The notes beneath the pieces are model-generated. The model was given only the letters and a program-made list of their open reading frames with translations. It ran no database searches and had not been told where the DNA came from. From Myxococcota bacterium (GTDB lineage: Bacteria > Myxococcota_A > Polyangia > HGW-17): a stretch of DNA of 62,889 bases. The stretch's first letter is position 1, and each line of letters opens with the position of its first letter. The translations under genes were made by a program, and so were the position numbers. The DNA lies in contig JAHJMN010000101.1 in the NCBI GenBank assembly GCA_018821305.1, positions 1 through 62,889 of the forward strand. The letters are read 5' to 3'. Shown here piece by piece: positions 1-62,889 of the stretch.

Positions 1-88
1 CCGGGTTTTATGAACTGGACGAATGCGTTTTTCCTTCAGTTGCCTTTTCCGAATGTCCGGAATGCGGGGTGTGAGAATTGAAATTCTG

Positions 89-444
89 CGAAATATATGT
101 CGACGCCTGCGAAATATATATCCGCGTCAGGTTGGAAGGAAAGACCTTTTTGTTAGTTATAGCATCATAATTTTGAAATATATATCGACATTTTTGATAG
201 ATATGCGCGAATCAGGAAATTTTATTGTGACTTTCGATGATAGACATAGTCGTTTCTATGAAATATATTGCGACAACAAACAATTTTGGGCCGATTTTCG
301 ACAAAAATATAACGACATTTTTAAAATATAACCTCACGTCGGCAAAATATATATCGACATTTTGTAAATATATACACGCGCCTGCGAAATATATATCAAC
401 ATTTTATAAATATATACACGCGCCTGCGAAATATATAGTGACGA
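89..444. repeat. Array of degenerate AT-rich iteron-like repeats
   Basis: About ten copies of a degenerate unit close to CGAAATATATATCGACA occur at roughly 89-104, 110-125, 174-190, 259-275, 302-316, 342-359, 364-378, 384-401, 406-420 and 426-444. The last four alternate, with GCGCCTGCGAAATATATA occurring twice. The core has imperfect dyad symmetry (CGA...TCG around an AT run). Apparent reading frames through it only translate the repeat into periodic peptides, so I do not call genes here. Direct arrays like this can be protein-binding sites (iterons, parS-like or operator arrays) or the edge of a decayed element; the sequence does not decide which. Confidence 0.7.
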
Positions 445-624
445 CGGAGAATAATATATTCAAGAAAACGAGTCCTGATGCGGATTCGGCGATTTTGCAC
501 GACCCCTTCAGGGCCGTGGCGGATCGGATGTCGTGATCCAGGGATTTTCGATTCTTCCAGAATCTTTAATCCCTTCGCTAAAATATTGGAACCGCGTTGC
601 GGCTCCTTTTTATGGTAGCAATCA

Positions 625-706
625 AGGAAGGCAGAAAGGCAGGGAGGCAGGAAGGCAGGAAGGCAGGAAGGCAGGAAAACAGGCGCAGGAAGACAGGCAA
701 TCAGGG
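625..706. repeat. GGCAGGAA short tandem repeat (microsatellite)
   Basis: A purine-rich octamer GGCAGGAA is repeated, near-perfect between about 645 and 678 and degenerate on both sides, ending in CAGG-containing words (ACAGGCG, GACAGGCAATCAGGG). It lies in a non-coding gap upstream of the ars operon. A second array of the same octamer occurs at 53657-53727. The CAGG core also forms the arms of the family C intergenic repeats. Open frames through it give Arg/Gln/Gly/Lys-rich low-complexity peptides and are not believable genes. Confidence 0.85.
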
Positions 707-828
707 TCATTTTCCTGAAGGTTTTCAATAAATAAACCATACCGCTTCGAAAACCGCACACCCCTGAATACCCATGCGATTCCCAATTCGTCGATCTTCC
801 ACCTCAATTTGCTTTTTTTGCGGGAAAT

Positions 829-868
829 CTATTTGGCTACTTGACCAAATAGGAAAACAGATTATAAC
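829..868 (+). promoter_or_regulatory. arsR promoter with palindromic operator
   Basis: Eight-base arms CTATTTGG (829-836) and CCAAATAG (845-852) form a perfect inverted repeat with an 8-base spacer. A -35-like TTGACC (841-846) lies inside the palindrome, and a -10-like TATAAC (863-868) follows after 16 bases. A Shine-Dalgarno GGAGG (878-882) precedes the ATG at 888. A palindrome covering the -35 box is the usual layout for autorepression by an ArsR-family protein, so metal(loid)-relieved control of the whole downstream operon is the natural inference. Confidence 0.7.
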
Positions 869-887
869 TTCCAGCGTGGAGGTTATT

Positions 888-1223
888 ATGGCTGGTTTTG
901 ATGATCTGGAGTATCCGGCGGGAGTTTTCAAGGCATTATCTCATGCGGTGAGACTTTATATAATGGAGCGTCTTTCTGAGAAAGACTACTGTGTGCAGGA
1001 GCTTACTGCCCTTATCGGATATGATATTTCAACGGTATCCAAGCACCTGAGTGTACTGAAATCCGCCGGTCTTATCTGCAGCAGGCGTGATGGAAACTGC
1101 ATTTATTACTCACTGAAGGCCACCTGTGTCACGGGTTTTGTGAGTTGCATAAGAGCAATGAACGAGAAAAACACCGATTCTCCTGACTCATGCATGTGCA
1201 AGACATGCGATAGTGAAGATTAA
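888..1223 (+). CDS. arsR: ArsR/SmtB-family metalloid-responsive repressor
   Basis: A 111-residue winged-helix protein, typical length for ArsR. The recognition helix region reads DISTVSKHLSVLKSAGLI and is followed by a wing ending in GNCIYYSL. Candidate inducer-binding thiols are a lone Cys in DYCVQEL, near where classical ArsR carries its CVC site, one in LICSRRDGNC, and a C-terminal CMCKTC cluster. The exact sensing site is therefore not certain. The open frame extends upstream, but the ATG at 888 has a GGAGG six bases before it and sits behind the promoter/operator, so I choose it. It overlaps the next gene by a few bases, making it the first gene of the arsenic operon. Known role: DNA-bound repressor released by As(III)/Sb(III). 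Confidence 0.88.
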   Translation: MAGFDDLEYPAGVFKALSHAVRLYIMERLSEKDYCVQELTALIGYDISTVSKHLSVLKSAGLICSRRDGNCIYYSLKATCVTGFVSCIRAMNEKNTDSPDSCMCKTCDSED

Positions 1224-2517
1224 AATGGGAAAGACCGAACTCAAAGCCCTGACTATTATTTTCGGCATATTTGCCGCTTTGTATTTCCTGCCAGTGGACA
1301 GCGCCCGGTTTACTGCGGCGATTTTTGAATCCATGAAACTCCTTCGCTGGTATGCCCGGGAACATGTAATTTTATGTCTGCTTACTGCTTTTTTCATTGC
1401 TTCCGCCATCGGGATTTTTCTATCTCAGGGAAGCGTTATGCGATACCTCGGAGCCGGAGCAAAAAAAGTTGTTTCTTATGGCGTTGCTTCCATATCAGGC
1501 AGTGTACTGGCTGTATGTTCCTGTACAGTACTTCCTCTTTTTGCGGGAATCTACAAAATGGGTGCCGGAATCGGTCCTGCAACGGCGTTTTTATACAGTG
1601 GTCCTGCAATTAATGTTCTGGCAATTATTCTCACAGCAAAAATCATCGGAATGCGCATCGGCATCGCCCGGGGAATTGGTGCTGTGGTTTTCAGTGTGAT
1701 TATCGGTCTTCTGATGGCGTTTATTTTCAGAAACGATGATGAGAGACCTCAAATAAAGATGCAGAATGTTGATGATGGAGAAAAAGGCACCCTGTGGAAA
1801 AGCGCCGCAACCGTGGGAAGTCTCATGCTTATTCTGATTTTTGCCAACTGGGGCGCTTCCACGGAAAAAAGCGGGTTTTTTCATGCCGTGTACTCAATTA
1901 AATGGTACCTGACAGCGGGGACAGCCCTCCTGAGCCTTGTGCTCATGCATTTTATACTTCGGATCCCCATCTGGCATTTCGGCATTGGGGCAGTTATCAC
2001 AGCGATAACGGCATTTATTCCAGGCTCGAATCCTAATCTGGTTTTCCTCATTGGACTTTTATCTCTGAGCATAATCCTTTTTGTTGATCGCGATCGCGGC
2101 AGAGAATGGCTTGATTCAACCGTCGGCTATGCAATTCAGATTATGCCACTGCTTTTTGCGGGGGTTGCCGTTGCGGGATTTTTGCTCGGGACTGCGGGAA
2201 ATGAAGGGATCATTCCGGGAACCTGGGTGAAATCAGCTCTTGGCGGTAATGGCCTTTTGCAGACGTTCATCGCTTCCGTTGCAGGAGCATTCATGTATTT
2301 TGCAACTCTTACGGAAGTGCCGATAATTCAAGGGCTTATGGAAAACGGCATGGGTGAAGGTCCCGCACTTGCGCTTTTACTCGCCGGTCCGGCTTTATCG
2401 CTTCCGAATATGCTGGTAATCCGGTCGGTTATGGGAACAAAGAAAACAGTGGTCTTTGTCTGTCTGGTAATTGTTTTGTCGACCATTGCCGGTTACGGAT
2501 ACGCACTCATTTTTTAA
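1213..2517 (+). CDS. arsP: ArsP-type organoarsenical efflux permease (DUF318/YraQ family)
   Basis: A polytopic inner-membrane protein of 434 residues from the GTG at 1213; an ATG at 1225, just after the arsR stop, is an alternative start. The motif CSCTVLPLF (about residues 102-110) followed by FLYSGPAINVLAI, and the mirrored second half with TEVPIIQGL and LLLAGPALSLPNM, are the internally duplicated signature of the PF03773 permeases. ArsP members export trivalent organoarsenicals such as methylarsenite and roxarsone(III). The position directly behind arsR and in front of ArsE/F/G-like genes supports an organoarsenical substrate. Other PF03773 proteins lack a proven substrate, so the specific call rests on context. 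Confidence 0.8.
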   Translation: MKIKMGKTELKALTIIFGIFAALYFLPVDSARFTAAIFESMKLLRWYAREHVILCLLTAFFIASAIGIFLSQGSVMRYLGAGAKKVVSYGVASISGSVLAVCSCTVLPLFAGIYKMGAGIGPATAFLYSGPAINVLAIILTAKIIGMRIGIARGIGAVVFSVIIGLLMAFIFRNDDERPQIKMQNVDDGEKGTLWKSAATVGSLMLILIFANWGASTEKSGFFHAVYSIKWYLTAGTALLSLVLMHFILRIPIWHFGIGAVITAITAFIPGSNPNLVFLIGLLSLSIILFVDRDRGREWLDSTVGYAIQIMPLLFAGVAVAGFLLGTAGNEGIIPGTWVKSALGGNGLLQTFIASVAGAFMYFATLTEVPIIQGLMENGMGEGPALALLLAGPALSLPNMLVIRSVMGTKKTVVFVCLVIVLSTIAGYGYALIF

Positions 2518-2552
2518 CAACTGCCTCAAAATGCGGGCGGAAAGGAAATATT

Positions 2553-2798
2553 ATGAAAAAAATTCAGATTTTAGGAACAGGATGCCCTAAATGTAAAAAG
2601 CTTGCGGAGAATACTCAAACAGCAATCAATGACTTTCCCGGCCAATTTGAAATCACAAAAGTAACTGAAATAAATGAAATAATTTCCTTCGGCATAATGC
2701 AGACTCCGGGGCTGGCTCTGGATGGGAAGGTTCTGAGTGCCGGAAAACTTCTTAAACCCGAAGAGATTGTTGAACTCCTTAAGAAAAACGGAGCATAA
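2553..2798 (+). CDS. arsE: Small thioredoxin-fold protein, ArsE-like
   Basis: An 81-residue single-domain thioredoxin-like protein with a redox CPKC motif at residues 11-14 (GTGCPKCKKL) and the TPGLALDGKV cis-Pro segment typical of the Thioredoxin_3 family. It has no signal peptide, so it is cytoplasmic. An AAAGGAAA ribosome site precedes the ATG. It is followed with a 1-base gap by a second, membrane-anchored CxxC protein and then by a CcdA-like permease. This order matches the arsEFG operon known from Shewanella, where ArsE and ArsF are needed to reduce aromatic nitro groups of roxarsone(III). The gene name is assigned from this order; the fold alone would only say redox-active disulfide protein. 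Confidence 0.72.
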   Translation: MKKIQILGTGCPKCKKLAENTQTAINDFPGQFEITKVTEINEIISFGIMQTPGLALDGKVLSAGKLLKPEEIVELLKKNGA

Positions 2799-2799
2799 A

Positions 2800-3243
2800 A
2801 TGAAAAAGATAATCACTGGAGTACTTCTACTTTTCGTTGTAGCAACAATTGGTTTTGTGGTTTATAAAAAGACCACCGGTAAAGCAGGCAAGCTTGAGAT
2901 TAAAGAAAAAGACCGTATCGTTTATTACTTCCATGCCACAAAACGCTGTTACACCTGCAATTTGATTGAAAAACAGGTAAAAAAATCCCTGGATACTAAC
3001 TTTTCAAAGGAACTGGCGGACGGAACCATCAAGTTTGTCAGTGTAAATCTCGATAAATCGGAAAACGAGCACTTTGTAAATGATTTCAAACTCAAAGGTC
3101 GTGTTGTGGTACTGGCATATATGCTGGAAGGCAAGGCAGTTTATAAGCGAATGGATGATGTTTTCAAGCGGGTAAGAGAAGGGGATGCCTTTTTAGATTA
3201 CGTTAAAAATGAAGTGAATACCTTTTTGCTGAAAAGGAATTAA
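2800..3243 (+). CDS. arsF: Membrane-anchored thioredoxin-like protein, ArsF-like
   Basis: A 147-residue protein with an N-terminal membrane anchor (hydrophobic residues 4-22) and a thioredoxin-like domain containing YYFHATKRCYTC, with Cys at about 50 and 53. This Y-F/H-x-T-x-R-C-x-T-C pattern is characteristic of the ArsF family, described as a subunit of nitrophenyl-compound reduction linked to aromatic arsenical export. The start at 2800 lies one base after the arsE stop, and an upstream in-frame extension is rejected because it overlaps arsE. Inference: it passes electrons between the ArsG membrane protein and a partner thiol protein. The periplasmic or cytoplasmic side is not certain from sequence. 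Confidence 0.75.
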   Translation: MKKIITGVLLLFVVATIGFVVYKKTTGKAGKLEIKEKDRIVYYFHATKRCYTCNLIEKQVKKSLDTNFSKELADGTIKFVSVNLDKSENEHFVNDFKLKGRVVVLAYMLEGKAVYKRMDDVFKRVREGDAFLDYVKNEVNTFLLKRN

Positions 3244-3246
3244 TGT

Positions 3247-3927
3247 ATGGAGTTTACTGTAATTGCAACGGCTCTGTGGCTTGGAATTTTAGTAAGTATC
3301 TCACCATGCCCTTTAGCAACGAATATTGCCGCGGTGAGTTTTATCGGACGCCGGATGAATAACCCGGCAGCAGCGATAATCGGCGGTATGATTTACACCC
3401 TTGGTCGAGTGTTTTTTTACTTCGCCCTTACAGTGTTTTTTATTTACAGCGTTTCTTCGATGCCGGCAGTTTCACACTTTCTGCAGAAGTGGTTTCCCAT
3501 GATTGTGGGTCCGCTATTGATTCTCACGGGGATGTTTCTGCTGGAACTTATCTCATTGTCCTTCGGAAAGGGTGGGATCAGTTCGTCCATAACGGAGAAA
3601 CTTGGTAAAATTCCATTCATGGGAGCATTTCTCCTGGGGGTTTTATTTGCCGCATCCTTTTGTCCTGTGAGCGCCGCGATATATTTCGGTTCTTTCCTGC
3701 CTCTTGCAGCGGGGAAGGCATCCTCTGCCTTTCTGGCGATGGTTTTCGGCATAGGAACAGGGCTTCCGGTACTTGCTTTTGTTGTTATTCTTGCTTTATC
3801 CGGTGGGTTACTGTCAAATATTTTTAAAAAAACGACTTCCTTTGAACTCTGGTCCCGTCGGATAACGGGGACTTTACTTATCCTGCTCGGAATATACCTG
3901 AGCATCGCAACCGTATGGAGGATGTAA
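3247..3927 (+). CDS. arsG: ArsG-type CcdA-like permease
   Basis: A 226-residue polytopic membrane protein of the CcdA/DsbD transmembrane superfamily. It keeps the two conserved membrane cysteines, one in SISPCPLATN (Cys21) and one in AASFCPVSAA (Cys138), each next to Pro, as in the electron-carrying cysteine pair of CcdA. ArsG family members are described as exporters of trivalent aromatic aminoarsenicals and always sit beside ArsE/ArsF. The start is four bases after the arsF stop with AAGGA upstream. Whether the protein moves arsenicals, electrons or both cannot be told from sequence; the cysteine pair makes electron transfer to ArsF plausible. Confidence 0.75.
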   Translation: MEFTVIATALWLGILVSISPCPLATNIAAVSFIGRRMNNPAAAIIGGMIYTLGRVFFYFALTVFFIYSVSSMPAVSHFLQKWFPMIVGPLLILTGMFLLELISLSFGKGGISSSITEKLGKIPFMGAFLLGVLFAASFCPVSAAIYFGSFLPLAAGKASSAFLAMVFGIGTGLPVLAFVVILALSGGLLSNIFKKTTSFELWSRRITGTLLILLGIYLSIATVWRM

Positions 3928-4395
3928 ATGAGTGATAAGAAAAAGGTTCTCTTTCTATGTACCGGAAATTCCTGCCGATCCCAGATGGCGGAAGGCTTTG
4001 CACGGCATTTTCATTCTGAAATCATGGATGTTTTCAGTGCCGGTGTTGAAAGTCACGGTATGAATCCCTTTGCGGTAAAAGTCATGGCAGAATCCGCCGT
4101 GGATATTTCTTCTCAACGTTCGAAATTGATTGATGAATTTGAGCAAATTACTTTTGATCTTGTCATAACCGTTTGTGACAGTGCCCGGGAAGCATGCCCG
4201 TTTTTTCCAGGCCCTACGGTTCATCATTCTTTTCCTGATCCTCCTGCTTTAGCGGCGGAGGTTAAAACCGCCGGAGGAAGCGAGGGCGATGTTTTTGATT
4301 GTTACCGCCGGGTCCGGGATGAAATCAGCGAATTCATCCAGACGAAACTTATCAATTTAATAATTGTAAATTCTGGACAGGAGGCACAGCCATGA
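3928..4395 (+). CDS. arsC: Thioredoxin-coupled arsenate reductase
   Basis: A 155-residue low-molecular-weight phosphatase-fold protein. The P-loop [13 protein letters not shown] starts at Cys11, and the redox pair lies in [14 protein letters not shown] with Cys83 and Cys90. This Cys triad has the same spacing as the thioredoxin-coupled ArsC of Staphylococcus (10, 82, 89). It should reduce As(V) to As(III), resolving the disulfide through thioredoxin. The ATG directly follows the arsG stop with GGAGG upstream, and its TGA overlaps the Acr3 start codon (ATGA), so expression is coupled to the As(III) exporter. Confidence 0.93.
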
Positions 4396-5579
4396 ATAGC
4401 GCCTGTTCGACTGAAAATCGTGAAATGACGAGTGTTTTTGAGAAATACCTCACTGTGTGGGTGATCCTGAGTATTCTGGGAGGAATTCTCCTTGGCCGCC
4501 TGCTGCCTTCTTTTGCGGGTAGTCTTGATGCAATGAGTATCAATGTTGGTGGTGCTCCGGTAATTTCAATTCCCATAGCAGTATGTCTTTTTTTCATGAT
4601 GTACCCAATTATGGTTAAAATCGATTTCACAAAGGTTATGGCAGCTGGAAAAAGCGGAAAACCCGTTTTACTGACTCTTTTTATTAACTGGGCGGTAAAA
4701 CCATTCACAATGTACCTAATTGCCATGTTGTTTCTGGGTTTTGCATTCAAAACTTTTATCGGAGTTGATGCCACGGATCTTGTGAAAATGCCCTTCGGTC
4801 TTGATCTTCCCGTTGGCTCAAATCATGGAGCCGGGACAGTCGTAATGCATGAAGGTATTAAAATGCTTCAGATTCCCCTGTGGCGCAGTTACTTTGCCGG
4901 GGCTATTTTACTCGGGATTGCACCGTGTACAGCCATGGTTTTAGTCTGGGGTTATCTTGCCCGGGGAAATGACGGCCTTACTCTCATAATGGTGGCGATT
5001 AATTCACTGACTATGCTTGTTCTCTACGGAGTTCTTGGAGGTTTTCTACTTGGTGTAGGTCGCTTGCCGGTACCGTGGCAGGCTTTGTTGCTGTCTGTGG
5101 GTGTCTACGTCGCATTACCGCTGATTTCCGGATATTTTTCGAGAAAATGGATCATCGCCTGGAAGGGAGAAAAATGGTTTTCGGAAAAATTTCTGCATAT
5201 TCTTACTCCCGTAACTATTTTTGCATTACTGACCACACTTGTTTTGCTTTTCAGTTTCAAGGGAAAAGTAATTTCATCCAATCCCCTCACAATTTTGTGG
5301 ATCTCAATACCACTTTTTATCCAGACAGTTCTGATTTTCGCTCTGGGCTACTCACTGGCTAAATTCCTCGGGCTTTCATATGAGGAAGCCGCCCCCGCTG
5401 CGATGATTGGAGCCTCAAACCACTTTGAGGTAGCCATAGCTACGGCAGTTATGCTTTTTGGACTATCCTCAGGTGCAGCTCTGGCGACTGTTGTCGGAGT
5501 TTTAATAGAAGTACCGGTAATGCTCATGCTTGTGTCCTTCTGCCGTCGCACCCGCTCATGGTTTCCAGAAAAAGCCTGA
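4392..5579 (+). CDS. acr3: Acr3-family arsenite efflux permease
   Basis: A 395-residue polytopic membrane protein. [20 protein letters not shown] near the N-terminus and [19 protein letters not shown], holding the family's essential Cys (Cys179), identify Acr3. Later [19 protein letters not shown] is the conserved half-helix region. It exports As(III) using the proton gradient. There is an apparently expanded loop of about 25-35 residues (around 124-165, with [18 protein letters not shown]) before the Cys helix compared with the Acr3 proteins I remember. It overlaps arsC by four bases and closes the ars part of the operon; 70 bases separate it from the RND pump genes. Confidence 0.93.
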
Positions 5580-5649
5580 AAAAGAGTGACCGCCGGGAAC
5601 TTTTCTGGTACTTCCTGTGGTCTTAAGACGCGTATAAAATTTCAGGAAT

Positions 5650-7023
5650 ATGCTCATGCGTTTTTGTCTGGTTTGTGTTTTAATTTTTTTCAGTTCATGT
5701 AGCCAGTTTGAAAAACTGAAAAACCCTTCTTTATATGCCGATGATTCTGAAATTAGTGATACAAATCATAAGTATGAAAAAGAAAAAATGGTAATTTTAT
5801 CCGCAGATGCGACTCTCAGGAAAATTATTGAAACAGCTTTAGAAAAAAGTCCTCAAATCGGCATCATCAAAGCGAGGATTGATGCGGCCCACAGTCGTTT
5901 AAACCTGGCCATCATGGAGTACTACCCGGAAATCAACTTGTCGGGTGGCATCAGACACAACTGGAATCGAGAGCGCTTTTTGCCGATTACAAAGGGTGAA
6001 GATCCTGTTTTTGCATACAATTATATGTTTGCGGATCTTGCAGTACGGGTTCCGATTTACACAGGTGGAAGTTCAAAACATGCTAAAGATGCTCTTCGAT
6101 ATGAACATAGCGCCCTTAAATATTCATTAAAACGAACTGAGCAACAACTGGTCTTTGAAATAGTGCGTCTGTGGTATCTGATTATCCGCAATCGGCTCAT
6201 CCGGGATGAACTGGTTCTCTCTATAGAAAACCTCAAAAAAATTCGTAATATGACGGCCATGCTGGTAAAGGAAAAAAAGGCTCCGGAACTGAAACTGGCA
6301 GCGTTAGATACACGAATGGGTCAACTTGAATATGAAAAAATCCGGATAAACGGTGTAATCAGTTCTCTCTTTTCAGCTCTGTCCAGTTGCAGTGGGGCTG
6401 ATTTCCCTCAGGGGGCGGAAAAACACTGGAAACTCAATGAAAAACTTCCCCCTTTTCTTTCGGACAAGGACTACTATTCCCTTGCTCTGGGAAATCGTCA
6501 GGATGTTCGTGAGTTACACCGCAGGATAACGGCTCAGGAGCTTTCAATGGCTTCGAAGCGCTCAACTCTGATGCCTTCTGTTTATGGGGTTTTGAGTTAT
6601 GGTTACCGAGTTAATACTGATGCGGATCATGGAGATACGGGGTTTGCTGGTATCGAAGTTTCGTTTCCGTTTCTCAACTGGTTCAAAGTTAATGCCCAGA
6701 TCCGTGAGGAAGTGGCAAAACTCAAAATACTTACGGAAACCATGAGGGAGCTCAAAAGAAAAATAAGGCAGGAAGTTTCCGATGCGCTTTTGGCATTGAA
6801 AACCGCCCAGGCAATGATTTCATCCAGTGCTCAGACAGTTAAGTATGCGACATTGAATTTTGAAATTACAAAGAAAAAATCTGATTTATCCATGGCTGAT
6901 GCTACGGAACTACTTCTGGCTCATCAGGAACTCCTGGTAGCTAAATCTAATTATTACAAGGCCATTACCGACTGGTATCTGGCCCGGGCAAAATTGTTTT
7001 TTGCGGCGGGAATTGACAAATGA
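5650..7023 (+). CDS. TolC-like outer-membrane efflux lipoprotein
   Basis: A 457-residue protein with a lipoprotein signal (IFFSSC, Cys17) and two outer-membrane-efflux-protein repeats rich in long helices. The pattern KSPQIGIIKARIDAAHSRLNLA followed by YYPEINLSGG and VRVPIYTGG is the usual start of an OEP domain, and the second repeat begins near residue 275 (LALGNRQDVRELHRRI). It would form the trimeric outer-membrane channel of the pump encoded by the next two genes. The stop overlaps the next ATG (ATGA). It follows the acr3 gene by 70 bases without an obvious terminator, so it may belong to the same transcript. Confidence 0.87.
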   Translation: MLMRFCLVCVLIFFSSCSQFEKLKNPSLYADDSEISDTNHKYEKEKMVILSADATLRKIIETALEKSPQIGIIKARIDAAHSRLNLAIMEYYPEINLSGGIRHNWNRERFLPITKGEDPVFAYNYMFADLAVRVPIYTGGSSKHAKDALRYEHSALKYSLKRTEQQLVFEIVRLWYLIIRNRLIRDELVLSIENLKKIRNMTAMLVKEKKAPELKLAALDTRMGQLEYEKIRINGVISSLFSALSSCSGADFPQGAEKHWKLNEKLPPFLSDKDYYSLALGNRQDVRELHRRITAQELSMASKRSTLMPSVYGVLSYGYRVNTDADHGDTGFAGIEVSFPFLNWFKVNAQIREEVAKLKILTETMRELKRKIRQEVSDALLALKTAQAMISSSAQTVKYATLNFEITKKKSDLSMADATELLLAHQELLVAKSNYYKAITDWYLARAKLFFAAGIDK

Positions 7024-8180
7024 AACCGACTTCAGCCGTTTTGTTTCTGTTTATAGTTTTATCAGTGTTCACAGTGTTCAGTTGCAACAAGGAAAGCGTA
7101 GAGAAGCAGGTTAAAAAGAAGAAGGGTGTTCCGTTTGTGGATTTTGCTGTAGTAAAAACAACTGAACTCACCAATTCAATAGATCTCTTTGCTTCCGTAA
7201 AACCTCAGCGTCTCGCGGTTATTTCCTCACCGTCTCAGGGGCCTGTTCTTTCCCTTACGGTAGTTGAAGGCGACAGAGTGAAGAAAAATGATGTACTGGT
7301 CACCATCGGACGCCAGAATGCCGATACGGCGGAGGCTCACAGCGCGTGGGCTACTTATAAACGTGAAAAAACGGATATGGAACGCCTTGATCGGCTGGCA
7401 AAAGCCGGGGCTGTAGCGGGTGAGGAAGTCGAAAAAGCAAAACTTCGTATGGTGAATGCTCAGGCAAAATTGACCGCAGCAGCGCAAAAAGTTGCTGATT
7501 ATCGTATTGGCGCTCCCTGGGATGCTGTAGTACTCAAAGTCCACACTTTTGCGGGTTCGTTTGTGACACCAAATCTGAAACTTCTTGAACTTTTCGATCC
7601 TGCTTCGTTGGCGGTACAAATTCCAGTACCGGAGGAATTCTGCACTCTGATAACCGATAAGACACCTATTAAATTGCGTTTTGATGCATGGCCGGGAAAG
7701 GTTTTTTCAGGAAAACTTGTGCGTTTTCATCCGGATGTGGATGACAAAACAAAAACCCGCATTATGTGGACAGAAGTAAAAGAAAAGATTCCGTTGCTTC
7801 CGGGAATGAGCGTTAATGTAACAATTGAACTCGAGAGGATAAAAGGAACCGTAGTTCCGTCTTCAGCTGTTTTCAGGCTACCTGATGGTCGTTTACGCAT
7901 TTTCACTGTTGAAAACAGTCAAATTCGAGTGAAATTTGTTAAAACCGGCATGGAAAAAGGCGGACTTATGATTGTTTATGGTCTTGAAGAAGGAACTGAA
8001 GTTGTAACGAGGGGTAATCTAAAACTAAAGGATGGTAAAAAAGTAAAAGTTATTAAAAAACAATCAGGTCCTGAAAATGGTATGAAGAAAGCCGGCATGC
8101 CAGAACAAAAAGAAAACCCGGTTCCATTAAAAAAAGAACCCTCGGGAATGAAAAAATCCGATATGAATCATAGGAAGTAA
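7020..8180 (+). CDS. RND efflux periplasmic adaptor (membrane fusion lipoprotein)
   Basis: A 386-residue protein with a lipobox ending in VFSC (Cys22). A biotinyl-lipoyl-like half motif (VISSPSQGPVLSLTVVEGDRV) is followed by a coiled-coil hairpin (about 100-160), the second lipoyl half (IGAPWDAVVLKVHTFAGSFV), a beta-barrel and a membrane-proximal domain. The C-terminus is a Lys/Pro/Met-rich tail of about 45 residues (GMKKAGMPEQKENP and similar). The Met residues there could bind soft metals, but that is speculation. It bridges the pump and the TolC-like channel and is translationally coupled to its upstream neighbour. Confidence 0.9.
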   Translation: MKPTSAVLFLFIVLSVFTVFSCNKESVEKQVKKKKGVPFVDFAVVKTTELTNSIDLFASVKPQRLAVISSPSQGPVLSLTVVEGDRVKKNDVLVTIGRQNADTAEAHSAWATYKREKTDMERLDRLAKAGAVAGEEVEKAKLRMVNAQAKLTAAAQKVADYRIGAPWDAVVLKVHTFAGSFVTPNLKLLELFDPASLAVQIPVPEEFCTLITDKTPIKLRFDAWPGKVFSGKLVRFHPDVDDKTKTRIMWTEVKEKIPLLPGMSVNVTIELERIKGTVVPSSAVFRLPDGRLRIFTVENSQIRVKFVKTGMEKGGLMIVYGLEEGTEVVTRGNLKLKDGKKVKVIKKQSGPENGMKKAGMPEQKENPVPLKKEPSGMKKSDMNHRK

Positions 8181-8184
8181 GTTA

Positions 8185-11100
8185 TTGAATTTAATATATC
8201 TTCTTCTTAAACGAAAAACAGCAGTTTTTGCTCTTGCCATTTTGTTTGTGGTGATGGGCAGTGTCGGTTTTAATAAAATAAGCGTAGATTTTCTTCCGGA
8301 TGTTAATTACCCCCTTATCAAGGTTCACATCTGGTGGAAAAACGCAACACCGGGAGATATTGACATTTATATATCCGATGTTGTTGAGCGTGAAATCTCC
8401 GGGCTCGAAGGTCTTGATTATCTTGAATCAAGTGCGATTGAAGGCAGTTATACACTGCAGGTGAATTTCAAATACGAAGCGGATCGGGATGCGGCATTTA
8501 TGGATGTTCAGGCAGCCATGAATCGTGCAATTCGCAAACTTCCCAAAGATATTGAGCCGCCAGTTATTATTAAAGCAGATCCTCAGCAACTACCTGTTCT
8601 CAGGATTGCCGTTTCTTCAAATGTATGGAGGGAAGAGGATTTAAGGGAATGGGTCGAACAGTGGCTTCAGCCTCGAATCATGGCTGTAAACGGAGTTGCA
8701 GGTCTGGATGTTATCGGGGGGAAAAAGCATGAAATACGGATACACCCCGATTTGAAGGCTCTAGTACGGTATGGTATAACGGAAAAAGATCTTGCCGCCG
8801 CCCTTGAAAAATGGAATGTGGAGCTTTTTGCCGGTCGCATTGATGACAGCCAGCGTGAATTCATCGCAAGGACAAACTCCCGTTTTAAAAATGTTAATGA
8901 TATTAAAAACGTTGTCGTCAAACAGGATGGAATCGCAGTTGTTACCGTGGGGCAACTGGCAAACGTTATTTCTGATTCCGAGGAAGTGCGCTTTATTACC
9001 AGATTCAATGGTGCCGGATGTGTAAATATAAACATTTATAAAGCTCCCGATGCTGGAACCGTGGATGTTTCAAAGCGTTTAGCTGCAAAACTCCGTGAGA
9101 TTCAGGGGGGAATTGAGAAACATATTGATTTCCGCATATTTGAAAATCAGGCAGATTATGTCGACAGTGCTCTGAAGGGAGTTCAAAGATCAGCTCTTCA
9201 GGCTATTTTGCTGGTTGTTTTTGTTACGCTGATATTTCTTAGAAGTTTGAGAATGTCTCTTATTCTCATTACGGTTTTGCCTGTAATTCTAATAACATCG
9301 TTTTTCTTTATGAATCTCGCGCGTTTTACTCTCAACATATTCACCATGGCGGGTTTGATAATCGCTACGGGCATGGCTCTTGATAACTCGATAATTGTAA
9401 CGGAATCATTAAGCAGGGTCGTTAAGCAGAAAACCGGAGATTTTCTGCACCGGATTGCCGTTTCCGTTGCAGGAATTTTCTCTCCCCTCATGGCGTCAAC
9501 TCTTGCAATCATGAGTTTGTTTGTTCCCTTTGTTATGGTGAGTGGCCTTACGGCGGTTTTGTTCCGTGAGTTGGTTTTTACAGTTGCAATAATTGTTTTT
9601 GTAAGTGTTGTAGCTGCTCTGCTTTTTGTTCCTTCAATGGCCGCAATGCTTTACGGTTTTGGAAGAAAAAACAACGACAAATCTGATAATCAAGATCAAA
9701 AAAACATTTCGGATAGTCCGGAAAAGCCAGAATTAAATGAAAAGTATTCCCTGCCCCAGCGAATATACAGTTCGGTGATTTCATACATCATTCGATTCCG
9801 GATAATAGTTGGCCTGTTGCTGATTATTGGCCTTCTGGTCGGCTTTTACACTTTGAAGACCCCGGGAAGTGAGTTTCTGCCGGAAGTAGATGATGGGCGG
9901 ATTATGATTAAGATTAAACTCCCCACGGGAAGCACTCTCAAGCAGACTGATGGGTATTTGCAGCGGGTAGAGTCAATAATTGCCAGTGATGATATTATTG
10001 AAAGTTACTCTACTCTTTCCGGCGGAAAAATGTGGGGACTTTACACCTTTGAAAGTGCCGTGGAAGGCGAAATAAACATTCAGATGGTGCCTCCGGAAAT
10101 GCGCAAAACCAGCGTTCATAAATATATGATTATTCTTCGAAAGAAGTTACAGAAAATAAAAATTCCCGGGGGAAAACTCATGGTGCGCAAGATGAGGGTT
10201 AAAGGTTTGCGTAAAATGGGTGAAGCGGACCTTGAAATTCAGGTAAAGGGAACAGATCTTAATAAACTTTACAAATATTCAGGGAATTTAGGCTCAAAAC
10301 TCAGCAACAGGGCTCAACTGGCAAACGTACATCTTGCTATGGACGCAACAAAACCGGAACTTGTTGTGGATGTAGACAGACTGAAAGCTACTCGATATGG
10401 AGTAGATCCACTTATGGTAGCCAAAACTGTAAGAAATCTTGCAGGAGGGCTTGTTGCAACAAAGTTTCGGAAAGGTGATCTGTTTTATAATATAACGGTC
10501 AGGCTTCCGGAAAATGAGCTTAATTCTCCCGATGTTTTAACAAAGATTCCACTGAAAACACCTGCAGGAAATATGATTACTGTGGGTGATCTGGCAAAAG
10601 TGCGACATACAACTGGCCCTGTTGAGATTCTGAGAGATAATCAGTTGAAATTTGTTCTTTTACGGGCAGATGTCGGTGCTGCTTCTTTAGGTGAAGCCCT
10701 TGAAACAGTAAAAAAAGAAGTTAAAGCCCTTAAAATGCCTCCGGGTTATGAAGTTACCTACTCGGGAAAAGCTCGCCTTATGACCGATATCAAAACCTCG
10801 ACTGTAACAGTACTTCTGTTTTCACTGTTCTTTGCATTTATTATTTTAACAATTCAATTTAATAACTTCCGTTATGGTACCATGATTATTCTAACAGCGC
10901 CTTTGAGTCTGGCCGGATGTGTTGTCGCCCTGAATGCAACCGGGCATATTTTCGGGGGTACTGTACTTTTAGGTCTTATTATTGTTATAAGCGCACACAT
11001 AAACGACTCTGTTTTGCTCTTTGCAGAATCTGAACATCAGGCACAAACAGGTCTGTGGTTTACAAAAAGGGATGTGATATGCGCTGCCGCCACAATCCGT

Positions 11101-11319
11101 GCAAAACCACGTATCATGACGACTTTGACTACAATAGCGGGGTTCGTACCACTTGCGATATCCCGGGGTGAAGGTTCGGATATGCTTGTCCCGATGGCGT
11201 ATGCGGCAATAGGTGGGCTTGTTTTTGAAATTGTTACAGCATTGTTTATAATTCCATTACTGTTTTCATTTATTTTCAGTTTTAAAACTCCCGAATCAAA
11301 AACGTCCCAGTTAATGTAG
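8185..11319 (+). CDS. RND-family efflux pump, inner-membrane subunit
   Basis: A 1044-residue protein, full length for RND pumps. It starts at a TTG (8185) with AGGAAG seven bases upstream and four bases after the adaptor stop. N-terminal TM1 is followed by VDFLPDVNYPLIKVHIWWKNATPGDI, two large periplasmic loops, and TM4 carrying ATGMALDNSIIVTES, where one acidic residue is kept and the second is Asn, as in several RND subfamilies. The second half starts near LPQRIYSSVISYIIRF. The chemical substrate is not clear from sequence. The location behind the ars genes suggests a metal(loid) or organoarsenical, but it also resembles general HAE/HME pumps. Confidence 0.92.
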   Translation: MNLIYLLLKRKTAVFALAILFVVMGSVGFNKISVDFLPDVNYPLIKVHIWWKNATPGDIDIYISDVVEREISGLEGLDYLESSAIEGSYTLQVNFKYEADRDAAFMDVQAAMNRAIRKLPKDIEPPVIIKADPQQLPVLRIAVSSNVWREEDLREWVEQWLQPRIMAVNGVAGLDVIGGKKHEIRIHPDLKALVRYGITEKDLAAALEKWNVELFAGRIDDSQREFIARTNSRFKNVNDIKNVVVKQDGIAVVTVGQLANVISDSEEVRFITRFNGAGCVNINIYKAPDAGTVDVSKRLAAKLREIQGGIEKHIDFRIFENQADYVDSALKGVQRSALQAILLVVFVTLIFLRSLRMSLILITVLPVILITSFFFMNLARFTLNIFTMAGLIIATGMALDNSIIVTESLSRVVKQKTGDFLHRIAVSVAGIFSPLMASTLAIMSLFVPFVMVSGLTAVLFRELVFTVAIIVFVSVVAALLFVPSMAAMLYGFGRKNNDKSDNQDQKNISDSPEKPELNEKYSLPQRIYSSVISYIIRFRIIVGLLLIIGLLVGFYTLKTPGSEFLPEVDDGRIMIKIKLPTGSTLKQTDGYLQRVESIIASDDIIESYSTLSGGKMWGLYTFESAVEGEINIQMVPPEMRKTSVHKYMIILRKKLQKIKIPGGKLMVRKMRVKGLRKMGEADLEIQVKGTDLNKLYKYSGNLGSKLSNRAQLANVHLAMDATKPELVVDVDRLKATRYGVDPLMVAKTVRNLAGGLVATKFRKGDLFYNITVRLPENELNSPDVLTKIPLKTPAGNMITVGDLAKVRHTTGPVEILRDNQLKFVLLRADVGAASLGEALETVKKEVKALKMPPGYEVTYSGKARLMTDIKTSTVTVLLFSLFFAFIILTIQFNNFRYGTMIILTAPLSLAGCVVALNATGHIFGGTVLLGLIIVISAHINDSVLLFAESEHQAQTGLWFTKRDVICAAATIRAKPRIMTTLTTIAGFVPLAISRGEGSDMLVPMAYAAIGGLVFEIVTALFIIPLLFSFIFSFKTPESKTSQLM

Positions 11320-11327
11320 GAGCCTGC

Positions 11328-11762
11328 ATGAGAAAAATATATTCACTCATTTTACTATTATTTTTAACAATTTCATGTTCCGGGAAAACTGAAAAAATCG
11401 GAGATTCAGTAGACTGCAAATGCCTCAAAAATCAGGTCTGCAAAAAAGGAAAGTGTTCCGGAATCGGCTATATAAGTGCTTTTGAGTTGAAAAAGAGTCT
11501 GGGAAAAAAGGATTTTGTTCTAATAAATGTACTGGATTTTGACGCTGGAACGATTCCGCAAACCGATGCAAAAATTCATTTCAATGACAGGGCGGGTTTC
11601 CTTAAATTTCTCGGGAACGACAAAGAACGAAAAATAATTGTTTACTGCCGCACAATTCCGAAAGCGAAAAAGGCCGCAAAACTTCTATCTCAGGAGGGAT
11701 ATACAAACGTAAGTATCCTCGATGGAGGAATCACCGCCTGGAAAAAACTCAGTTCAGATTAA
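11328..11762 (+). CDS. Rhodanese-domain lipoprotein with Cys-rich N-terminus
   Basis: A 144-residue predicted lipoprotein (LTISC, Cys17). After the lipid anchor comes a small cluster DCKCLKNQVCKKGKC with five closely spaced cysteines, then a rhodanese fold whose active-site loop is IVYCRTIPKAKKAA (Cys107) and whose closing motif is VSILDGGITAW. Single-domain rhodaneses of this kind carry sulfane sulfur on the loop Cys. GGAG lies five bases before the ATG, and the gene starts nine bases after the RND stop, so it is the last gene of the operon. A thiol-sulfur role outside the cytoplasm, linked to metalloid resistance, is an inference from context. Confidence 0.82.
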   Translation: MRKIYSLILLLFLTISCSGKTEKIGDSVDCKCLKNQVCKKGKCSGIGYISAFELKKSLGKKDFVLINVLDFDAGTIPQTDAKIHFNDRAGFLKFLGNDKERKIIVYCRTIPKAKKAAKLLSQEGYTNVSILDGGITAWKKLSSD

Positions 11763-11855
11763 CCTTTCTTTAGACCGCTTGCGGAATAAAAGGATTGAAA
11801 CGGGAAAAGTACTTGTTTTCATCCTGCCATTTGTAATTATGCTTTGATGTTGACT

Positions 11856-14252
11856 TCAATAAAAATTCAGGAGTTTGCCGTTACCGTAGAGGAGATTGTA
11901 AGCGAAGGCACTGGAAAGGACGTGTTTGACATAATTACGTGTTTCTTCGTAGTCGATGAGTTCCACAAGCATTTCCTGATCAGTTACCGTCTGCTTTTTC
12001 AGGAATTTTTTCATTTTTCCCTCCCCGGCATTATAGGCGGCAATAACATGATACATATTGTTTTTAAACAATTTTTTGAGATATTCAAGATACCATGTCG
12101 TCATATTGCAGGATGTTTCCGGATCTTCGAGAATGTCAGAAGATGTATATTTAATTTTCAGTTTTTTTGCGATGTATTTTCCCGTTGCAGGCATAATTTG
12201 AGTCAGGCCCCGGGCACCGGCGGAACTACGAACGTATCTGTTAAAAGCACTCTCTTCGCGGATGAGGCCGCTTAAAACAACCCAGTCAATATTCCGGGAT
12301 GAACTCCATTTTTTTATAATATCAAGGTGCAAAAGGGGATGAGCCATTTTCCAGAGTGTTACGGAGTTTCCCGATGGCCAGCTTTTTGAGTGATCCCGGA
12401 GAATTTTTCCCGTTATACGAAAGGGAATTGAAAACCGCCGGTTTCGCCAGGAAATCCATGCTATGGCCCGGAGAAAATCCTTTCCTGAATCGGTTTTGTG
12501 TCCATAAAGATTAAGTCCGTCTTTTTTCAGGAGCTCCATACCCTGATCAATCAGACCAAAGCGTGAAAGTTCAACGAAAGCAAAAAATGAAGGGCGCTTG
12601 AAAAGTTCTGACTTGAGAGACACCCACGGATACTGCGTTGGTGTTGAAGTTTTTAAAAGCTTTGCAAGGAGTAAGTCACCATCTCCTTTTTTAAGGCGGT
12701 TGAGACTTTTCAGGGCTGCATGGGCGTACCATGACACTGGTGATAAAACTACTGTCTGCCGATACAGGGCGTCGGCATTTTTCGCATCTCCTGCTTTCTC
12801 CGATGCATAGGCCGTCCAGTACATGATTCGACCTTTTTCCAGAAGTGATGCTTTCAGACTCATTGAATTACGTGCGGATTCCAGTAGTTTAACTGCTTTA
12901 CTGTAGTCTTTTCCGATAATCAGTTTCAAGGCTGAGTTGAAGACCGCATCTGTTGATCTGTCCCCCGCAGGAAATCGCTTTTGCAGAGTTTTTTCAAGCT
13001 TTGTTGCAAGAGCAGTATTTCCTTGTTTCCGCCGGATTTGCGCCTCTCGAAGGAGGGCATCATCCGCATAGGAATGCCGTGGATATTCATTGTATACTCT
13101 ACGGAAAAATGTTGCAGCCAGAGCCTGTTTCCCGCCTGCCTGCAACGCTTTTGCCGCCAGATACATGGATTTTACATGTAGTTCGCTGTAAAAACTTTTC
13201 CCGGCACACTGAGTCGATGCATTGCGAAGGTATGAGACGGATTCATTTTTCTTTTTGGTATAAAATAAAGCACGTCCTTTGTACCAGTTAAACTGACATT
13301 TTTCATATCTTGAACATCCTGCGGATGAAGTGAGTGTGAGTAAAACCTTTTTAAAAAGGCGTCTTGAATTAAGAATTTCCGCTCTTTTTATTTTCACCGA
13401 ACAATCTGCACTGGCGAGGGGGGCTTTTCCAGTTATGCTTTTTATTTTTTTTGATGCTTCCACGGATGATTCAGTACCGGGGTTATGAGCCCAAACCAGC
13501 AAAAACATTTTTAAAGCTTGATTTTTCTTTCCGTCCTTCAGATAGAAAACGCCTGTTTGAAAATAAATTTGCGAGAGATCCCGTTTATTTCCTTTGTAGT
13601 TTTTAAATAAATCAACGGCGGTCTTGATGTAGTCATCCTTTTTGTTTTCTGCTTTCAGGATTTTAAGTTTCATGAAAGGAACATCTTTATTAAAAAATGT
13701 TTTCTCCAGAATTGAAAGAAAAGTCATGGCTTTTGTGAAGTCGTTACGCACCATATGTGCCTGAGCGGAAAGCCACACCAGATATTCTTTCAAAGCGGGA
13801 AACTTCAAACGCAGATCAAAGTTTTCGCTGATTATCTTGTCCCCGTTTCCTCCCAGAAAAGCAGATAGGCTATAGATAAATAAATGGAAAGCATTTTTTA
13901 GATTGCCGTTTTTAGAAATGTTATCAGCCGCTTCAGAATATTTTTTTAAATTCAAGTGGTCTGCAGAAACTTTAAGGACTTTATCCGTATCTATATAAGA
14001 TGTATATGCAGAAGGGTAGAATCGGTCTTTTGCAATCAGTGCGGCGGGTAATGTATTTATATGATTATGTTTTTCGGAAAAAGAATCAGGTATAGCATGG
14101 GATACAGGCAGAAAATCCGCATGAAACGACATTATTTCGATGTTATTATGTTCTCCGGGTTTAAAGAAACCGGGAAAAACGACCGATAAAACTAAAAGTG
14201 CCGAAATGAGAGTTGAAATAAGTAAAACCGGCAGTAAAAAGCGTAATTTCAT
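11856..14252 (-). CDS. Slt70-like lytic transglycosylase with TPR-type superhelix
   Basis: A 798-residue protein with an N-terminal hydrophobic anchor (residues 4-30), a long all-helical region with TPR-like repeats (for example ALAATFFRRVYNEYPRHSYADDALL), and a C-terminal SLT domain from about residue 645. The SLT motifs are visible: SGLIREESAFN with the catalytic Glu, SSAGARGLTQIMPATG, and HVIAAYNAGEG. It would cleave peptidoglycan glycan strands from the periplasmic side. It is convergent with the rhodanese gene, leaving a 93-base gap. Its upstream side faces the histidine-kinase-like gene across a gap that now contains a type A mobile element. Confidence 0.92.
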   Translation of the reverse strand: MKLRFLLPVLLISTLISALLVLSVVFPGFFKPGEHNNIEIMSFHADFLPVSHAIPDSFSEKHNHINTLPAALIAKDRFYPSAYTSYIDTDKVLKVSADHLNLKKYSEAADNISKNGNLKNAFHLFIYSLSAFLGGNGDKIISENFDLRLKFPALKEYLVWLSAQAHMVRNDFTKAMTFLSILEKTFFNKDVPFMKLKILKAENKKDDYIKTAVDLFKNYKGNKRDLSQIYFQTGVFYLKDGKKNQALKMFLLVWAHNPGTESSVEASKKIKSITGKAPLASADCSVKIKRAEILNSRRLFKKVLLTLTSSAGCSRYEKCQFNWYKGRALFYTKKKNESVSYLRNASTQCAGKSFYSELHVKSMYLAAKALQAGGKQALAATFFRRVYNEYPRHSYADDALLREAQIRRKQGNTALATKLEKTLQKRFPAGDRSTDAVFNSALKLIIGKDYSKAVKLLESARNSMSLKASLLEKGRIMYWTAYASEKAGDAKNADALYRQTVVLSPVSWYAHAALKSLNRLKKGDGDLLLAKLLKTSTPTQYPWVSLKSELFKRPSFFAFVELSRFGLIDQGMELLKKDGLNLYGHKTDSGKDFLRAIAWISWRNRRFSIPFRITGKILRDHSKSWPSGNSVTLWKMAHPLLHLDIIKKWSSSRNIDWVVLSGLIREESAFNRYVRSSAGARGLTQIMPATGKYIAKKLKIKYTSSDILEDPETSCNMTTWYLEYLKKLFKNNMYHVIAAYNAGEGKMKKFLKKQTVTDQEMLVELIDYEETRNYVKHVLSSAFAYNLLYGNGKLLNFY

Positions 14253-14360
14253 TAAGTCCCCCGCACCTGTGGATATTACCCTCTGATGTTGGACGATGCA
14301 ACTTTTAGACGTTCCGCAGTGTCATCATATCCCGGGAGGTGGAAAAATCGGCACTGCTTA

Positions 14361-14502
14361 GTTACTGTCCTGAAATACTAAATTTTCAAGTTTTATCCAG
14401 GTTTTTACTCAGGACAGTAACCGCAAGGTTCTGAATATACTGGTAGTGGCCTGGTAGGATTTTTCCGAAAATCCTTCGCGAAGCGAATTACAGGACACGA
14501 AC
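14361..14502 (+). mobile_element. Type A paired-hairpin MITE-like element, copy A1
   Basis: 142 bp, starting GTTACTGTCCTGAAATAC and ending ACAGGACACGAAC. Hairpin 1 is made by GTTACTGTCCTGA and TCAGGACAGTAAC. A linker (CGCAAGGTTCTGAAT) leads to hairpin 2, whose inner part has GGATTTTTCCGAAAATCC and the palindrome CTTCGCGAAG. It is flanked by TGCTTA (left) and TGCTCA (right), a 6-bp duplication with one change. It lies in the divergent gap between the transglycosylase and the histidine-kinase-like gene, where it could affect promoters. Confidence 0.9.
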
Positions 14503-14569
14503 TGCTCAGGCATTTCGTAGGCAGTGTAAACAACAGTTTCCTTGACAACGGCAACTTAGAAAATAAACT

Positions 14570-15217
14570 GTGAATACCATGGCTGATTTAAATGATCATT
14601 CCCTGAAAATCCTCAAAGACCTTCTTCCAGGTATTATTCATGAAATCAATAATCCTCTGGGAGCTGTTATGATGAACATAGCGATACTTCTGGAAGATCT
14701 TGAGGAATCAACTCTCAGCGAAGAAGAAATTCAAAGCTTAAAAGAAACTTACACGGACATGGATGAAGCTCTCGGGAAAATCAGAGATTATGTTCAATCT
14801 CTTGGATTTCTGAGCGTTTTCCGTTTTTATGAAGATCCCACAGGTATGGATCTGAGATACCTTATAAATCACTCGCTCCTGCTCAATCACAATCGACTGA
14901 AAAGGACCGTTAGAGTTGAAAACACAGTCTCCGACCACGGCTATCTCTTTGTAAATGTTCGTGTTGCTCGAGTACTTCTTGCTTTGTCAAACGTTTTTGA
15001 ACAACTTATCGAACAAGAAGCGGGCAAGAATCTGTTTGTTCATGCTGCAATGGAAAACGGGCTTATTGTCTGCCGTATTACCAGAGAAGGCATTACTCAG
15101 GACCTGGATGAGGGAGTGCTTTCAGTGGCCGCTGATGCTGGAGATTTTACATTTAACAAGATTTCCGGGGGTATGGCTCTTGCTTTTACACCCCATGAAC
15201 AGCAGAATTCTGACTGA
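14570..15217 (+). CDS. Histidine-kinase-like protein with degenerate ATPase region
   Basis: A 215-residue cytoplasmic protein. Near the N-terminus LLPGIIHEINNPLGAVMMNI is a classic HisKA H-box with the phospho-acceptor His. The helix pair continues to about residue 90. The following 120 residues keep the spacing of an HATPase domain but show no convincing N-box (VLLALSNVFEQLIEQ lacks the usual Asn) and no DxGxG or GxGL boxes. It may be a phospho-relay or scaffold, or a decayed kinase. GTG at 14570 or ATG at 14579 are possible starts. It lies 13 bases before the serine protease gene and may be co-transcribed with it. Confidence 0.65.
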   Translation: MNTMADLNDHSLKILKDLLPGIIHEINNPLGAVMMNIAILLEDLEESTLSEEEIQSLKETYTDMDEALGKIRDYVQSLGFLSVFRFYEDPTGMDLRYLINHSLLLNHNRLKRTVRVENTVSDHGYLFVNVRVARVLLALSNVFEQLIEQEAGKNLFVHAAMENGLIVCRITREGITQDLDEGVLSVAADAGDFTFNKISGGMALAFTPHEQQNSD

Positions 15218-15230
15218 AGTGAGAAAATAC

Positions 15231-17117
15231 ATGAAAAAACTTCTCCTTTTTTTAATTACAACTTTCATTCTGTCCGGTTGCGCTTTTGAAGAAGAGATAA
15301 AGCCCGCCCATGAAGTAGATTCATATATAAATGGTGGATACACGGAAACCGGAGAGCCCGGTGTTGTATATCTTGAACATCAATACGGATATGCCTGTAC
15401 GGGAACCCTTATTGCACCAACGGTGGTATTGACTGCAAAACACTGTGTGCGAGACCTTGATTACGGTCAGGATCTGCCTGCTTGGGGTTTCTCTGTTAAC
15501 ATTGGTCCCAATCGCTATTCCATCACCAATAGTTACGATGTGGATGCCATTTATAAACTTCCGGGAAATGAAATTGAAAACGAAGACGTTGCCCTTATGG
15601 TTTTAGGTACTCCCATTCCTGAAACCGTTGCTACACCTTACAGTCTGAAATTATCCTGGGGTGGAGATAATCCGGTTGTTGCCAATCAAACGGAACTCAC
15701 ACTTATAGGGTATGGCGAAAGTGTCTGTGGTCAGACGGGGAATTCCGGGGTAAAACTTCGAACAGAAGATCTTTACATTGGTTCATACACATCAGGAGAT
15801 TTTGTTACTCAAGGGCGCGGGGCAAATCATGGTGACAGCGGTGGCCCGATTTTCACACCGGATATGAAGGTTATTGGTGTTACTTCCCGGGGAAGTGATG
15901 AATGCAGTGGAGAACTTGCTGGTATAACCATTGGTGCCAGTGTTATTTATCATCTTGATTTTATTAATGGAATCCTTGAAGATGAAGGGTACTGCGCTCC
16001 AACTCACGAAAAGGAAATTTGCGGCGACAGTAATGACAACGACTGTAACGGCCTCGTTGATGATGCCTGTCTCGATGATGGGGAAACTTGTACCGATGAT
16101 TTTCAGTGTAAAAATGGCATCTGCTACGAGCAGTTTGGCGAGAAAACTTGCCTTAAAAGTTGTGATCCCCGCAGTGAAACAAACTCCTGTGGTGCTGGTA
16201 ATTATTGCCGTCTTACGGACTGCGATCGAGCGATCTGCAGCCCCGGTTCTCCGGGAACAGGCGAAATCAATGATCTTTGTACAGTGGATACCGATTGTGA
16301 AACACTGTTCTGCCGGGCTGGACTTGATGGAAAAAGCCGCTGTATGATTCCCTGTGAAGCTGGGAGCGATCAGTGTATGTCCGGTGAACTCTGCATAGAT
16401 GTTCAGTACGGCTGCGGTGGATGTGTTGATGAAGAATATGGTCCATCAGCCGGACGTAATACCGGAGAAGAATGTGACTCAAACTCAGACTGTAGTTCAG
16501 GTATCTGTTTTACAGTTGGTGAATTCGGTTATTGTACAGATCTTTGTGTGAGTGATGATAGTTGTATTGCCGGTTACCACTGTGACGGTGTGAGGTGCAT
16601 CCGGGGGGAACGAGGAGCCGCTGGGGATCTGTGTCTTGTTGCTGGAGATTGTGATGCAGGGCTTTCATGTGTTGATTCCGGTTCCGGAGTTAAACATTGT
16701 GCTTCCGATTGTAGTGACGGCAATCCTTGTCCCCTTACTGGTTTTGAATGTTACAGCGTTTCCGGAGGCCAGTGGTGTCTTACTTTTCTGGGAACTTTTG
16801 GCGATGTTTGCGGGAGTGGAAGGAATTGTCAGGCCGATTATATATGCCAGGATATTGGCGATGGGGACTATCGCTGCATCGACTTCTGTAGTCGTTTTAC
16901 GGCGGATGAATGTCCAGCTTACAGTGCCTGTTTGACTCTCGGAAGTTACAACTACTGTGTTCCCCTTGAGGGAGCCAGCGCTAGTTCTGAAAAAGATAAA
17001 GACAGTGGCTTTTTCGGTTGTTCAGTTGGCTCTGGAAGTGGTTCGGGAAAATGGCATTTTTCTTTTATCACCGCTATCTTCTTCGGATTATTTCTCTTAA
17101 GAAGAAGAAAACTCTGA
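15231..17117 (+). CDS. Trypsin-like serine protease lipoprotein with Cys-rich repeats and C-terminal sorting tail
   Basis: 628 residues from the ATG at 15231; an open frame continues upstream but overlaps the previous gene and lacks a signal peptide. The lipobox is ILSGC (Cys17). The S1 protease triad is visible: LTAKHC (His71), ENEDVALM (Asp119) and NHGDSGGP (Ser203). Then CGDSNDNDCNGLVDD, a MopE-like Cys/Asp motif, and several Cys-rich modules of about 45-60 residues with repeated C-x-x-D-x-x-C spacing. The end is a Gly/Ser spacer, a hydrophobic helix and RRRKL, a MYXO-CTERM-like tripartite sorting signal. A cell-surface protease is likely. Having both an N-terminal lipobox and a C-terminal tail is unusual. 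Confidence 0.85.
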   Translation: MKKLLLFLITTFILSGCAFEEEIKPAHEVDSYINGGYTETGEPGVVYLEHQYGYACTGTLIAPTVVLTAKHCVRDLDYGQDLPAWGFSVNIGPNRYSITNSYDVDAIYKLPGNEIENEDVALMVLGTPIPETVATPYSLKLSWGGDNPVVANQTELTLIGYGESVCGQTGNSGVKLRTEDLYIGSYTSGDFVTQGRGANHGDSGGPIFTPDMKVIGVTSRGSDECSGELAGITIGASVIYHLDFINGILEDEGYCAPTHEKEICGDSNDNDCNGLVDDACLDDGETCTDDFQCKNGICYEQFGEKTCLKSCDPRSETNSCGAGNYCRLTDCDRAICSPGSPGTGEINDLCTVDTDCETLFCRAGLDGKSRCMIPCEAGSDQCMSGELCIDVQYGCGGCVDEEYGPSAGRNTGEECDSNSDCSSGICFTVGEFGYCTDLCVSDDSCIAGYHCDGVRCIRGERGAAGDLCLVAGDCDAGLSCVDSGSGVKHCASDCSDGNPCPLTGFECYSVSGGQWCLTFLGTFGDVCGSGRNCQADYICQDIGDGDYRCIDFCSRFTADECPAYSACLTLGSYNYCVPLEGASASSEKDKDSGFFGCSVGSGSGSGKWHFSFITAIFFGLFLLRRRKL

Positions 17118-17179
17118 AATTTTTTATTAATTATGAATAAAACTGCACGGTCATTCGGGAGCTCATGGGAAATATCAGC

Positions 17180-17207
17180 TTGACACCTGAGTGCGTTGGA
17201 ATAAAAT
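17180..17207 (+). promoter_or_regulatory. Sigma70-type promoter for dksA-like gene
   Basis: TTGACA (17180-17185) and TAAAAT (17202-17207) with a 16-base spacer precede the DksA-like gene by about 50 bases. The match to the primary sigma factor consensus is good. An AAAGGA ribosome site follows near 17243, before the ATG at 17259. Confidence 0.6.
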
Positions 17208-17258
17208 TCAGGGTTTCAGTATCATCTTTTATGATGCTTTAGAAAGGAACCACCAAGT

Positions 17259-17633
17259 ATGTCTATTTCAAAAGAAGATCTTGATGAAATTCGCGCGGAC
17301 CTGACACTGAGAAGAAATAAACTCCTCGAAATGGTAAAAAATCAGCTGAAAAGCGATATCAGTCTGGATCGAAACGAAATGGCAGACGAAAACGATCTTG
17401 CTTCAAGTGAGTACCTTCTTTCTTTCGAACTCCGAATTCGTGACCGGGAAAAATATCTTCTCCGGAAAATAGAAGATGCTCTTGAAAGACTTGATACAGG
17501 TGATTTTGGAGTTTGTGAATCCTGTGGTGAAGATATCGCAGTTCCCCGCCTCAAAGCCCGCCCCGTTACCACAATGTGCATCCGCTGTAAAGAAGAACAG
17601 GAACGCAAAGAAAAAGAATACGTTGATAACTAG
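17259..17633 (+). CDS. dksA: DksA/TraR-family C4 zinc-finger transcription regulator
   Basis: 124 residues: an N-terminal coiled-coil hairpin and a C-terminal C4 zinc finger, CESCGEDIAVPRL...TTMCIRC, with C-x2-C-x17-C-x2-C spacing. DksA binds the RNA polymerase secondary channel and works with ppGpp in the stringent response. In this copy the hairpin tip region reads SLDRNEMADENDLASSEY, which keeps the acidic character of a DksA tip. It has its own promoter and is followed by a family C repeat. A DksA paralogue rather than the main housekeeping copy cannot be excluded. Confidence 0.88.
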   Translation: MSISKEDLDEIRADLTLRRNKLLEMVKNQLKSDISLDRNEMADENDLASSEYLLSFELRIRDREKYLLRKIEDALERLDTGDFGVCESCGEDIAVPRLKARPVTTMCIRCKEEQERKEKEYVDN

Positions 17634-17642
17634 TACCTGTTC

Positions 17643-17865
17643 AGAGTAATACGATCGACAGATTATAAGTGTATGGTTCCATCCTTTGTAGTTTTACTTT
17701 GATATTGGATTTTTATGACCTGATCCTGTCCCTGATTTCCTGGCTTCCTGTTTACCTGAAAAAATCAGGGACACAGGTAACCAGTAACAGTAACAGTAAC
17801 AGGAAAATCAGGTCGGCAATTTCGCGCAGAGGAATGCTATAGAAGGCTCATTCCTTTAAATCTTT
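17643..17865 (-). repeat. Family C modular intergenic repeat, copy C1 (inverted)
   Basis: Read on the minus strand this gap contains GGAATGAGCC, then a GCATTCC...GCGCGAAATTGCC mid-segment, CCTG-containing arms (with TTACTG three times in tandem), a CAGG arm, and finally AGGTCATAAAAATCCAATATC, matching the right end of the other copies. A head-like GAGTAATACGA also occurs at the opposite edge (about 17645) on the plus strand. It fills most of the 275-base space between the convergent dksA and flagellin-like genes. Confidence 0.7.
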
Positions 17866-17908
17866 CTTTAAATTAAGTTACTATTGTATTCTCCACAAGA
17901 AGTCTGGT

Positions 17909-18700
17909 TCACAACAATGATTGGGTGGCAGTGGATGAGAAGTTATGGACTTTAATCAGTTCCCCGGGGTTTGAGAGGATCTGAAATCTGGCACTGTCAT
18001 AATTTCCGCTGATTAACTGAAGGTCAAAATGATCCATTCCAGCGGAAAACATTACTTCGCTTCGAGACAATGCTTCATTTACCTTTTCTGCGGCCTCATT
18101 AATTCGGGTTGAAATTGATTCCTTTTCACCCATAATCTGTTTTTTTGCGTGATCGAGAACAGCCCGGGCTTTGATAAGTCCCTTTTCCGTGGAAACGTCC
18201 ATCCCTTTACTCGCCATTGCTTCATCCTGTGGGGACATGAACATCTTGGGAAATGAACCAAATTTTACTGGGGTTCCGGGAACTGCCTTCTCAAAGACTT
18301 TCTCACCGTTGTAACTGGAATCCTTAAGAAGATCATCCATTTCGCCGAAGACCGATTCAGAAAGCTTTTTAAAGGGTTCGACATTTCCGCTATCAAGGGC
18401 ATTCTCGAGTTTCTCAAGATTTTCCATTACCCGGTCAAGGGCATCGGAGGCGGTTTGCATTCCACTGATGCTGTCATTACCGTTTTTTATGAATTCATTA
18501 AGTTTTCGCGAAGCGTTATTGATGCTTACGGTGCTGTTTATATCAGAAGAGTATGAGAGAAGGCTCACTGTTGGCAACTTTGAAAGAGAAGAAAAATCAC
18601 TTTCGGCCCGGGTAATTTCCCGAGTGATACTCTTTTTTGCTTCTTTTCGAAACCGACCCTGATCCAGTCCATAGCCGGTAAAATTTTTAATAATTGACAT
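17909..18700 (-). CDS. Divergent flagellin-like protein
   Basis: 263 residues, all-helical ends, no signal peptide. The segment NDSISGMQTASDALDRVMEN (about residues 73-92) aligns with the flagellin N-terminal helix (NDG-S--Q---GAL-E). SYNGEKVF resembles the flagellin F-NG-KL turn, and the C-terminal part (STEKGLIKARAVLDHAKKQI...ISTRINEAAEKVNEAL) resembles the C-terminal D1 helix. The central variable domain is short. There are no flagellar genes nearby, so it could be an orphan minor filament protein or a derived protein with another job. The promoter region on the minus strand has TCAAGTTT and GTCGATGT boxes spaced by 12, faintly sigma28-like. GGAG lies upstream of the ATG. Confidence 0.55.
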   Translation of the reverse strand: MSIIKNFTGYGLDQGRFRKEAKKSITREITRAESDFSSLSKLPTVSLLSYSSDINSTVSINNASRKLNEFIKNGNDSISGMQTASDALDRVMENLEKLENALDSGNVEPFKKLSESVFGEMDDLLKDSSYNGEKVFEKAVPGTPVKFGSFPKMFMSPQDEAMASKGMDVSTEKGLIKARAVLDHAKKQIMGEKESISTRINEAAEKVNEALSRSEVMFSAGMDHFDLQLISGNYDSARFQILSNPGELIKVHNFSSTATQSLL

Positions 18701-18844
18701 AAAACCACTCCATGGATCAACATCGACAAAACCCCAAAAAAACTTGAATTTCAGTGAGACAATAGTAAAGATTGATGGCTTCTCAGGAATTCTTTCCTGA
18801 ATTTTGATTTGAATTCAATAAAATTGGTTTTTTTGAGTTTATTG

Positions 18845-18850
18845 TATAAT
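18845..18850 (+). promoter_or_regulatory. Putative -10 box for MFS gene
   Basis: A perfect TATAAT lies in a very AT-rich 243-base divergent gap, about 95 bases before the MFS start codon. No clear -35 box is at the ideal distance (AATTGG or TTGGTT nearby), so this is weak evidence. AAGGAG at 18928-18933 is the likely ribosome site of the MFS gene. Confidence 0.35.
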
Positions 18851-18943
18851 TTTTTCTGTTTTTATTTATAATTCCAGCGAAATTTGATTTTTATCTTTTA
18901 AATAAATTAACTGCACCCATGGTGATTAAGGAGTTGAAGAAAT

Positions 18944-20575
18944 ATGGATAAGGTAAAAGAAACCCTTCGTGATTCGGCGAAGATAAGATGGCTTGTACTG
19001 ATACTGATAAGTACCCTTATGTTTTCGACCTATTATTTTCAGGATTTCTTTTCTCCCCTCAGGGAATTGATGGAAAAAGATCTTGGAATAAACTCTGAGG
19101 AGTTTGGTCGAATCATCGGTCTCACAACCATTGCAAATATGTTTGGTATGATAATTCTTGGGGGTATTTTTCTTGATAAATGGGGAATTAGACTTGCCGG
19201 TCTTGTATTTGGTGGTGTGGCCACTTTAGGTGGAATTATAACAGCTCTTGCAAGCGCAGGAGTTTTTGGAACCAGTAAAGGAACCGTACTTACGGGTTTA
19301 ATTATTGGCCGTATTTTATTTGGTTCGGGGCTTGAGGTCATCTGTGTCATTGTTTCTAAAACAGTTGTTAAGTGGTTTATGGGGTTTGAACTTGCCCTTG
19401 CAATGGCAATCAATGTTGGCTTTGGTCGGTTAGGCAGTGCACTGGCAATTGCTATTTCTCTGGATATTGCTGGAGCAAAAGTTTCTCCTGCTGTTGTTTT
19501 TGCAGCAGCGTTGATTGGAATTTCTCTATTATTTTTCCTTGTTTACCTCTTCTTTGATATCAAACTTGATAAACAAACTGGTGCAAGTGACAAGGTGCCT
19601 GATCCTGATGAAGAGTTTAAGTTCTCAGATTTGGTAAAACTAGCTACAGATAAAAGTTTCATCTATATAACTCTCCTGTGTGTTGCTTTTTATTCGGCTG
19701 TTTTTCCATTTATACAGTATGCTCCAGACCTTCTGGTTAACAAATTCGGATTTACCTACAAATTACCACCTCATGCGGAAATAGTTGTTTTTGGAAGTAA
19801 ATCTCTTGGTAGCGTTATAGTTTATCTTGTAGTATTTATATTTGCGCTTTCTGTCACCCTCATCCCAAAAAACATAAAAGAAAAGAAATTTAAAATAATT
19901 TCAGTTGCTGCTATTATTACTGTCTTTGGAATTCTAGTATTCCTTGTAAGAGATATTCTTGCAGAGTGGATGAAAAATGGTCCGAAAACGGCTTCTCTGA
20001 TTCCTCTTGGAACCATTATTTTTACTCCAATTTTTGGTAGCATAGTAGATAAAAAAGGTAAAGCTGCATCTCTCATGATGCTTGGGTCTTTCCTTCTAAT
20101 ATTTGCACATGTATCCCTAAGCATATTCAACATTAAAGCATTGTCATACATGGGGCTGCTGAGTCTTGGAATAGCGTTTTCACTTGTACCAGCTGCTATG
20201 TGGCCGAGTGTTGCTAAAATCGTTCCACAGCAGCGATTGGGAACAGCATATGCATCCATGTTTACTGTTCAGAATTGGGGACTTGGATTATTTTTCTGGG
20301 GTATAGGGGCTTTACTGCTCAAAGTTAACACGAATGTTATTAAAGCAATTGATGATATGAAAAATGTTTTGAAAACGCAGGGTGTTGCTGCAAAAGATAT
20401 TGGTGAACGTATTACACAGATGCAGATAAAAGGTGAGCTACCATATTATGATTATAAGTGGCCTATTCTTACACTTGTATTCTGCGGTGTAATTTCCATT
20501 TTCCTGGCATTCATGCTTAAAAGAGCAGACAAAGAGCAGGGATACGGCCTGGAAGAAGGTACTAAAAAAGCGTAA
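18944..20575 (+). CDS. Major facilitator superfamily transporter
   Basis: A 543-residue polytopic membrane protein. TM1 is followed by a loop ending GINSEEFGRIIGL, then TM2 and the MFS loop 2-3 region GGIFLDKWGIRLAGLV, equivalent to the GxxxDxxGxR motif. The second half repeats the layout with TPIFGSIVDKKGKAAS. An extra hydrophilic stretch lies in the centre (around 205-230, TGASDKVPDPDEEFKF). MFS proteins move small solutes by uniport, symport or antiport. No motif tells the substrate, and the neighbours give no hint. It is monocistronic, with a family C repeat downstream. Confidence 0.85.
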   Translation: MDKVKETLRDSAKIRWLVLILISTLMFSTYYFQDFFSPLRELMEKDLGINSEEFGRIIGLTTIANMFGMIILGGIFLDKWGIRLAGLVFGGVATLGGIITALASAGVFGTSKGTVLTGLIIGRILFGSGLEVICVIVSKTVVKWFMGFELALAMAINVGFGRLGSALAIAISLDIAGAKVSPAVVFAAALIGISLLFFLVYLFFDIKLDKQTGASDKVPDPDEEFKFSDLVKLATDKSFIYITLLCVAFYSAVFPFIQYAPDLLVNKFGFTYKLPPHAEIVVFGSKSLGSVIVYLVVFIFALSVTLIPKNIKEKKFKIISVAAIITVFGILVFLVRDILAEWMKNGPKTASLIPLGTIIFTPIFGSIVDKKGKAASLMMLGSFLLIFAHVSLSIFNIKALSYMGLLSLGIAFSLVPAAMWPSVAKIVPQQRLGTAYASMFTVQNWGLGLFFWGIGALLLKVNTNVIKAIDDMKNVLKTQGVAAKDIGERITQMQIKGELPYYDYKWPILTLVFCGVISIFLAFMLKRADKEQGYGLEEGTKKA

Positions 20576-20683
20576 TTCCAAAAAGCTGGAATTAGACCCG
20601 CCGCTGCTCTGTTAAACCGTATTGGTTGATATTCTTGAGTTAAAATCAGCGAAAAATTTGAAAAACTGTATTACAGGACTCCA

Positions 20684-20890
20684 CTTTCGGAGTAATACGA
20701 TAGTGACTTGTTTTAAAGAAATTCTTCAGGAGAAAGCCCCTCTAAAGCATTCCGCTGCGCGAAATTGCCTACCTGATTTTCCTGTTGCTGCTACTGATTT
20801 CCTGTTTATCTGAAATTTTTTAACAGGGAGACGGGTAGTCAGGTAAATAGTGACAGGCTCAGAGCGTAACCATTTAATATCAATTAATAA
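20684..20890 (+). repeat. Family C modular intergenic repeat, copy C2
   Basis: Starts at CTTTCGGAGTAATACGATAG. It continues through TTCAGGAGAAAGCCCC, the GCATTCCGCTGCGCGAAA segment, CCTG-type words (CCTGATT, CCTGTTG, CCTGTTT), a short T-rich turn and CAGG/GGGT words, and ends near TTTAATATCAATTAA. Bases 20735-20778 are identical to 43327-43370 in copy C5. It occupies the gap between the MFS gene and the convergent tatB-like gene, where the opposed CCTG/CAGG arms could form a large stem in RNA. Confidence 0.8.
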
Positions 20891-20974
20891 TTAAAAAAAA
20901 TACGTAATTTTTAATTCAATTTCCCAATTTCAATCCTTTTATTCCGAAATTGGTCTATCGTTTCGTATTGCAGA

Positions 20975-21541
20975 TCAGGGGGTTTTATCCGGGGGATTTG
21001 TTTCTGGGGGTGATTGTGTTTGGGGTGGATCGTCGGAATTATCCGGAGATGATTCTTTGAAGGGTATTTCCCTGCTGAGATTTTCAACCCAGGTGGAAAA
21101 ACCATGATTTTCCATGGAAAAAGAACTTTCAGGTATATCGTTTTCTGGAGATGAGATCGGATCGGATTCTTCCAGTTCAGAATTGTTTTCCGGTTCAATG
21201 GATTCCGTCGAGTCTGGTGACTCAGAATCAGAAGTTACTTGAACCTGATCTTCCGGAGTACTCCGTGGAGACGCGGTAAAAAGAGGTTGTCCAATTTCGC
21301 GCACGGCTTTGCGAACATTTACAGCATTAGCGATATCCTGAACAGTTTGCTGCATCTCATTGAAAACACTGGCTGTTTCTTCATCTTTGATCACTTCCTC
21401 CCGCACCTGCATGAAGGCATCTTTGACCATATGCACGAATTCACCGATTTTCCGGGCCATGACGGGAATCCTTTCGGGACCTAAAAATGCCATGGCGACG
21501 AGGGCGATCAGAATAAATTCGCCTAAACTGATATCAAGCAT
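20975..21541 (-). CDS. tatB: Sec-independent translocase subunit TatB
   Basis: 188 residues with the TatA/B signature: a short N-terminal helix (LGEFILIALVAMAFLGPERIP), the conserved FLGPERIP hinge, and an amphipathic helix (ARKIGEFVHMVKDAFMQVREE). It then has a long acidic, Ser/Pro-rich tail, longer than TatA and typical of TatB. It helps recognise twin-arginine precursors with TatC. The start codon overlaps the stop of the upstream TolC-like gene by one base (TGATG), so the two are coupled. tatC is not in the window. Confidence 0.88.
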   Translation of the reverse strand: MLDISLGEFILIALVAMAFLGPERIPVMARKIGEFVHMVKDAFMQVREEVIKDEETASVFNEMQQTVQDIANAVNVRKAVREIGQPLFTASPRSTPEDQVQVTSDSESPDSTESIEPENNSELEESDPISSPENDIPESSFSMENHGFSTWVENLSREIPFKESSPDNSDDPPQTQSPPETNPPDKTP

Positions 21542-22926
21542 CAGAGGACTCCCGGTTTTTCTGTCAGTGCGTGGAGTTTAAGCCATTCGAGACGCAAAGC
21601 CCAGGATGCTTCAATCAATGCGAAGCGAAGCTTGAAATAAGAAACAAGGGCATCGACCATTTCTTTGGGTTTTACAACATTCATAGCTTCCTGATCTTCG
21701 AGAGCTATAAGCCATCCTCGACTGAGTTTTATGCCTCTTTTTATTATAGAGAGTTTGTCGATCTGGTAAATGATGTTTTCCCTTACGGTAGAGATCTGCA
21801 TTTTAAGAAAATCTCTTGCCGCAGTTAATTTTACGTTGGCCATTCGAGACTCAACACGAGCCAGGCGGAGATCTGTCAGCATTTTGGAAGGGTCAAATTT
21901 CATCTCAAGTCCAAGACCGAATGCGAGAGAATTTCCATGCAGTCCATCGTTAAGATATGCACTTTTTGGGTCTTCACTGTTTGAGAGAGTCAGTCGATAG
22001 CGGAGAAAAAGCCCGATATTGGGCTTGAAAGCGGCTTTTGCAAGGCCATGCCGGGCCTTGGCCGCTGCTCTCGCTGCGGAGATCATGGCAAACTCAGGAC
22101 GATTACCCATGGCTTTCTTTAGTAAAATACTTACTTCCTGAGGTTTTACTTCCGATGGGTCCTCAACTGATTTGGATGCATCAATAGTGACATCCTTCCC
22201 CGCAAGAATTTTCATAGCCTGAATGCTAATTGAATTAAGTTTTTTAATTTCAAGAGCCCGGAGGTTAAGTTCATTTTCCCCCAGTTTAAGTCGGATGAGA
22301 TCTGTGGGAGTAATTTTTCCGTCTTCTTCCATCTTCTCAGCTTTTTCAAGGCTCTTTTTCATCAGTTTCTGGCTTTCATCAAGCAACTTCATCAGTTCTG
22401 CCGCAGCGTGAGAAGAAAGCCATGCCTTTTTTGCCGTGAAAATAACTTTTTCCCGGACAGATTTCATATTTGCTTCACTGTATCGGACTCCCGCATTGGC
22501 AAGTTCTTTTGCATATTCAATTTTTCCGAAAGTATAAAGGGGAAAAGTCGCTTTTGCCTCAAAGCGGACAACATAGCCGTCAAGATCCAGAGTGATGTTG
22601 TCATCGCGATCTGTAGTCAGGCAGTAGGTTTCACGGAACTCTTTCTCACTCATACCTCCGAGATCTACAAGGTTCATCCATTCCTGAGGAACCATGCATT
22701 TGTATTTGGGGCTGGGAGCTCCCTGAACCGAAAGGGTTATCTGTGGGAAATACAGTAATTTCGCGCCTTTAAGCATTGCCTCATATCGGTTGACCTGAAG
22801 CGATGCTTCTTTGAGGGATGGGTTATTTTTCAGGACGAGTTTAATAAAATCATTCATGGAAACTGTCACTGATCCCGGGTTTTTGGCAGATAAAAAAGGT
22901 AAAACAGCGAGTATAAGCCAGGTCAT
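21541..22926 (-). CDS. TolC-like outer-membrane efflux protein
   Basis: 461 residues with a short signal sequence (MTWLILAVLPFLSA) and two OEP-type helical repeats. The first starts at FIKLVLKNNPSLKEASLQVNR; later come NRPEFAMISAARAAA and KAAFKPNIGLFLRYRL, the second repeat. A Cys pair lies in the extracellular-loop region (YKCMVPQEW...YCLTT). GGGAGG precedes the ATG. No adaptor or inner-membrane pump is adjacent. The only partner in the transcript is TatB, so this may be an orphan channel shared by several systems. Confidence 0.82.
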   Translation of the reverse strand: MTWLILAVLPFLSAKNPGSVTVSMNDFIKLVLKNNPSLKEASLQVNRYEAMLKGAKLLYFPQITLSVQGAPSPKYKCMVPQEWMNLVDLGGMSEKEFRETYCLTTDRDDNITLDLDGYVVRFEAKATFPLYTFGKIEYAKELANAGVRYSEANMKSVREKVIFTAKKAWLSSHAAAELMKLLDESQKLMKKSLEKAEKMEEDGKITPTDLIRLKLGENELNLRALEIKKLNSISIQAMKILAGKDVTIDASKSVEDPSEVKPQEVSILLKKAMGNRPEFAMISAARAAAKARHGLAKAAFKPNIGLFLRYRLTLSNSEDPKSAYLNDGLHGNSLAFGLGLEMKFDPSKMLTDLRLARVESRMANVKLTAARDFLKMQISTVRENIIYQIDKLSIIKRGIKLSRGWLIALEDQEAMNVVKPKEMVDALVSYFKLRFALIEASWALRLEWLKLHALTEKPGVL

Positions 22927-23332
22927 AGTTACCTCCCTTCGAGGCTTTAACCGGCAAACGCTATCAGAAACGCTTATGTCCTGAGTTTTCTGAAAGTGAG
23001 CCGGTTTATGAAATTCAAGTGAGACAACCCGGCACTTCCGGAATTATGGACTTTGAATTTCCAGAGCGGAAATTACTATTATTTATCCGGCGTATGCAAG
23101 AATTTTCAGTTTTTTAAGTGCAGATTTTGAATATCGGTACATAATACGAGTATCTTTCGGGCCTGATTTTTCCGGGCTTTTTTTCGTCGGGTGAATTATT
23201 ACGGGGATTCATGGACCAAAATCTACGTTTTTTATTTGATTTAACTGGTATATGTCACCGTTTTACGCTATTTTAACCCGTAAAAAATGGGCCTGAAACT
23301 TATCGGTCCCGGGAAACAAGTAAGGTATTAAA
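22927..23332. other. Divergent intergenic region, 406 bp
   Basis: Holds the upstream regions of the TolC-like gene (-) and the first kinase gene (+). I see no open frame of interest and no repeat of families A, B or C, apart from an isolated TTATGTCCTGA word near 22973. A GC-rich partial inverted repeat followed by a T-run (about 23157-23187, GGGCCTG...CCGGGC then TTTTTTT) looks like a weak terminator but has no upstream gene on that strand. Confidence 0.5.
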
Positions 23333-25339
23333 ATGAAAGTATGTCCAGCGTGCAACGCAACATATGAAGATGATAAAGTATTTTGCCCCAAGGATGGAGG
23401 CAAGCTTGTTGAGGCGGGTTCAAGTGCCAGCAATTCAAGGATCGGACAGGTTCTTGATGGTCGCTATCGTCTGGTAAGGATGCTGGGCGAAGGTGGAATG
23501 GGGGAAGTTTATGAAGCTGCCCACGTCTATATTGACAAAAAGGTAGCTATCAAACTGCTTCGTCCGGAAATTACTTCCTCCTCTGAAGCAGTAAAGCGAT
23601 TTTATCAGGAAGCTCGCAGTGCATCATCAATTGGCCATGAAAATATTATTGAAATTGAAGACTTCGGTAAGCTGGATGATGGCACGATCTATCTTGCGAT
23701 GGAGTATTTACAGGGTTCAGCTTTAGCAGATCTCATGCTTAACGGGGCCATGGAACCGGGTAGAGCTCTGGATTTTATGAAACAAATTTGTGAGGGTCTG
23801 CACGCTGCCCATGAGAAAAGCATCGTTCACCGGGATATGAAACCGGAAAACGTTTTTATAATTCGTGACCGGAAGGGTCGTGAGCTTGTAAAAATTCTTG
23901 ATTTTGGTATTGCCAAGATGACAAGTACTGACGGAGAGGGCAAAGGGCTTACCAAAACCGGTACAATTTTTGGGACACCGCACTACATGGCTCCTGAACA
24001 AGCTATGGGAAATGCCCTGGATCACCGGGCAGATGTATACAGTATCGGCGTTATTATGTTTGAGTTGTTTACGGGTAGCGTTCCTTTTAAAGCTGAGTCT
24101 TTTATGGGAATTTTGACCCAGCATATAACAACTCCGCCTCCCAGACCCACAACTTTGAATGCTAATCTTCATCCGAGAATTGAGCAATCCATTCTTCGTG
24201 CCATGGGAAAAGATCCCAACGAACGATACCAGACTATGGCTGAATTCTTGCAGGATCTCAATAATATCGGTGTTGAGCTTGGTATTTCTGAACCAGTTCC
24301 AGTTCCTGTGACAGCCCCCGTCGGCAGTGCTCCCATGCAACCAACGGGTTATGCTCCTCACCCAACAGGTTATGCTCCACCTCCCGTGGGCTATGCTCCT
24401 CAATCAACGGGCATGATGACACCGCCGCCTCAGGGCACCGGGAATTTTGCCCCCATGCCGAACAATACGGGGAATTACGCGCCTCAAGGTAATACCGGAA
24501 ATTTTCCCCCTCAACCAGGAAATACCGGGAATTTTGCCCCTCAGGGTACGGGTAATTTTCAGGCTCCGGCAAATACAGGGAATTACACTCCTCCGGGTAG
24601 TGGCGGTTATGCACCTCCCCCCGCTGCCGCTTCAACGGGTTTTCAAACTCAGACTCCCTTTGCGGGACAATCGACCCATGCTAAAAAACGTAAAAAAGGC
24701 AATGGTCTTGCCATTGGTATTGTAATTATAATTCTTCTTGGAGCCGCAGGCGGTGGCGGATACTGGTGGTTCTTCCTGAGGGATTCCGGTGATAAGAAAT
24801 CTGACGATAAAACGCAGGTCGCCAGTGATGATGTTAATAAAAAAGGGTGGGAAAAAGGGGACATGAAACCCGAGGATACCAAACCCGAAGACATGAAGCC
24901 TGAGGACATGAAGCCCGAGGACATGAAGCCCGAGGACATGAAGGCAACAGAACCGGATAAAAAACCTGAGGACATGAAGCCCGAGGACATGAAACCGGAA
25001 GAAGGTCCAAAATTCAAAAATCCGGTTAAAATTACAATTCTCACAAATGTGGATTCCGATCCTCCTCCTACAATCAAGATTGGTGATAAAACCTATACTT
25101 CACCATATGTTCTCACAATGGAAAACAATGGAGAAGAGGAAATCGAAGTTTCAAAACCCGGTTATAAAACCGTAACCAAGAAAATCAAAGGTTCCGGGCG
25201 CTCTCGTGTGAGAATAAAACTTAAATATATTAAAACTAAAGATCCTAAAGTTGATATGAAACCTGTCATGGATCCGGTAATGGTAAAACCACCCATGCCA
25301 CCCATGCCGCCGGTTATGACCGGTGTTACATTTGACTGA
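23333..25339 (+). CDS. Ser/Thr protein kinase with N-terminal zinc ribbon and periplasmic PEGA domain
   Basis: 668 residues. A zinc ribbon (CPAC...FCPKDGG, Cys4/7/18) precedes a Hanks-type kinase: [11 protein letters not shown], Lys74, HRDMKPEN (166-173), DFGIAKM (190-196), and [20 protein letters not shown]. Next is a Pro/Gly/Thr-rich linker of about 130 residues with repeated Y-A-P and N-T-G-N words, a single TM (about 458-483), a repetitive P-E-D-M-K linker (about 513-553), and a PEGA domain with [13 protein letters not shown]. The kinase faces the cytoplasm and PEGA the periplasm, a sensor layout common in myxobacteria. It leads a four-gene cluster with 13-25 base gaps. Confidence 0.93.
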
Positions 25340-25364
25340 GTTTTAACCGATTATGAGGTATATT

Positions 25365-26696
25365 ATGAAGGGAAAATCTATTGTTTTTGCTTTACTTATC
25401 ATGGCTTTGCCTGCAGCTGCTATAGCGCAGACAAAAGCAGCTCCCATTTACATGAAACTCTATCAGAGTGCTAAAAAACTTTTTGATGAGAAAAAGTACA
25501 CGGAAGCTCGTGCTTTATTTATCCAGGTAAAAAGTTTTGCAAAAGCAGATGGTACCTATCAGCACATGATCGATTACCGTATTGGTGCCTGCTATGAAGG
25601 TGAGCACGATTATGAAAAAGCTATCGAACATTATAATCTTTATTTACGGGCAGGATCTTTCCCGGCAAAACTCCCTCAGAAAGCTGCTGTTGAAAAACAG
25701 ATTGAGGATCTCAAGGCTAAGTTAAATAAAACAAAACAGCCAAATAAAGATTACAAAACCCGCATGCTTGAGCAGATGAAGAAAAATCTTGAAACTGCCA
25801 TTAATTACGAAAAACAGGGTAATTACCGTTATGCGGTTATATATTATTTGAACGTTCGCGGACTCATGTACAGGACAAATACTCATCTGGCGGTTATTGA
25901 TATATATATTGGTAATTGCTATGAGAAGTTGAGAAACTATCCTTTAGCCGTGAGATACTACTCATATTATATGAAGGCAACGGCAATTCAGCCAAAATGG
26001 CCAACTAAAAGTGCTGTACAAAAAAGAATCACTGATCTCCAGAATATAATTGATGAAGAAAAAAAGAAAAATGACGAAACCAGGATGACCGCTCAGGAAA
26101 GACGTAATTTTCAGAATCTCCAGAATTACAGTCGAATAGGGGCCGATTATTTTCGGAAGCAGAACTATAACATGGCGAGATCATATTTCATCAGATATAA
26201 AAATCTCGCTGTTCGCATGAACCGATATACTCATCTCGTTGATGCTCTTATTGGAATGACTTATCACTACCAGAACAACTACAATATGGCGGTGAAACAT
26301 TATAAAATCTATCTGACGGCAAAATATTTCCAGTCCGATTGGCCAGCTCCCGCCACAATCAGAGATTACGTAACCCGGTTGTCTGACTATGCGGCTAAAC
26401 AGAACGCATTTGCCGGAGATCCCAATGCCGGAAACACTGGAAACACCGGAAATACTGGAAACCAGAATGGCCCCGGCCCTGGTCCCGGTCCCGGTCCCGG
26501 CCCCGGCCCTGATCCTTATTCAAATTCTGATTCACTTTTAACAAAATGGTGGTTCTGGGTTGGAGTTGGAGTTGCTGCTCTGGTAGTTATTGCTGTTGTT
26601 GCTGGTGGTTCCAAGTCCGATGACACAGAATACAAGAAAATGAACCCCGGTATTGCCAAATCCCGCCCCGCTGGATTCACAGTGTTTAAATTCTGA
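25365..26696 (+). CDS. Secreted or anchored TPR-like protein with three repeat modules
   Basis: 443 residues from the ATG at 25365 (GAGG five bases upstream; an ATG at 25353 is less likely). Signal peptide ending in AIAQ. Three modules of about 95-115 residues share the pattern A-x-x-Y-x-x-x-x-N/K-Y-x-x-A followed by I-G-x-x-Y-x-x-x-x-x-Y-x-x-A-x-x-x-Y-x-x-Y and a closing W/L-P, which are paired TPRs. Then comes an N-T-G repeat, an extended Gly-Pro run, a C-terminal TM (WWFWVGVGVAALVVIAVVAG) and a basic tail. It should sit in the periplasm tethered to the inner membrane, so it could be a partner of the upstream kinase's PEGA domain. Confidence 0.78.
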   Translation: MKGKSIVFALLIMALPAAAIAQTKAAPIYMKLYQSAKKLFDEKKYTEARALFIQVKSFAKADGTYQHMIDYRIGACYEGEHDYEKAIEHYNLYLRAGSFPAKLPQKAAVEKQIEDLKAKLNKTKQPNKDYKTRMLEQMKKNLETAINYEKQGNYRYAVIYYLNVRGLMYRTNTHLAVIDIYIGNCYEKLRNYPLAVRYYSYYMKATAIQPKWPTKSAVQKRITDLQNIIDEEKKKNDETRMTAQERRNFQNLQNYSRIGADYFRKQNYNMARSYFIRYKNLAVRMNRYTHLVDALIGMTYHYQNNYNMAVKHYKIYLTAKYFQSDWPAPATIRDYVTRLSDYAAKQNAFAGDPNAGNTGNTGNTGNQNGPGPGPGPGPGPGPDPYSNSDSLLTKWWFWVGVGVAALVVIAVVAGGSKSDDTEYKKMNPGIAKSRPAGFTVFKF

Positions 26697-26709
26697 TCCG
26701 GAGATTTTC

Positions 26710-27996
26710 ATGACAACTCCAAAAACCCCGGTTATGCTCACCACAAGTGGCAAACTTGAAGATGCTCTGGCTCTCAGTGCGGCCATCCTTAAGGCAAATC
26801 CAGGGAAGCCGGTTTGTCATCTGGATTTTATGAGTTCTCTAGCACTCTTAAAACCAGGCAGACTGAATCTTTCCCACGCAGGAAAACTTCTCAAATATTT
26901 TTGTCAAACAGGGGATTTTCCGTCGGCACTTGAGTGCTTTGCGTTTATGGGACTCGCTCCCGGTACCATTGAAGATGAACTTCTTAAAGTCTTTTTAAAA
27001 GCATTTGGAAGTGATGCTCCAGAAACTTCGCGTCCTCCTGCCCCAAAGGATGCTGCTTTAGCGTCATCGCCCCTGAGTTACAGAAATGCTGAAGATCTTG
27101 TCACGCAATCTGAGAACATTTGGGACGAAGCCATAAAATCAATTTTTATGCCTCCACCGATACCCGGAAAGAAAATGCCTCTTTTTAAAGCTATGAGCCC
27201 CGAAAGCCTTGCTCTGGTTCTTCGAAAAGGGAAAATTCGGCTCTTTACGCCGGGTGATGTGGTATTGAAACAGGGCAATACGGACAGTTCGTTTTTTATC
27301 CTGATTCGAGGGGTCATTGAAGTTATTCGTGAGCAGGAAAACTCGGAAATTCGATTGGGCTTTCTTCGCAGTGGATCATTTTTTGGAGAAATGGCCCTTG
27401 TGACTTCAGCTCCGCGGTCCGCTACCACCCGCTGCACTGAGCCATCTTATATATTTGAAATCGAATGGTCTCTTCTGAATGAAATTCTTGGAAAAGATCC
27501 TGCATTAGCGACTGAACTTGCGGAATATACTCGTTTTCGTCTTCTCAAGAGCCTGATGGCTACTTCAGTTCTTTTCCGTACACTCCCTTCGGAAGCGAAA
27601 GTAGAACTGATGGCTGCCTTCAAGCCTTTAATGATTGATGCAGAAAGTGTGGTAATTTCAGAAGGGAAGCCTTCTCCCGGACTGTTTCTCGTCGCAAGTG
27701 GTGAAATGCTTGTGGTGAGCGGAAAAGGAAGTGATGAAACTCTTCTTTCTACTCTTAAAGCGGGAGACGTCTTCGGGGAAATTTCGCTGATCCGTGAAGG
27801 TGACGCTAAAGCCACTGTAAAATGTGGGGGAGATGACGCTGTTTTACTTGAACTTTCCAGAGAAGACTTTCAGGATCTGGCCGTGCGTTTTCCGGAACTT
27901 CTGAGTCATGTATATCAGGTAGCTATTGAGCGCACTCGAATGAACGAAAAAATTAATCAGGCTCAGGCACTACCCGCTGATGATCTTCTGCTCTGA
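26710..27996 (+). CDS. Protein with two cyclic-nucleotide-binding-type domains
   Basis: 428 residues from the ATG at 26710, which has GGAG at 26700-26703; an upstream in-frame start would overlap the previous gene. A helical, TPR-like N-terminal part (about 1-150) is followed by two cNMP-binding beta-roll domains. The first has FTPGDVVLKQGNTDSSFFIL, GSFFGEMALVTSAPRSATTR; the second has SEGKPSPGLFLVASGEM and AGDVFGEISLIREGDAKATV. Both keep the FGE-phosphate-cassette shape, and the first keeps the R-A/S-A segment best. There is no DNA-binding domain, so it is not a CRP-type regulator. It is probably a cytoplasmic effector or scaffold responding to cAMP/cGMP. Confidence 0.83.
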   Translation: MTTPKTPVMLTTSGKLEDALALSAAILKANPGKPVCHLDFMSSLALLKPGRLNLSHAGKLLKYFCQTGDFPSALECFAFMGLAPGTIEDELLKVFLKAFGSDAPETSRPPAPKDAALASSPLSYRNAEDLVTQSENIWDEAIKSIFMPPPIPGKKMPLFKAMSPESLALVLRKGKIRLFTPGDVVLKQGNTDSSFFILIRGVIEVIREQENSEIRLGFLRSGSFFGEMALVTSAPRSATTRCTEPSYIFEIEWSLLNEILGKDPALATELAEYTRFRLLKSLMATSVLFRTLPSEAKVELMAAFKPLMIDAESVVISEGKPSPGLFLVASGEMLVVSGKGSDETLLSTLKAGDVFGEISLIREGDAKATVKCGGDDAVLLELSREDFQDLAVRFPELLSHVYQVAIERTRMNEKINQAQALPADDLLL

Positions 27997-28010
27997 AGCG
28001 TGGAGGAAGT

Positions 28011-28889
28011 ATGAAATTAATTAATATTATAATATTTTTAATGTGCTTGAATTTTGTATTTGAAAGTCAAGCCCAGACTAATACGGAAATTGTGGTTCCA
28101 CCAACTCCCGTCGTAAAACCCGATGGTAAAGACAAAGTGAATACTGATGGCAAAGACAAAGTGAATGCCGTGGATAAAAAGGTGGTGGACAATAAAGGCA
28201 CTGCGGACACTACTTTAAGTACAGAAAAAAAAGACCCAAAAGTTTCAACCCCGGAAAAGACAGAACCGACGAAATCTAAACCGGTTTCCGAAGTCAAAAC
28301 CGAAGAAACGATCAAACGTAAAGTGGTTTACAAGGATGTTCTACCGGGTTTTAAAGCACCTCCGAAGCTACGCCTGAGTGCTCGAGGTCCAAATGCAATC
28401 AGTGGCGGAGTTGGCCTTGTCAGTGGTCTTACAGACAGTTCAACCGGTGGTTTTGCCCTCGGGTTTACTTACAATTACATGCTTGGAAAGTATATGTGGG
28501 CTGATTTTCACGTAGGTTTTAACTTTGGTGGTGACTGTAAAGCTCCATCAGGTGATGATAAACCATGGAATTGCAGTGGTCTTTCCGGTTTCGGTACTGA
28601 TCTTTTGGTTGGCATAACATACCGTTTTCTATCCTGGCCCAATTGGGAAATTCCTCTGAACCCATATGCACGCATTCTTACAGGAATTTCATTTATTGTT
28701 GGTGATGGACCAAACGATGGGGCCGCCCTTGTTGTTAAGACTGCAGGTGGTCTTCGCTACAGTTTTACAGAGGAATTTGCCGTAAGTGGTGAACTTGGTC
28801 TTAAAGTAGGTCCTGCATTCCGGTATGATTATGGTGCCGGCGCCTTCATATCAATAGATTTCCTTGTAAGCGCTGAATATTCTTTCTGA
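28011..28889 (+). CDS. Outer-membrane beta-barrel protein with Lys/Asp-rich N-terminal linker
   Basis: 292 residues. The signal peptide ends at SQAQ. A low-complexity stretch contains K-P-D-G-K-D-K-V-N repeated and many Lys/Thr/Glu. From about residue 115 the sequence alternates as in a small beta-barrel (GGFALGFTYNYMLGKYMWADFHVGFNFGG and a later YARILTGISFIVG), ending in SAEYSF with the C-terminal aromatic typical of BAM substrates. GGAGG precedes the ATG. It ends the cluster headed by the PEGA kinase, suggesting an envelope-spanning assembly, but the function is unknown. Confidence 0.7.
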   Translation: MKLINIIIFLMCLNFVFESQAQTNTEIVVPPTPVVKPDGKDKVNTDGKDKVNAVDKKVVDNKGTADTTLSTEKKDPKVSTPEKTEPTKSKPVSEVKTEETIKRKVVYKDVLPGFKAPPKLRLSARGPNAISGGVGLVSGLTDSSTGGFALGFTYNYMLGKYMWADFHVGFNFGGDCKAPSGDDKPWNCSGLSGFGTDLLVGITYRFLSWPNWEIPLNPYARILTGISFIVGDGPNDGAALVVKTAGGLRYSFTEEFAVSGELGLKVGPAFRYDYGAGAFISIDFLVSAEYSF

Positions 28890-28893
28890 TTTC

Positions 28894-30135
28894 ATGAAAA
28901 AAGTTTCATTTTACACTCTCGGATGTCGGGTAAATCAGTACGAAACCCGCAAAATAATGGAGAAACTTCCTCTATCCATAGAGATTGTCCCTTTCGGGCA
29001 GGACTGCGACCTTACAGTTATTAACAGTTGCATTGTGACAAAGCAGGCGGAACGGGAAAGCCGTCAGTACATAAGTCGAGCACGGCGTCACACTCATGGG
29101 GATGTTATTTTAACAGGTTGCTATGTGGAAGTAGACTTTGAACCATTTGATGATCCCCACCTTGTGATCTGCGCCGGTCAGGATAAAGCTAAAATTGCGA
29201 AAATAATTTGCGATAAACTTGGTGTTTCCGGCGATGGGAGAGGTTTTGCTCTACTCCAGACGGTGGCCAGACCTTCCCTTCTTGTGCAAACCGGGTGTAA
29301 TAAAAAATGTACTTATTGCATAATCCATACGGCTCGTGGACCTGCCGTAAGCCGCAACACCGACGATATTATCAGTGAAATGAAGGATATCTTCCGATGT
29401 GGTGTGGATGAAATAGTTCTGACGGGTATAAATATAGGATCATGGGGGTCTGATCTGCCAGGTAAACCGCCGGTATCAGTACTTTTAAAAGCAATGCTTG
29501 ATGAAGTACCTGATAAGAAGCGACTCAGGATGGGAAGTATTGAACCGGAATATGTTACGGCAGATCTGATTGATATATATCAAAGTGACAAGCTTGCTCC
29601 TCATATTCATCTTCCTTTTCAGTCCCTTGCAGACCCGGTTCTCAGAGCAATGGGAAGGCCAAATACAGTTTCTGAGTATATTGAAACCGTTAGAGAACTC
29701 AGAAAGGTCAGAGATATTTCCGTTGGCGGAGATATCATTTCAGGGTTTCCCGGTGAAACTCCTCAGGACCACGCCCAGTGCATGGAAAATCTGGAAATTA
29801 TAATGCCATCCTACCTCCATGTATTTCCCTATTCACCCAGACAGGGAACTCTGGCAGCGGAAATGGGCGGATATAACCATCAAATAGCCCGGGAAAGGGC
29901 ACTGGAAGTCAGACAGATGGCTTCTTTAATGAAAAGCCGATATCTGGAATCACTAACGGGAAAAACCCTTCTTGTGGTTTCAGAGAGGTCCCTTGGTGAA
30001 GGTCATTTTCAGGGAACAAGTGGAGAATTTGTTTCAGTTTCATTTGAATGCCCGGAAATGATACCGCCAGGAAAAATTGTGCCAGTGTTTATTGAAAAAA
30101 CTGAGGACGGGATTCTCCGGGGAAGAGTAATCTGA
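28894..30135 (+). CDS. mtaB: tRNA t6A37 methylthiotransferase MtaB
   Basis: 413 residues. The N-terminal UPF0004 domain has TLGCRVNQYET, NSCIVT and LTGCYVE, the three Cys of the auxiliary 4Fe-4S cluster. The radical SAM domain has CNKKCTYCIIHTARGP with C-x3-C-x2-C. A short TRAM-like C-terminal domain follows (GKTLLVVSERS to the end). MtaB adds a methylthio group to t6A at position 37 of tRNA. LGCRVNQYE separates MtaB from MiaB and RimO, which read differently at this point. It begins four bases after the barrel gene and its stop overlaps the next start. Confidence 0.92.
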   Translation: MKKVSFYTLGCRVNQYETRKIMEKLPLSIEIVPFGQDCDLTVINSCIVTKQAERESRQYISRARRHTHGDVILTGCYVEVDFEPFDDPHLVICAGQDKAKIAKIICDKLGVSGDGRGFALLQTVARPSLLVQTGCNKKCTYCIIHTARGPAVSRNTDDIISEMKDIFRCGVDEIVLTGINIGSWGSDLPGKPPVSVLLKAMLDEVPDKKRLRMGSIEPEYVTADLIDIYQSDKLAPHIHLPFQSLADPVLRAMGRPNTVSEYIETVRELRKVRDISVGGDIISGFPGETPQDHAQCMENLEIIMPSYLHVFPYSPRQGTLAAEMGGYNHQIARERALEVRQMASLMKSRYLESLTGKTLLVVSERSLGEGHFQGTSGEFVSVSFECPEMIPPGKIVPVFIEKTEDGILRGRVI

Positions 30136-30803
30136 TGAGAAGTTCCGATTATTTTCCGGCAGGGAGCGTTTTAAAAAAAACCGAAGAATGGATGGAATAT
30201 CTTAGATCGAATGCAAGAATCCGCCACAGGATCCCCTTTAAAACTGACGATCTGGCACTTTTAGTCATTGATGCCCAGAAGGCTTTTCTTTCTCCCGTTG
30301 GATCAGCATTTTTAGCGTCTTCGACGGTTATCAAGATGATTTCTCAGTATGTTGATTTCGCGCAGAAACAAGGGATTCCCATAATATTTACCAGACATGC
30401 TCATGATTCGAGTGACGACGGTGGTATGATGAGTCGTTTTTACAACGGTTTGATTCGCGAAGGCAGTACTGATTCAGAGTTGCTGGACATTTTTTCTGGA
30501 ATTGAATCCTGTAAAACGATCAAAAAAAAATCTTATGATGCCTTTCGAAATACAGAACTGCTTGAATACCTGACTAAAAAAAGCATTAAACGACTTCTTG
30601 TGTGCGGAGTTGTGACCCATCTTTGCGTGGAAACCACCTGCAGAAGTGCTTTCATGGAAGGATTTGAAGTTTTTATTGCTGTTGATGGATGTGCTTCCTA
30701 CACGGAGACTCTCCATCTCGCGTCCCTTTTATCTTTGTGCGATGCTGCAGCGATTCCTGTTTCGCAAGAATCAGTAACTGGAGGTTCAGATTGTTTGACG
30801 TAA
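30135..30803 (+). CDS. Isochorismatase-family cysteine hydrolase
   Basis: 222 residues. The Rossmann-like fold has LALLVIDAQKAF (catalytic Asp46), TRHAH, a Lys-rich KKKSYDAF segment that matches the catalytic Lys region, and VCGVVTHLCVETTCRSAF with the nucleophile Cys. FVDGCAS and CDAAAI close the fold. Family members hydrolyse isochorismate, nicotinamide and other amides, and the substrate cannot be chosen here. The start overlaps the mtaB stop by one base, and the end overlaps the flavoprotein gene, so it belongs to a dense operon. Confidence 0.87.
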   Translation: MRSSDYFPAGSVLKKTEEWMEYLRSNARIRHRIPFKTDDLALLVIDAQKAFLSPVGSAFLASSTVIKMISQYVDFAQKQGIPIIFTRHAHDSSDDGGMMSRFYNGLIREGSTDSELLDIFSGIESCKTIKKKSYDAFRNTELLEYLTKKSIKRLLVCGVVTHLCVETTCRSAFMEGFEVFIAVDGCASYTETLHLASLLSLCDAAAIPVSQESVTGGSDCLT

Positions 30804-31645
30804 TTATAATTGGAGCGGGAGTTGCGGGTATCAGTTGTGCTGTTCAGTTGAAAAGACTCGGCCTTAAACCGCTAATTATAGAGAAATCAGGTTTTGTTGG
30901 TGGATTGATTCGAAATGCAGGATTTATTGAAAATTATCCAGGTCTTAAAGCACCTGTTAATGGACTTGAATTTGCCGCACGACTGGAAAAAATGATCGAA
31001 AATTTTGCACTTGATCTGGTTTTCACGGAAGTTATTTCGTTCACTGAAACCTCGCAGGAAGTCACTATTTTAACTTCAGAAGGTCCCTTCGTTGCACCCT
31101 GGGCTGTTTTTGCTGCAGGTACAAGTCCTAAACCCCCTCCTGTAGAGTTTTCCGGGGTAAGTTGTATATTTGAACCAGTTAAACTTAAAGGCAGTAGTGG
31201 GGATCGCCTGGCCATTTTGGGAAGTGGTGAGGCCGGTTGTGACTATGCTATTTCGCTTTCAGAAAAAGGGTTTGATGTTACGATGTTGGTTCGTCGTGAT
31301 ATCCTGACTGCTCGTGGAGTTCTGAAAGATCGCGTCTATGCTTCGGAAAAAATAAAAGTAATTCACAATTTCTCCATTCTAAAGGGGTATGAAGAAGGTG
31401 TTTTAAAGTATATTTCTGGTGAAACTCCGGGCCTGTCTTTGCTACTTGAATTTCAACACATAATTCTGGCTCTGGGTCGAACAGGAGAAGGGGAAAAGTA
31501 TGGATTAAAAAGTATTAAAGGAGTTGAGACGAACTTCAAAAGGATATACATTGCCGGTGATGCAGCTCGAGGAAGTCTGGGTCAACTTGCGATGGCGGCG
31601 GGAGATGGAATCCGCTGCGCTCAGATAATTGCGGAAATGCTTTGA
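30791..31645 (+). CDS. Thioredoxin-reductase-like FAD/NAD(P) oxidoreductase without CxxC
   Basis: 284 residues from a TTG at 30791, which has GGAGG at 30780-30784; the longer frame overlaps the upstream gene and lacks a ribosome site. The FAD-binding motif is DVIIIGAGVAGISCA, the NAD(P) motif is LAILGSGEAGCDYAISL, and the C-terminal FAD motif is IYIAGDAARGSLGQLAMAAGDG. The place where thioredoxin reductase has C-x-x-C shows no such motif, so electrons go to something other than thioredoxin, for example ferredoxin. It overlaps the hydrolase gene by 13 bases and is followed immediately by a radical SAM gene that needs a reductant. Confidence 0.84.
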   Translation: MFDVIIIGAGVAGISCAVQLKRLGLKPLIIEKSGFVGGLIRNAGFIENYPGLKAPVNGLEFAARLEKMIENFALDLVFTEVISFTETSQEVTILTSEGPFVAPWAVFAAGTSPKPPPVEFSGVSCIFEPVKLKGSSGDRLAILGSGEAGCDYAISLSEKGFDVTMLVRRDILTARGVLKDRVYASEKIKVIHNFSILKGYEEGVLKYISGETPGLSLLLEFQHIILALGRTGEGEKYGLKSIKGVETNFKRIYIAGDAARGSLGQLAMAAGDGIRCAQIIAEML

Positions 31646-31646
31646 A

Positions 31647-32555
31647 ATGGAAGTTATATTTGAACACGGTAATGAAGAAATAGCTAAAGTATACGCCCTG
31701 AGGATGGACGACGGCAGTGCGGTGGAATGTGTTGAATCTGTGCAGCCACCCATCAGTCGAGACAAAAAATGGGTACTCATAATTTCTACTTTAAAAGGTT
31801 GCCCTGTTAAATGCAGTATCTGTGATGCTGGTTTATATTACCGGGGGAAGCTCTCCTGGAAAGAAATGCTTGCTCAGATTGACTTTATGGTTAGTCGTCG
31901 CTATCCAGATCGTCGAGTTCCAGCGGAAAAATTTAAAATTCAATTTGCTCGCATGGGTGATCCGGCCTTCAATGATGACGTTCCCTTACTGTTAGAAAAA
32001 CTTCCGGATTTATTTAATGCTCCCGGGCTCATGCCTTCCGTAAGTACTATTGCCCCGGCCTCCTGCGGTTTGTGGATTGAAAACCTGAAACGTGCAGTCC
32101 ATGAAAATTATTCACCGGGGCAGTTTCAGATGCAATTTTCTATACACACTACGGATTTTGAAAAACGGCGGGAGCTTATACATGCAAAAACATTGACGTT
32201 TTCTGAAATGGCAATTGCAGGAGAAAGTATTTTCCGGGAAGGAGACCGCAAAATTACTCTTAATTTCGCTGCGGTAAAAGGCTATCCCCTTGATGGCCTT
32301 GAACTTCGAAAGTATTTCAATCCGGAAAAATTTCTCGTTAAACTGACTCCGGTAAATCCCACAAGAAACATGATGAATAATGGGCTTTGCTCACTGATTG
32401 ATCCCGATGATCCCAAATCCAATGAGGAAATTGTTCAGTCTCTCTCAAGGGAAGGTTGGGAAGTGATTCTTAGCATCGGTGAATTGGAAGAAAACCAGAT
32501 TGGCTCCAACTGCGGTATGTATGCCATTTGTGATGAAACTAAGGATAAACTATGA
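31647..32555 (+). CDS. RlmN/Cfr-like radical SAM protein
   Basis: 302 residues from the ATG at 31647. The radical SAM cluster motif GCPVKCSIC gives C-x3-C-x2-C at residues 52, 56 and 59. Near the C-terminus IGSNCGMYA sits where RlmN and Cfr carry the methylated catalytic Cys (A-C-G). FSIHTTDFEKRRELIHAK matches the S-x-H-A/T... region. It lacks the N-terminal helix-hairpin-like domain of RlmN, being about 60-80 residues shorter. A methyltransferase acting on RNA is likely, but the substrate is unknown. It lies between the flavoprotein and the class D beta-lactamase with one-base or four-base contacts. Confidence 0.78.
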   Translation: MEVIFEHGNEEIAKVYALRMDDGSAVECVESVQPPISRDKKWVLIISTLKGCPVKCSICDAGLYYRGKLSWKEMLAQIDFMVSRRYPDRRVPAEKFKIQFARMGDPAFNDDVPLLLEKLPDLFNAPGLMPSVSTIAPASCGLWIENLKRAVHENYSPGQFQMQFSIHTTDFEKRRELIHAKTLTFSEMAIAGESIFREGDRKITLNFAAVKGYPLDGLELRKYFNPEKFLVKLTPVNPTRNMMNNGLCSLIDPDDPKSNEEIVQSLSREGWEVILSIGELEENQIGSNCGMYAICDETKDKL

Positions 32556-33331
32556 AAATTCTGTCCCTCTTCTTTATATTAATGTTAATCGGGTGTGCAT
32601 CTACTACACAGGATGCTGATTTTTCGAAAATATTTAAAGAAAAAGGTTATGATGGAGCATTTATTTTATATAATGCTCAAAGTGGAAAATATTCTTTTCA
32701 TAACGAAAAGTATGTGAAGATTCGTCAGACTCCGGCATCTACCTTCAAGTATTTGAACAGCCTCATCGCCCTTGAAACAAAAGTAATAGTCGATGAAAAA
32801 GAAATGATAAAATGGGATGGAAAAAAGCATTCCTATGAAAACTGGAATCAGAATCTGGATCTCACCCGAGCGTTTACCTTCAGCGCCGTATGGTTCTATC
32901 AGGAACTTGCAAGGCGTATTGGTAAAGAGCGAATGCAAAAATACATTGATGCCGTCGGCTATGGTAATCGCAATACCGGGACAAAAATAGATACTTTCTG
33001 GCTTGATGGATCTATTAAGATATCGCCAATGGAACAAATGGATTTTATTCGTCGCCTTGCGGATGGCAAACTTCCCTTTTCGGAAAAAACCATGCAAACC
33101 GTACGAAATATCTCCATTGTTCATAAAGAGGGTGATGCGGTAGTTCATGCGAAAACCGGTCTGGCTCTCAGGCAAAAGGATGTTATCGGCTGGTATGCAG
33201 GCTGGGTTCAGAAAGGTAACAAAAAGTGGTTTTTTGTCCTGATGATAAAGGAAAAAGGAAGACCGAAAAATATTTTTGGAGACCGAAAAGAAATAACTTT
33301 TTCAATACTCAGAAATAAGGGAATTCTCTGA
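32552..33331 (+). CDS. Class D (OXA-type) beta-lactamase-like lipoprotein
   Basis: 259 residues with a lipobox LIGC (Cys15). All class D motifs are visible: S63-T-F-K66 in PASTFKYLNSLIALE, S111-A-V in FTFSAVWFYQEL, Y137-G-N139, W150-L-D-G-S-I-K-I-S-P, K201-T-G, and GWYAGW. These residues support acylation by Ser63 and carbamylation of Lys66. Its length is that of OXA enzymes. It would hydrolyse penicillins or related beta-lactams, or act as a penicillin sensor, at the inner or outer membrane. Translation is coupled to the radical SAM gene (ATGA overlap). It has no integron or IS context, so it looks like an intrinsic gene. Confidence 0.92.
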   Translation: MKILSLFFILMLIGCASTTQDADFSKIFKEKGYDGAFILYNAQSGKYSFHNEKYVKIRQTPASTFKYLNSLIALETKVIVDEKEMIKWDGKKHSYENWNQNLDLTRAFTFSAVWFYQELARRIGKERMQKYIDAVGYGNRNTGTKIDTFWLDGSIKISPMEQMDFIRRLADGKLPFSEKTMQTVRNISIVHKEGDAVVHAKTGLALRQKDVIGWYAGWVQKGNKKWFFVLMIKEKGRPKNIFGDRKEITFSILRNKGIL

Positions 33332-33335
33332 TAAT

Positions 33336-33692
33336 TCAGGCTTCCATTGTCTCTTTGACTTTATTGAGGACCTCCCGCACAAAAGCACACTCACAAAACA
33401 TATCACAGCGTTCAAGATTATCCTGATCGAGGCAATAACCGGGGCAGCCAGGCTCCTTAGTTTTTCGTTCGGAGTATTTAGGGCCATCGTACATATCCAG
33501 AAAACTCACCGCTTCAAGAACTAAAGTAGATCCGCAATCGGCTTTATTGTATGTAAAAAAGAAAAGACCGTACTCAAGTTTTTCAAAATCAGCGCTGTAG
33601 CCGTTAAGGTTCAGTGATTTATCCTTGAGAAAATCCTCCCTCACGGGCCATATATATCCGCACATTGGGCATTTTTTGAATTCATTTTCCAT
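33336..33692 (-). CDS. Cys-rich protein with zinc-ribbon start, unknown function
   Basis: 118 residues. An N-terminal CPMCGYIWP half zinc ribbon is followed by a middle domain with no recognised motif and a C-terminal half with five more cysteines (GCPGYC, RCDMFC, CEC). The ATG has GGAG upstream. It is convergent with the beta-lactamase gene, only four bases apart. I do not recognise the family. Metal binding by the Cys pairs is likely; no functional claim is made. Confidence 0.65.
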   Translation of the reverse strand: MENEFKKCPMCGYIWPVREDFLKDKSLNLNGYSADFEKLEYGLFFFTYNKADCGSTLVLEAVSFLDMYDGPKYSERKTKEPGCPGYCLDQDNLERCDMFCECAFVREVLNKVKETMEA

Positions 33693-33753
33693 GATTATTT
33701 CTCCAGAAAATATTATCGGTGAGGATTGTGGGAAATTTAGAATTATCTATTCC

Positions 33754-33956
33754 GCTTTCGGAGTAATACGATTGTGACTCGTTTTAAACAAATGCTTCAG
33801 GAATGAGCCCCCTGTTTTCCCCTTGCATTTTTGCAAAGCAAAAATTGCCTCCCTGTCACTGCTACTGATTTCCCGTTTATCTGAAATTTTTTAACAGGGA
33901 CTCAGATAGTCAGGTAAACAGGTAACAGGGTCAGGTCATAAACATCTAATATCAAT
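33754..33956 (+). repeat. Family C modular intergenic repeat, copy C3
   Basis: Starts GCTTTCGGAGTAATACGATT and ends AACATCTAATATCAATG. The mid-segment is the GCATTTTTGC...GCAAAAATTGCC hairpin type, not the GCATTCCGC type seen in C2 and C5. Bases 33794-33856 are identical to 38990-39052 in copy C4. The right half has CAGG words at 6-8 base spacing (CAGATAGTCAGGTAAACAGG, then TAACAGGGTCAGGTCA). It lies between the starts of a divergent unknown gene and the 3' end of a kinase gene. Confidence 0.85.
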
Positions 33957-34033
33957 GTAAAATTACAAAAACTTGAAGAAAATACTTACTTTTTAGATTT
34001 CGATATTTTTACTCGAAAGCGGTCTAAGGAAAT

Positions 34034-35365
34034 TCAGCGAAGGAAGAAAAACCAGGCGGCAAAACCTGCAGCGCCTACCAGAGAAAGAAGTATAGCTATT
34101 TTTAAACCGGAGCCTCCACTAGTTTCCTGACTTCCCTGCCTGACAAAAGAAATCGGCTGGGACGAGTGAGGTCTCATTACAGATAATTGTCCCGATTCAT
34201 GGGGATCGGATTTTTCCTGAGTTGATGGAGTTGCAACAGCAGGGGTGGCATCTTCCTCTTCTGTGGCAAATACTGGCTTTCCCGTGGTTTCAACGGAATA
34301 TTCGAGACTATCAAGGGAAAGAGGGGCAGCGCCAATATCGTCAGTTGTGTCGGTGTTTTTACCGAGGCTGATTAATTGATCGAGTTCTTCCTGAATCAGG
34401 GTCGTGATGAAACTGTCCCTTGCAATGAGAGCACTGGGCTCTTTATGTTTTTTATTTTTTAGAGCTGTAGTTACAAGGGATGAGAGATCTTTTTTTGTAA
34501 CTGCGGTGCCCTGTTGAAAAAGATATTTTGTCAGATCTTCGCTGAGATCTCCCGCTCGCTGATAACGGTTTTCAGGGTCTCTTGCCAGTGTTTTTTTGAT
34601 GATCCGCATCAGTTCCGGAGCTACTCCGGGAACAGTTAGCGGTGGAACCAGAGCTTCACGAACCATCATGACGGTGTCGTAATCAGTTTCTCCGTGGTAG
34701 AGCCTTCTGCCGGCAATAAGTTCCCAGAGAATTATACCCGCAGCAAAGATGTCTGTGCGATGATCAACTACGAGCCCCTTTGCAGCTTCCGGGGAAAGAT
34801 AACTGAATTTTCCTTTGATAACACCTGGATCTGATTCCTCTTTCTGGCTTGCAGCTTTCGCCAGACCGAAATCCACCAGTTTTATTTCCCCCTGCAGGCT
34901 GATGAGGATATTTGGCGGACTTATATCTCTGTGGACAATATTCAGATGACGCCCCGATGAGGGGTCATGAAGATTATGTGCATAATCAAGGGCTTCACAT
35001 ACGTTATTTACAATGAAAATAGCGAGAGGGACTGGTATTGCCTGTGTCGGGCTGTGTTCAAGAATGCTTCGGAGATTAAGGCCTTCAACATACTCCATAA
35101 CGATGAAGAAATGATCTCCACTTGTGCCCACATCGAAAACCGTTGCAATGTTTGCATGTTGAAGAAAGAGACTCAGTTTTGCTTCATCCATGAACATCTG
35201 GACGAATTTCTGATCGTCGATTAAATTTGGACGAATTCTCTTAATAGCAACGGTTTTTTTAAAACCTTTTATGGTTTCAACTTCCGCTTGAAAAACCTCC
35301 GCCATACCGCCGGAATCAAGTTTTTTAATGATTTTATATTTCTGGACTTCCATCGCTACCAACAT
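34034..35365 (-). CDS. Ser/Thr protein kinase with C-terminal membrane anchor
   Basis: 443 residues. Hanks-type kinase from about residue 9: LDSGGMAEVFQAEV, AIKRIRP, IVHRDISPPNILI, LVDFGLAKA, YLSPEAAKGLVVDHRTDIFAAG. After the kinase there is a region of about 120 residues rich in Ser, Thr, Pro and acidic residues, then a single TM at the very C-terminus (LKIAILLSLVGAAGFAAWFF), so it is tail-anchored with no periplasmic sensor. Start: ATG at 35365, or ATG at 35353 just before the kinase fold; neither has a strong ribosome site. The HRDISPPN loop is shared with the first domain of the tandem kinase at 35826. Confidence 0.9.
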   Translation of the reverse strand: MLVAMEVQKYKIIKKLDSGGMAEVFQAEVETIKGFKKTVAIKRIRPNLIDDQKFVQMFMDEAKLSLFLQHANIATVFDVGTSGDHFFIVMEYVEGLNLRSILEHSPTQAIPVPLAIFIVNNVCEALDYAHNLHDPSSGRHLNIVHRDISPPNILISLQGEIKLVDFGLAKAASQKEESDPGVIKGKFSYLSPEAAKGLVVDHRTDIFAAGIILWELIAGRRLYHGETDYDTVMMVREALVPPLTVPGVAPELMRIIKKTLARDPENRYQRAGDLSEDLTKYLFQQGTAVTKKDLSSLVTTALKNKKHKEPSALIARDSFITTLIQEELDQLISLGKNTDTTDDIGAAPLSLDSLEYSVETTGKPVFATEEEDATPAVATPSTQEKSDPHESGQLSVMRPHSSQPISFVRQGSQETSGGSGLKIAILLSLVGAAGFAAWFFFLR

Positions 35366-35397
35366 ACAATAAAAGGGTGTTTAAAAAAAGAGAAATA

Positions 35398-35550
35398 GTT
35401 AATGTCCTGTAATACGATCTTTTCAATTTTACACCAAATTTGGACACAGGGCATTAAGAATGAAGACCCTGAAATTATTGTAGTGTTCTGAATAGCATGT
35501 TTTCTTAAACATGCTCAATTTTGATAAAAATTGAATTTCAGGACACGAAC
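35398..35550 (+). mobile_element. Type B paired-hairpin MITE-like element, copy B1
   Basis: 153 bp, starting GTTAATGTCCTGTAATAC and ending TTTCAGGACACGAAC, flanked on both sides by the direct repeat GAAATA. Hairpin 1 arms are GTTAATGTCCTG and CAGGGCATTAAG. The linker is AATGAAGACCCTGAAATTA. Hairpin 2 arms are GTGTTCTGAA and TTTCAGGACAC, with inner stems AGCATGTTT...AAACATGCT and CAATTTT...AAAAATTG. The ends match type A, but the interior is different. Confidence 0.9.
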
Positions 35551-35556
35551 GAAATA

Positions 35557-35619
35557 GTTAATGTCCTGCAATTCGCTTTTCGAAGGAATTCAGTAGAATT
35601 CACGATGGGACATTAATAA
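35557..35619 (+). repeat. Solo hairpin related to type B left end
   Basis: Begins GTTAATGTCCTGCAATTCGC and ends GGGACATTAAT, so it is a single hairpin with type B-like arms and a different loop (containing GAATTC twice). It starts directly after the right GAAATA repeat of element B1. It looks like a one-hairpin derivative or a pre-existing half element next to which B1 inserted. Confidence 0.65.
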
Positions 35620-35825
35620 TATTTTCAAACCTTTGTATTCACTGTCCACTGTAAAACTTTGTCACAAAGATCGAAAACTCGGATTGACAGGCACAGCCTC
35701 ATTTTCAGACATTTATTTACTCGTTGGTTAGAGAAAAACAAGTAATTATATTAGTTATTACAACAATTTAAAAATCTTTTTAATTGATTATTTGAAAAAC
35801 CTACAATGTAGGATAATGTAGACGT

Positions 35826-38165
35826 ATGAAAGAATCTACATTTTCCCATTTCGGTCGTTATGTTCTGTTAAAATCTCTTGCCCGCGGAGGTATGGGACAG
35901 GTATGGCTTTCTCTCATCGGAGAATCAGGATGGGAAAAGTTCCTGGCCATTAAAAAGATACTCCCGGATTCTAACTCTCCCGATGCCCTCATGCGGTTTC
36001 AGGCGGAAGCAGGACTTGGGGTTCGACTGACTCATTCGAATCTCGTAAGTGTTTTCGACGTTGGAGTGTTAGGGCAGGAAGCTTTCATGGCCATGGAGCT
36101 TGTGGACGGGGAAAACCTCCGTTCCATCTGGAATCGGTGTGCTGAGAAACGCGTGCCGTTTCCCCTTGAAGTTGTGGCCTTTATAATGAAGGAAGCATGC
36201 AAGGGACTTTCCTACGCCCACAGTTTTGATGAGCTTAATCTTATTCACCGGGATATAAGTCCGCCAAACCTGATGGTAAGTTATCAGGGTGAACTGAAAG
36301 TACTGGATTTCGGCCTGGCAATGCATTCCGAAGGGCGTCGGTTTACTAAACCCGGAATCATTTACGGAAAAATGCCCTACCTCAGTCCTGAGCAGGCTGC
36401 GGGAAAAGAGTTATCCGGAAAATCGGATATTTACTCTTTAGGCATTGTTTTCTGGGAATTGATTACAGGACGAAGGCTTTTTGACAACGAAAAAGAGCAG
36501 AATCTTGCAACTCAACTTAAAAAGCGTTGCGAAAAGCGCGACATAGTGCCTCCTTCACAGGTTGCCAAACGTGGTGATGCGGGACTTGATAAAATAGTTT
36601 TGTCAATGCTTGAATGGAATGAAGATGATCGGCCGAATGCATCCACTTTGATTACAGATCTGGGTACCTGGTTAAGTATGAACTATCCCGGATGCGAAAG
36701 CCGGAATGTTGCTGCTTTTATGGAATTTCTGTTTGATGAAGATATTAAAAAACTTAAAGACGAAAGAGTAGAACTCATTGATTCCTATAGAATCTGGAAA
36801 TCCAGAGATGACAGAGAAATTATTCCAGGTGACATAATTTCTGATAAGTACAGGATTAACCGTGTCCTCGGTGAAGGGGGTATGGGAAAAGTATTTGAAG
36901 CTGTTCATACAACTTTGGGGAAGAAGGTTGCGCTCAAAATTCTTGAACCAAAGACTTCAATGAACAGACAGGAAGCAGAAATCCGTTTTAAAAGGGAAGC
37001 AAGGGCCGCTTCAAGAATTGAGCATCCCAGCGTAGTTAATGTTCTTGATTACGGCTTTGTTAATGGAGCTCGACCTTTTCTTGTAATGGAGTTACTTGAA
37101 GGAGATAATCTCGGAAAAATTCTGAATAATGGACCCATGGAACTCCGCAGGGGTTGCAGATTGGCTTCACAACTGGCTCTTGGAATACAAGCAGCTCATG
37201 AAGAAGGTCTTATACACAGAGATATAAAACCGGATAATGTTCACATTGTGAAAGATCATTCGGGCATTGAACAGTTGAAAATCATAGATTTCGGTATCTC
37301 TAAAAGTCTTATGGGCGATGATGAAAACCTCACGAGACCTGGAATCACTCTGGGTACACCGGAATATATTGCTCCGGAGCTTTTACTTGGGGAAATGCCT
37401 TCTGCGAAAGCGGACATATACAGTTTCGGCGCTGTGATGTTTGAAATGTTTACTGGTCGTCCGCCTTTTTCTGCACCTCGTACTGAAACGGTAATTTCGG
37501 ATAAAATAAACGGTAGAAGAACAAAGATAGATGATCTTCGACCGGATCTTCCATTGAAACTTCGGGCTATAATTGAAGGCTGTCTGGCTCAGGAGCCTAA
37601 TTCAAGACCTTCATCACTTTATATGGTTTCTGAAATCCTTATGGATACTGCAAGGGAAGGGAATCCAAGAGTTTTAAGAGATGAAATGCCTGAACCTGCT
37701 ATGGCTACAAGACATTTTTCTATTGCTCCTTCGGAAAAACCTGTTCATCGGGCCGACAGTGGATCCTGGATGCCTCTGGGGCTTGCTCTTGCCGGGGCTG
37801 CAATATTTATTGTGGGTTTGATGTATTCAGGGCGCAGTGATGCAAAGGAACTTGATCCCTTTGCAAATCCTCAAATTCCTCAAACTGTTCTGGCTATACC
37901 TGCATCTCCAGAAGTTAGAGTAACTGAAGTTGTTCCGGAAAAAGTCATTCTGAAAAAAGAACCAGCAAAAACTACAGTTACTAAAAGCCGCCGGAAGGTT
38001 ACTGCAAGAAAAGCGACTCTTCTTGATAAGGCGAAACTTGCAATTAAAAAAGGAAACTATTCAAAAGCTTATGAACTTGCCCGTCGCAGCGCTCGAAATG
38101 GTGGGGGTCGTGGAGCCCTGAGTATCCAGAATCAAGCTGCAAGAATGCTCGGACTTCCATATTGA
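35826..38165 (+). CDS. Tandem double Ser/Thr protein kinase, membrane anchored
   Basis: 779 residues with two kinase domains. Kinase 1 (about 9-285): ARGGMGQVWLS, AIKKILP, LIHRDISPPNLMV, VLDFGLAMH. Kinase 2 (about 338-600): GEGGMGKVFEAVH, ALKILEP, LIHRDIKPDNVHI, IIDFGISKS, APELLLGEMPSAKADIYSFG. Both keep Lys, HRD and DFG, so both may be active. A TM follows at about 649-668, then a basic helical C-terminal part of about 60 residues with an SEL1/TPR-like LAIKKGNYSKAYELARRSA. Kinase 1 resembles the divergent neighbour at 34034, while kinase 2 resembles the 23333 and 39435 kinases, so the protein looks like a fusion of two lineages. Confidence 0.92.
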   Translation: MKESTFSHFGRYVLLKSLARGGMGQVWLSLIGESGWEKFLAIKKILPDSNSPDALMRFQAEAGLGVRLTHSNLVSVFDVGVLGQEAFMAMELVDGENLRSIWNRCAEKRVPFPLEVVAFIMKEACKGLSYAHSFDELNLIHRDISPPNLMVSYQGELKVLDFGLAMHSEGRRFTKPGIIYGKMPYLSPEQAAGKELSGKSDIYSLGIVFWELITGRRLFDNEKEQNLATQLKKRCEKRDIVPPSQVAKRGDAGLDKIVLSMLEWNEDDRPNASTLITDLGTWLSMNYPGCESRNVAAFMEFLFDEDIKKLKDERVELIDSYRIWKSRDDREIIPGDIISDKYRINRVLGEGGMGKVFEAVHTTLGKKVALKILEPKTSMNRQEAEIRFKREARAASRIEHPSVVNVLDYGFVNGARPFLVMELLEGDNLGKILNNGPMELRRGCRLASQLALGIQAAHEEGLIHRDIKPDNVHIVKDHSGIEQLKIIDFGISKSLMGDDENLTRPGITLGTPEYIAPELLLGEMPSAKADIYSFGAVMFEMFTGRPPFSAPRTETVISDKINGRRTKIDDLRPDLPLKLRAIIEGCLAQEPNSRPSSLYMVSEILMDTAREGNPRVLRDEMPEPAMATRHFSIAPSEKPVHRADSGSWMPLGLALAGAAIFIVGLMYSGRSDAKELDPFANPQIPQTVLAIPASPEVRVTEVVPEKVILKKEPAKTTVTKSRRKVTARKATLLDKAKLAIKKGNYSKAYELARRSARNGGGRGALSIQNQAARMLGLPY

Positions 38166-38268
38166 TCTTCCCCTACCATTAAAATGTCTTTTTTCCTGTA
38201 GATTCTGAAAGAATATCCGATATAAAATCTCTGGATTCAAAAACCTGACAATTTATATGGAGTCTGAA

Positions 38269-38946
38269 ATGGCTATATTCAAAAAGTATCCCGTGTCCGA
38301 ACTTGTACGTCTTGGCCCTGAAATTAACGAAGTTGTAGGAAACTATGCGGCGGAAAATATCGCCCTCCTGGCTCTCGCTGGAGAAATGGAGAATCTTGCA
38401 GGAGAACTGATGGAAATCCGCCAGCCGGAGTCAATGAATCTGGAGATGGCCGATCGTGTGCGTGATGCTCTGGTTATCAGTTTTGTTCATGGTCTTTCAC
38501 ATTTCAGTTACCGCCTTGATAGGCGAGATTTGAAGGAAAAGGCCGATCGTCTTGAGGCAAAACTTTTAGATGATGGATATGCCTGGATAAAAGCCCCCTA
38601 CGGAGAGGAATCCGCGAGAATTCACCGACTTTTAAATGATGCCAGTGATCCGAAAATACGCGCCGATCTTGAAAGTCTGAATCTTAAGGAAACCATAGAA
38701 GCTATTGCAGCAGCACAACTTGATTTTGAAAAAGCTGAATTTACTGCCAGTCATTTGAGTGAACAGGCCAGAGATGCCCTGCAAAAAATCCGAACACTCA
38801 TCAAGGAATTTCATCAAAAGATAGAACTTTACACAGTCATGGTTCAAAATGAGTATTCCGACGGTGAGCATTTAAGTATTCTCGCAAAACTCATAAAACC
38901 CCTGTACGAAGCCACCTCCCGCATAAAAGCCCGGGGCGAAGTCTAA
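38269..38946 (+). CDS. Helical protein of unknown function
   Basis: 225 residues from the ATG at 38269, which has GGAG at 38259-38262; an ATG at 38257 is in frame but overlaps that ribosome site. The protein is all-helical with heptad-like stretches and no signal peptide, TM or Cys motif. Segments such as MENLAGELMEIRQPESMNLEMA and the C-terminal HQKIELYTVMVQ suggest a four-helix or coiled-coil protein. I do not recognise the family. It follows the double kinase by 103 bases and may be a substrate or partner, but nothing proves that. Confidence 0.65.
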   Translation: MAIFKKYPVSELVRLGPEINEVVGNYAAENIALLALAGEMENLAGELMEIRQPESMNLEMADRVRDALVISFVHGLSHFSYRLDRRDLKEKADRLEAKLLDDGYAWIKAPYGEESARIHRLLNDASDPKIRADLESLNLKETIEAIAAAQLDFEKAEFTASHLSEQARDALQKIRTLIKEFHQKIELYTVMVQNEYSDGEHLSILAKLIKPLYEATSRIKARGEV

Positions 38947-38949
38947 ACC

Positions 38950-39075
38950 GCCTTCGGATTAATATGATATTAAGCAATTTTCAGGAAAAGCTTCAGGAAT
39001 GAGCCCCCTGTTTTCCCCTTGCATTTTTGCAAAGCAAAAATTGCCTCCCTGTTCCTGCTCCTGTTTCTCGCTTTT
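38950..39075 (+). repeat. Family C repeat, truncated copy C4
   Basis: Has the head (CCTTCGGATTAATATGAT) and the hairpin mid-segment, identical to C3 over 63 bases (38990-39052), then stops after CCTGTTCCTGCTCCTG without the CAGG arm or right end. The rest of the gap to 39434 is AT-rich with no gene that I can support. Confidence 0.75.
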
Positions 39076-39434
39076 TGAATGTTCTTGCTTTTATCAATGC
39101 GTGTTGTTTTTGTTAACAATTTAAATTGTAAGTTTATAAAGCAATACTTATTTATTTTACAGACAAATTGTCATCGTTAGTTTTCATCATCATGTAAGAA
39201 CCGGTTCTTTTAAGGAAAATCATCGATAATGTCAAAAAAGCAGATAATAACAAAATAAACATTGCGTTTTTTGTTCCAACTACCTATAGATATAGCTTCC
39301 AATTTTCTTCCGTTGCCCTATAATTGCACTCAATCAGGTTTAAGCGGAATGATGTTTTACTTTTATCCGAATTTTCGAATGTTGAGTCTCAGGTTTTCAA
39401 GATTCGGATTATAACTCACTACGGGAGTTTTAAA

Positions 39435-42400
39435 GTGTTTTTTACAATTTGTAAAAATTGCAGTCTGCCTTCAATGGAAGGAAGACAAATCTGTGCCGAA
39501 TGTGGGTCAAGCCTTCTTGAACAAGATCTCGTCGAAGGAAATGGTTTATTAGGTGTCATCCTTGAAAAACGTTATCGGCTGGAGCACTACATTGACGAAG
39601 GGGCCATGGCCTGGGTGTATCGTGGTTGCCACGTTGAACTGGGGTCCTCAGTAGCTGTAAAAATACTTAAGCCATCATTTCAAACGGATCAGCGCTTTGT
39701 TGAACGATTCAAGCAGGAAGCTATTGCTGCAGGAAGTCTGAATCACCCCAATATTTTATCCATCATTACTTCTGATACCACGACTACTGGTTTTACTTAT
39801 ATTGTCAGTGAATTCATCAGTGGTAAAAGTCTTTCCAAAGTTCTTGAAGAAGAGCGTTCCCTCCCCCTTCCACGTACGGTTAAAATAATAAATCAAATAC
39901 TCAGTGCTCTTGATGAAGCCCACTCCAAAGGCATTATTCACCGGGATATTAAACCTGAAAATGTGATGGTTATCAACCTGAGAAGTGGTGAAGATTTCAT
40001 CAAGCTTGTTGATTTCGGGATAGCCCGACAGACTGAAAACCATGACTTGAAACTGACTAAGCACGGGGAGCTGTTTGGTACTCCTGAATACATGTCTCCG
40101 GAGGTTATCCGAGGAATTGCTGCAAGTTGCACGGCGGATATCTATGCCGTTGGTGTTATACTCTTCGAATTACTCACGGGAAATGTTCCTTTTACCGGGG
40201 AAGTGATTTTCGATGTTTTGCGAGCTCACCTTGAGCAGGAAATACCTTCCATTTCTTCTGTAAACCCTGACGTTCCTTTTGTTTTTGATTCAGTTATCAA
40301 AAAAGTTCTAGCCAAGAAACCTGAAAGCAGACCACAGTCAGCTATAGAATTCAAAGACTTGCTGAACACCGCAATAAACGAGTCCACAGGCGTTGTCCAG
40401 TGCCGAATCTGTGGCTTCAGTCTTATTTCCACCAGTAAATTCTGCCCAAACTGTGGAACAAATGTTCATGCCGTAACTTCGGAAAAAGAAGTTTCAAAAG
40501 CAGACATTAAAACCAGTTTAAGTTCTCAAAGTCACAAAACTATTCAAGATTTGATTATAAAAGAAAAAGTTATGGATCCCGTGTTTTTCGGAAGAGAATC
40601 GGAAATTGACGCCATAACTTCGTTTTTATATTCAGAGAAAATTGTTCTTGAAATAAATGGGCAGTCGGGTATCGGAAAATCAACACTCTCCTCATGGATT
40701 ATCAACAATCTTGAAATGGAATCTGTTCAAAAGTTTACGGTTTATCCCGATCCTGCTCTTGTCAGGACACCCTGGTACTCTGTGCGTGAGCTTTTGATGA
40801 AAATAATGGAGCTTTCTGAAGAATTCACTATGGATGATTTTAATAGAAAGCTGGCGGATCTCCGTCTTGAACCGGATGACTATCAGCATATCAGCAGAAT
40901 TCTGAACATTCGCTCACCGGAAGTCAGTGTTGAAAGAGCTGTTAAACTTCGTGAATTCGTTACGAGTGCCGTAAGGGTCGTTTTAGCGGCGGCTACCCAG
41001 GCACCAACGATACTGTTTTTTGAAGATATTGATGAGTATGACTATCCATCAAGGGTTTTTATAGACAGGCTCATTTCTAATGCTGCTGGCTTCCCCATCA
41101 AAGTTATCGTTACCAGTGAGGATGCTCATCTGGTGCAGAACAATTACTCTGATGCACTTACCCTTGGGCGCTTAGATAATGATGGTTTGAAACCGATTAT
41201 TTTACAGATGGTGAGCAAAAAGACCGACAGTTGGCTCGGGCTTTTTGAAAAACTTTTTTCCAATTCTTATGGGTTACCCCTTCATCTCATTGAGGGTATA
41301 CACATGATTATGGAAGGTGGCAGTGAAGTAGGAAGCTCCCTTGCGGATATCATAAACATGAGAATTCGTCGTCTGCCAAGTCCGTCCTTAAGAATCCTTC
41401 AACTTTGCGCACTTTATGGCAGGATTGTTCCCCTTAAACTGGTTTACAATGTTGAAGGGAACACCGAAGACACGGAAAATGCAGTAACCCTGCTAATTAA
41501 ACGGGGTTTTGTAAATCAGATTGATGCTATGAATCTGGAAGTTGCCCATCGAATTTATAGCCGGGTTATAACAAGTGTTATAACTACGGAAATTCAGCAT
41601 AAACTCCATGATTCCATACGAAAATACCTCATTTCTGAAAAGGCACCTGTCCATCAGATTGCCTATCACACAGTGCGGGCCAACCATCTTGAAGAGGCTC
41701 TTTTGCTGTGTGAAGAAGCTGGAGATCTTTTCGAAAAACGTCTGGATGACCCCGGAGCCGGGGAGTTTTACAGAAATGCTTTTGAAATATCAAGATATTC
41801 CACCCTTCAGGGAAAAGATCCCGAGCCGTTTATTAGACTGAGTATTAAACTTGGTGATGTTCTTCGCTATACAGGTCAGACTCAGGAAGCAGAAAATGTT
41901 CTCAAAGAAGGGCTTCTTTTCTGTGAAGACAATCCGGAAAGTGAAGCAGCAATACTGAGTTCCCTTGCAAGACTGACAATCTCTTCCACAGACAGCCCAG
42001 ATTCGCGTGAGCGGGCAGGGGCTCTGATTAGTCGTGCAACCCGGAAGGTTCAGGATACTCAGCGTGCGGACCTTGTATTTAAAGTTTATTTTGATCTCAG
42101 TTCCATTGAGATAACCCGGCAGCGGTTCGAGCAGGGTGCGAAAATGCTTCGGGAAGGCATGGAACTCATGCTCAAAATTAATAAAAGACCCGATGGATTC
42201 TGGCGTCTGTTTACTCGCCTTGCAGAACTTGAGTACTCTTCCGGGCGACAGAATGAAGCTGTTGAAATTCTTATGCAGGCTCTTAACCTTACCAATGAAC
42301 ACTTCCCACAATGGAAGTTGGCCCGTGGCAGAGTTCACTACCTTTTAGGGAAGTTTTTTGCTGATATGCAACGCAGAGATGATGCTCTTATTCATCTTTT

Positions 42401-42587
42401 AAGTGCCGTGGAATTTCTGCAGAATGTCGGGGACAGACTCAGTGCAGCTGAGGCGTCTTTGGCGGTTGTTGAAATGGATCCCGGGAAAATTGAACATCTC
42501 GAAAAAGCAGTATATCTATCCATGCAAATCGGTTGGAAACAGGGGCTGGACAAGGCTCGACGTATTCGAGAACAGATTCAACACTGA
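39435..42587 (+). CDS. Ser/Thr kinase fused to AAA-type ATPase and TPR region
   Basis: 1050 residues from the GTG at 39435, which has GGGAG seven bases upstream; the upstream frame is longer but has no ribosome site. N-terminal zinc ribbon CKNC...CAEC (Cys6/9/20/23). Kinase (about 44-310): IDEGAMAWVYRG, AVKILKP, IIHRDIKPENVMV, LVDFGIARQ. A second zinc ribbon CRIC...CPNC (about 322-343) precedes a P-loop ATPase: GQSGIGKST (about 410-418) and LFFEDIDEYD as Walker B. The C-terminal 300 residues form TPR-like helices. This STAND-like layout (kinase, ATPase, TPR) is known in myxobacteria and signals by ligand-driven assembly. The glycine loop has Ala in place of one Gly (DEGAMAWVY). Confidence 0.9.
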   Translation: MFFTICKNCSLPSMEGRQICAECGSSLLEQDLVEGNGLLGVILEKRYRLEHYIDEGAMAWVYRGCHVELGSSVAVKILKPSFQTDQRFVERFKQEAIAAGSLNHPNILSIITSDTTTTGFTYIVSEFISGKSLSKVLEEERSLPLPRTVKIINQILSALDEAHSKGIIHRDIKPENVMVINLRSGEDFIKLVDFGIARQTENHDLKLTKHGELFGTPEYMSPEVIRGIAASCTADIYAVGVILFELLTGNVPFTGEVIFDVLRAHLEQEIPSISSVNPDVPFVFDSVIKKVLAKKPESRPQSAIEFKDLLNTAINESTGVVQCRICGFSLISTSKFCPNCGTNVHAVTSEKEVSKADIKTSLSSQSHKTIQDLIIKEKVMDPVFFGRESEIDAITSFLYSEKIVLEINGQSGIGKSTLSSWIINNLEMESVQKFTVYPDPALVRTPWYSVRELLMKIMELSEEFTMDDFNRKLADLRLEPDDYQHISRILNIRSPEVSVERAVKLREFVTSAVRVVLAAATQAPTILFFEDIDEYDYPSRVFIDRLISNAAGFPIKVIVTSEDAHLVQNNYSDALTLGRLDNDGLKPIILQMVSKKTDSWLGLFEKLFSNSYGLPLHLIEGIHMIMEGGSEVGSSLADIINMRIRRLPSPSLRILQLCALYGRIVPLKLVYNVEGNTEDTENAVTLLIKRGFVNQIDAMNLEVAHRIYSRVITSVITTEIQHKLHDSIRKYLISEKAPVHQIAYHTVRANHLEEALLLCEEAGDLFEKRLDDPGAGEFYRNAFEISRYSTLQGKDPEPFIRLSIKLGDVLRYTGQTQEAENVLKEGLLFCEDNPESEAAILSSLARLTISSTDSPDSRERAGALISRATRKVQDTQRADLVFKVYFDLSSIEITRQRFEQGAKMLREGMELMLKINKRPDGFWRLFTRLAELEYSSGRQNEAVEILMQALNLTNEHFPQWKLARGRVHYLLGKFFADMQRRDDALIHLLSAVEFLQNVGDRLSAAEASLAVVEMDPGKIEHLEKAVYLSMQIGWKQGLDKARRIREQIQH

Positions 42588-42602
42588 CATGTCCTGAAAT
42601 AA

Positions 42603-43139
42603 TCAGTTTACTTTGTCAGCTTCGATTACTGATTCCCGTCCGCATCCCAGTTCACTTATATATTTATCAATAAGCTCATAGTCGCATTCTTCCCCAGCAT
42701 CTAAAGTGACATTTCCTTCCCATGTAGTGGAGGTAACAATAACACCTGTATCTGTTTTTTCAATATATCCGCGGGTTCTAGACAGCCAGCAGGTTTCTCC
42801 CATGGTTGAACTGGAATCCATATACTGAACCCATTCCCCGTCTTCTAGAACAAATGACATCATTAAATCAAAGGAATCATCGCAGGTATCTGATGTTTGG
42901 CCAGTACAGAAACTCCAGCCAATGACTGGTGTACCCATGAAATCAATGCCTTCAAGAAGAAAGAAGTCTTCCTCAAGAGTCATTTCATTCCACTCTCCGG
43001 AACCGCAACTGGTGCGTTCCTGAGAGGTTGTGACTTCGTAGATTCCGTTGTACTGACTGTTTCCAGAACCACCATCATCATCACAAGCAGTAAAAGCAAA
43101 AACCGTCAGAATTAAAGTAAAAATTGATAAAAATTTCAT
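42603..43139 (-). CDS. Secreted lipoprotein of unknown function
   Basis: 178 residues. Lipobox AFTAC followed directly by DDDGG (Cys19). The mature part has eight or so cysteines in an acidic, Ser/Thr-rich background and no recognised domain; it may be a small beta-sandwich (NGIYEVTTSQERTSC, VIVTSTTWEGNVTLDAGEEC). AAAGGAG lies before the ATG. It is convergent with the kinase gene. The three Asp after the lipid Cys are shared with other lipoproteins in this window. Confidence 0.72.
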   Translation of the reverse strand: MKFLSIFTLILTVFAFTACDDDGGSGNSQYNGIYEVTTSQERTSCGSGEWNEMTLEEDFFLLEGIDFMGTPVIGWSFCTGQTSDTCDDSFDLMMSFVLEDGEWVQYMDSSSTMGETCWLSRTRGYIEKTDTGVIVTSTTWEGNVTLDAGEECDYELIDKYISELGCGRESVIEADKVN

Positions 43140-43273
43140 AATAAATCTCCTTTAACTCTTAACATGCTCCGTGACAGACAAATTTTCAACAGAATACTTG
43201 TTCACACAAGTAACCGAATATTCACTTTACGGTGACTTTGAATAAAAATGTATGGCATTCAGGAAGATTATAC

Positions 43274-43478
43274 CGCTTCCTGAGTAATACGATTGTGAGT
43301 TATTCTAAAGAAAATCTTCAGGAAATAGCCCCTCTAAAGCATTCCGCTGCGCGAAATTGCCTACCTGATTGTCCTGTTTCTGCTACTGATCTCCTGGTTG
43401 CCTGATTTTTTTAACAGGGACTCAGGCAGTCAGGCAAACAGGGTCAGGGTCAGGTCATAAACATCTAATATCAATTTT
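43274..43478 (+). repeat. Family C modular intergenic repeat, copy C5
   Basis: Head CGCTTCCTGAGTAATACGAT, mid-segment of the GCATTCCGC type (43327-43370 identical to 20735-20778), CCTG arm, T-run, CAGG arm (CAGGCAGTCAGGCAAACAGG, then GTCAGGGTCAGGTCA) and right end AACATCTAATATCAATTTTA. Just after it AAATTGAATTTCAGAACACG (about 43489-43508) matches a type B element right end, so a decayed B element probably abuts it. Confidence 0.85.
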
Positions 43479-43527
43479 AAGTTCCAAAAAATTGAATTTC
43501 AGAACACGTGGATAAAGTGTGGATATT

Positions 43528-45390
43528 TTATGGCAGGTCACGGGTAATAAAAACGTCTCTGAGTCCGGAATTAAAAATACCATCCCAGCTTCCCCTTGTA
43601 GACCCAGTAATAAATACATTGTCTCGTGCATCAACCACTACATCACTTAGCGAATCATGCTCAATTGTTCCGTACATCCGCTCACGGGTTATGTTTAAGT
43701 TCTGATCAAGAACCAGGCCCCAGAAGTCATTTCCTCCGAATCCCGGGAGAGAGCCGATTGATCTTCCTGATGCAAAAAGATAAATTTCACCAGTGGAAAG
43801 AGTGCGAATAACAGGTATATCATCATATCCAGATGTTCCGAATTGGTTCCCCCCAAGTATCACTCCGGTAGAATTATCAAGTTCGGCTACAAAAATATCT
43901 CCACCACCAATTATTTCTCCTACTGCTGCACCAGAAGTTGACCCAGCGACAAGTACGTTTCCATTTGCTGCCAAAGCAAGGGACCAGGCCGAATCATTGG
44001 CACCGGTAGCACCAAATTGCCTTACCCAGAGCATATTTCCCGAAGGATCAAGCTTTATTACAAAAGCGTCAGAGTAATATTGGTCTTGTGTATAGCCAGG
44101 AAATGCTCCTCCAGTTTTTCCCGCAAAATATGCATTTCCCATGGAATCAATAATTAGATCATGTACTTGTTCGCTGGAATCAGTTCCGAAGCTTTTCTGA
44201 CTTGGATAAGGGTATGCGTCTCCGCCATTTTTTGTATAAGCTCTAATATTGATATCCGTCTGAGGAAGACCAAGTGTATCTTCTTCAATTTCATAAATGA
44301 AATAAATAATATCTCCTGGTCCTGCAACAACTTTGCGGCCATAGTCATTTAAAGGATAACTGATACTTTTACACCAGATGAAATTTCCACCATTATCATA
44401 TTTTAAAAGTAGAGCATCAGTTTCTCTGGGTTCCACCAATTCGGAATAGCAGTTTTCCAGTTGTGTGTTGCCAGACACACTAAGGTAAATACTTCCGTCG
44501 GAATCGGACGAAACCGATGTTGCCTCCTGCCAACCTTGAGAGCCGATGATTTTATGCCATATCAACTCCCCTGTAGCACTTAGTTTAGTAATAAAAATAT
44601 CCGAATTCCCGATGCCACTCATACCTTCATATATACCATCGGTTTGACCTGTAATTATTATATTTCCGTCAATATCAATGGTGACACCCGCCGGAATATC
44701 ATTTTCGGAAGATCCGAACATTAAAGAGTTAAAACCGTCTGAAATCGTTGCTGTACAATCAGTTTCGCAAGATAAAGTACAGCCCCAATAATTTCCATCA
44801 AAACAACTAACTGCAAACTCCGAACCATCGCATTCTTCCCCTGTATTTAGATTTCCGTCTCCACAGTTTCCGCCGCAATTTGATGTATCAAATTGGCAAT
44901 CTGAAGCGCAGGAAAGGATTCCAGAATAGTATCCCAGATCCTCACAAGTTTCGATGACATCTCCATCACACTCCTCTCCCTCATCCTCTTGAACTATGCC
45001 GTCACCGCATCTCTCACAATCTGAAAAATCATACTCACATTGGTTATTGCACCTCAGAGTTCCTCCGTAGTAGCCTTGAAACTGGGCACAAAATGCTCCA
45101 TCCAGATCAGAGCTATCACATTCCTCCCCAAAAGATTTATGGAGTACGCCATCACCGCAACTTCCTGCTTCTTCACATGAAATTAAGTTAAGAGTACAGT
45201 TACTGTTGCAGGAAAGAGTGCCACCATAATATCCCTGACCTTCACAACCATCTGCAGGGAGTGAATCTCCATCGCAATCTTCTCCTGGATCCCTGACACC
45301 ATCACCACAGGTATTAACAGATGGCGAATCGTTATCACAGCCTACAAAAGAAAATGCTAAGATCAACGAAACAAATAATCTAACCATCAT
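43528..45390 (-). CDS. Lipoprotein with DUF4215-type Cys-rich repeats and SBBP beta-propeller
   Basis: 620 residues from the ATG at 45390 (GAGG five bases upstream); the longer frame adds a non-signal leader. Lipobox SFVGC followed by DND. Residues about 25-200 hold four or five repeats of the myxobacterial Cys-rich type: CGDG-x-x-x-x-GE-x-CDG then GYYGG-x-LSC-x-x-x-C. The remainder is a propeller of SBBP-type repeats, each with S/G-DIF-I-T/A-K/E-L, GE-W, and GNV-V-G-S-T-x-G. It is probably exposed at the cell surface. It is transcribed from a divergent side with the next propeller gene upstream (45581). Confidence 0.85.
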   Translation of the reverse strand: MMVRLFVSLILAFSFVGCDNDSPSVNTCGDGVRDPGEDCDGDSLPADGCEGQGYYGGTLSCNSNCTLNLISCEEAGSCGDGVLHKSFGEECDSSDLDGAFCAQFQGYYGGTLRCNNQCEYDFSDCERCGDGIVQEDEGEECDGDVIETCEDLGYYSGILSCASDCQFDTSNCGGNCGDGNLNTGEECDGSEFAVSCFDGNYWGCTLSCETDCTATISDGFNSLMFGSSENDIPAGVTIDIDGNIIITGQTDGIYEGMSGIGNSDIFITKLSATGELIWHKIIGSQGWQEATSVSSDSDGSIYLSVSGNTQLENCYSELVEPRETDALLLKYDNGGNFIWCKSISYPLNDYGRKVVAGPGDIIYFIYEIEEDTLGLPQTDINIRAYTKNGGDAYPYPSQKSFGTDSSEQVHDLIIDSMGNAYFAGKTGGAFPGYTQDQYYSDAFVIKLDPSGNMLWVRQFGATGANDSAWSLALAANGNVLVAGSTSGAAVGEIIGGGDIFVAELDNSTGVILGGNQFGTSGYDDIPVIRTLSTGEIYLFASGRSIGSLPGFGGNDFWGLVLDQNLNITRERMYGTIEHDSLSDVVVDARDNVFITGSTRGSWDGIFNSGLRDVFITRDLP

Positions 45391-45580
45391 TGTTGCCTCT
45401 TTTGGTTTTTCCTTAAAATAAGAATTTCTATCAAACACAATTAAAAACCCTGACTGTACCAATAGCAAGATCTACTTTTTTTTCAAGAAATATGTTTATT
45501 TTTGTATTATGTATTACAGATGAGGAATTAATAAATCTTTCTTTTTGAGGGCTATGTCCTGTATTTTGAATCGCAAAGGG

Positions 45581-46717
45581 TCAGCGGCAGATGGATTGAA
45601 GGAGACCGTTGTCAGCTCCGAAAACGATGCAACCTTCAGAGGTCATGGCGGGGGATGAATCAATGTCAGTTCCGAGGAACCGGGAGAAAAGTTTGTTGCC
45701 TGTGGCATCTACACCATAAAAGTAGTCGTCCCTGCTTCCAAAATACATGTTACCGCTTTTATCCACCAGAATATTACTGTAGTTACCATAGTTGCTGATC
45801 TTCTTCTGCCAGATGATTTTCCCGGAAAGATTGAGACGGTACAGAATGCCGCTCATATCTACAATTACCAGATGACGATCCCGGGTGATGGATGGAGGCA
45901 TTGTTGCTTTGACTTTATTGTTTGACCACAAGAGTTTTCCTGAGGAATTGAGGCAATAAAGGCCGCTGTTAGCCGCAAGATAAATATTACCTTCCTGATC
46001 AATGGGCATTGTGGCGTTCTGAACCGCACCGTTATAGTGGTAACCTTGCAGATTGTAACTCCATTTTAAGGCCCCTGCCTTTGTAAAAGCTGAAATATAC
46101 CCCCGATTATTGGCGACAAAAATCAGTTCATTTTTAGAATCCCAACTGGGGCTTGAGTTTGACCATCCTCCGGAGAGATACTGACTCCAAAGACGTGTCC
46201 CTTGCTTGTAAGCCTGAATGTAACCATTGTACTGAGCTAAAACGACTGTCCCATCGTCTAAAACCAGACTTCCTGATCTCATGGGGCCGCCAGTGTTTAC
46301 TTTCCAGTTGAGACTGCCGTTTGATTTAACCGAGTAAAACCACCCATTGTCGGAGCCAAAATAAACACTTCCGTCGTTCCCCACTGTGGGTGTGGAATCA
46401 ATGTCATTCCCCGCAAAAAATTTCCATTTCAGTTTTCCTTTTTTATCAAGACAATACAAATAACCATCCTGACTTCCGAAATAGATGAGGCCCCTTGAGT
46501 CAATTACCGGGGATGAATAAATACTTTTACGAGCTTGAAACGACCACTTTACACGATAGGAAAGAGGGCCGTTTACTTCTGAACTGCCTGTGCGATGCCA
46601 GTTTCCTCGAAAAGTAGGGACTGAATTGAAAAAGTTATAATTCCAGGTGCGGTTAACCCGGAAAGTGGTGGACTGACCATCAAAAAGTAGTGTTAAAACA
46701 GTGAGTAAATAAAACAT
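45581..46717 (-). CDS. PQQ-type beta-propeller protein, secreted
   Basis: 378 residues with a short N-terminal signal-like segment. At least seven blades have the PQQ-like pattern: SSPVIDSRGLIYFGSQDGYLYCLD, DSTPTVGNDGSVYFGSDNGW, ending in AWxxxx or KWxxx strands. There is no quinoprotein dehydrogenase catalytic domain, so it is a structural or BamB-like propeller. AAGGA precedes the ATG. A TGTCCTG remnant of the A/B element ends lies right after its stop, and a decayed element lies upstream of its start. Confidence 0.8.
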   Translation of the reverse strand: MFYLLTVLTLLFDGQSTTFRVNRTWNYNFFNSVPTFRGNWHRTGSSEVNGPLSYRVKWSFQARKSIYSSPVIDSRGLIYFGSQDGYLYCLDKKGKLKWKFFAGNDIDSTPTVGNDGSVYFGSDNGWFYSVKSNGSLNWKVNTGGPMRSGSLVLDDGTVVLAQYNGYIQAYKQGTRLWSQYLSGGWSNSSPSWDSKNELIFVANNRGYISAFTKAGALKWSYNLQGYHYNGAVQNATMPIDQEGNIYLAANSGLYCLNSSGKLLWSNNKVKATMPPSITRDRHLVIVDMSGILYRLNLSGKIIWQKKISNYGNYSNILVDKSGNMYFGSRDDYFYGVDATGNKLFSRFLGTDIDSSPAMTSEGCIVFGADNGLLQSICR

Positions 46718-46732
46718 TTATATCCTTAATAA

Positions 46733-46885
46733 GTCCGTGTCCTGTAATTCGCATCGCGAAGGATTTTATGAAAAATCCTGACTAAGACGTATTTCTGAAG
46801 GAAATTGTCAAAGTCGGCAACTGTTTTCGCAGAAAACAGCGAGAGACAGTCCGTTGCTACAGGCATAATAAATTCAAAACCAAGG
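46733..46885 (-). mobile_element. Decayed type A element
   Basis: Reverse-oriented relic. The right end appears as GTCCGTGTCCTGTAATTCGC followed by ATCGCGAAGGATTTTATG and AAAAATCC, matching hairpin 2. After an unrelated stretch, CTACAGGCATAATAAATTC and AAAACC (about 46858-46885) match the linker of type A. The hairpin 1 end is gone. It occupies the upstream side of hisS. Confidence 0.6.
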
Positions 46886-46998
46886 TTTTGACAATCATTT
46901 TCCCGCAGGAACATAAATTTATAAGGATCTTGAATCTCAGGCGCTATTGGTATAAAAGCACTCTGGCCCGTATGCAGGGGCATGGAAAGTGAGGAAAA

Positions 46999-48342
46999 AT
47001 GGCACCAAAATACTCCGCTCCCTCGGGAACAAGAGACTTTCTTCCGGATGCGCTGGCTCTGAGATATCATGTAATTGATATAATAAAAAAGGTGTATACT
47101 CTTCATGGATACCAGCCTCTGGAAACACCGGCTTTTGAAAATCTGAATGTTCTTACTGGAAAATACGGTGACGAAGGTGACAAACTGATTTTTCGTTTAC
47201 TTCACCGTGGTGAAAAACTTCAAAGAACTCTCGAAAAAGGGAATCTGACTCAGGGAGATCTGGCGGAAACTGGTCTGAGATATGATCTGACGGTACCTCT
47301 GGCTCGAGTTTACAGTGCAAACAGAGAAGTGCTCACGGGAACATTCAAGCGTTTTCAGATTCAGCCCGTCTGGAGGGCAGATCGCCCGGCGAAAGGTAGA
47401 TTCCGCGAGTTTTATCAATGCGATGTGGATATTATTGGTAGCGGACAGATTCTAGCTGAAATGGACATTTTCTGTGCCGTAACCGAAATCATGAATGAAA
47501 TCGGTATTGAAAAGTTCTGGCTCAGTGTCAATGACCGACGCATTCTTCGTGGAATGCTTGCAGGGCTGGAGATACCGGAAAATCTGCACAATCAGGTTCT
47601 TACGATCCTTGATAAACTGGACAAAATGCCCCCCGAGGCAATCCGGGATGAACTTGTTAAAATGGGTATCAGCGAAAAAGCTGTAGTAACGCTTTCGGAT
47701 CTGATTCTTAAAGTTGAAACGTCTTGTGCATCGGATCTCATCGATTATGTCAGGTCCTTCAGTCATCGTGATTATGCTGGAGGAATTGAAGATATGGAGA
47801 AGATCCTCCATTGGTCGAAGGGACTTGGAATCGACGAGAATATTAAATTCTCTCCCGTTCTTGCCCGGGGGCTCGACTATTACACCGGGCCTATTTACGA
47901 GCTTAAAATTGACGGTTATTCTTCCAGTTTCGGGGGCGGTGGGCGCTACGATGGCCTCATCGGGATCTTCTCCGGAGAAAATATTCCCGCTGTTGGATTC
48001 AGTTTTGGCCTCGAACGAATCATTGATTTCCTTACGGATCGGGGAATGCATAAAGTCAGTTCCGTTCCTGCGGTGACGCTGGGTATTTTAGATGAAAAAT
48101 ATTTTGAGTTTGGATACTCAATACTTACAGCCCTTCGATCCAATCAAATCGCTGCAGATCTCTTCCCTGAGTTCGCAAAACCTGCCAAGATTCTGAAGTG
48201 GGCCAATCGTAAACAGATTCCATTTGTACTTTTAATTGGTGAGGAAGAGTTTGTAAACCGGAAGATCTCTTTCAAAAACCTCAATACTGGTGAACAGTTA
48301 TCAATCTCACTTCCGGAACTTCTCACAAAATTCCAGAAATAA
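46999..48342 (+). CDS. hisS: Histidyl-tRNA synthetase
   Basis: 447 residues. Class II motif 1/2 region: GTRDFLPDALALR, RYDLTVPLARVY, FKRFQIQPVWRADRPAKGRFREFYQCDVD. Histidine-specific motifs: LARGLDYYTGPIYELK and GGGGRYDGLIGIF, and motif 3 AVGFSFGLERI. A C-terminal anticodon-binding domain follows. It charges tRNA-His. The QPVWRADRPAKGRFREF form is of the kind seen in eukaryote-like and some bacterial HisS rather than the E. coli type. GAGG lies four bases before the ATG. Confidence 0.95.
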   Translation: MAPKYSAPSGTRDFLPDALALRYHVIDIIKKVYTLHGYQPLETPAFENLNVLTGKYGDEGDKLIFRLLHRGEKLQRTLEKGNLTQGDLAETGLRYDLTVPLARVYSANREVLTGTFKRFQIQPVWRADRPAKGRFREFYQCDVDIIGSGQILAEMDIFCAVTEIMNEIGIEKFWLSVNDRRILRGMLAGLEIPENLHNQVLTILDKLDKMPPEAIRDELVKMGISEKAVVTLSDLILKVETSCASDLIDYVRSFSHRDYAGGIEDMEKILHWSKGLGIDENIKFSPVLARGLDYYTGPIYELKIDGYSSSFGGGGRYDGLIGIFSGENIPAVGFSFGLERIIDFLTDRGMHKVSSVPAVTLGILDEKYFEFGYSILTALRSNQIAADLFPEFAKPAKILKWANRKQIPFVLLIGEEEFVNRKISFKNLNTGEQLSISLPELLTKFQK

Positions 48343-48375
48343 TTTCAGATTAAATGCAACCGGACGAATTTGTAA

Positions 48376-48561
48376 ATGTCAAGTTTTACGGCCAAAAGAA
48401 CTTCGTCTTTTTGGCAGGCCATCTCTGCTGATGAGTCTTTAATGGATTTTTTACTTGAATTCTGTGATAATAATGATTATTTTTCACTGGTTCAAAGTTA
48501 TCGGAAGCGGGCAGCCCGTAAAGGCGTTCTAATACCCCGCACCGTAAGGAGGTTTGAATGA
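48376..48561 (+). CDS. Small hypothetical protein
   Basis: 61 residues, strongly basic C-terminus (YRKRAARKG...PRTVRRFE). No ribosome site is visible before the ATG. Its stop overlaps the next start codon (ATGA), and its last codons contain the GGAGG of that gene, so it might be a translated leader coupled to the next gene. I do not recognise it; it may be a chance frame. Confidence 0.4.
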   Translation: MSSFTAKRTSSFWQAISADESLMDFLLEFCDNNDYFSLVQSYRKRAARKGVLIPRTVRRFE

Positions 48562-49196
48562 CAAACCTTAGAAATAAATTATTTTTTCTGGGATTTATCC
48601 CTGTATTTGCATTACCAGTTGTTTTCTCATCCGTTTCCGGAAGTCATAACTCTAATGTTTACAACACTATATCCGGATTAACCCAGACTACTGACGATTC
48701 TTCTCAAACTGAAAAAATGTCCCCGGAGCAGATGCTTTCTTCTGCGGAATCAATGTCCTCTGGCTGGCCTTCTAAAGAAGCTGCTGTCCAGAAAATGTTT
48801 GAGGAAGCAACTAAAAAGAAAAACATCATGCGCATGAACTGCCTTGAACCCAAAACCAAATCCGTGAAGTTCTGGGTTGCAGAAGGTAATTCCGCATACA
48901 GGGAACTAAAGGCCCTCGATAAATCAAAAATAACGCTGAGTTATCAGAAGGTTAAAGTTATCAATACAAACATAGAAGAACAGGTTTTCGAGGCTTCCCG
49001 GTGCGTAGGCGACGAGAAATTCTCTACGGGAGAAGGTTTCGAAATGAAACTAAGCAAACCTGAATACAACATTTACGACCCGGATCAACCCAACCTTGCT
49101 GTGTTTGATCCGCTTGAGAAGCCTTCGGGTTACCTTCCGTACAATCCGGACTGGTCAGTTGAACTTACCTGGCCTAATGCTTCTCCATATAAATAG
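48558..49196 (+). CDS. Secreted protein of unknown function
   Basis: 212 residues with an N-terminal signal or anchor (FFLGFIPVFALPVVFSS), a Ser/Thr-rich linker, then a domain with two Cys (MNCLEPKTK and SRCVGDEK) and many Tyr/Trp. I do not recognise the family. GGAGG precedes the ATG. The TAG stop is formed by TA of the target duplication and the first G of mobile element A2; without the insertion the same codon position reads TAA, so the protein is unchanged. Confidence 0.72.
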   Translation: MTNLRNKLFFLGFIPVFALPVVFSSVSGSHNSNVYNTISGLTQTTDDSSQTEKMSPEQMLSSAESMSSGWPSKEAAVQKMFEEATKKKNIMRMNCLEPKTKSVKFWVAEGNSAYRELKALDKSKITLSYQKVKVINTNIEEQVFEASRCVGDEKFSTGEGFEMKLSKPEYNIYDPDQPNLAVFDPLEKPSGYLPYNPDWSVELTWPNASPYK

Positions 49197-49336
49197 TTCG
49201 TGTCCTGGAATTCGCTACGCGAAGAAATTTATTTAAATTTCTAACAGGTCACAGTAATAAATTCAACACCTTGCCCTCACTGTCCTGAGTGAAAATCAGG
49301 TGGAAACTTGAAAATTTGGTTTTTCAGGACAGTGAC
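49196..49336 (-). mobile_element. Type A paired-hairpin MITE-like element, copy A2
   Basis: 141 bp, reverse orientation. Starts GTTCGTGTCCTGGAATTCGC and ends CAGGACAGTGAC. Flanked on both sides by TAAATA (49190-49195 and 49337-49342). The mid-part keeps AAATTCAACACCTTGC. It lies between the unknown secreted protein and the outer-membrane barrel of the polysaccharide-export set. Confidence 0.9.
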
Positions 49337-49370
49337 TAAATAATATCCGTACTGGAGCTTAAACTATAAT

Positions 49371-50705
49371 ATGCCTTTCAAGCTTTTATATACACTTACT
49401 CTGACAGGGCTGATGCTGATGTTTTCAGTATCAACAGCCCGGGCCCAGCAGTCGAACATGCCCGTAGTCAAAGAAAAGGGAATTATTCAAACGAATCCCT
49501 TTGCCGTCAGGACTTCCGGCATGAGCGGTTCCATTAATCTATTTGCGGGATACGATACAAATATCAACTATGGAGCAGGGGATTCTTCCAGCATATACGA
49601 AGATTCCATAGGCGGTCTTGCATTCATGCTTGTTCCGGCCATCAGGTTTAACACATCGGGCCTTTCAAAACGTTTTACTGCAGAAGAAAAGCTCAGTTAC
49701 GGCATAGAAGCTCAACTTTTATACCGCCAGTATTACAATAATGCCACTGTAGATAACATCTTCAACGAACCCCGCTTCGGTGCAGTTTTAGCGGGCGAAC
49801 TCTACTACAATCCTTCAAGGCATTTCAAACTTCAATTGTTTGAAAAGGGTACACGTTACAGCGAGCCCCACTATCTCTTCCGGGATAATTACACCCAAAC
49901 CTGGTATCAGAACACCATGGGTCTGGGAATGCTCATCATTCCCGGCGGCGGACTGCTTGAAATCGTAGCTCGATATGAACTCAGCCTTGATATTTTCGAA
50001 GACAGCTCACTTCAGGCGGGAAACCGTATGAAAAACAGCGCTGGACTTCGTGCCCAGTACAAATTTCTGCCTTTTTCCTTTGTATGGTTGGCCGCTACGT
50101 ATGATTTCGTTACATATCTGAGTTCCAGTGGTCGTGATTCCATGCCCCTGAAACTTTATGGTGGTATTTCAACTCCCATTACTAAAAACCTTGGTCTCAC
50201 CCTTGGTGGTGGTTACGGTTGGGGTTTTTATGCATCAGGGCCATCTCCTGCAACCTGGCTTGCTCTAGCAAGCATCACCTATACGGTGGTAAACAAACTT
50301 AAATTATCTTTCAATTATGGTCACACATTTGAGGATTCCGTTCTGGGTAATTATTCCGATGAGCAGAACTTCGGTCTCACGGCATATTATCAGCACAGTC
50401 GCAATCTGCTTCTTCAGGCTTCTGCGGGCTTCCGGTATGTTAATTTCTACAATATATACTACGGAGCTGGTGGCACAGGGGACGGTATAAGAACCGACAC
50501 CATTTTCTTTACCCACCTTGATGGTAAATATAAAGTAGCCAAAAACATTGCTCTTGGTCTCAGTTACAGGTTTATGCTTGATTCAACGCCTTTCCGGCTT
50601 ACAACGGCAAACCAGACCCAGTATCCTGATCATCAATTGTCCATCGTGAACAATCCGAGCTTTGTAAAACACGAAATCTTCTTCACGGGTACATACTACT
50701 TCTGA
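49371..50705 (+). CDS. Outer-membrane beta-barrel protein of a polysaccharide-export set
   Basis: 444 residues. The signal peptide ends at ARAQ. The rest alternates hydrophobic and polar residues as in a barrel of many strands (SINLFAGYDTNINYG, EAQLLYRQYYN, RYELSLDIFED, AATYDFVTYLSS, LTLGGGYGWGFY) and ends in EIFFTGTYYF with a terminal Phe. The OPX-type export lipoprotein starts one base after its stop, and a Wzy-like gene follows. In myxobacteria short OPX proteins are paired with dedicated barrel porins. By position this is a candidate for that role. Confidence 0.78.
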   Translation: MPFKLLYTLTLTGLMLMFSVSTARAQQSNMPVVKEKGIIQTNPFAVRTSGMSGSINLFAGYDTNINYGAGDSSSIYEDSIGGLAFMLVPAIRFNTSGLSKRFTAEEKLSYGIEAQLLYRQYYNNATVDNIFNEPRFGAVLAGELYYNPSRHFKLQLFEKGTRYSEPHYLFRDNYTQTWYQNTMGLGMLIIPGGGLLEIVARYELSLDIFEDSSLQAGNRMKNSAGLRAQYKFLPFSFVWLAATYDFVTYLSSSGRDSMPLKLYGGISTPITKNLGLTLGGGYGWGFYASGPSPATWLALASITYTVVNKLKLSFNYGHTFEDSVLGNYSDEQNFGLTAYYQHSRNLLLQASAGFRYVNFYNIYYGAGGTGDGIRTDTIFFTHLDGKYKVAKNIALGLSYRFMLDSTPFRLTTANQTQYPDHQLSIVNNPSFVKHEIFFTGTYYF

Positions 50706-50706
50706 T

Positions 50707-51318
50707 ATGAAACCCAACACGATTTTCACACTCTCCACCGTGATTCTGCTGGTTAGCTTCGGCTGTACCGGACTTTTCAAAGAGAAAAAAGTAAAAGTAC
50801 CTCCCGGAAGTTATGATGTAACTCCTGCACCGCTGGTCATTGGGGCCGGGGATGTCATAGCAATAACTTCCTTTACGGAAAAGCTACCTACAGGTGAGTT
50901 TTCCGTTAACGAGCAGGGTACAATCACGTATCCTTTCGTTGGTACTATTGGCGTCATCGGTAAAAAGCCCGACGAAGTCCGGCGAACTATTATCGAAAAA
51001 CTAAAAGACGGCTTCTTCCGGAATCCCGTTATCTACGTAAGTTTTAAATTGAACAAAAGCCAGACAATAACTGTTTTTGGTTTTGTAAAAAATCCCGGTT
51101 CCTTTGTGTACGAACCCCAGATAACTATCCTCGAAATTCTTGCTAAATCCGGCGGTCTCCTTACAACGGCAGACAATGAATCCATCACGGTTATCCGTAA
51201 GCAGCTTGGTCGGAATCTACGCATAAAAGTTAGCGTGAACGATATAACTGAAGGAAAAACTCCGAACTTTAAGCTTCTGCCCGGGGATCTGATCGTCGTT
51301 CCCGAGCGGTTTTTGTAG
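50707..51318 (+). CDS. Short OPX (Wza-like) polysaccharide export lipoprotein
   Basis: 203 residues. Lipobox VSFGC (Cys20). A Poly_export domain (about 38-115: IGAGDVIAITSF, VNEQGTITYPFVGTIGV, FFRNPVIYVSF) is followed by one SLBB-type domain (about 120-190: ITVFGFVKNPGSFVYE, TILEILAKSGGL), ending LLPGDLIVVPERFL. The C-terminal amphipathic outer-membrane helix of E. coli Wza is missing, so this is the short class that needs a separate outer-membrane pore. It is almost contiguous with the barrel gene and the polymerase gene. Confidence 0.88.
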   Translation: MKPNTIFTLSTVILLVSFGCTGLFKEKKVKVPPGSYDVTPAPLVIGAGDVIAITSFTEKLPTGEFSVNEQGTITYPFVGTIGVIGKKPDEVRRTIIEKLKDGFFRNPVIYVSFKLNKSQTITVFGFVKNPGSFVYEPQITILEILAKSGGLLTTADNESITVIRKQLGRNLRIKVSVNDITEGKTPNFKLLPGDLIVVPERFL

Positions 51319-51322
51319 GATT

Positions 51323-53656
51323 ATGCCGCCCTGGAACATACTGTATTACTGGTTGTCATTCTGGCTTATTTTGTCCGCTGGGCTCATCGGTAGCGTCCAC
51401 TATGACACTCAGATAATCATTTCCTTTGGCGGACTTTTATCATTTATTCTAGCCGCATACCTCCATCTACGGTACAGCCAACGCAAACATAAGCATTTCT
51501 ACATTACTGGTTTGATGCTGCTTTTGTTTTTCATGTCCATATGGATGCTGCTTCAACTGATACCGCTTCCGGCTTTCCTTTTGAAACACACGTCTCCCTA
51601 CCTTTATGAAGTTCTTTCAAGACGCGGTGACATGGGTTCGTGGCACAGTATCAGCTATGAAAAAGTACACACATTCTTCGAAGCTGTTAAATATTTTGCC
51701 TATGCCGGTTACGCTTTTGCTGTCTACATCTATTGCCGGAAGGTTTCAACGGGTGGTCGCGATCTCGCCCGTATCATAGTATTCATGGGAGCTGCCTTCG
51801 CTGTTGCCGCCCTTGTCCACATATTTTTCGGCATCAAGACCATGTGGGGTGTGTATGCGCCCCGGGATACCAATCACTTCATCATTCCCTTTGTTAATAT
51901 GAACCATGCATCGGGCTTTTATTCCCTGATTTTCTTCCTTACTTTGGGACTGGCTCTGGACGAAACAGAAATGCGCATGAAGATTTTCTACTTCATGCTG
52001 ACGCCTCTTTCTCTTGCAATCACAGTTATTTCTCAAAGCCGGGGTGGTATTCTTTCCCTTGCTGTGGGAACGGGTGTGTTTTTCTGGTTCTATCGAAGGC
52101 ACATTTCAAAGCAGGGTGGCGGTTTGTATGCTGTTTTTACCGTCATCATGTTCGCCATGATTCCAGTTCTGGATCGTTTCGTCATTCCCTTCATCGAATC
52201 TTCAACTCCCCTGCGTGATGCGAAGTTTATGCTTTTAAACGATGCTCTGTCCCTGGCTCGAAACCACCTCTTTGCTGGAATTGGAAAGGGCAGTTTCATC
52301 AGCGTTTTTCCGCATTATCAGCAGACTGTTGCATCCCTGGACATTCATTTTGCTGAAAACCTCATTTTACAGATGCTCATCGACTTTGGCATTGTTTTCA
52401 CTGGAATCTTCTTGATCTCTGCAGGTTTCATGATTATTCGAACCGTGAGTTTTATCCGCTACCGTATATGGCGCATAGGGATCATTGCTGCGTGCAGCGC
52501 ACTTATATTCCAGAATATGTTCGACTTTAACCTCGAGTTTGCGGGGACGGGTCTTTCGTTCATTGTCTGTCTTGGCGTACTTTCCTCCCTGCGATTTACG
52601 GGAAAGGTGCGATCCTGGCGCCTTGATTTGCCCCTCCAGCCAGCCCTCGCGGGAGTTCTCATAATTACAATTATTTCCGGATCTTTACTTGTAGTTAATC
52701 GAGGAAAAGATATTCATTCCCAGCGAACGAAGCTTGTTGAACTTTACAAAAACAAAAAGACTTCCCTCACGGCCCGCAGCCGGGAGTATTCAAAAATACA
52801 TCCAGCGGATTTTTACATCACTGCCGTTAGAGGATACGCTGAGACCCTTGTGGAAAACGGCAAACCACTTAAGTGGATCGGCATAGCTTCATGGCTTAGT
52901 CCCCGACATCATCTTCCGGAAATCATGGCCGCCCGTCTTTTATTCAACTGGGGAAACAAGAAACAGGCCAGGATCCAGTACAAGCGCGCCGTGGTCAAAG
53001 GAAAGCGCATTGATGCAACTTTCATTAATGAACTCAGGCTCCGGTGGCCCGATGTCCGTAAATGGCTTGGAATCTTTCCGACGGAAGAGTATCTGGGAAA
53101 AGTTTATTTTCAACTTTCCGAATCAGAACGTATCGATCTATGCAGTGAAATGCGCTTAAAAGGTATTTCCCACGAAAACTGCTTTAAATTATTGACTTAC
53201 CACCTTTTCCAGAAGGGAAACTGGAAGGAACTTTCCGATGTAAGTCTTGCCTGGATTGCTCAGCCCACGTATGATTCCCCAATGGCATGGTACTTTGCCC
53301 TGCGTTCCGACTGTGAACTGAAGCGTCAGCAGGAATTTGAAATGCACCTCGAAAAAGCCATCAGGGTGTATAAAACCGATGCGCCTTTAATCATGACATG
53401 GATCCTTTATCGCCACTTCCGGGATCCCAAATTCAAAGCACCGGATTGGATAAAGGAAAAGCTCCGTTCTCCCACCCTCACGGGCGTCTATAAATACTAT
53501 CTCTATAATGCGCTTTTCATGATTACTGAAGATAAAGTCGAGAAGATCACATACCAGACAGAAATGCGAACTCGCCGCAAACTCATCCGCTCCGCCGCCG
53601 CCGAAAACATTCTCGGCCCCCTGTGGACAAAATGGACCACCCCGGAAAAGAAATAA
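51323..53656 (+). CDS. O-antigen ligase/polymerase (Wzy_C) family protein with C-terminal helical repeat region
   Basis: 777 residues. The N-terminal 400 residues are a polytopic membrane domain with the large periplasmic loop typical of the Wzy/WaaL superfamily (NMNHASGFYSLIFFLTLG, SQSRGGILSLAVG, NHLFAGIGKGSFISVFP). The soluble C-terminal part (about 470-777) is helical, TPR-like. It would join polysaccharide repeat units in the periplasm. Ribosome site AGGA. It follows the OPX gene by four bases, giving a barrel-OPX-polymerase operon. Glycosyltransferases are absent from the window. Confidence 0.82.
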   Translation: MPPWNILYYWLSFWLILSAGLIGSVHYDTQIIISFGGLLSFILAAYLHLRYSQRKHKHFYITGLMLLLFFMSIWMLLQLIPLPAFLLKHTSPYLYEVLSRRGDMGSWHSISYEKVHTFFEAVKYFAYAGYAFAVYIYCRKVSTGGRDLARIIVFMGAAFAVAALVHIFFGIKTMWGVYAPRDTNHFIIPFVNMNHASGFYSLIFFLTLGLALDETEMRMKIFYFMLTPLSLAITVISQSRGGILSLAVGTGVFFWFYRRHISKQGGGLYAVFTVIMFAMIPVLDRFVIPFIESSTPLRDAKFMLLNDALSLARNHLFAGIGKGSFISVFPHYQQTVASLDIHFAENLILQMLIDFGIVFTGIFLISAGFMIIRTVSFIRYRIWRIGIIAACSALIFQNMFDFNLEFAGTGLSFIVCLGVLSSLRFTGKVRSWRLDLPLQPALAGVLIITIISGSLLVVNRGKDIHSQRTKLVELYKNKKTSLTARSREYSKIHPADFYITAVRGYAETLVENGKPLKWIGIASWLSPRHHLPEIMAARLLFNWGNKKQARIQYKRAVVKGKRIDATFINELRLRWPDVRKWLGIFPTEEYLGKVYFQLSESERIDLCSEMRLKGISHENCFKLLTYHLFQKGNWKELSDVSLAWIAQPTYDSPMAWYFALRSDCELKRQQEFEMHLEKAIRVYKTDAPLIMTWILYRHFRDPKFKAPDWIKEKLRSPTLTGVYKYYLYNALFMITEDKVEKITYQTEMRTRRKLIRSAAAENILGPLWTKWTTPEKK

Positions 53657-53727
53657 GACAGGGAAGCAGGAAAGCAGGAGGCAGGAAAGCAGGGAGGCAG
53701 GAAAGGCATGGAGGCAGGAGAGCGGGG
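53657..53727. repeat. GGCAGGAA-type short tandem repeat, second array
   Basis: Begins right after the polymerase stop codon. Units are GCAGGAAA, GCAGGAG, GCAGGAAA, GCAGGGAG, GCAGGAAAG and similar, a degenerate octamer array. The same octamer forms the array at 625-706. Both lie in gaps that also hold family C-like sequences. Confidence 0.8.
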
Positions 53728-53827
53728 ATGAAGGATGCGCAGCATTCGCGCCTCTGGACAAAGAGCAGTCAAACAAATAGCCATGAAAATGCGGTCAGCC
53801 AGACTGTCGCCCATTTAAATGGGATCA

Positions 53828-53960
53828 AACATAGAAAAAATCCAGACACCAATTTTCAAGAAATGCTTCAGGACTGAGCCCCTGATTATCCTGCTTCTGT
53901 TTCTGATTACCTGTATTCCTGACATTTTTAATAGGGAAACAGAAAAGTCTGAAGTCTATA
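53828..53960 (+). repeat. Family C repeat, diverged copy C6
   Basis: Recognisable parts are ATGCTTCAGGACTGAGCCCC, CCTG words (CCTGATTATCCTGCTTCTG, ATTACCTGTATTCCTG) and a short turn with TTTTTAATAGGGAAACAG. The head and the right end are poorly kept. It fills the gap before the zinc-ribbon/propeller gene. Confidence 0.6.
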
Positions 53961-54083
53961 GGCATGACGCGGTAGCATTCGCTCCACGGACACCTCGGGA
54001 TCATGAACAGGCCTTGACTTGCGTCGGCGTTTTAAAGATACTATGGATCAAAATGGCAGATAAAAACCCAACTGAGGACTTTC

Positions 54084-55727
54084 ATGAACCTTAAATATAT
54101 TTCAATAAGAATTTCGGTTAACTGCGAAAACTGTGATAAGCCGCTTCCACTGAACGAGCCGGCAAAATCTTTTGTTTGTCCCACATGCCATAAAACGATG
54201 GAAATTTCTGGGTCAAGTTGGAGGAGTATTTTAGAAGACGGGTTTTCCGAGGCTCTCACCTTGAAAAGCGGAAAAATAAGGTCAACTACCATAATGACTG
54301 GCAAGATGACAGTCAGAGTCAAGACTGGTAATGAAAATCCACTCTGCTCTAACCCCGAGTGCCGAAGGCCATTTGATGAACTCTCCATTGAAAATGTGGT
54401 TTCTGAAGGAGGCGGGAACCTTGATTGCTACTCCTGTGGAAGAAAGACTCTGGTGGCAAAACCTCCTCAGTGGTTTGATAAAGTATACCCGGGTGTTGTG
54501 TCATTGATTGGCGTTACCAAAGCTTCCGATACTGCGCTTTCTAAAGATCTTATGACTTTTCACTGCTACAACTGTGGTGCCGGATTGCCCATCGATGGTC
54601 AAAACCGTGCGATTAAATGCAATTACTGCAATAATGACCTGATGATTCCCGACGAACTGTGGGCGAAGCTCCATCCAGCTGGAGTTATGGAAACCTGGTT
54701 TGCGGTACTTGATTTGGGCAATTCAGCGGGAATCCTACCTGCATCCAGTTGGGGATTCTGTGGAATTTTAGCGGATCCCTTAGATGATCCCGTTATCGCC
54801 TGGCAGGATGAAAACCGTGGAACTGCAGGTCACCGAAGTCGCATCGGCAGTGTAAATGAAAAGGGTTTTCTGAAATGGGTTCATGATGGGGTAAAATTCT
54901 CGGACGGTTCAAAAATCTACTCTTCACCCTCGGACAGAACAATATATCTGGTGGATTCCGAAAAAGGATTCGTGCGAACGCTGAACCCTTTAAACGGTAA
55001 GGAAATAAGGCATTTTGATTCGCCGGAGAAAAAGGATTTAACCCGTCTGAATGTGCGTGACCATTACGGATTTGCCCCGGATATCGATAAAACGGTTGTC
55101 GTATTAAAATATAACAAAAATGGGGATATGGTTCTTTTGCGATATGATCAGAATGGACAGCAAGTTGAATTGTGGCCGGGAATTTCTGAAAAAAAGCACA
55201 GCACATTCAGTGATTCAAGTGGCAGTGGCGGAGATTATCCAGGAATTTCACAATATAATAATCTGATAACAATATCACCCGCCGGTTATCTGTATTTAAT
55301 GAGTGAAAAAGGCACCCAACTCGCCTGGTTTGATCGAACGGGCAAAACCGCTGGTAAAGCAAAACTTTCCCTCGATGGAAACGGAAGGATTTATGGGTTT
55401 GGAGTTGATTCCTCGGAAACAGTTTACATTCTTTATCAGGGAAAGATCAAAACCGCAGGAGAATACTGGGATCATGTTGCAAAACTGAATGCAGAATCCG
55501 GGCTTACAGTTATCGCAGGCCCTGAATCACCCCGGGGGAATCTCATTGGCCGTGGGCAGGACCACTTCCATGTGACTCCTTCCGGTCGTCTCGTCATTGC
55601 CGGAGACATTGACTCCATGCGCATACTGGACTCCGATGGCAATAAACTTCGCTCGACATCCGCTACCGACGACAGTGACCGCGAAAACGAACGCAAATTT
55701 AAAAAAGCCAGCCAGAAACCGGAGTAA
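54084..55727 (+). CDS. Protein with three zinc ribbons and a C-terminal propeller-like region
   Basis: 547 residues, no signal peptide. Zinc-binding pairs: CENC...CPTC (about 14-35), CSNPEC...CYSC (about 88-118), CYNC...CNYC (about 160-183). The C-terminal 330 residues have repeated blade-like strands (KIYSSPSDRTIYLVDSEKG, GYLYLMSEKGTQLAWFD, GRIYGFGVDSSETVYIL), like NHL or PQQ-type repeats. I do not recognise the full architecture. GAGG precedes the ATG. Zinc ribbons of the same style start two of the kinases here, hinting at a shared regulatory style. Confidence 0.72.
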   Translation: MNLKYISIRISVNCENCDKPLPLNEPAKSFVCPTCHKTMEISGSSWRSILEDGFSEALTLKSGKIRSTTIMTGKMTVRVKTGNENPLCSNPECRRPFDELSIENVVSEGGGNLDCYSCGRKTLVAKPPQWFDKVYPGVVSLIGVTKASDTALSKDLMTFHCYNCGAGLPIDGQNRAIKCNYCNNDLMIPDELWAKLHPAGVMETWFAVLDLGNSAGILPASSWGFCGILADPLDDPVIAWQDENRGTAGHRSRIGSVNEKGFLKWVHDGVKFSDGSKIYSSPSDRTIYLVDSEKGFVRTLNPLNGKEIRHFDSPEKKDLTRLNVRDHYGFAPDIDKTVVVLKYNKNGDMVLLRYDQNGQQVELWPGISEKKHSTFSDSSGSGGDYPGISQYNNLITISPAGYLYLMSEKGTQLAWFDRTGKTAGKAKLSLDGNGRIYGFGVDSSETVYILYQGKIKTAGEYWDHVAKLNAESGLTVIAGPESPRGNLIGRGQDHFHVTPSGRLVIAGDIDSMRILDSDGNKLRSTSATDDSDRENERKFKKASQKPE

Positions 55728-55786
55728 ACAATTCCCTCTGCACCGACCCGATGCCTTTTAACCAACATTATATTCAACGATAAGTA

Positions 55787-55939
55787 GTTAATGTCCTGTA
55801 ATACCAAGTTTTCAAGTTTAAGCCGAATTTCTGCCCAGGACATTAAGAATGAAGACCTTGAAATTATTGTAGTGTTCTGAATAGCATGTTTTCGTAAACA
55901 TGCTCAATTTTGATAAAAATTGAATTTCAGGACACGAAC
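55787..55939 (+). mobile_element. Type B paired-hairpin MITE-like element, copy B2
   Basis: 153 bp, the same length as B1. Starts GTTAATGTCCTGTAATACC, ends TTTCAGGACACGAAC, flanked on both sides by TAAGTA (55781-55786 and 55940-55945). Hairpin 1 is better kept than in B1 (CAGGACATTAAG arm). The second half (from GAATGAAGACC to the end) is almost identical to B1. Confidence 0.92.
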
Positions 55940-55969
55940 TAAGTACAGGTAACTTTTTAAAATACATTC

Positions 55970-56640
55970 GCTTCGACTTTTGAACAAAGAATACCGAACT
56001 TGCGTTTCAAAAAATTAAACCATATAATCGAAAAACAAAACCTCATACAAGAAAATAAAACCAGAGCACAAGAAAATCAAACCAGACAAGGAAAAATAAT
56101 TTCTCAGTATAAGAAAAAATATTACTTATCTTAAAATTATTAACTTCAATAAAGAAAAAATTTTACCAAGTAGAAATTAATTAGTACAGAATATATAAAG
56201 AATTAACAATTTATAAAAGAATATAGAACTAAGCATGAAAATAATTGAATATGGAAACAAAAAAATATAACTAATCATTAAAAAAACAAAACATATATAA
56301 GGAAAAATAGTACTTCATATGAATTATTTGTTTACTTAGTATGAAGTAGATTGAATAATAGTTGAAAAAATATTTACCTAATCTAAAAAAAATGACTTGA
56401 GATGAAAAAAATCCAAACGGTAATTAGAAATAGATAAAATATGAAAATCAAAATACTAAACTATGTCTGAAAAAATTTATACTTAGTTATAAAAAAATGG
56501 AATAAAAAAAATAAAAACAAGTGAGAAGAAAATAAAATTGAAACTTTGTTTTGAAAATTTACACTTTACAAAAAAAAATTGCACTTTAGTCTGGAAAAGA
56601 ACCGTTTTAAAGATGTTCCGAAAAAATCTGGCTTCAAGAC
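55970..56640. other. Very A-rich non-coding stretch with strand asymmetry
   Basis: About 670 bases made almost entirely of A and T with A far exceeding T on the + strand and very few G/C. Short words recur in degraded form: AAGAAAATAAAACCAG and AAGAAAATCAAACCAG near the start, and ACTTAGTATGAAG, ACTTAGTTATAAAA and CTCAGTATAAGAAAA further on. I find no gene. It lies between mobile elements B2 and A3. It could be a decayed repeat array or a curved, protein-coated region. Confidence 0.6.
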
Positions 56641-56691
56641 AATGTTGAATTACAAGAACATGACGGAGCACAACAGCGGTTGTATGATTTA

Positions 56692-56833
56692 GTTACTGTC
56701 CTGAAATACCGAAAACCAAATTTTTCGCCCGATTTTTGCTCAGGACAGTAACCGCAAGGTGTTGAATTTATTACTAGTGGCCTGTTCGGATTTTTAATAA
56801 AATCCTTCGCGAAGCGAATTACAGGACACGAAC
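56692..56833 (+). mobile_element. Type A paired-hairpin MITE-like element, copy A3
   Basis: 142 bp. Hairpin 1 arms GTTACTGTCCTGA (56692-56704) and TCAGGACAGTAAC (56740-56752) are perfect. Hairpin 2 arms are GTGGCCTG (56777-56784) and CAGGACAC (56822-56829), with inner GGATTTT...AAAATCC and CTTCGCGAAG. Flanked by perfect GATTTA duplications (56686-56691 and 56834-56839). The best-preserved reference copy. Confidence 0.93.
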
Positions 56834-56892
56834 GATTTATTTTGAAATTTTTAATTGAAACCGGTTAGTTCAGACAGGAAATGGAGTGAAAA

Positions 56893-57519
56893 ATGATAGG
56901 TACAGATAAAAGCAAGCGATTAGCCACCCGGTTGCTGCGAATTATTGAACGAAATAAAGACAGTCACCCGGTAATAAAGACGATTCATGAGCGCACGACC
57001 AATCGTGCCCTTTCATTTCTTGAAGCAGCGGAAAGATGGACAATTGCGAGATCGCTAATGAGAAAAGAGAAGAAGGAAGGGCTTTTAGCCCTGAAGGAAC
57101 TGAAAAAAACTGCAAGGTGCTTTGTACCCGTTCTTTCTGACTTGTATCCACATCTGAAAATAAATATGTCAATTGTAAACAAAAACACTGTTGACGATAT
57201 CTTCACGGAAATAGTTCAGTTAATTTACAATATTGAAAGCGAGACGGGATACGGGGAGTGCGCAACGTCGAAAGAGTCTATCCGAGTGCTTAAATCATGC
57301 CTTGATGCTGCCATTGAGGAATGGAAAGAGTTTGAAAACCTGCAGGCAGAAGTGGCAGAATCATCTGCGGCCCTTAATGCCGAACGAAAAGTATTCAATA
57401 ATGAACTTCGAATCATTCGCCGCACTTTAGCATCAGCTATCGGCCGAACACACCCGGATGTGCGTAGACTAACGCTTAAGTCCTCTACCTCAAAAGACAC
57501 CGAAGACCCGGACGATTAA
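56893..57519 (+). CDS. Helical protein of unknown function
   Basis: 208 residues, charged and all-helical, no signal peptide or TM. The C-terminal third is a probable coiled coil (FENLQAEVAESSAALNAERK). The core contains WTIARSLMRKEKKEGLLALK. GGAG precedes the ATG. I do not recognise it. It is boxed in by mobile elements A3 and A4, with the A-rich stretch upstream. Confidence 0.65.
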   Translation: MIGTDKSKRLATRLLRIIERNKDSHPVIKTIHERTTNRALSFLEAAERWTIARSLMRKEKKEGLLALKELKKTARCFVPVLSDLYPHLKINMSIVNKNTVDDIFTEIVQLIYNIESETGYGECATSKESIRVLKSCLDAAIEEWKEFENLQAEVAESSAALNAERKVFNNELRIIRRTLASAIGRTHPDVRRLTLKSSTSKDTEDPDD

Positions 57520-57543
57520 ACCCAGGGCCAACAGGCCTGAATA

Positions 57544-57562
57544 GTTACTGTCCTGAAAAATA
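57544..57562 (+). mobile_element. Isolated left end of a type A element
   Basis: GTTACTGTCCTGAAAAATA with TGAATA on its left, which fits the target pattern ending in TA. The rest of the element is missing, although GAACGAAC follows closely, so it may be an internal deletion derivative. Confidence 0.5.
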
Positions 57563-57655
57563 AGAACGAACTCAAATGATGCTTGATAATGTATTTATAG
57601 TGAATTACTATACAATAAGACATTGGCTGTAGTTTGAGTTGAGCATAAATAAATA

Positions 57656-57797
57656 GTTCGTGTCCTGTAATTCGCTTCGCGAAGAAATTTATTAAAATTT
57701 CTAACAGGCCACTACCAGTAAATTCAACACCTTGCGGTTACTGTCCTGAGCAAAAATTGGGCAAAAAATTTGAAAACTTGTATTTCAGGACAGTAAC
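57656..57797 (-). mobile_element. Type A paired-hairpin MITE-like element, copy A4
   Basis: 142 bp, reverse orientation, from GTTCGTGTCCTGTAATTCGC to TCAGGACAGTAAC. Flanked by perfect TAAATA duplications (57650-57655 and 57798-57803), the same target word as copy A2. It ends 30 bases before the start of the large EGF/RCC1 gene and therefore lies in its promoter region. Confidence 0.93.
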
Positions 57798-57827
57798 TAA
57801 ATATATACACAGGTTTGAGGAGAGAAC

Positions 57828-60800
57828 ATGAGAAAAAGTCTATTTATTCTTTTTTCAGTTTTAACTGCAATTGCTTATTCTGGCTGTGATGATGATGATT
57901 CAAATAACTCATCTTCAGTCTGCGAAGGAATTACCTGCAGTGGTCATGGTACTTGTTTTGATGTAGGCGGAAATCCATCATGCGCTTGTGAACTTGGGTA
58001 TCATTCACAGCAGCTCAACTGCCTTTCCGATACAAATCCATGTGAAGGTGTAACCTGCAGTGGTCATGGCACATGTGTGGATATGGGCAATGGCTCTGTT
58101 TCATGTAATTGTGAGACCGGATACCATGCAGAAAGTCTTGATTGTGTTGAAGATGACGCTGTCTGCGAAGGAATTACCTGCTCCGGTCATGGCACCTGCA
58201 GCGATGACGGAAGCGGCAATCCTTTATGTAATTGCGAAACCGGCTATCATGCGGATGGAACCGAATGTATAGCAGATTCCATTGTCTGCGAAGGAATTAC
58301 CTGCTCCGGTCATGGCACGTGCAGTGATGACGGAAGCGGCAACCCAGTATGTAATTGCGAAACCGGCTATCATGCGGATGGAACCGAATGTATACGTGAT
58401 AATTCTGCTCCGCAGATTACCAGTACTCCGGAAACAGACATTTATTCCGGTTCAATGTATACTTACGATATTACCTGCACCGATGCCGACGGAGATACAC
58501 TTACTTTAAATGTTGAATCTCAGGATACTTGCGGGGGCAATATAACAGATAATGGAAACGGTACTGGTTCCTACAGTTTTACACCCACAGCTGCTGGCAA
58601 CTGTAACATGTCTATAGAATGTTGTGACGGATCACTATGTGGTATCCAGGCGACAATCATTAATATTAACAACAATCCTGAATCCTGGGACGTACTTTCT
58701 TCCACCTACAATCATACATGCGGTATCAAAAGTGGAATCCTTTATTGTTGGGGCATGAATTCCAACGGGCAACTTGGAAATAATTCTATTACTGACAGAT
58801 TTTATCCTACGAGAGTTGAAGGTGTTGGTTGGACTCATGTCGCAGCAGGGTATACACATACCTGTGGTATTAAAGGTGGGTATCTTTTCTGCTGGGGAGA
58901 AGGAATTGCTGTTGGTGATGGTACTAATATAGATAAGCTTGTACCAACTCAGGTTGGACTCTCGAATGCGTGGACTTATATAACTTCAGGGGGTTCGTTT
59001 TCCTGTGGTCTAAGAGGTGGAGAACTTTACTGTTGGGGTTATAATTATAGCGGCCAACTTGGAAATGGTACAAACACCGTTAGTTATGCTCCTGTTAAAA
59101 TAGGGACTGACACTGATTGGAGCATCGTGTCTGCTGGGGGTGGTCATACCTGCGGCCTCAGAAATCAGAACCTTTATTGCTGGGGCAATAATTCTTATAA
59201 TCAGTCTGGTCCTGTTTATTCCAATGTCCCTTTACGTGTCGGAATTGAAACTGGCTGGACTACTGTCAGTTCAGGTTATTCTCATACATGCGGCATAATT
59301 CAAGGAAACCTTTTCTGCTGGGGAGCAAATTCTGACTATCAACTTGGGACAGGTGATTCTGTTAATAAGACAAATCCTGTAAAAATAGGAACAGATATTG
59401 ATTGGACTTTTATCAGTTCAGGTAATTCTCATACGTGCGGTATTCGAACAAGCGGTGCTCTATATTGCTGGGGACGTAATTTATATCATCAACTCGGGGA
59501 TGGGGCAGAGTCTATTAATACTCCAGCTCAAATTGGTGTAGATACCTGGGGTGTTGTGACAACTGGAGAAAGGATGTCATGCGGCTTATTAAGCGGAAAT
59601 GACCTGTACTGCTGGGGAAACAATAACTGGGGACAGTGTGGCAGTTCAATTAATGAAACATACAGATGGAATTCACAGGATGGAAAATTGTGGGACATAG
59701 TTAGTCCACAGAAAGTTACTTCAAGTGAAAAAATTTCTCTGTTCAGGCAAAGTAAGGTAGCTTTTAGCGAAAATGACACTACAGTTAATTCCTTTCTTGT
59801 TGTTTTAGGTTCGGAACCTTCTGATGATGTAAATGTTGTACTGGCCCCCGATGTAGACGGAAGAATAGTACTTGATGCTACTCAATTACTCTTTACACCC
59901 GAAAACTGGAGCGCTCCGCAAATTGTTCATTATAGTGCAGATTTAACTAATCTTTATGATGATGATGATGTGAACTTGAACATAGAGTCAGGACCAGCGG
60001 TATCGGCAGATGCTGGGTATAATGAATTGGCAGGTAATTCAATTCCTCTTGAAATAACAGATGATGACACATTTGGCTTTATTTTAACTACTGATAAACG
60101 TATAAACTTGCCTGAAGGTTCAACTGGAGCCTATAAATTTGTACTTACATCAAAACCTTATGGAAATGTGTCAGTTCCTGTAATATCTTCCAATCCTTCA
60201 ATTTTGATACCAGATGTCAATAACATTGTTTTTACTCCTGATAACTGGAATGTCGAGCAGACTGTCAATGTCAGTATTGCTGAAGATAATGTCGAAAATT
60301 TTGATCCGAGAATATTTCGACTGTTTGTTGGTCCTGCAGTTTCAAGCGATCTTCAATATAATAACCTTTCAATGGACGATTTATACATTGAAACCGGTGT
60401 AAGTGGTATTTTTTCTGATATATCATGTGGGGAATATGGATGCTGTGCGATCGATTTTAATCAAAATTTATGGTGCTGGGGAGACAAGGGAAAAAGATTT
60501 GAAACGATAAGTAATGTTTTATCAGTTTCAGTAGGTGGTTCGCTTGGTTGTGTACTAAAAAGCGACCAATCAGTCTGGTGTTGGGGAGGGGGACAGTTAG
60601 GTGATGGCACAACAAACAGTTCCACTGATCCGGTACAAGTTCTGGATATGACAAATGCTGAAAGCATTTCCTGTGGATATTTTCATTGTTGTGCAATTAT
60701 TGACGATGGATCTTTAAAATGCTGGGGCAGGAATTCAAGTGGGCAATTGGGAATTGGAAATACCGGAACTTATTTATCTCCGGTGACTGTTCCTTTAACA

Positions 60801-62423
60801 GGTGTAAATCAGATCAGTTTGGGTTTTTCCCATTCCTGTGCACTTCTCAATGACGAAACAGTAAAATGCTGGGGCTCCAATAGTAGCGGACAAATTGGCG
60901 ATGGTACATCAACCTCAAGGCTCAGTCCTGTTTCTGTAGTTGGCCTCTCTGGAGTATCAGCAATTGCTGTTAATGGAGCAAGCAGTTGTGCGCTGTTAAG
61001 TGATAAAACAGTAAAATGCTGGGGCTCCAATAGTAGCGGACAAGTTGGTGATGGTACGACATATTCAAGAAATACTCCTAATGCGGTAATAAATCTCACT
61101 GAAGTAAGAGAGCTTATACATGGAGGAACCGGTGTCACTGCAATAAAAGAAGATAATACAATATTGAGTTGGGGTAACAATTACCGTGGGTTTCTTGGGG
61201 ACGGGACGACAATAAACAGGAGCAGTCCTGTTGAATCGATCAATTATGGCGCTACTCAGAAAATATCAAGAGGTGATCAAGTCACCTGCATAATAGATGA
61301 TGGTAATAAAGTAAAATGTCTTGGATCAAATGAAGGTGGTAATTTGGGAATAGGAACAAATTATGATAATTTGGATCACCTTTTTCCAGAATTTGTTCAA
61401 TTTGAAACTGAAATACCAGCGCATGAATCAGTAACACTAACAGAAATCCATTGGAACCCATCGGTCGTTGATGATACATATGGGGAATTTATTGAATTAT
61501 ATAATTATACTTCAAAGGACGTGAACTTTTTTAATTGTTCTCTCCTTGTTGGTTCTACTGAATATGAGTTGGAGGATATTGTTATTCCAAGTCTTGGAAC
61601 AGTAGTATTTGCCTCCAACGATAATCCACTGACAAATGGCGGTTTTACTGCTGATGGATTGATTTATGGAGGATTCACGCTGGAAAATTCGAATGCGGAG
61701 ACCATATCTGTTAAGTGCTATGAAATTCTGGAAATGGACAGCATTGATTTTGCAGGAGCTGCCTTGCCTGCTGGTGGTGACGGAATTTCCATGCAACTTG
61801 GAACTGAATTTTATTCAAATAAACAAAATGATTCATCAGCGGCGTGGTGTGATTCAAGTCAATCTTATGGAGATGGGGATCTTGGTACACCAGGAGCAAT
61901 GAATGAGCTTTGTACGAAAAATATTATTTATGGAACCTCCTTTACTGAGCATCCACCCTGGACTACAGACGGACAATGGGCTTCAGGAATGACTAAAAGT
62001 TTTTATACGACTATTCCCGAATGTTACAGCTCAAATACCTGTTTAGGGTCAAATCTTGAATTAAGTTACTGGGGCTCAGATGACTACAGTACTGGTTATG
62101 TCGTTTCCCCACCAATTGACTTAACTGGAGTTACAACTGCACAATTAAATTTCAAAGCATATATTTATGCTGATAATTACAGTGAATATTATGGCTTTCA
62201 GGTTTCCACTAATTCAGGTGCAATGACAAATACATTAACTGAAACAAGTCTTCCTTATACATCTTCATATGGATGGCACTTTTTAAGTGATGATTGGCAT
62301 GACATTACTGTTGATTTGACACCCTGGGCAGGCTCCATTGTTTATTTAAAATTTGGATTAAGAGGTTGGACTAGTTTTGGATCAGGAATATATATTGATG
62401 ACTTATTTGTTACAGGAAATTAA
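57828..62423 (+). CDS. Large surface lipoprotein: EGF-like, RCC1, lamin-tail and C-terminal jelly-roll domains
   Basis: 1531 residues. Lipobox AYSGC followed by DDDD (Cys20). Four EGF-like modules (about 32-190) each have C-EG-TCSGHGTC and CNCETGYH. Next comes a cadherin/Ig-like domain (ADGDTLTLNVES), then a first set of RCC1-like repeats (about 285-610, W-x-x-x-S-x-G-x-x-H-T-CG...LYCWG-x-N-x-x-G-Q-LG). Two Calx-beta-like spacers follow (about 640-850), then a second RCC1 set (about 860-1190, CALL-D-TVKCWGSNSSGQ-GDG). A lamin-tail domain (LTEIHWNPS...GEFIELYN) and a C-terminal MAM/jelly-roll-like domain with a Cys pair (ECYSSNTC) end it. GAGGAGA precedes the ATG. An adhesin-like or matrix role is likely. 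Confidence 0.88.
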   Translation: MRKSLFILFSVLTAIAYSGCDDDDSNNSSSVCEGITCSGHGTCFDVGGNPSCACELGYHSQQLNCLSDTNPCEGVTCSGHGTCVDMGNGSVSCNCETGYHAESLDCVEDDAVCEGITCSGHGTCSDDGSGNPLCNCETGYHADGTECIADSIVCEGITCSGHGTCSDDGSGNPVCNCETGYHADGTECIRDNSAPQITSTPETDIYSGSMYTYDITCTDADGDTLTLNVESQDTCGGNITDNGNGTGSYSFTPTAAGNCNMSIECCDGSLCGIQATIININNNPESWDVLSSTYNHTCGIKSGILYCWGMNSNGQLGNNSITDRFYPTRVEGVGWTHVAAGYTHTCGIKGGYLFCWGEGIAVGDGTNIDKLVPTQVGLSNAWTYITSGGSFSCGLRGGELYCWGYNYSGQLGNGTNTVSYAPVKIGTDTDWSIVSAGGGHTCGLRNQNLYCWGNNSYNQSGPVYSNVPLRVGIETGWTTVSSGYSHTCGIIQGNLFCWGANSDYQLGTGDSVNKTNPVKIGTDIDWTFISSGNSHTCGIRTSGALYCWGRNLYHQLGDGAESINTPAQIGVDTWGVVTTGERMSCGLLSGNDLYCWGNNNWGQCGSSINETYRWNSQDGKLWDIVSPQKVTSSEKISLFRQSKVAFSENDTTVNSFLVVLGSEPSDDVNVVLAPDVDGRIVLDATQLLFTPENWSAPQIVHYSADLTNLYDDDDVNLNIESGPAVSADAGYNELAGNSIPLEITDDDTFGFILTTDKRINLPEGSTGAYKFVLTSKPYGNVSVPVISSNPSILIPDVNNIVFTPDNWNVEQTVNVSIAEDNVENFDPRIFRLFVGPAVSSDLQYNNLSMDDLYIETGVSGIFSDISCGEYGCCAIDFNQNLWCWGDKGKRFETISNVLSVSVGGSLGCVLKSDQSVWCWGGGQLGDGTTNSSTDPVQVLDMTNAESISCGYFHCCAIIDDGSLKCWGRNSSGQLGIGNTGTYLSPVTVPLTGVNQISLGFSHSCALLNDETVKCWGSNSSGQIGDGTSTSRLSPVSVVGLSGVSAIAVNGASSCALLSDKTVKCWGSNSSGQVGDGTTYSRNTPNAVINLTEVRELIHGGTGVTAIKEDNTILSWGNNYRGFLGDGTTINRSSPVESINYGATQKISRGDQVTCIIDDGNKVKCLGSNEGGNLGIGTNYDNLDHLFPEFVQFETEIPAHESVTLTEIHWNPSVVDDTYGEFIELYNYTSKDVNFFNCSLLVGSTEYELEDIVIPSLGTVVFASNDNPLTNGGFTADGLIYGGFTLENSNAETISVKCYEILEMDSIDFAGAALPAGGDGISMQLGTEFYSNKQNDSSAAWCDSSQSYGDGDLGTPGAMNELCTKNIIYGTSFTEHPPWTTDGQWASGMTKSFYTTIPECYSSNTCLGSNLELSYWGSDDYSTGYVVSPPIDLTGVTTAQLNFKAYIYADNYSEYYGFQVSTNSGAMTNTLTETSLPYTSSYGWHFLSDDWHDITVDLTPWAGSIVYLKFGLRGWTSFGSGIYIDDLFVTGN

Positions 62424-62503
62424 GAGTATGGATGTAAAAAATTGTTAAACCCGGTCAGTGCTCCTTTCAAACGCAAAACAAAGTCTCCTCAAAAATTTAT
62501 TTA

Positions 62504-62645
62504 GTTACTGTCCTGAAATACGGGAAATCAAATTTTTCGCCGATTTTTTGCTCAGGACAGTAACCGCAAGGTGTTGAAAATATTAATAGTGGCCGGATAG
62601 AATTTTTAATAAAATTCTTCGCGAAGCGAATTTCCGGACACGAAC
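62504..62645 (+). mobile_element. Type A paired-hairpin MITE-like element, copy A5
   Basis: 142 bp from GTTACTGTCCTGAAATACG to CCGGACACGAAC. Flanks TATTTA (left) and TATTTG (right), one mismatch. Hairpin 2 has compensating changes: GTGGCCGGAT pairs with TCCGGACAC, and GAATTTTTAATAAAATTC keeps its stem, so pairing is conserved while sequence varies. Confidence 0.92.
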
Positions 62646-62750
62646 TATTTGGAATCAGGGATGGACACAAAAGGATTTTCACATGATATTCTCGTTGTTA
62701 ACGAAAGATGTTTTGGGTAGAGACTGAATTGTTGAAATGAGGTATAAGTA

Positions 62751-62889
62751 GTTACTGTCCTGAAATACCGAAAATCAAATTTTTCGCCCGATTTTTGCTC
62801 AGGACAGTAACCGCAAGGTGTTGAATTTATTGTAGTGGCCTGTTAGGATTTTTAATAAAATCCTTCGCGAAGCGAATTACAGGACACGA
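62751..62889 (+). mobile_element. Type A paired-hairpin MITE-like element, copy A6 (cut by window end)
   Basis: Starts GTTACTGTCCTGAAATACC after TAAGTA and runs to ...CAGGACACGA at the last base. By comparison with the other copies it needs about three more bases (ending GAAC), so the right target duplication is outside the window. It is 105 bases downstream of A5 in the same orientation. Confidence 0.9.

Follow-up and report, generated by a model that had tools for sequence, protein, structure and literature searches.

Two subfamilies of hairpin MITEs in a Myxococcota genome, very probably mobilised by an ISNCY-like transposase, and the probable self-targeting polarity of their insertion

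In this paper we looked at the 153-bp type B element of a Myxococcota bacterium and at its relation to the type A element of the same genome. Sequence comparison makes it very probable that A and B are subfamilies of a single MITE family and that an ISNCY/ISRm17-like insertion sequence (IS) found in the same genome supplies the DDE transposase that moves them in trans. The unexpected and interesting part is a polarity, probably self-targeting, in which new elements would be added beside existing ends in a fixed direction.

The window, which is the whole analysed stretch of 62,889 nucleotides, contains two type B copies of 153 bp each on the plus strand, at 35398-35550 and 55787-55939. Direct reading of the sequence confirmed both copies and their perfect 6-bp duplications, GAAATA for copy 1 (35392-35397 and 35551-35556) and TAAGTA for copy 2 (55781-55786 and 55940-55945). 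The ends of B, GTTAATGTCCTG and CAGGACACGAAC, are also present in type A, as the sequence-only reading had claimed, and the two-hairpin layout that it described was found as well: each copy folds into two hairpins, of which the right-hand one encloses two inner hairpins, with fold z-scores of -4.9 and -4.3 against shuffles. In copy 1 these hairpins lie at 35399-35457 and 35483-35546 (both plus strand). The right GAAATA of this copy doubles as the 6-bp spacer to a single hairpin (35557-35616, plus strand), which follows head-to-tail, has the same left end as copy 1 and an interior similar to the A right half. Type A elements are located on the plus strand at 14361-14502 (flanks TGCTTA/TGCTCA), 56692-56833 (GATTTA duplications), 62504-62645 (flanks TATTTA/TATTTG) and 62751-62889 (truncated by the contig end), and on the minus strand at 49196-49336 (TATTTA duplications, intermediate left loop) and 57656-57797 (TATTTA duplications in element orientation); a degraded A right half is found at 46733-46789 (plus strand).

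The window also contains another intergenic repeat, rich in CCTG (20675-20901, 33746-33973, 38942-39066 and 43267-43492), with relatives of ~70-80% identity in many of the sampled stretches; some MITEs are inserted into CCTG-rich copies. At 57828-62423 there is a 1531-aa ORF in which repeated EGF-like and RCC1-like units were seen by eye, from the DNA repeats.

A search with the B query resulted in at least 43 matches in its own genome (5.22 Mb in 216 contigs), with the best 40 of 502 candidates scored, and in no matches in 19 other genomes. The end motif GTTCGTGTCCTG, with at most one mismatch, occurs at 541 sites in the genome, against 25 for the reversed control, and the left-hairpin pattern has 250 exact matches, against 0 in the control. 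This pattern was found in its own genome alone of the 282 in the phylum sample, with no match in the other 281; plasmids (B query), phages (A query) and viral contigs likewise gave no match. A large MITE burst, absent from the other sampled genomes of the phylum, can be linked to an ISNCY-like transposase.

The analysed sample, made up of the stretches and the window, covers 31% of the genome (1.60 Mb); the stretches were mostly picked around known copies (60 of 100 in part of the sample), and densities in the sample are not genome averages. From 126 candidates with both ends and a length of 130-170 bp we kept 120 elements after removing overlaps and low scores, a set that leaves out elements less than 40 bp from a stretch end or outside this length range. 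The collected A and B elements carry no transposase gene and are too short to encode one. None of the 120 lies mostly inside an ORF of at least 150 aa, though such ORFs cover 80% of the sample. One of the sampled stretches (L117, contig C8) shows a repeat array with CRISPR-like spacing (6-839 and 2133-2574) near a 277-aa ORF, which may by its looks encode a Csb2-type Cas protein.

Perfect 6-bp duplications flank 68 of the 120 elements, whereas a control in which left flanks were paired with the right flanks of other elements gave a mean of 8.1 and a maximum of 16 in 200 trials. The duplications of the other 52 are imperfect, 29 of them matching at five of six positions, and every other duplication length (3-5 and 7-11 bp) gave only 0-3 perfect cases among the 120. 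The 68 perfect duplications comprise 26 different 6-mers with the consensus TAWWTA. Among pairs of non-neighbouring elements that are at least 95% identical, 4 of 46 share their 6-mer (8.7%), against 9.8% by chance. Since near-identical copies sit on different 6-mers, each insertion is an event of its own, at a new target site. An empty site that corresponds to a B copy in contig C177 was found in C18 (97.5% over 81 nt); it lacks the element and one 6-mer, and has TAGTTA where the filled site has TATTTA.

These 6-mers also bear on tyrosine recombination, cassette-like or Xer-like, in which the junction CAGGACACGAAC-6 bp-GTTACTGTCCTG would form a 12-6-12 core and circles would move between identical 6-bp overlaps. 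The junction geometry and the head-to-tail arrays described below would fit it, and a 374-aa tyrosine recombinase with no specific NCBIfam type is encoded on a contig (C205) that also carries MITEs. Yet 42 of the 46 near-identical pairs differ in their 6-mer while the flanks of one element match, and an overlap that depends on identity would not give both. Nothing connects the C205 recombinase to the MITE ends, and a DDE IS with these ends is present. We therefore regard tyrosine recombination as very improbable; the integron- or Xer-type cassette, attractive by its junction geometry, was rejected on the different 6-mers of near-identical copies.

The candidate mobiliser was found by a family search. 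The genome was searched with the transposase and recombinase profiles PF01609, PF00665, PF01797 and PF00589, and an ISL3 fragment was met by chance; beyond these profiles, a second transposase with the same ends may exist elsewhere in the genome. No rve-type transposase was matched in the genome, while the DDE_Tnp_1 profile gave one match (C216:993-1412), at the very start of contig C216. The ORF there has 449-473 aa and its best NCBIfam match is the ISNCY model NF033593, at E 1.2e-87 and with a score (294.4 bits) that falls short of the curated cut-off (325). On the 3' side of this ORF the sequence ends in CAGGACAGTAAC (...TATTTCAGGACAGTAAC), followed by TATTTA. A DNA search showed that the first 76-84 bases of this sequence recur at the edges of six other contigs, which, read outwards, show the IS left end GTTCGTGTCCTGAAATT flanked by TAACTA or TATTTA. 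The last part of the same sequence recurs at C123 and C193 and, as pieces in diverged form, at C154 and C116; the right end is seen in three near-identical copies and one diverged copy. As IS ends lie at multiple contig edges, the IS appears to be multi-copy and to break the assembly. No contig carries it in full; its length (~1.68 kb) and the way its ends are paired were pieced together from contig edges that overlap, and the TATTTA or TAACTA at its edges is read on single sides, never on the two sides of one copy together. This location explains why the autonomous element was missed as one long end pair within the sample, where no such pair was convincing.

The IS right end is identical to the A left end and the IS left end to the B right end, each over 17 of 17 bp. 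At five IS edges (C182, C170, C175, C33 and C123) a spacer of 6 bp separates the IS from the end of a MITE or of what remains of one. Residues D150, D355 and E406 are invariant in 11 of 11 transposases, and we read them as the DDE triad. The proposal that one transposase serves both A and B is strongly supported at the sequence level by an IS that has both ends, in matching roles, and apparently like targets. A PDB profile search gave a single match, to a designed protein (E 0.005), which was dismissed. Short TAAC tetranucleotide tracts were seen directly after IS or MITE ends in C154 and C193 (L126, L127) and at L018 7683.

The same ends and duplications weigh on another option, that these are REP/REPIN-like hairpins mobilised by an IS200-type (Y1) transposase. 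The hairpins, the high copy number and the intergenic location are in line with it, and the genome has three Y1 transposases, which match the REP-associated model weakly (23-25 bits, cut-off 80). Y1 transposition, however, is not known to make target duplications, nor are any known at REP/REPIN elements, whereas 68 of 120 elements here have perfect 6-bp ones and the MITE ends are identical to those of a DDE IS. The target duplications ruled out the Y1 model for the main family, and we regard it as highly improbable.

Another question is how A and B are related. The sequence-only reading had described their loops, linkers and inner stems as unrelated, and this was not supported, as the left loops and linkers are homologous and hybrids exist. 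Between A and B the 37-nt left loops share a mean identity of 55% (maximum 76%), against 27% (maximum 51%) for A and shuffled B, and the A-B linker score was equalled or exceeded by only 10 of 2,000 shuffles. An alignment of the consensus loops alone is weaker (87 of 2,000 shuffles as good), and the chief difference between the left stems is one compensated pair, C-G versus A-T. Only for the inner stems on the right is the resemblance close to chance, 81 of 2,000 shuffles scoring as well. When left half, linker and right half were compared with the two types, 63 of the 120 elements came out as pure A, 48 as pure B and 9 as mixed, three of the mixed being poor or doubtful (L095 +17239, L038 -14996 and the tied window element 49196-49336). 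Clear hybrids have an A left half with an A linker and a B right half (L033 +4089, L078 +14142) or with a B linker and a B right half (L017 +5253, L068 +13649). On these alignments A and B are sister subfamilies of one family, and B appears to differ in its right-hand interior only. The search for further types with the same ends, which had been proposed as a check, was positive: forms of 52, 61, 62, 89, 183, 207 and 245 bp exist with perfect duplications.

Two inserts were seen at fixed points within A elements. A module of ~65 bp (CACTGTTTTCGATGAAAACA..GTCGTC..) lies at one fixed point in the left hairpin of some of them and lengthens these to 207 bp, and part of the lengthened forms have perfect 6-bp duplications of their own; the module's motif occurs seven times in the sample and the module's carriers are L015 4204-4448, L028, L037 11277-11483, L056 3445-3651 (by length only), L067 and L107. 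A small palindromic insert of ~38 bp (GCTTACGCTTCCGCGCTTCGC..GCGAGAGCGCTATAG) occurs four times, always at a single fixed position in the A linker (L015, L023, L067 and L084).

It was also suggested that the paired-hairpin architecture itself matters, and here the outcome is divided: pairing is kept through compensatory changes, but transposition does not need a double hairpin, as single hairpins have perfect duplications. The compensatory check was positive for the A right half and for the left half, while the B right half is too uniform, its 27 distinct sequences having a single two-sided cell. The 33 distinct A right halves have 98.1% of their cells paired, where shuffles reach 94.9% at most, and four pairs changed on both sides (for example, 17 G-C versus 14 A-T, and 24 T-A versus 9 A-T). 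In the left half (93 distinct sequences, A and B pooled) 94.2% are paired, against at most 89.2%. The number of pairs with a two-sided change, four against a shuffle maximum of four, exceeds the shuffles in neither the A right half nor the left half, and the compensatory counts trace to few lineages. Template-switch repair of imperfect palindromes can yield compensatory changes without selection. The ends of the ISNCY-like IS show no folding beyond that of shuffles (left z +1.3, right z -1.1); MITE halves do (z -4.3 to -8.5). As the IS ends do not stand out from shuffles and single hairpins of 52, 61 and 62 bp carry perfect duplications, the hairpins seem, as far as sequence can tell, dispensable for end recognition. 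The set of A, B, hybrid and single-hairpin forms can be viewed as a natural experiment on what the transposase needs, which would be ~17 bp per end and no hairpin.

If, on the other hand, function came first, the double hairpin would be a conserved RNA or DNA device (a terminator, an mRNA stabiliser or a protein-binding site) and its spread would be secondary. Such a device would account for the compensatory changes seen in left halves and in A right halves, and for the strictly intergenic placement, although surviving insertions are expected to be intergenic anyway. No Rfam family of structured RNA was matched in the window at the gathering score, the left-hairpin pattern is missing from the other genomes of the phylum sample, and duplications also flank hybrids, single hairpins and the forms of 207 and 245 bp. 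This option seems improbable to us beside that of MITEs moved by the ISNCY-like transposase.

The arrangement of neighbouring elements raises the question of polarity. There are 48 outward-facing end pairs at most 40 bp apart, of which 38 are exactly 6 bp apart. Head-to-tail junctions, between a GTTA-type and a GTTCG-type end, account for 35 of these 38, and the other three join GTTCG to GTTCG (binomial 7e-8). Complete neighbours are in the same orientation in 11 cases and opposite in one, and in at least 8 of the 11 same-orientation pairs all three 6-mers are equal. Junctions with the palindromic spacer TAATTA are head-to-tail in six of six cases; as TAATTA is palindromic and yet always head-to-tail, the 6-mer alone cannot set the orientation. 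We infer that the transposase targets the duplication beside an existing end, in a complex that needs both types of end. A mechanism that can be tested directly is offered by the head-to-tail rule at palindromic spacers.

One could also explain the arrays by local duplication instead of insertion beside ends. Three of four A-A neighbours are 93-95% identical, more than the random A-A mean of 87.7% but not above its 95th percentile of 95.1%. Against such copying, 5 of the 11 full-full neighbours are an A beside a B, and MITE junctions with the IS itself exist. We hold local duplication to be unlikely, and insertion beside existing ends remains our preferred explanation of the arrays.

The sequence shows that the MITEs have the two ends of the IS (GTTAC.. 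and GTTCG.., 17 bp each), that each insertion duplicates a fresh 6-bp TAWWTA target between genes, and that varied interiors between two such ends, whether double hairpins, single hairpins, hybrids or nested inserts, carry perfect duplications. In the mechanism that we propose, the transposase would pair one GTTA-type with one GTTCG-type end, cut or copy the element and join it across a 6-bp stagger. The duplication beside an existing end would often be re-used as a target with fixed polarity, which may lead to head-to-tail arrays of elements and IS. The hairpins may be maintained by selection or by template-switch repair of palindromes rather than by a need of the transposase. More tentatively, and with a likelihood that we place somewhat short of even, ISRm17-like ISNCY transposases in general may insert beside their own ends, with polarity fixed by the GTTA/GTTCG difference rather than by the target, and may grow head-to-tail arrays of full elements and MITEs on a re-used 6-bp duplication; the paired-hairpin modules would be exchangeable cargo, covarying and giving rise to new subfamilies by recombination.

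Several known systems can be compared with these elements. In Microcystis aeruginosa PCC 7806 a 187-nt stem-loop MITE was assigned to ISL3 by common ends and duplication length (PMC11448079). It is similar in being bacterial, in its stem-loop and in the way it is tied to an IS, but it differs in the IS family, the 9-nt ends, the 8-nt duplications and the 31-33 copies, and the accessible part of that account describes no double hairpin or arrays (PMC11448079). The double-hairpin elements of fungal and sponge mitochondria are likewise small, possibly mobile, hairpin-built and intergenic; unlike ours they are organellar, their mobilisation is unknown and no transposase partner is described in the accessible part of the source (PMC2800124). 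REP/REPIN elements with RAYT are also abundant bacterial intergenic hairpins, going by the accessible text (PMC2817692), but there a Y1 transposase is involved, while here 6-bp duplications and DDE ends are found. Our literature search, mostly outside subscription journals and partly of incomplete texts, gave no paper that ties a MITE to an ISNCY element and no described ISNCY mechanism.

The transposase itself has distant relatives. Genomes related to the source gave weak, mostly partial matches only, in 10 of 59 including its own. A tblastn search of plasmids resulted in 170 records, all below 60% identity, and the features annotated under the listed matches are ISNCY, ISRm17, ISMlo5, ISRtr6 or ISRjo3. 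Perfect 6-8 bp TAG..CTA duplications (TAGCTA, TAGCCTA, TAGACTA, TAGGCTA, TAGTCTA, TAGTACTA) were found at 12 of 13 plasmid loci, L152 being the exception. The element ends are mostly like GTTTCCGTCCAnAAAC or GTGCCCGTCCATAAAC (GT..GTCC-type) and differ at L160 (Skermanella) and L161 (Rhodococcus). In the Marinobacter plasmid (L157 1-5264) two triplets of adjacent tyrosine recombinase genes, oriented oppositely, lie beside the ISNCY copy.

The closest comparison is with ISRm17, ISMlo5 and ISRtr6 (ISNCY; names taken from the plasmid annotation). Their sequence similarity is distant and their target is TAG(N)CTA, versus TAWWTA here. Their transposases are related to ours (22-28% identity, with the invariant D, D and E), ends such as GTTTCCGTCCATAAACG and GTGCCCGTCCATAAACG resemble GTTACTGTCCTGAAATA here, and TA..TA palindromic duplications are shared, of 6-8 bp there and 6 bp here. 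The head-to-tail layout is shared as well: it occurs with the palindrome TAGCTA at 2 of the 13 plasmid loci, in Marinobacter, where the full copy is preceded by an 85-bp piece of the right end of the element (97.6% identical), and in Rhizobium sp. T1473, where two transposase genes follow each other across TAGCTA.

Follow-up and report, generated by a model that had tools for sequence, protein, structure and literature searches.

Insertion sequences (ISs) of the ISNCY family (ISDol1-type), such as ISRm17 of Sinorhizobium and a plasmid copy in Marinobacter sp. M3C, are 1.6-1.7 kb long, encode a transposase, and have ends of the form GT[TG]..[CT].TCC[AT]GAAA next to TAnn(n)TA duplications of 6-7 bp, the duplication length of the ISDol1 subgroup of ISfinder. 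Short palindromes are assembled in a modular way in BIME/REPIN mosaics and in pneumococcal BOX elements, which are not known to make target duplications and have other mobilisers. Small, intergenic, A+T-rich elements that form stem-loops and are thought to be mobilised in trans by ISs include Correia/NEMIS, ERIC, Chunjie, QMITE and MITEPye1. Known bacterial MITEs are described as having two terminal repeats and a parent of another family or none known, and their copy numbers can be high, with 711 ERIC copies in Photorhabdus luminescens (PMC10969869). The element family reported here, from a Myxococcota bacterium, is likewise small, intergenic, A+T-rich and stem-loop forming. In contrast to the known MITEs, it forms a separate hairpin at each end, in which an internal arm serves as the partner, and its interiors swap hairpin modules. 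It shares modular palindromes with BIME/REPIN and BOX but, unlike them, has true target duplications and the ends of a DDE IS.

We focused on a window of 62,889 nucleotides. A sequence-only reading had listed six copies of the element in it, and their positions and end sequences were all correct (141-142 bp, the last copy cut). Of these six, the copies starting at 49196, 56692 and 57656 have exact 6-bp flanking repeats, and in those starting at 14361 and 62504 the repeats differ by one base; the contig end truncates the copy at 62751, of which only the left flank is readable. Overlooked in that reading were a 153-bp sister type, one degenerate inverted copy and one fragment. We define the family as type A (141-142 bp) plus type B (153 bp), with the following features in the window.

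14361..14502, + strand: full-length type A MITE, flanks TGCTTA/TGCTCA
35398..35550, + strand: full-length type B MITE (153 bp), flanks GAAATA/GAAATA, one of the overlooked copies
35558..35685, - strand: inverted, degenerate copy of type A that covers model positions 13-140, with one 6-bp duplication between it and the adjoining type B copy
46733..46782, - strand: right-end fragment of a type A copy, with an extra hairpin module next to it at about 46819
49196..49336, - strand: type A MITE with exact duplication TATTTA and compensatory changes in the two sides of the stem (GTCACTG/CAGTGA)
55787..55939, + strand: full-length type B MITE, exact duplication TAAGTA
56692..56833, + strand: type A MITE (the copy given in the sequence-only reading), exact duplication GATTTA
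56692..56752, + strand: left hairpin of the 56692 copy, terminal arm GTTACTGTCCTGA, internal arm TCAGGACAGTAAC
56777..56829, + strand: right branched hairpin of the 56692 copy, outer stem GTGGCCTGT/ACAGGACAC around GGATTTTTAATAAAATCC and TTCGCGAAGCGAA
57544..57556, + strand: lone left-end motif GTTACTGTCCTGA, probably a remnant
57656..57797, - strand: type A MITE, exact duplication TATTTA
62504..62645, + strand: type A MITE, right stem with a paired CCGG variant, flanks TATTTA/TATTTG
62751..62889, + strand: type A MITE, right end lost at the contig end, left flank TAAGTA

Two open reading frames (ORFs) lie among these copies. The first (208 aa, 56893-57519) has no Pfam match and is located between two inverted type A copies; a composite transposon around it was considered and rejected, as the outer flanks differ (GATTTA versus TAAATA, + strand reading). 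The second (1531 aa, 57828-62423), with MITEs on both sides, begins like a signal or lipoprotein sequence and contains repeats of the EGF-like motif CxGHGxC.

To profile abundance, we allowed no more than one mismatch and matched the ends against all 216 contigs (5.22 Mb) of the genome. The left end gave 610 matches versus 7 for a reversed-pattern control and the right end 541 versus 25, which excludes a chance origin of the matches. Copies were analysed in detail in a sample of 1.09 Mb, consisting of 60 stretches and the window. These were picked by end matches and copy density is thus biased there, so the genome total was scaled from the whole-genome end counts, giving an estimated 650-700 copies. 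The sample itself holds 178 matches (98 full length), about 2% of its sequence. The element is short (141-153 bp), multicopy and without coding capacity, and it is strongly intergenic: 172 of the 178 copies are outside ORFs of at least 110 aa, which make up 87% of the sample, and six are mainly inside them versus about 154 expected at random. No element DNA was detected in one same-genus genome and 57 other relatives searched, and no viral contig searched with two MITE patterns gave a match.

The copies carry target duplications. Left and right flanks match each other unusually often at exactly six positions (identity 0.73-0.82, versus 0.29-0.49 outside), and identical 6-bp flanks were found at 43 of the 93 distinct full-length copies with both flanks present, compared with 4.7 from shuffled flanks; when one mismatch is allowed, the counts are 60 of 93 and 23.4. 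The flanks of 24 of the 93 differ at three or more of the six bases, and these may be old copies, products of recombination or copies with misplaced ends. The exact duplications comprise 20 different sequences and prefer TAnnTA (TAATTA, TATTTA, TAAATA). An apparent 2-bp duplication at L090:6156 more plausibly represents a 6-bp copy with changes.

Empty sites were found as well. The copy at L100:12819-12960 sits in another repeat family, and uninterrupted relatives of that repeat (L043, L067) hold a single TAATTA at the site. The gap that holds the 49196 copy has a syntenic counterpart some 140 bp smaller in the same-genus genome, which is supportive of insertion, though the intergenic alignment is too poor to place the junction. 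Duplications across the sample, empty sites in paralogous repeats and absence from the same-genus genome thus bear out the earlier proposal of a MITE with 6-bp duplications. A general lack of duplications, or sites that are always occupied, would have spoken against it, and neither pattern was seen.

The interrupted repeat belongs to a second abundant family, an insertion target for the MITE, with 120 matches in 1.09 Mb. It is typically about 245 bp long, hairpin-rich and probably TA-flanked, with ends TAGACCGCTT...AAGCGGTCTA, and was also seen at L043:460-594. Its positions in the window are as follows.

17640-17839: second repeat family
20747-20956: second repeat family
33843-34025: second repeat family
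43271-43499: second repeat family
53874-53949: second repeat family

Neighbouring copies have the same orientation in 19 of 22 pairs (19 versus 3, p = 0.0009) and are mostly one 6-bp unit apart. Head-to-tail arrays of this kind, with one 6-bp spacer shared by adjacent copies, would also be produced if the elements were small circles integrated site-specifically by a tyrosine recombinase at a dif-like or attC-like site of two 12-bp arms and a 6-bp spacer (CAGGACACGAAC-NNNNNN-GTTACTGTCCTG). We consider this very improbable: a recombinase would need arms and a matching overlap, whereas the exact duplications are of 20 kinds, the empty targets (for example ATTAATAATTAAAAAG) are without arms, and an ISNCY DDE element with the same ends accounts for the spacer as a duplication. 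Head-to-head neighbours would be unstable palindromes of up to 290 bp, so their loss alone can cause the orientation bias. The arrays can reflect TAnnTA targeting beside existing ends together with loss of inverted neighbours, which form long palindromes, and they are no proof of site-specific recombination.

The transposase, left as unknown by the sequence-only reading, is very probably that of an ISNCY-family IS in the same genome that has both ends in common with the MITE. Only one gene in the assembly was found to match DDE_Tnp_1 (PF01609) over the cut-off (C216:87-1439), and a left MITE end is located 184 bp past its stop codon. The gene encodes a 450-aa transposase, the single DDE protein of the IS, whose best model is NCBIfam NF033593 ISNCY (294 bits, next model 122); the score is below the curated equivalog cut-off of 325, and the protein is therefore a divergent ISNCY member. 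Its catalytic residues D150 and D355 are invariant in eight aligned proteins, and E406 is present in seven of the eight. The DNA upstream of the gene occurs at seven places, mostly contig ends, five of which read out the other terminus (TAnnTA-GTTCGTGTCCTGAAATT...), and the 3' end of the IS occurs at four places. The IS is multicopy and was collapsed by the assembler, and its length of 1,679 bp was pieced from 5' and 3' junctions on different contigs, no copy being assembled end to end. Being broken at contig ends, it was missed by a search of the sample for an autonomous copy as paired ends 600-6000 bp apart, which returned none. Both kinds of junction have the flanks TATTTA and TAACTA.

MITE and IS are identical over 12-17 bp at each end. 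The 5' terminus of the IS, GTTCGTGTCCTGAAATT, is the same as the right end of type B over 17 bp and as that of type A over 12, and its 3' terminus, GTTACTGTCCTGAAATA, is the same as the left end of type A over 17 bp. At least four IS junctions are one duplication away from a MITE end. The sampled IS 5' ends are almost identical, which suggests that the IS was recently active. The MITE linker shows a short resemblance to the IS leader (GTTGAAATTATTA), oriented oppositely to the end that they share; we treated this resemblance as chance. Collapsed ISNCY copies were observed at contig ends (L200-L204, L208-L211), some with runs of TAAC repeats as flanks (C154, C193), and a transposase C-terminus remnant at L103:1490-1600 (C116; 34 residues, 88% identical) represents a decayed IS copy.

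With two subterminal hairpins, an intergenic placement and hundreds of copies, the element also resembles a REP/REPIN-like repeat moved in single-stranded form by a Y1 (HUH) transposase that recognises hairpins, and the genome has three Y1_Tnp genes. IS200/IS605-type movement gives no target duplication, however, and the copies have sharp 6-bp duplications and the ends of a DDE IS of the same genome; moreover, element strand is not correlated with GC skew (r = -0.03, p = 0.68), which speaks against insertion tied to the lagging strand. We give movement by a Y1 enzyme almost no credence. The Y1-type transposase genes (on C8, C84 and C131; L205-L207) are possibly the source of other hairpin repeats.

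A single-sequence search of the genome contig collection with the transposase returned nothing, and an alignment (profile) scan of named genomes revealed 148 relatives, the majority of them from Pseudomonadota and Desulfobacterota-type MAGs. The DDE_Tnp_1 transposases of ISNCY relatives are 24-31% identical to the resident one. Ends and duplications were readable automatically in 32 of the 80 relatives retrieved. The repeats are 6 bp long in 23 of these and 7 bp in 9, in most cases of the form TAnn(n)TA (typically TAATTA, TAGCTA, TAGACTA), and the ends are GT[TG]..[CT].TCC (for example GTGCCCATCCAGAAAC or GTTTCCGTCCATAAAC). One of the 32 (L148) is off pattern, probably reflecting ends that were falsely paired. 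The pattern also holds for the Marinobacter and ISRm17 copies. The automatic search did not resolve the ends in Desulfosarcina widdelii. We take the parent's subgroup to be ISDol1 of ISfinder.

Each end of the MITE had been proposed to pair with an internal copy of itself. This holds exactly on the left, where GTTACTGTCCTGA and TCAGGACAGTAAC pair at 13 of 13 positions with the arms 35 nt apart. The right internal arm is shorter, imperfect and not a full copy of the end: GTGGCCTGT pairs with ACAGGACAC save for one G.A, the GTT terminus is missing from it, and two smaller hairpins are enclosed by the stem. The description of the four-arm design as unusual was apt, as the hairpins are specific to the MITE, and the parent IS and nearly all relatives with readable ends are without internal arms. 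In the parent, no inverted end copy was found within 250 bp of either end (at most three mismatches) save a poor match at 142, and near matches among the relatives were limited to two Halomonas-group copies, at 218-219 bp.

RNAalifold returned no structure on type A, and the named stems were thus counted individually. In the type A stems (36 pairs, 81 copies), 90.4% of the pairs are standard, and there are 85 double-change cells versus 23 in shuffles, a control that leaves shared descent uncorrected, and at most 26 when the stems were slid. Compensated changes include T-A becoming G-C at 92/132 and G-C becoming A-T at 98/113. The inner hairpins of types A and B have unrelated sequences in the same places, and the fold is common to both. 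A two-hairpin module of about 65 bp is found in the left stem of several copies and in the right stem of others (L066, L100), two copies have a third hairpin in the linker, and A/B mosaic copies exist. The hairpin module, CTGTTTTCnnnGAAAACAG plus GATTTCCnnnGGAAAT, was seen at L066:6082-6287, L042:16203-16447, L080:484-690 and, in the window, at about 46819.

Fold stability exceeds that of shuffles on both strands (z -3 to -7). This and the compensated changes could indicate that the hairpins are structured RNA, such as processing or terminator signals in transcripts, and that this role is why the element is retained; prokaryotic MITEs usually have stable stem-loops in their transcripts (PMC10969869). 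Such a role nevertheless appears improbable. An Rfam search of the window gave no match at gathering score, the two strands fold about equally, and between co-oriented genes the element shows no preferred direction (++ 49, -- 44). Its absence from one same-genus genome argues against a conserved function, and its mobility is shown independently. Folding of both strands without strand preference better fits DNA than one functional RNA.

Types A and B are very probably MITEs of the resident ISNCY-family (ISDol1-type) IS, mobilised by its transposase. By homology, the transposase made by the IS would act in trans, binding the ends common to IS and MITE and cutting both. The cut ends would then be joined to a TAnnTA target with a 6-bp stagger, whose repair would leave the 6-bp duplications. 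The MITE consists of 12-17 bp of each IS end around a non-IS interior of hairpins, which build one stem-loop on the left and a branched one on the right. In both, the IS end provides the terminal arm, and the internal arm is a partner seen only in the MITE. The internal arms most likely arose by template switching at the ends, and pairing was most likely kept by recurrent palindrome correction, by selection for the folded element, or by both. Template-switch correction of quasi-palindromes yields paired change without selection, so the covariation indicates that pairing is maintained, whether by selection or by template-switch repair.

The hairpins may have a function in the element. More specifically, the internal arms could allow the MITE ends to work as hairpins, folded in cruciform or single-stranded form, and so to be transposed more, or to withstand host control better, by far than the parent IS. 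We regard this as a rather unlikely possibility; functional folded ends would explain why there are hundreds of MITEs and about seven copies of the IS, why stem changes are compensated, and why unrelated sequences converge on one fold.

In class the element is ordinary, a MITE of a DDE insertion sequence with its parent identified, and its architecture and abundance are unusual. A literature search of partial coverage returned no paper on an ISNCY-derived MITE. A very abundant bacterial MITE is here tied to an ISNCY-family parent in the same genome, a pair without counterpart in the literature searched, and it provides a clean case of secondary structure in a non-autonomous element that is missing in its parent. 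With hundreds of copies, compensated changes and swappable modules, the family would allow a direct test of whether folded ends aid a DDE transposon or are self-correcting palindromes.
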